A stretch of DNA of 11,292 nt from NCBI GenBank assembly GCA_023818995.1, contig JAMWDA010000032.1, positions 995-12,286 of the forward strand, given 5' to 3'. Positions within the stretch are counted from its first letter, which is position 1; each line of letters starts with the position of its first letter. Shown piece after piece: positions 1-11,292 of this stretch. The notes beneath the pieces are model-generated. The model saw nothing but the letters and a program-made list of their open reading frames with translations, was not told where the DNA came from and did not search any database. The translations under genes were made by a program, and so were the position numbers. Source of the stretch: Candidatus Omnitrophota bacterium. Its GTDB lineage: Bacteria; Omnitrophota; Gorgyraeia; Duberdicusellales; 4484-171.

Positions 1-435
1 TACTCCTTTACCTTCTGTTTGCTTAAGTAACTCATAGAGGTCTAAAAAGTCATGCCCAGTAACCACTATGCCATAACCTTCCTTTGTCCCTGTAAAAACT
101 TCTGTGGGCTGAGGTATACCAAAACGGTTAATATGTGCTTTATCCAAAAGCTCCATTACCTTTATATTAATTTTACCGCAAGCTAATATATATTCAATAA
201 ATCTATCTGCATCAAAATTAACATTAGTAAGCGTAGAAAATAATCCTTCGCTAACAAAATAGTCTATCTCCGGATCGGAAAACCCTAAGCGTTTAGCATG
301 ATAATTGTATGCACAAATTCCTTTTAGTCCAAAAATGAGCATATCCTGTAGACTTGCTAAATCTTCATCTTTACCACAAACACCAATAACTTGACAACCG
401 CCGGCTATAGTTTGAGAACATTGATAACAAAACAT
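1..435 (-). CDS. hcp: Hybrid cluster protein (hydroxylamine reductase), N-terminal part, runs off the left edge
   Basis: The 145 visible N-terminal residues begin MFCYQCSQT and carry four cysteines at 3, 6, 14 and 20 (C-x2-C-x7-C-x5-C). This is the N-terminal Fe-S ligand pattern of the Hcp type found in strict anaerobes; the enterobacterial type has wider spacing. Hcp is a cytoplasmic protein of about 530-550 residues with a hybrid Fe-S-O cluster. It reduces hydroxylamine in vitro and is implicated in NO reduction and nitrosative stress defence. The hybrid cluster ligands lie in the missing part. The start is set by a strong Shine-Dalgarno (AGGAGGTG, 4 nt before ATG). It follows the Rrf2 regulator gene by 19 nt on the same strand, so the two are probably co-transcribed and the regulator probably controls hcp. 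The identification rests on the N-terminal motif and the context and is firm; the completeness of the gene cannot be judged. Confidence 0.93.
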   Translation of the reverse strand, partial: MFCYQCSQTIAGGCQVIGVCGKDEDLASLQDMLIFGLKGICAYNYHAKRLGFSDPEIDYFVSEGLFSTLTNVNFDADRFIEYILACGKINIKVMELLDKAHINRFGIPQPTEVFTGTKEGYGIVVTGHDFLDLYELLKQTEGKGV

Positions 436-454
436 CTTTCACCTCCTAAAATTT

Positions 455-853
455 TCAATCCAATAAAGAAGATATAGTTGTAGACTCCAATTTAGAAATT
501 GCGTAATTTTCAATCTCTTTTATTTTTCTTCTTAAAGGGCAATTATTTCTGTTAGGACAAAGTTTTCTTTTAAATATACATTCATTTAATTTTATATTCC
601 CCTTAAATATTCTTATAAGTTCGCCGAGGTATATCTTACGAGGAGATAAAGCTAAACTAAACCCTCCTCCGTATCCTTTATAAGCTTTGAGCACCTTTCT
701 CTTATGCAAAGTCTGTAGAAGCCTACGCAAAAATGGCTTAGGTAAATTTAACTCTTCCACCAATTCGGACACAGAGATTACCTCTTTTTTAGAACGAGCA
801 ATATATAAAAGAGCCCTTACCGCATAATCTATATTACGTGTTATAAGTTTCAT
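455..853 (-). CDS. Rrf2-family Fe-S transcriptional regulator (NsrR/IscR-like), likely regulator of hcp
   Basis: This 132-residue protein has the usual Rrf2 length. It starts MKLITRNIDYAVRALLYIA, the typical first helix, followed by a winged HTH at about residues 26-66 with the glycine-rich wing YGGGF. Three cysteines at 92, 99 and 105 (C-x6-C-x5-C) match the cluster-binding loop of IscR/NsrR, so it probably senses NO or the redox/Fe-S state. It lies 19 nt upstream of hcp in the same direction, and NsrR-type regulators are well known to control hcp, so an NO-responsive role is the best inference. IscR, RsrR or CymR-like roles are less likely from context. A 23-bp inverted repeat covers its promoter, suggesting autoregulation. 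The predicted transcription start is only about 5 nt before the ATG. The only ribosome-binding-like sequence, AGGTG, sits 2 nt from the ATG, so translation may be nearly leaderless. Confidence 0.9.
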   Translation of the reverse strand: MKLITRNIDYAVRALLYIARSKKEVISVSELVEELNLPKPFLRRLLQTLHKRKVLKAYKGYGGGFSLALSPRKIYLGELIRIFKGNIKLNECIFKRKLCPNRNNCPLRRKIKEIENYAISKLESTTISSLLD

Positions 854-862
854 AACACCTAT

Positions 863-891
863 AATGATATAATATAAGTATCATTTGTCAA
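863..891 (-). promoter_or_regulatory. rrf2-hcp promoter with overlapping 23-bp inverted repeat (candidate Rrf2/NsrR operator)
   Basis: On the minus strand a consensus -35 TTGACA (891-886) is followed after 16 nt by -10 TATCAT (869-864), 11 nt before the rrf2 ATG. Perfect 7-bp arms AATGATA (863-869) and TATCATT (879-885) enclose 9 nt, giving 23 bp in all. That is the 11-1-11 size reported for NsrR and close to other Rrf2 operators. The repeat covers the spacer and -10, where a bound repressor would block RNA polymerase. Operator identity is inferred from position and size; the sequence is not the enterobacterial NsrR consensus. Confidence 0.6.
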
Positions 892-939
892 TAATAAAAA
901 TTAACTTTACGCTCAAATTGTTCTAACAAAATGGTAGGT

Positions 940-1299
940 TTAACGGATGATAAAACGGAACTTAATCTTTTTGGCTTTAAAAAACTGCTGAGTAAATTTC
1001 TTCGCTACCGTATGGTCATACTTCTTACAAGAAAATATATTTATATAAGCTGTCTTCCATAAATCGGAAAAATGCCCGGTGATGGAACTGGTCTCTATTA
1101 GTTGAACCAAAGAATACCCTTTGGTGTAAGCGGCATTTTCGCCGAAATAAGGAAGAAGTGTTTTACCAAATTTCTTCATCTTTATCAATTTACAGAGTTT
1201 ATCTACATATTCTTGAAGTTTTTTCTTAGATGTAATAACTTCCTCATCACAATCGTATAAATCCATAATCAACTCGTACCCGTAAATCTCCCTTTTCAT
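940..1299 (-). CDS. Divergent S-adenosylmethionine decarboxylase-like pyruvoyl proenzyme (SpeD paralogue)
   Basis: This 119-residue protein aligns over its length with class 1b SpeD, the small prokaryotic AdoMet decarboxylase. S71, H76 and C91 keep the exact spacing (5 and 20 residues) of the pyruvoyl Ser, processing His and catalytic Cys in the bona fide SpeD two genes upstream (S73, H78, C93). It should therefore self-cleave (here between T70 and S71) into beta and alpha chains with a pyruvoyl group. Around this core the sequence differs: ESH becomes TSS, and HTWPE becomes HFSDL, removing the Trp and Glu that contact AdoMet in the Thermotoga enzyme. SpeD homologues that decarboxylate ornithine or arginine are known in bacteria, so I infer a non-AdoMet amine-forming decarboxylase. 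It could instead be an inactive partner of SpeD. It overlaps speE by 4 nt (ATGA) and has a strong Shine-Dalgarno AAGGAGG 9 nt before ATG, inside speE. Confidence 0.8.
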   Translation of the reverse strand: MKREIYGYELIMDLYDCDEEVITSKKKLQEYVDKLCKLIKMKKFGKTLLPYFGENAAYTKGYSLVQLIETSSITGHFSDLWKTAYINIFSCKKYDHTVAKKFTQQFFKAKKIKFRFIIR

Positions 1300-2135
1300 T
1301 CTTCTATACCTCCTTTTATATAATTAGGCAAAGAGAAACTTGCAAAATGTATCTCGGGATTATAATACTTTGTCCTCAATTTCTTCTCCTCGTACTTTCT
1401 ATTCAAATCTTGGGAAGAAATATCAATAGGGGTTCTACCCTTACAGGCTATTAGAAAAGTAAAGAACCCAATTATATAAGTAGGACAGGCTGCCACCATA
1501 GGAATAACCTTAGGGAATATTCTCTTTAGACGATTGTAATTTTCTCTTAACTCTTTTGGTTGTAAGATACTAGAACCTGTCTGTCTAATCATCATCCCAT
1601 CCTCGTTCAATAGGGAAAATATATCCTGATAAAACTTCTGCGAAAATAGAACCTTAGCTACTCCCATTGGATCAGGAGAATCAACGATAACAATATCAAA
1701 ATTCTCCTCTTTATTTTGGACAAACTTTGCTCCATCCTCTATTATTATTTCTGCTCTCTTATCGTTAAAAGAGTTGCCACATATAGATTTAAGATATTTT
1801 TTAGAAACTTCTATCACCTCTCTATCTATCTCTACCAGATATACTTTTTCTACATCATGCTTTAAAACTTCCCTTAACACCCCACCATCCCCTGCACCGA
1901 TTACAAGAATTTTATTAGGAGAGGGGTGACTAAGAAGTAAAGGGTGAGTGAGCATTTCATGATAAACGAAATTATCTTTCTCCGTAGTTTGAATAGTATC
2001 GTCTAAAAAAAGAATACGACCTAAAAGAGGTGTTTGGTATATCACTATATTCTGGTAGGGTGATTTCTTTTTATAGATAATCTTACCTTCCAAACCCAAC
2101 TTTACATCAGAAAATAGTTTTTCGTAATACCACAT
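1296..2135 (-). CDS. speE: Spermidine synthase (polyamine aminopropyltransferase)
   Basis: This 279-residue cytosolic enzyme transfers the aminopropyl group of decarboxylated AdoMet to a diamine, typically putrescine giving spermidine plus methylthioadenosine. The N-terminal beta-strand domain ends in GRILFLDD (39-46), followed by the active-site segment QTTEKDNFVYHEML (49-62). The Rossmann methyltransferase-like core has GAGDGG (80-85), the acidic VEID (101-104), and DSPDP (152-156), where most bacterial enzymes have DSTDP. The length is normal for the family. It lies between speD and the speD paralogue: its ATG overlaps the speD stop by 1 nt (TAATG) and its TGA overlaps the next ATG by 4 nt, so the three are surely translationally coupled. 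An AGAGG sequence 9 nt before the ATG serves as ribosome-binding site. Family assignment is firm. The acceptor (putrescine, agmatine or cadaverine) cannot be read from the sequence and depends on what the downstream decarboxylase makes. Confidence 0.94.
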   Translation of the reverse strand: MWYYEKLFSDVKLGLEGKIIYKKKSPYQNIVIYQTPLLGRILFLDDTIQTTEKDNFVYHEMLTHPLLLSHPSPNKILVIGAGDGGVLREVLKHDVEKVYLVEIDREVIEVSKKYLKSICGNSFNDKRAEIIIEDGAKFVQNKEENFDIVIVDSPDPMGVAKVLFSQKFYQDIFSLLNEDGMMIRQTGSSILQPKELRENYNRLKRIFPKVIPMVAACPTYIIGFFTFLIACKGRTPIDISSQDLNRKYEEKKLRTKYYNPEIHFASFSLPNYIKGGIEE

Positions 2136-2509
2136 TAGAATATACCTCTCTTCATTTCCGCTATTTGCATTCTTTTTGGTTTAAATCCTTTCTTTATCAC
2201 CGGTATAGCTTTATAGGGGTTAACTTCTCCACAAACAAAAATATCTAAAGCGCCGTAATGGTATTCCGGCCAAGTATGGATACTTATATGCGATTCTTGA
2301 ATTATAGCTATTCCTGAAATTCCTCCCGAGGGAGAAAATTTATGTAGGTCAATTTTAAGAAGAGTGGCTTGGCAGGCTTTAACGGAATCTTTTAAAATTT
2401 TACGGATTTTAGGTAGAGATGTTAAATTACAAGCTTCCCACAGTTCAATTACGAGGTGCACCCCCGCATATTTTATATGTCCATTAGTGGCACAAAATTC
2501 CTTTCCCAT
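2135..2509 (-). CDS. speD: S-adenosylmethionine decarboxylase proenzyme (class 1b)
   Basis: At 124 residues this has the standard length of small prokaryotic SpeD. It is a self-processing pyruvoyl enzyme that decarboxylates AdoMet to provide the aminopropyl donor for SpeE. The signature ESHISIHTWPE (72-82) contains the cleavage site E72/S73 (Ser becomes pyruvoyl), the processing His H78, and the W80/E82 pair that contacts substrate in the Thermotoga enzyme. C93 in IFVCGE is the catalytic proton donor. It is the first gene of a tight operon (speD, speE, speD paralogue). The translation start is odd: six G bases directly abut the ATG, leaving almost no spacer. Another purine patch, AAGAGG, lies about 13 nt further upstream, so the ribosome contact is unclear. 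The promoter is probably in the AT-only region upstream, but I find no convincing -35/-10 pair there. Confidence 0.95.
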   Translation of the reverse strand: MGKEFCATNGHIKYAGVHLVIELWEACNLTSLPKIRKILKDSVKACQATLLKIDLHKFSPSGGISGIAIIQESHISIHTWPEYHYGALDIFVCGEVNPYKAIPVIKKGFKPKRMQIAEMKRGIF

Positions 2510-2724
2510 CCCCCCTAATTATTCCTCTTAATAAAAAAATCTTTACTAAAATCATAAAATAATTCATTTAATCAATTAATATTAAAACAAAAAATTTATA
2601 TTTTGCAAGAAAAAAAATTATTTTTTTAATTTTTTTGATATAATTAAAAACAAACTCTAAGCAGAAAACAATAACTATGAAAATATAGAAATTAAGTGGA
2701 ACTTATTGTTAAATTCGACTATCT
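2510..2724. other. AT-only divergent intergenic region between speD and the ykgJ-like gene
   Basis: This 215-bp stretch separates genes transcribed outwards. Positions about 2521-2660 are almost pure A/T with long A and T tracts (for example 2610-2637), which fits UP elements or intrinsically bent promoter DNA. On the plus strand a perfect -10 TATAAT lies at 2639-2644 without a good -35; it would give a leader of about 74 nt. On the minus strand TTGCAA (2608-2603) with TTAATA 17 nt downstream is a weak speD promoter candidate. No hairpin, tRNA or ORF was found. Confidence 0.45.
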
Positions 2725-3000
2725 ATGGATTACGAAAAATACCTTGAAGAAAAGAAAAAAGAATACGAAAACTTGTGCAGACGATGTGGCGCTTGTTGTG
2801 GAGCATACGAGGATCCTTGTAAACATCTTAAACTAAATGAAGAAGGTAAATACCATTGCGAAATATATGAAAAACGCTTTGGCTTAAGAGAAACAGTAAA
2901 AGGAGAAAAATTTTATTGTGTGGAGATAAGAAAAATTCTAAACTCTCATTGGAAGAAAGATTACCTATGTGGATATAAAATTAAATCAAAGTTTATATAA
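2725..3000 (+). CDS. YkgJ-like cysteine-cluster protein (putative zinc/iron-chelating domain)
   Basis: This small 91-residue soluble protein has eight cysteines at 18, 21, 24, 25, 32, 45, 65 and 82. The opening C-x2-C-x2-CC-x6-C block (CRRCGACCGAYEDPC) followed by the CEIYEKR segment is characteristic of the YkgJ/UPF0153 family, annotated as zinc- or iron-chelating. The biochemical role of the family is unclear; some members accompany Fe-S or modification enzymes. The C-terminal half keeps FYCVEIRKIL and a last cysteine at 82. There is no signal peptide or membrane segment. No Shine-Dalgarno precedes the ATG. It stands alone, divergent from the polyamine operon and convergent with the glycosyltransferase gene, whose stop it overlaps by 15 bp, so neighbours give no clue to function. 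Family assignment is fairly secure; function is not. Confidence 0.8.
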   Translation: MDYEKYLEEKKKEYENLCRRCGACCGAYEDPCKHLKLNEEGKYHCEIYEKRFGLRETVKGEKFYCVEIRKILNSHWKKDYLCGYKIKSKFI

Positions 3001-4242
3001 AGGAGTTAAAATTATAAAGTAAATGTTCGCTACAAAGAAAGAAAAGAGAGCAAAAAAAGTTAATAAAAGTTGGGCGGAAGGAATTAAAAACATAATTAAA
3101 CTCAATATAGTGAAAAACAAAAATCCCATAGAATCAACTCTAATTTTTCTAATTAAGAACCCCCTAAGAGTATAGTACCTGCCCATATTTATATATTTCA
3201 ATATGGCAAATAAAAAGAGCAAACTTATCGTTGAATAAAACTTCAAAGGGTTATCTAAGAAAAAGGTAGTAGCGATGTAAATTACTAACAACAAACTATC
3301 TAATAATTTCTCTATATTATCATATACGGGGTAATTATTCTTACAAAAAACTATAGAAAAGTATGTATTGATAAGAAGTAAAAGATAAAATATAGTATTA
3401 ATATAGGAAAATATACCTTGGAAATTTATAAGGTTTATCAACAAAAAAAATGTTCCTATAGCGAAGAATAAACGTCCTAAAAATATATTCTTTCTTTTCT
3501 CTAAAATATCTTTCTCAAAATAATGAAAATAGTTTTTCTTAATCTTCTTCTTTAAAATAGTATAAACAAATATTTTTATATATTGATAAATACTGTAAAT
3601 ATATCCTTGTTTTTGGAATCTCCGATTGGATGTATAAATAAAATAATTTAAAATAGCTAATTTACCTAAACTTTTAATACGATTACATAATTCGGCATCT
3701 TCGTTTACCAAAATTTCCTCATCAAAACCACCTACTTTTTCAAAGATATCTTTCTTAGTCAAAATAAATATACCAGCAACGAAAGGGTTAAATTTTGCTA
3801 TAGCTTTTTGAAATATATAGAGAAAACTATATATAAAATTTGCTAATAACCCACCTTCTATAGGTCTAAATCTACAAGAACAAACTACCAAATTCATCTT
3901 TATAAATCTCTCTAAAATATTATAGAGAGTATCTTCTTCTTTAATAAGAGTATCAGCATCCATAAATGCTAAATAGAGGCACTTTGCTTTCTTTGCCCCA
4001 AAATTGCGTTGAAAACTAACATTTCTCTTATTAACCGTATATACCTCTAAATAAATATTGGGATTAGAGTTATTATTAAATGTCTCCTTAACTTTTGAAA
4101 CAGTATTATCCCAAGAAGAACCATCAACAACAATGACCTGTAACTCTAAACCTTTTTGGTTAATTAAAGATTGAATAAGTTGAGGTAAATATTTTTCTTC
4201 ATTTAAAGAGGGGATAACTATAGATAATGCTAAGTTTTCCAT
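2986..4242 (-). CDS. Membrane-anchored family 2 glycosyltransferase
   Basis: This 418-residue protein has an N-terminal GT-A domain (about 1-215) and a hydrophobic C-terminal half. The GT2 signatures are clear: SIVIPSLNEEKYL (7-19), VIVVDGSSWDNT (37-48), the metal-binding DAD (95-97) within AFMDADTLI, GGFDE then the catalytic-base region NEDAEL (180-185), and an RRFQKQG motif (207-213) like the RRF-type motif of processive or membrane GT2 enzymes. Roughly six membrane segments follow (near 256-272, 279-300, 314-330, 337-352, 372-388 and 391-413). It probably transfers a sugar from a nucleotide donor to a lipid or surface polymer at the cytoplasmic face of the inner membrane; donor and acceptor are unknown. 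It is monocistronic and convergent with the ykgJ-like gene, with its own extended -10 promoter and no Shine-Dalgarno. The odd RRF plus multi-TM tail could also fit a carotenoid or hopanoid-type glycosyltransferase. Confidence 0.88.
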   Translation of the reverse strand: MENLALSIVIPSLNEEKYLPQLIQSLINQKGLELQVIVVDGSSWDNTVSKVKETFNNNSNPNIYLEVYTVNKRNVSFQRNFGAKKAKCLYLAFMDADTLIKEEDTLYNILERFIKMNLVVCSCRFRPIEGGLLANFIYSFLYIFQKAIAKFNPFVAGIFILTKKDIFEKVGGFDEEILVNEDAELCNRIKSLGKLAILNYFIYTSNRRFQKQGYIYSIYQYIKIFVYTILKKKIKKNYFHYFEKDILEKRKNIFLGRLFFAIGTFFLLINLINFQGIFSYINTIFYLLLLINTYFSIVFCKNNYPVYDNIEKLLDSLLLVIYIATTFFLDNPLKFYSTISLLFLFAILKYINMGRYYTLRGFLIRKIRVDSMGFLFFTILSLIMFLIPSAQLLLTFFALFSFFVANIYFIILTPLYKL

Positions 4243-4258
4243 AATTTATTTGATTTTT

Positions 4259-4268
4259 ATTCTACCAT
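4259..4268 (-). promoter_or_regulatory. Extended -10 promoter of the GT2 gene
   Basis: On the minus strand the sequence reads ATGGTAGAAT, an extended -10 (TG-G-TAGAAT, hexamer 4264-4259). No recognisable -35 is present. The transcription start would fall near 4252, about 10 nt before the ATG at 4242. The same decamer with one change occurs in the opposite direction at 4306-4315 for nth, forming a mirrored divergent promoter pair. Confidence 0.45.
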
Positions 4269-4305
4269 CTTTTTTTTATTAAGGTAGTTTTTTCTTTTTT
4301 GTTAT

Positions 4306-4315
4306 ATGGTATAAT
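4306..4315 (+). promoter_or_regulatory. Extended -10 promoter of the nth operon
   Basis: ATGGTATAAT contains a perfect TATAAT (4310-4315) with the TG extension (4307-4308). The -35 region is only a T-tract (4288-4300). The predicted start near 4322 leaves a leader of about 11 nt before the nth ATG at 4333, with no Shine-Dalgarno. This is the only good promoter seen for the seven-gene plus-strand run, apart from possible weak internal ones. Confidence 0.6.
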
Positions 4316-4332
4316 TGTTATAAATAATTTCG

Positions 4333-4980
4333 ATGATAGATACTAATATATTAAAACTAATAGAAAAACAAGTTAAAACTTTCAATATCCCTTGGGTAAC
4401 AAAAGATTTCCGTAAACACCATAACCCTTTTAGAGTTTTAGTCTCCTGCATATTGAGTCTTCGCACTAAGGACAAAGTTACCCAAGAGGCTTCTTTACGT
4501 TTATTTAAAGTAGTAAAAAATCCTTTTGATTTAGCTAAATTGAAACCTAAACAGATTGAAAAGCTAATATATCCTGTGGGTTTCTACAGAAAAAAGGCTA
4601 AAGACCTTAATAATTTAGCTATTCAATTAATCAAAAGATATAAAGGAGTTGTCCCTAATAATGAAAATAGCCTCCTTGAATTTAAAGGGGTAGGAAGGAA
4701 AACAGCTAATTTAGTGTTAGGGTTAGGTTATGGAATACCCGCTATATGCGTAGATACTCATGTACATAGAATATCTAATCGTTTAGGTTGGGTTAAAACA
4801 AAAACTCCTAAATCTACGGAAGATAATTTAAAAAAAATTATTCCTAAAAATTGGTGGATTAAGCTTAATACATTACTCGTTGCTTTTGGACAAAATATAT
4901 GTTTACCTCTTCGCCCCTTATGTAGCACCTGCTATGTGAATAAATATTGTAAAAAAATAAACGTAATTAGTCACCGATAA
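4333..4980 (+). CDS. nth: Endonuclease III (DNA glycosylase/AP lyase, HhH-GPD family)
   Basis: This 215-residue base excision repair enzyme removes oxidised pyrimidines and nicks AP sites. The helix-hairpin-helix LLEFKGVGRKTANLVLG (114-130) contains the catalytic Lys K123, and VDTHVHRISNRLGW (140-153) carries the catalytic Asp D141. The C-terminal [4Fe-4S] loop has cysteines 190, 197, 200 and 206 in the canonical C-x6-C-x2-C-x5-C arrangement. The SLRTKD segment (42-47) replaces the SAQATD of E. coli, as in many thermophile or anaerobe homologues. Length and all key residues are normal, so it should be active. It heads the plus-strand operon, 10 nt before the GH5 gene, directly behind an extended -10 promoter, and has no Shine-Dalgarno. 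Functional linkage to the downstream genes is not obvious. Confidence 0.95.
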   Translation: MIDTNILKLIEKQVKTFNIPWVTKDFRKHHNPFRVLVSCILSLRTKDKVTQEASLRLFKVVKNPFDLAKLKPKQIEKLIYPVGFYRKKAKDLNNLAIQLIKRYKGVVPNNENSLLEFKGVGRKTANLVLGLGYGIPAICVDTHVHRISNRLGWVKTKTPKSTEDNLKKIIPKNWWIKLNTLLVAFGQNICLPLRPLCSTCYVNKYCKKINVISHR

Positions 4981-4990
4981 GTTAATTAAA

Positions 4991-6148
4991 ATGAGAATAA
5001 AAGGTGTAAATTTAGGCGGATGGTTATTAATGGAAGGTTATATATTAGGAGGAAGAAATATAGCTGAACACTTATTCAAGAAAAGATTAAAAAATATCTA
5101 TGGAGATAGCGAACTTAAAAATTTTGAAAAATTGTATAGGGATAATTTTATTCAAAAAGAAGACTTTCATCGAATATCTCAATTAGGAGCAAATTGCGTA
5201 AGGCTACCATTTAACTATCGTATCTTAGAAAATAAACCTTTTAAATACGAAGAGGACTGTTTCCTCTATTTAGATAGAGCTATTTCTTGGGCAAAAAGTT
5301 ATAAAATTAAAATCATTCTTGATTTACACGCTGCCCAAGGAGGACAAAATTGCGACTGGCACTCTGATAGTTGGGGGAAAGCTTATCTTTGGGAAAGCAC
5401 CAATTTAAGAAAAAGGGTTAATAAACTCTGGGAAACAATTGCCAAAAGATATAAAGGTGAAGAAACTATCTATGGATACGATTTATTAAACGAACCGGTA
5501 ATAGAAAAAAGTAAATTAGGTATCTTAAAAGAACTTTATAGGGAAATTATTAAAACTATAAGAGATATTGATAAGGAAAAATTTATTTTTTTAGAAGGAA
5601 ACATTTGGGCTCAAGAGATTGAATTCCTTCAAGACATTTTAGGAGAAAAAATAGCTATAAGTATACATACTTATCAACCATTAAATTTTACATTTAATTT
5701 TATCAACCAATATCGTTACCCCGGCAAAATAGATGGGAAATTTTGGGACAAATCGCAAATCTTTCGCTATTTGGACAAATATTACTCTTTTAGTAAGCGA
5801 AAAAAAGTAGAAATATTTGTCGGTGAGTTTGGGGTAAATTATCGTGGTAACGCTTGGGGAGAGGTTGATTATTTACGCGATATCTTAGAAGTATTTGAAG
5901 AATTTTCTTTTTCTTATACATACTGGACATATAAGAGTATACCTTTAGGCGTATTCCCCGATGGCATATATCAATACCTATATAATCCTAAATATGTAAG
6001 AAGAGAAGGCCCTATCTTTGGGTGGGAAAACTATTTATCTTGTTGGAAAAAAGAAAAAGGGGAAATAGTTAACTTCTGGCGCACGGAAAGTTATGTTATA
6101 AATAAAGACATATCATCCCTATTAAAAGAATTTTTCTTAAAGCCATAA
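4991..6148 (+). CDS. Glycoside hydrolase family 5-like enzyme, apparently cytoplasmic
   Basis: This 385-residue TIM-barrel glycosidase has the GH5 signatures in order: KGVNLGGWLLMEGY (4-17), NCVRLPFNYR (68-77, with the conserved Arg R71), ILDLHAAQGGQNCDWH (109-124), YDLLNEPV (163-170, acid/base E168 after N167), HTYQPLNFT (226-234), VGEFGVN (277-283, nucleophile E279) and the W312 region YWTYKS. The layout resembles GH5 enzymes near the exo-beta-1,3-glucanase/cellulase branch; substrate specificity cannot be called. It starts directly at the barrel with no signal peptide, membrane segment or binding module, so it likely acts in the cytoplasm on an imported oligosaccharide, an internal glucan or a glycoside. 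It is 10 nt after nth and 3 nt before the epimerase-like gene, with no Shine-Dalgarno. The large insert between NLGGWL and NCVRLP (about 15-66) is typical of these exoglucanase-like members. Confidence 0.88.
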   Translation: MRIKGVNLGGWLLMEGYILGGRNIAEHLFKKRLKNIYGDSELKNFEKLYRDNFIQKEDFHRISQLGANCVRLPFNYRILENKPFKYEEDCFLYLDRAISWAKSYKIKIILDLHAAQGGQNCDWHSDSWGKAYLWESTNLRKRVNKLWETIAKRYKGEETIYGYDLLNEPVIEKSKLGILKELYREIIKTIRDIDKEKFIFLEGNIWAQEIEFLQDILGEKIAISIHTYQPLNFTFNFINQYRYPGKIDGKFWDKSQIFRYLDKYYSFSKRKKVEIFVGEFGVNYRGNAWGEVDYLRDILEVFEEFSFSYTYWTYKSIPLGVFPDGIYQYLYNPKYVRREGPIFGWENYLSCWKKEKGEIVNFWRTESYVINKDISSLLKEFFLKP

Positions 6149-6151
6149 ATA

Positions 6152-6790
6152 ATGATTATTCCCGCTATACTTACTAACCAAAAAGAAGAGTTAAATAGGA
6201 TGCTAAATTTATGTAGTAATTTTACCAATTACGTGCAGATAGATATTATGGATGGGCAATTTGTTCCTTCCCAAAGCATCGGTAGGGAAGAACTAAAAGA
6301 AATTTATTACAAAGGCAACTCAGAAGCACACCTTATGGTCAATAATCCTTTGGATTGGATAGAATGCTTTAAAAACTTTGGCTCACAAAGAATAATCTTT
6401 CATTATGAAGTGAACCAAGATAAAGAAAAAATTATCAATTGTATACGCCAAGCTGGTTTAAGTGTAGGATTAGCGGTAAATCCTGAGACAAAAAATGAGG
6501 AATTTGCCTCTCTTGTCTATAAAGTAGATGAAATATTATTCCTTTCGGTAAATCCTGGCTTCTATGGAGCTAAATTTATAACCTCAGTTATTGATAAAAT
6601 CAAAGAATTTAAAAAATCCTATCCTGGGGTTAAGATTGGTATAGATGGAGGAATAAAATTGGATAATATAAAAGATATAGTTAATTTAAATATAGATTAT
6701 ATATGTGTAGGTAGTGCTATACTAAAATCGGACGATCCTAAAAAAGCTTACGAAGATTTTGTAAAAATTACTAAAAAAAATAAATTATGA
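6152..6790 (+). CDS. Ribulose-phosphate 3-epimerase family protein with a substituted metal ligand
   Basis: This 212-residue (beta/alpha)8 barrel of the Rpe family interconverts ribulose-5-P and xylulose-5-P in canonical members. Matching motifs are VQIDIMDGQFVP (28-39), AHLMVNNP (59-66), the phosphate/loop motif LSVNPGFYGAKF (131-142), GIDGGI (163-168) and VGSAI (186-190). The metal-ligand set is His-Asp-His-Asp in Rpe. Here D31, H60 and D165 are present but the first His of HVDVMDG is Gln (Q29). PSIL near the N-terminus is PAIL. It may therefore bind metal differently or act on another phosphorylated ketose (allulose- or hexulose-phosphate epimerase-like). It follows the GH5 gene by 3 nt and overlaps queH by 4 nt (ATGA), with no Shine-Dalgarno. 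Family is certain, activity is not. No second rpe is visible here, so this could still be the housekeeping copy. Confidence 0.85.
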   Translation: MIIPAILTNQKEELNRMLNLCSNFTNYVQIDIMDGQFVPSQSIGREELKEIYYKGNSEAHLMVNNPLDWIECFKNFGSQRIIFHYEVNQDKEKIINCIRQAGLSVGLAVNPETKNEEFASLVYKVDEILFLSVNPGFYGAKFITSVIDKIKEFKKSYPGVKIGIDGGIKLDNIKDIVNLNIDYICVGSAILKSDDPKKAYEDFVKITKKNKL

Positions 6791-7311
6791 AGAAAGTGCT
6801 ATTACATATATGCTGTGGAGTGTGTGCTTTTGGCTGTATTGAGAAACTGAAATCAAAAGATTTTTATGTGGAAGGATTTTTCTTTAATCCCAACATTCAT
6901 CCTTACCAAGAATATGAGAAACGAAAAGATGTGCTAAAAATAGTAGGTGATATTTATCAGATAAATATAATAGAGGGAGAATACGTGCCTGTCCTTTGGC
7001 ACAATCTATGCCAAACCTATAAGGATGAACCAGAGGGGGGTATACGCTGTGAAATTTGTTATAAAATACGTTTACAAGAAACTTTTAAGCTTTGTCAAAC
7101 TCTAAAATTTGATTATTTTACTACTACGTTAACTATTAGTCCTCATAAAAATAGCAGAGTTATCTTTGATATTGGTAAAAATATAAGTGAAAAACATTTC
7201 TTACAGATAGATTTTAAAAAGGATAATGGTTTTAAACGCACGCAGGAACTCTCCCAAAGATACAAAGTTTACCATCAGAATTACTGTGGATGTATATATA
7301 GCAAAAGATAA
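6787..7311 (+). CDS. queH: Epoxyqueuosine reductase QueH
   Basis: This 174-residue protein catalyses the last step of queuosine synthesis, reducing epoxyqueuosine to queuosine at the wobble position of GUN-anticodon tRNAs. It is the DUF208 alternative to cobalamin-dependent QueG. Diagnostic motifs: LLHICCGVCA (5-14, adjacent C9/C10), FFFNPNIHPYQEY (31-43), EPEGGIRCEICYKIRL (81-96, C88 and C91), FDYFTTTLTISPHKN (108-122) and QNYCGCIYS (165-172, C167 and C169). These cysteines supply the [4Fe-4S] and additional iron ligands in characterised QueH, and all expected positions are occupied. The start is fixed by an ATGA overlap with the preceding gene, and the next gene begins on the base after its stop. 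There is no Shine-Dalgarno, so translation is probably coupled. Identity is very secure. Confidence 0.95.
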   Translation: MKKVLLHICCGVCAFGCIEKLKSKDFYVEGFFFNPNIHPYQEYEKRKDVLKIVGDIYQINIIEGEYVPVLWHNLCQTYKDEPEGGIRCEICYKIRLQETFKLCQTLKFDYFTTTLTISPHKNSRVIFDIGKNISEKHFLQIDFKKDNGFKRTQELSQRYKVYHQNYCGCIYSKR

Positions 7312-8229
7312 ATGGTTAGTAAATACTATTATTCGTTCAATCAGTATCTCAAGGAAAAATTTAAAAATCGTGTGCATCGGTTAAGTTTAAATGCGGGATT
7401 TAGTTGCCCTAATATTGATGGTACACTGAGTAGAGATGGTTGTATCTTTTGTAACAATAAAGCTTTCAGTCATTTTGTTAATAAAAATTTTTCTTTGGAA
7501 GAACAGATAACCGAAGCAAAAAACTATGCTTATAGACGATTTAAAGCTAAAAAGTTCATTGCTTATTTCCAAAGTTTTTCTAATACCTATGGGAGTATAG
7601 AATTTTTAGAAAGTACTTACAAAATTATAAAAAAATTTGATGATATCGTTGGTTTAGCTATATCCACCAGACCCGATTGCATAGATGAAACCAAACTTAA
7701 ACTTATCCAAAGTTTCACTAAAGATTACGAAGTATACATAGAGTATGGTTTACAGAGTGCTAACGATACCACTCTAAAACTAATCAATAGAAATCACACC
7801 TTTTCTGATTTCCAAAGGACAGTGGAATTAACTAACAAATACAAAGATATAAAAATTGGTGTTCATATCATTTTAGGCTTACCGGGGGAAAATAAAAAAG
7901 ATATGCTCAATACGGCAAAAGTTATTTCTCAAATGCATCTCTGGGGAATAAAATTCCATTGTTTACATATAGTAAAAGGTTCAACATTAGAAACGATGTA
8001 TAAAGATAGTAATATAAAAGTTTTATCCTGTGAAGATTACGTGGACATTTTGATTAAATTTTTAGAGATTATTCCCTCTAACTGGGTAGTTTTAAGATTG
8101 GTCTCCGATGTAGATAAGAATTTTCTTATTGCCCCTTTATGGATAAACAATAAACAGAAAGTTTTACAAATCATTGAACAAGAATTTAATAAAAGGAGGA
8201 GTTATCAGGGAAAATATTTCTCCGCTTAG
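7312..8229 (+). CDS. TIGR01212-type radical SAM protein (YhcC/YtqA family, possible tRNA wobble modification enzyme)
   Basis: This 305-residue radical SAM enzyme shows the family signature in order: YYYSFNQYLKEKF near the N-terminus, SLNAGFSCPNIDGTLSRDG leading into CIFC (cluster cysteines 32, 44 and 47, spacing C-x11-C-x2-C), FIAYFQSFSNTY, GLAISTRPDC, the IEYGLQSANDTTL block, and GVHIILGLPGE. This matches the YhcC/YtqA group, related to Elp3-like radical SAM domains, with wider cysteine spacing than the classical C-x3-C-x2-C. The Bacillus member YtqA has been connected with aminomethyl-uridine (U34) tRNA modification, and the position directly after queH (stop TAA and ATG abut) agrees with a tRNA role. 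That specific function is inferred. No methyltransferase partner (YtqB-type) is next to it here. No Shine-Dalgarno. Length is normal for the family (about 300-320). Confidence 0.88.
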   Translation: MVSKYYYSFNQYLKEKFKNRVHRLSLNAGFSCPNIDGTLSRDGCIFCNNKAFSHFVNKNFSLEEQITEAKNYAYRRFKAKKFIAYFQSFSNTYGSIEFLESTYKIIKKFDDIVGLAISTRPDCIDETKLKLIQSFTKDYEVYIEYGLQSANDTTLKLINRNHTFSDFQRTVELTNKYKDIKIGVHIILGLPGENKKDMLNTAKVISQMHLWGIKFHCLHIVKGSTLETMYKDSNIKVLSCEDYVDILIKFLEIIPSNWVVLRLVSDVDKNFLIAPLWINNKQKVLQIIEQEFNKRRSYQGKYFSA

Positions 8230-8243
8230 GGTAATTCTATTAA

Positions 8244-8681
8244 ATGAAAGCATTAGTAATAAGAGTAAATAAAGCTAATGTAAAAGTAAAAGAAAGAATA
8301 ATTGCTTCTATTGGTAAAGGAGTAGTTATTTTCCTTGGTTTAGAAAAGGGAGATAACTCCAATACCATTATCCAGATGGCGGAAAAAATAGTCAATTTAA
8401 GAATCTTTGAAAATGAAGATAATAAATTAACATACTCTCTTAAAGATATAGAGGGAAGTATTCTTTGTATACCTAATTTTAGTTTATGTGCTAATATAGA
8501 TAAAGGTAGACGCCCTTCCTTTGAAAGAGCAATGATTAAAGAGGAGGCAAAAAAATATTTTGAAAATTTTATTATGGTGTTAAAATCTAAAGAGGTAAAG
8601 GTGGAGAAAGGTGAATTTGGAGAACACATGGATATAATTTTGGAAATAGATGGTCCAATTAATATAATCTTAGGAGAGTAA
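8244..8681 (+). CDS. dtd: D-aminoacyl-tRNA deacylase (Dtd) with altered active-site motifs
   Basis: This 145-residue protein has the family's usual length. Dtd hydrolyses D-amino acids (and glycine from tRNA-Ala) off mischarged tRNA. Clear family segments are VIRVNKANVKV (5-15), GKGVVIFLGLEKGD (24-37), KIVNLRIFENEDNK (48-61), KGRRPSFERA (87-96) and GEFGEHMDIILEIDGP (123-138). The Gly-Pro pair (137-138) that forms the chiral-proofreading element is present. However, the usual SQFTL motif reads PNFSL (77-81), and the Asn and Thr normally flanking Gly-Pro are Ile and Asn (IDGPIN). Ser-to-Pro at the first position recalls what is reported for the ATD relatives, which have different specificity. 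The enzyme may thus have shifted substrate preference. It sits 14 nt after the radical SAM gene and 82 nt before lgt, with no good Shine-Dalgarno. Confidence 0.9.
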   Translation: MKALVIRVNKANVKVKERIIASIGKGVVIFLGLEKGDNSNTIIQMAEKIVNLRIFENEDNKLTYSLKDIEGSILCIPNFSLCANIDKGRRPSFERAMIKEEAKKYFENFIMVLKSKEVKVEKGEFGEHMDIILEIDGPINIILGE

Positions 8682-8763
8682 GAGAAAGATTAAATAAAAA
8701 TACGATAAAATTAAGAAATCCACTTCACCTATTGCTGCGGTAAAGAAGAAACAAATATAAAAT

Positions 8764-9522
8764 ATGCATCCTATACTTTTCAAAGCCGGTCCCATAACTA
8801 TCTATACTTATGGAGTACTTGTATTCTTAGGAGTAATAATCACATATTGGTTATGCTTAAAGGAAGCAGCAAAAGAGAAAATTGATAAAGAGGTATTTTC
8901 TCATATATTTTTCTGGGCAATTATCTTTGGGTTTCTAGGAGCTAGACTACTCTATATTGTCTTAGAATGGCGATTATTTTTAGAAGAACCTTTAAGCTTT
9001 ATCTTTAGTCGGAGTGGGTTTGTATTTTACGGTGGGCTCATAAGTGGCATTTCTGCCCTATGGTTTCTTGTTAAAAAGTTTAAATTGCATTTTTTAAAAA
9101 TAACTGATATACTCGCTTTTTATCTACCACTCGGTCACTTTTTTGGTAGATTGGGTTGTTTCTCCTATGGATGCTGTTACGGTAAACCTACTAACTCTTG
9201 GATAGGAATAAAATTCCCTCCTAATAGTCCTGCAGGACTATTGGGTACAAAAGTAATTCCTACGCAACTCATAGAAGCATTTTCTCTCTTAATCATTTTT
9301 TTTATTCTACAATATTCTAAAAAGAAAAAAAAATTTAATGGCCAAATTACAATAGTTTATCTTACACTTTATAGCATATTTAGATTCTTCATAGAATTCT
9401 TTAGAGGAGACTATAGAGGTGGTATTGGGATATTTTCTACCTCCCAAATAATTTCTATAATAACCATCCTAATAGTATCTATTCTTCTATATCAAATTAA
9501 TACAAAAACTATAAATAGGTAG
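8764..9522 (+). CDS. lgt: Prolipoprotein diacylglyceryl transferase
   Basis: This 252-residue inner membrane enzyme moves diacylglycerol from phosphatidylglycerol to the lipobox cysteine, the first step of lipoprotein maturation. Hydrophobic segments alternate over the whole length (about 12-31, 47-68, 86-103, 113-127, 166-183, 195-210 and 226-245). Conserved landmarks are the FYGGLISG loop (88-95), GHFFGRLGCFSYGCCYG (124-140, including the Arg of the Lgt signature), PTQLIEA (166-172), and R207 with E211 in the RFFIEFFRGD segment, which correspond to the E. coli R239/E243 pair. It is shorter than E. coli Lgt (291), as in many bacteria. Its presence shows that the organism makes lipoproteins. 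It is last in the plus-strand run, 82 nt after dtd; no terminator or independent promoter is convincing in that gap. The start MHPILFKAGP is typical of the family; no Shine-Dalgarno. Confidence 0.95.
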   Translation: MHPILFKAGPITIYTYGVLVFLGVIITYWLCLKEAAKEKIDKEVFSHIFFWAIIFGFLGARLLYIVLEWRLFLEEPLSFIFSRSGFVFYGGLISGISALWFLVKKFKLHFLKITDILAFYLPLGHFFGRLGCFSYGCCYGKPTNSWIGIKFPPNSPAGLLGTKVIPTQLIEAFSLLIIFFILQYSKKKKKFNGQITIVYLTLYSIFRFFIEFFRGDYRGGIGIFSTSQIISIITILIVSILLYQINTKTINR

Positions 9523-9551
9523 TATCAAATAACATTGTCAGATAAAAATAT

Positions 9552-9579
9552 TTGACATATTTTATTAATATAGTATAAT
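9552..9579 (+). promoter_or_regulatory. Near-consensus sigma70-type promoter for the leader/small-protein unit
   Basis: A perfect -35 TTGACA (9552-9557) and a perfect -10 TATAAT (9574-9579) are separated by 16 nt. It is the best promoter in the window. Transcription should start near 9586. An inverted repeat TGTCA (9536-9540) / TGACA (9553-9557) overlaps the -35, and TCAAAT (9525-9530) / ATTTGA (9550-9555) is nested with it; either could be an operator, but this is weak. Confidence 0.75.
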
Positions 9580-9585
9580 TTTTTA

Positions 9586-9667
9586 CTTATAAATAAAGCC
9601 ACGGGAGGTGATATACATTTTAAAATATCAGGTAGACAACTCATTTAAAGGAGTTGTTTTTTATTTT
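9586..9667 (+). ncRNA. Candidate short leader RNA (attenuator or leader-peptide region)
   Basis: From the predicted start near 9586 the transcript has a strong Shine-Dalgarno GGGAGGTG (9603-9610) with no ATG at a usable distance. A 6-bp hairpin TGATAT (9609-9614) / ATATCA (9625-9630) overlaps it, and a terminator-like hairpin ends near 9667. An open frame from GTG (9608), or from a non-standard ATT (9617), runs through the terminator to TAA at 9680-9682, just before the next Shine-Dalgarno; it would encode 22-25 residues including NSFKGVVFYF. This could be a roughly 80-nt small RNA, or a leader that decides by attenuation whether the downstream TTG gene is made. I recognise no known riboswitch family. 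Confidence 0.35.
9636..9667 (+). terminator. Rho-independent terminator or attenuator hairpin
   Basis: A perfect 7-bp stem ACAACTC (9636-9642) / GAGTTGT (9651-9657) with an 8-nt loop is followed by a T-tract (9657-9662), one A and four more T. The stem is only moderately stable, so partial read-through is plausible. It lies about 50-80 nt after the predicted transcription start and before the small TTG-start gene, as expected for an attenuator. It is not placed to end lgt alone, because a strong promoter lies between. Confidence 0.6.
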
Positions 9668-9694
9668 ATGCACGCTTCTTAAAGGAGGTTAAAA

Positions 9695-9865
9695 TTGGTA
9701 GAGAAAATTTTTAAAATTGTTAGTAATTCCGATAAGTACTTAACTGCTGATATAGTAGCTGAAGCTTTACTGAAACATGTTACCCTAAACTCTTCTGACC
9801 CAAAAGTTTCTTTTGGTGTAATAGAAATTAAAAAAAACAATTGCAAAGAAGAACACAATTCTTAA
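9695..9865 (+). CDS. Unrecognised 56-residue protein with TTG start
   Basis: The frame contains no ATG. A strong Shine-Dalgarno AAAGGAGG (9681-9688) lies 6 nt before TTG at 9695, and the frame stays open for 56 codons to TAA at 9863-9865. The product begins (M)VEKIFKIVSNSDKY, contains a likely amphipathic helix at about residues 16-29 (LTADIVAEALLKHV), then a strand-like segment VSFGVIEI (38-45), and ends in a charged, hydrophilic tail with one cysteine (C50). It has no signal peptide or membrane segment. I recognise no family. The strong ribosome-binding site, codon use like the neighbours and a position bounded neatly by the convergent PilZ gene (4 nt between stops) support a real gene. Its promoter and leader (9552-9667) suggest regulated expression. 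A TTG start could keep synthesis low. Confidence 0.6.
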   Translation: MVEKIFKIVSNSDKYLTADIVAEALLKHVTLNSSDPKVSFGVIEIKKNNCKEEHNS

Positions 9866-9869
9866 TATC

Positions 9870-10199
9870 TTAAGCGTTGTAAATCTGAGATAAGAATTGG
9901 GAAAGCTGATTTTTGCTTTCGCTAGGAACCTCTAAAAATTGCAATCCAGCGTAATATCTGTCAGGAGAGGAAAGTTTATTACACCAAACTACTTGAGCTA
10001 AAGCTGTAATATTATCGCTGATTAAGTTAATATTCAGTTTTAATTTTTTACCTTTATCTAAAGGGTTACCACAAAGAATTTTTATACCATCTAAACTTAA
10101 ATCTTTACTGGTAGTAAAGAAAGATATTGTCTTGCTATAACTACATTCCACAGGGAAAGCTATATTTATTCTTAATCTTTTTCTTTTTTCCTCTATCAT
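9870..10199 (-). CDS. PilZ-domain protein (c-di-GMP receptor)
   Basis: This 109-residue protein is a single PilZ domain. The N-terminal RKRLR (6-10) is the RxxxR motif, and DLSLDG (33-38) is the D/NxSxxG motif. Together these bind cyclic di-GMP in characterised PilZ proteins. A beta-barrel pattern follows, with KLKLNINLI, TALAQVVWC and YYAGLQFLE, ending in a C-terminal helix (about 93-107). There is no output domain, signal peptide or membrane segment, so it probably acts as a cytosolic adaptor that changes partner binding when c-di-GMP rises (motility, adhesion, polysaccharide). No cyclase or phosphodiesterase is in this window. It lies 85 nt downstream of the histidine kinase gene on the same strand but has its own promoter (TTGACA/TATACT). 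It shares a 15-nt leader box with that kinase, suggesting co-regulation. No Shine-Dalgarno at the usual distance. Confidence 0.88.
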   Translation of the reverse strand: MIEEKRKRLRINIAFPVECSYSKTISFFTTSKDLSLDGIKILCGNPLDKGKKLKLNINLISDNITALAQVVWCNKLSSPDRYYAGLQFLEVPSESKNQLSQFLSQIYNA

Positions 10200-10210
10200 T
10201 TTATTTATAG

Positions 10211-10225
10211 TTGAAAAAGTTTACA
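10211..10225 (-). promoter_or_regulatory. Leader box of the PilZ gene, shared with the kinase gene
   Basis: On the minus strand the box reads TGTAAACTTTTTCAA, ending 11 nt before the PilZ ATG. It matches AGTAAACGTTTTCAA in front of the histidine kinase ATG at 13 of 15 positions, at the same distance from start codon and -10. It lies just inside the predicted transcript, so it may be an operator or an RNA element. Confidence 0.5.
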
Positions 10226-10237
10226 TCCTCTTTTAAA

Positions 10238-10267
10238 AGTATAACACCCTAAATATAAAAATGTCAA
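10238..10267 (-). promoter_or_regulatory. Promoter of the PilZ gene
   Basis: On the minus strand a consensus -35 TTGACA (10267-10262), an 18-nt spacer and -10 TATACT (10243-10238) with a TG extension (TGTTATACT) are present. The predicted start near 10231 gives a leader of about 32 nt before the ATG at 10199. It lies in the 85-nt gap after the histidine kinase gene, so PilZ can be expressed independently. Confidence 0.65.
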
Positions 10268-10284
10268 GTTTTTCAATCTTTATT

Positions 10285-10980
10285 TTATACGGTAGAAACT
10301 GGAGTTTCTAAGAAGAGGGGTAAATAAATAGTAAATATAGCACCTTTATTCTCTTCACTCTCTACTGTAAGCCTACCACCGTATTTATCCACAATTCTCT
10401 TACATATGGCTAATCCTAAGCCTGAGCCTTTATCTTTGCTTTTGGTAGTAAAAAATGGTTCAAAAATCTTATCTTTTATATCAGAGGTTATCCCTGAACC
10501 ATTATCGCTAAAAGATATTTTAATTGTTTCTTTATTCTTTTCTGTATGAATTTCTATAACTCCTCCTCTTAAACCCAAAGCATCTATAGAGTTTTTCAAT
10601 ATATTAGAGAAAACCAATCTTATCCCTAAATCAGGAATTAAAGGTAAACCACGGGTAAATATTTTTCTTATTTCTATGTTATCCAATAAAAAGTAATTTC
10701 CCATCATCGTAATTGTATCTTCTATAGTTTTATTTATATCTACAAACCTATCCGTAATAGAATTGTGATAAGCGATGGAAAAATATCTTAAAGTTTTGGT
10801 TATACGATTTAGTCCGCTTTTAATTTCTAAAAGATATTCCTTCAAAGGATTATTCTCTTCTAAATAATCTAAAGATAAGTTTGTATAACGAATAATCCCA
10901 TCTAAAGGATTAATTAGTTCGTGAAGTATCCCGGCAGTTAATTCATTAAATTCTATAATTTCTTCCTTTTTAATAAGCAT
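10285..10980 (-). CDS. Sensor-less cytoplasmic histidine kinase (HisKA-like plus HATPase_c)
   Basis: This 231-residue protein is essentially only a kinase core. The H-box ELTAGILHELINPLDGI (13-29) places the phosphoryl-accepting His at H20, right at the N-terminus. The dimerisation helices run to about 73. The ATP-binding domain shows an N-box NILKNSIDA (126-134), G1 DNGSGI (159-164), F-box FEPFFTTK (173-180) and G2 GSGLGLAI (185-192). There is no transmembrane, PAS, GAF or HAMP part, and no response regulator gene beside it. It may receive its signal through a partner protein, or phosphorylate an unlinked regulator. It precedes the PilZ gene on the same strand, with a matching promoter-leader design, so the two likely respond to the same cue. 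The HELINPL form of the H-box resembles the group with stand-alone or NtrB/complex-sensor kinases. The ATG has no Shine-Dalgarno. A longer start is excluded by the AT-rich promoter upstream. Confidence 0.9.
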   Translation of the reverse strand: MLIKKEEIIEFNELTAGILHELINPLDGIIRYTNLSLDYLEENNPLKEYLLEIKSGLNRITKTLRYFSIAYHNSITDRFVDINKTIEDTITMMGNYFLLDNIEIRKIFTRGLPLIPDLGIRLVFSNILKNSIDALGLRGGVIEIHTEKNKETIKISFSDNGSGITSDIKDKIFEPFFTTKSKDKGSGLGLAICKRIVDKYGGRLTVESEENKGAIFTIYLPLFLETPVSTV

Positions 10981-10990
10981 ATTTTTAAAA

Positions 10991-11005
10991 TTGAAAACGT
11001 TTACT
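10991..11005 (-). promoter_or_regulatory. Leader box of the histidine kinase gene, LacI-operator-like
   Basis: On the minus strand the box reads AGTAAACGTTTTCAA, ending 10 nt before the ATG. The core AAACGTTT (10995-11002) is a perfect palindrome, and the whole resembles the TG-AA-CG-TT-CA style of LacI-family operators. The partner box before the PilZ gene (10211-10225) differs at two positions, which breaks the palindrome there. Confidence 0.5.
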
Positions 11006-11016
11006 AAATTTAATAA

Positions 11017-11046
11017 TATATAACATATTTAAAGATATATTTTCAA
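11017..11046 (-). promoter_or_regulatory. Promoter of the histidine kinase gene
   Basis: On the minus strand TTGAAA (11046-11041), an 18-nt spacer and TATATA (11022-11017) preceded by TGT form a promoter of the same design as that of the PilZ gene. The predicted start near 11010 gives a leader of about 30 nt before the ATG at 10980. Confidence 0.5.
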
Positions 11047-11050
11047 GAGG

Positions 11051-11122
11051 CGATGATAAAAAATTATAAGCACGCAAATTTTATTAGGATTATATTTATA
11101 TTTATATTTATATTTATCATCG
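11051..11122. repeat. Perfect 10-bp inverted repeat with 52-bp centre
   Basis: CGATGATAAA (11051-11060) and TTTATCATCG (11113-11122) are exact reverse complements. They lie between the stop of the partial gene (11160) and the -35 of the kinase promoter (11046). There is no T-tract after the distal arm on the minus strand, so it is not a standard terminator. It may be a binding-site pair or a remnant of a small mobile unit. Confidence 0.5.
11091..11117. repeat. Hexanucleotide tandem repeat (TATATT), 4.5 copies
   Basis: TATATT is repeated four times exactly (11091-11114) plus three bases. It lies within the inverted repeat upstream of the kinase promoter, about 45-75 bp before the -35. Slippage here could change spacing between a distal site and the promoter, but nothing shows that it does. 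Confidence 0.75.
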
Positions 11123-11159
11123 AAATGAAATTGTATCCAAATTTATTTTATGAAAGAAA

Positions 11160-11292
11160 TTACTTTACTTCTACTGAGGGATTAGCATCGAATGGATTTG
11201 TTCTAATAGCTAAAGAAAAAAGATAGGGATAATTTTTACTTAGATGTTTCATATAATTTAACCATTGTAAAATTAACTGCTTATATGCTCTT
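11160..11292 (-). CDS. C-terminal end of an unidentified protein, runs off the right edge
   Basis: On the minus strand the frame is open from the right edge to TAA at 11162-11160, giving 43 C-terminal residues. They include QWLNYMKHLSKNYPYLFSLA (9-28) and then an IRTNPFD stretch. The composition (W, Y, P, aromatic clusters, charged ends) looks like genuine protein, and the YLFSLAIRTNPFD pattern reminds me of a conserved hypothetical family, though I cannot name it. It lies upstream of the histidine kinase gene in the same direction, separated by a 179-bp gap with the inverted repeat and kinase promoter. The competing plus-strand frame (11053-11226) overlaps it and is judged spurious. No function is proposed. 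Confidence 0.55.
   Translation of the reverse strand, partial: RAYKQLILQWLNYMKHLSKNYPYLFSLAIRTNPFDANPSVEVK

Follow-up and report, generated by a model that had tools for sequence, protein, structure and literature searches.

The window analysed here, a stretch of 11,292 nucleotides from an Omnitrophota genome, very probably carries a spermidine operon in which S-adenosylmethionine (AdoMet) decarboxylase (SpeD) and spermidine synthase (SpeE) are accompanied by an ornithine decarboxylase of SpeD descent (SpeDC), a reading that comes from sequence comparison. The operon is real and conserved, and it is most probably functional. SpeD would cleave itself to generate a pyruvoyl group and decarboxylate AdoMet to the aminopropyl donor; SpeDC would cleave itself before Ser71, and its pyruvoyl group would decarboxylate L-ornithine to putrescine; SpeE would then join the aminopropyl donor to putrescine to give spermidine. 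Self-processing and substrate are thus both predictions for the window SpeDC. The enzyme family and the speD/speE/speDC arrangement are already published, in Li et al. 2023 (PMC10407285), which describes SpeD homologues from many phyla decarboxylating ornithine (SpeDC) or arginine (SpeDA). Two things are added here: a further SpeDC, and the warning that a missing HTWPE motif is not in itself enough to exclude AdoMet. The locus is also one more case in the published picture of many little-studied bacteria whose putrescine comes from a small pyruvoyl enzyme, descended from AdoMet decarboxylase, rather than from a pyridoxal phosphate (PLP) enzyme.

The genes and residues discussed below are, in window coordinates:

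2135-2509, minus strand: speD, class 1b S-adenosylmethionine decarboxylase proenzyme, 124 residues, with ESH and HTWPE intact (PF02675, TIGR03330)
1296-2135, minus strand: speE, spermidine synthase / polyamine aminopropyltransferase, 279 residues (TIGR00417, NF002010)
940-1299, minus strand: speDC (predicted), SpeD-derived pyruvoyl-dependent L-ornithine decarboxylase, 119 residues (PF02675, diagnostic residues, tree clade)
1045-1104, minus strand: stretch with the four SpeDC diagnostic residues, Gln66 (1102-1104), Thr70 (1090-1092), Phe77 (1069-1071) and Tyr85 (1045-1047)
1087-1089, minus strand: codon of Ser71, predicted self-cleavage site and pyruvoyl source, standing in the alignments opposite the ESH Ser of SpeD and that of Thermotoga maritima AdoMet decarboxylase
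1072-1074, minus strand: codon of His76, predicted processing or catalytic residue (T. maritima His68), at Ser+5
1027-1029, minus strand: codon of Cys91, predicted catalytic residue (T. maritima Cys83), at Ser+20

The window genome comprises 1,583,452 bases in 222 contigs and is 91.82% complete. Among the best 120 of 1351 matches, the nearest named relatives belong to Omnitrophota (“Candidatus Omnitrophica bacterium”), at up to 97% identity. The AdoMet_dc family is present in 165 of the 384 genomes sampled from this phylum. ORF coordinates bear out the tight packing described in the earlier note: speD and speE overlap by 1 nt (position 2135) and speE and speDC by 4 nt (1296-1299). We infer that the three genes are read as one transcript. 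An Rrf2-family regulator (455-853, minus strand, 97.4 bits) follows speDC in the same direction at a distance of 86 nt, and a promoter-like TTGACA-16-TATCAT site is found immediately upstream of it; such sites are no more frequent in the region than expected by chance (9 found, against 12.6 expected from shuffles). A scan of window positions 1-4500 against Rfam gave no match at E up to 1.

All three operon proteins pass the curated Pfam cut-offs. The first SpeD scores 116.3 bits against PF02675 AdoMet_dc (cut-off 25) and 129.4 bits against the NCBIfam model TIGR03330 (cut-off 75.65), and its HTWPE motif is present, which makes it a class 1b AdoMet decarboxylase; it matches the T. maritima AdoMet decarboxylase structures 1vr7 and 1tlu with E values of 3.3e-25 and 4.8e-24. 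SpeE is assigned as a spermidine synthase by TIGR00417 (296.6 bits, cut-off 249.55), and it also scores 328.2 bits against NF002010 (cut-off 260).

The second SpeD homologue belongs to the same Pfam family (PF02675, 65.7 bits, cut-off 25), and it fails the NCBIfam AdoMet decarboxylase equivalog TIGR03330, with 29.3 bits against a cut-off of 75.65. Because the similarity of both window proteins to AdoMet_dc lies above the cut-off, the observation is more than chance. Direct BLASTP of one against the other returned nothing significant, so that their kinship rests on the common Pfam family. The window SpeDC alone gave no match to solved structures at E up to 0.1; a profile built from 39 of its relatives matches T. 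maritima AdoMet decarboxylase at E 3.5e-4. A tblastn search with the window SpeDC, allowing E values up to 1, yielded only nine phage records, 28-30% identical to it.

The residues expected of a self-processing enzyme are in place. PMC10407285 gives the roles of T. maritima Ser63, His68 and Cys83, and the corresponding Ser, His (+5) and Cys (+20) have the same spacing in both window proteins, as the earlier note had observed. The positions of Ser71, His76 and Cys91 are invariant in alignments of 19 rows (A1) and 39 rows (A5). Residue comparison likewise confirms that ESH is replaced by TSS and HTWPE by HFSDL in the paralogue. Compared with class 1b SpeD of the T. maritima type, the window SpeDC shares the family by sequence and the Ser/His/Cys spacing, and it differs in having Thr for the acidic residue before Ser, HFSDL for HTWPE, and Tyr for Ala at Ser+14. 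Asp stands where HTWPE has Pro. One Pro is completely conserved in bona fide AdoMet decarboxylases according to PMC10407285; if, as we take it, that residue is the HTWPE Pro, it is missing from the second SpeD homologue.

Gln, Thr, Phe and Tyr residues described in the same source as diagnostic for SpeDC, setting it apart from SpeDA (PMC10407285), occur in the window protein as Gln66 (Ser-5), Thr70 (Ser-1), Phe77 (Ser+6) and Tyr85 (Ser+14), the positions being our assignment from the order of the published text and from the Anaerolinea thermophila and Electrothrix proteins. In alignment A5, Gln, Thr and Phe are invariant and Tyr is at least 90% conserved. Across 106 relatives (26 viral loci and 80 loci kept of 506 confirmed), Gln and Thr each occur in 106, Phe in 104, Tyr in 98 and all four in 96, counts that are partly circular because the scan patterns included VQLIETS-like and Y..FSCK-like stretches. 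More informative are two rows related to assayed enzymes, both of which have all four residues. One (L115) comes from an A. thermophila genome of another isolate than the assayed UNI-1, and its protein has the same length as the assayed one, 140 residues; the other (L078) is a Candidatus Electrothrix aarhusensis locus, whose equivalence with the assayed accession we infer from gene context. The window SpeDC is 50% identical to the Anaerolinea protein over 114 residues and 38% identical to the Electrothrix protein over 119. Among the proteins compared, the assayed ornithine decarboxylases are matched only by complete four-residue sets, that of the window SpeDC included.

The earlier note had proposed placing the protein among SpeD homologues of known substrate. 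A maximum-likelihood tree (IQ-TREE, LG+C20+F+G4) was calculated from 52 rows chosen from the fetched sequences, with 129 of 201 columns kept; the rows include two pelagiphage relatives and no assayed SpeDA protein. The window SpeDC falls among Omnitrophota (10 rows, support 96/97), within an 18-row clade that contains the A. thermophila SpeDC (100/99) and is apart from the SpeD clade. Electrothrix SpeDC joins it in a wider fork of 36 rows (81/90). The window SpeD groups with T. maritima in an 11-row SpeD clade (100/97). Sinorhizobium phage phiN3, the pelagiphages and one Microcystis phage protein lie outside the 37-row fork of SpeDC-like rows (95/89). The branches of phiN3, Anaerolinea SpeD1 and L059 are long and their own places unsure; IQ-TREE cautioned that long branches join at the base of the tree.

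The arrangement of the operon recurs across the phylum. The order speD-speE-second SpeD, on one strand, is found at 12 of 30 Omnitrophota loci, which are the best 30 SpeD matches (L004-L033), some of them ended early by the 1.5-kb flanks used. Overlaps were measured in 14 operons (the window, the 12 conserved loci and same-genus locus L144), nine of which passed the filter, the other five being dropped because their SpeD lacks the exact string HTWPE. The overlap between speE and the second SpeD gene is exactly 4 nt in eight of the nine, the window included; in the ninth (L026) it is 55 nt when the longest ORF is taken. The same-genus genome has an identical speD-speE-speDC arrangement with both overlaps.

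Assayed SpeDC enzymes come from Candidatus Atribacteria, A. thermophila and Candidatus Sumerlaeota, where they are clustered with a second speD and speE, and the SpeDC of the omnitrophotan Candidatus Velamenicoccus archaeovorus LiM was also assayed as an ornithine decarboxylase (PMC10407285). The window protein resembles these in its processing residues and Gln/Thr/Phe/Tyr signature, in its size and phylum, in lying in a cluster with speD and speE, and in the finding of no other ornithine or arginine decarboxylase gene. The order differs, being speD-speE-speDC in the window and speD-speDC-speE, all three together, at the Anaerolinea locus, with nothing that changes the kind of system. At the Electrothrix locus, speDC is followed by an Orn_DAP_Arg_deC gene and a saccharopine-dehydrogenase-type gene, neighbours that fit the casdc and casdh described beside SpeDC in PMC10407285. 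A search of the literature from 2023 on for “SpeDC” with “ornithine decarboxylase” found nothing beyond that paper.

The rest of the genome fits an operon that supplies its own putrescine. Family profile searches of the window genome, in which at 92% completeness absence is not proved, found no OKR_DC_1, PvlArgDC, arginase/agmatinase (PF00491) or agmatine deiminase (PF04371). The search for agmatine-to-putrescine enzymes covered agmatinase and AguA, AguB belonging to the broad nitrilase family outside it. Deoxyhypusine synthase likewise had no match in the genome. The earlier note had held that separate ornithine or arginine decarboxylase genes would make the paralogue redundant; none was found, and redundancy with a PLP decarboxylase was rejected, since the sole Orn_Arg_deC_N match is LysA diaminopimelate decarboxylase (493.2 bits, cut-off 297.9). 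The gene adjoining lysA is presumably dapF. Having yielded no agmatinase, no agmatine deiminase and no PLP decarboxylase for ornithine or arginine, the genome searches are consistent with a path from ornithine through putrescine to spermidine. The two-decarboxylase route of the earlier note is thus supported as the best reading by the SpeDC signature, the tree position and the genome searches. That note had left the amine acceptor as either putrescine or agmatine; putrescine is favored and agmatine disfavored, because the SpeDC residues, the tree position and the failure to find agmatinase or agmatine deiminase together narrow the route to ornithine and putrescine.

PdxS, which belongs to one of two known routes to PLP, was found in 0 of 37 family genomes in a search limited to that route, and PLP is perhaps not made in this way in the family. 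The result agrees with PMC10407285, which describes PLP synthesis as missing or incomplete in Omnitrophota. LysA is a PLP enzyme, so PLP would still be needed.

The supply of ornithine counts against the SpeDC reading, since ArgJ and ornithine carbamoyltransferase were not found in the window genome and argC appeared only as weak matches below the cut-off; an OTCace_N match considered as ornithine carbamoyltransferase proved to be aspartate carbamoyltransferase. These gaps are likely, though not proved, to be gaps in the assembly, because argC scores above its cut-off in 35 of 37 family genomes (the window genome being one of the two where it does not) and the same-genus genome G182 has its genes in one cluster. 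That cluster, argC-J-B-D-F-G-H, contains argC (TIGR01850) together with what we take from the translations to be argJ, argB, argD, argF, argG and argH. On the same grounds we rejected the notion that the enzyme would be useless for want of argJ, argC and argF.

Phage homologues bear on how the specificity residues should be read. Some act as ornithine or arginine decarboxylases (Li et al. 2023 PNAS, PMC9992855), and in the same source the phiN3 SpeD restored spermidine in an Escherichia coli speD deletion (PMC9992855). The phiN3 protein (L141, 1480-1896) has HFCDV in place of HTWPE, and at the four SpeDC places it has Gln, Asp, Phe and Tyr; it thus shares three of the four residues, with Asp where SpeDC has Thr before the pyruvoyl Ser. 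The earlier note had taken loss of HTWPE as a sign that the paralogue refuses AdoMet. By itself this sign is insufficient: a functional AdoMet decarboxylase also lacks the motif, and so loss of its Trp and Glu does not exclude AdoMet. Two pelagiphage proteins (HTVC109P and HTVC115P), which stand in for the assayed pelagiphage HTVC201P and are not among the assayed proteins named in the literature passages, have Thr at Ser-1 and lack Gln and Phe; their Ser-to-Cys distance exceeds 20 (22 counted on the sequences), and their longer His-to-Cys spacing makes the Tyr place not comparable. With three SpeDC residues in phiN3 and, among the three comparable places, only the fourth in the pelagiphages, the specificity residues can be read more sharply. 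These patterns make the residue adjoining the pyruvoyl Ser, acid or Thr, a good first target for mutation.

It is highly unlikely that the paralogue instead produces agmatine as an arginine decarboxylase (SpeDA), an unrecognised enzyme then acting on agmatine or aminopropylagmatine. SpeDA too is a neofunctionalised SpeD paralogue beside polyamine genes; such enzymes evolved on three or more occasions, and the published tree places the pelagiphage HTVC201P arginine decarboxylase inside the SpeDC clade (PMC10407285). Ornithine and arginine are both substrates of the phage enzyme UCP01 according to PMC9992855, and Thr before Ser is common to the two other pelagiphage proteins. Against this, such a route would need agmatinase or AguA/AguB, and neither the arginase/agmatinase family nor agmatine deiminase (AguA) was found; moreover, the window protein has the whole SpeDC signature, whereas the two pelagiphage proteins, without Gln and Phe, fall outside its clade. 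A second AdoMet decarboxylase is an extremely improbable reading, even though the paralogue belongs to Pfam AdoMet_dc, functional phiN3 AdoMet decarboxylase shares its Gln, Phe and Tyr and also lacks HTWPE, and a Sinorhizobium phage AdoMet decarboxylase lies among phage homologues active on ornithine in a published tree (PMC9992855). The acidic residue before Ser in these enzymes (Asp in phiN3, Glu in SpeD) is replaced by Thr in the window protein, which scores far below the AdoMet decarboxylase cut-off (29.3 bits against 75.65); phiN3 lies outside the SpeDC-like fork, albeit on a long branch of unsure place; and the operon already has a standard speD, with no other putrescine source found among the families searched.

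We give next to no credence to a catalytically dead partner that would form a heterodimer with SpeD and regulate it. The tight coupling of the genes would suit such a partner, and SpeD-SpeDC fusions exist, some with a degraded second domain; PMC10407285 names those of Desulfotignum phosphitoxidans and Omnitrophica bacterium OLB16, the latter assayed as an ornithine decarboxylase, and notes a degraded C-terminal domain in some Lentisphaerota fusions. Yet Ser71, His76 and Cys91 are intact, at positions invariant in A1 and A5, and if the protein were dead, no source of putrescine would have been detected in the genome. The ornithine decarboxylase reading places the same two activities beside speE as the fusions do, predicted in the window and carried by two separate genes with speE between them. 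It is very unlikely that SpeD and SpeDC, co-translated around SpeE, form a heterodimer in which putrescine produced at one active site adjusts the decarboxylation of AdoMet at its partner. Such a heterodimer, if formed, would match the known fusions in two-gene form and would be a living model of the stage that preceded eukaryotic AdoMet decarboxylase.

Two further observations concern phages. Microcystis phage MaAM05 (L142, MW495066.1) carries three consecutive genes, for a standard SpeD with HTWPE, another SpeD homologue and SpeE (486-974, 980-1402 and 1538-2342). In the second of these proteins Glu still precedes Ser, whereas the conserved Pro and the four SpeDC residues are all missing, so that the enzyme may decarboxylate arginine or may be a divergent AdoMet decarboxylase. 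In the tree, rows L060, L061, L064, L065, L071 and L083, from records titled Chlamydiota, Verrucomicrobia, Methylophilaceae, Flammeovirgaceae and Proteobacteria, cluster with viral rows L034, L039, L043 and L052 as one SpeDC-like clade (98/88), a grouping suggestive of gene transfer between phages and bacteria, or else of prophages or misbinned phage contigs.
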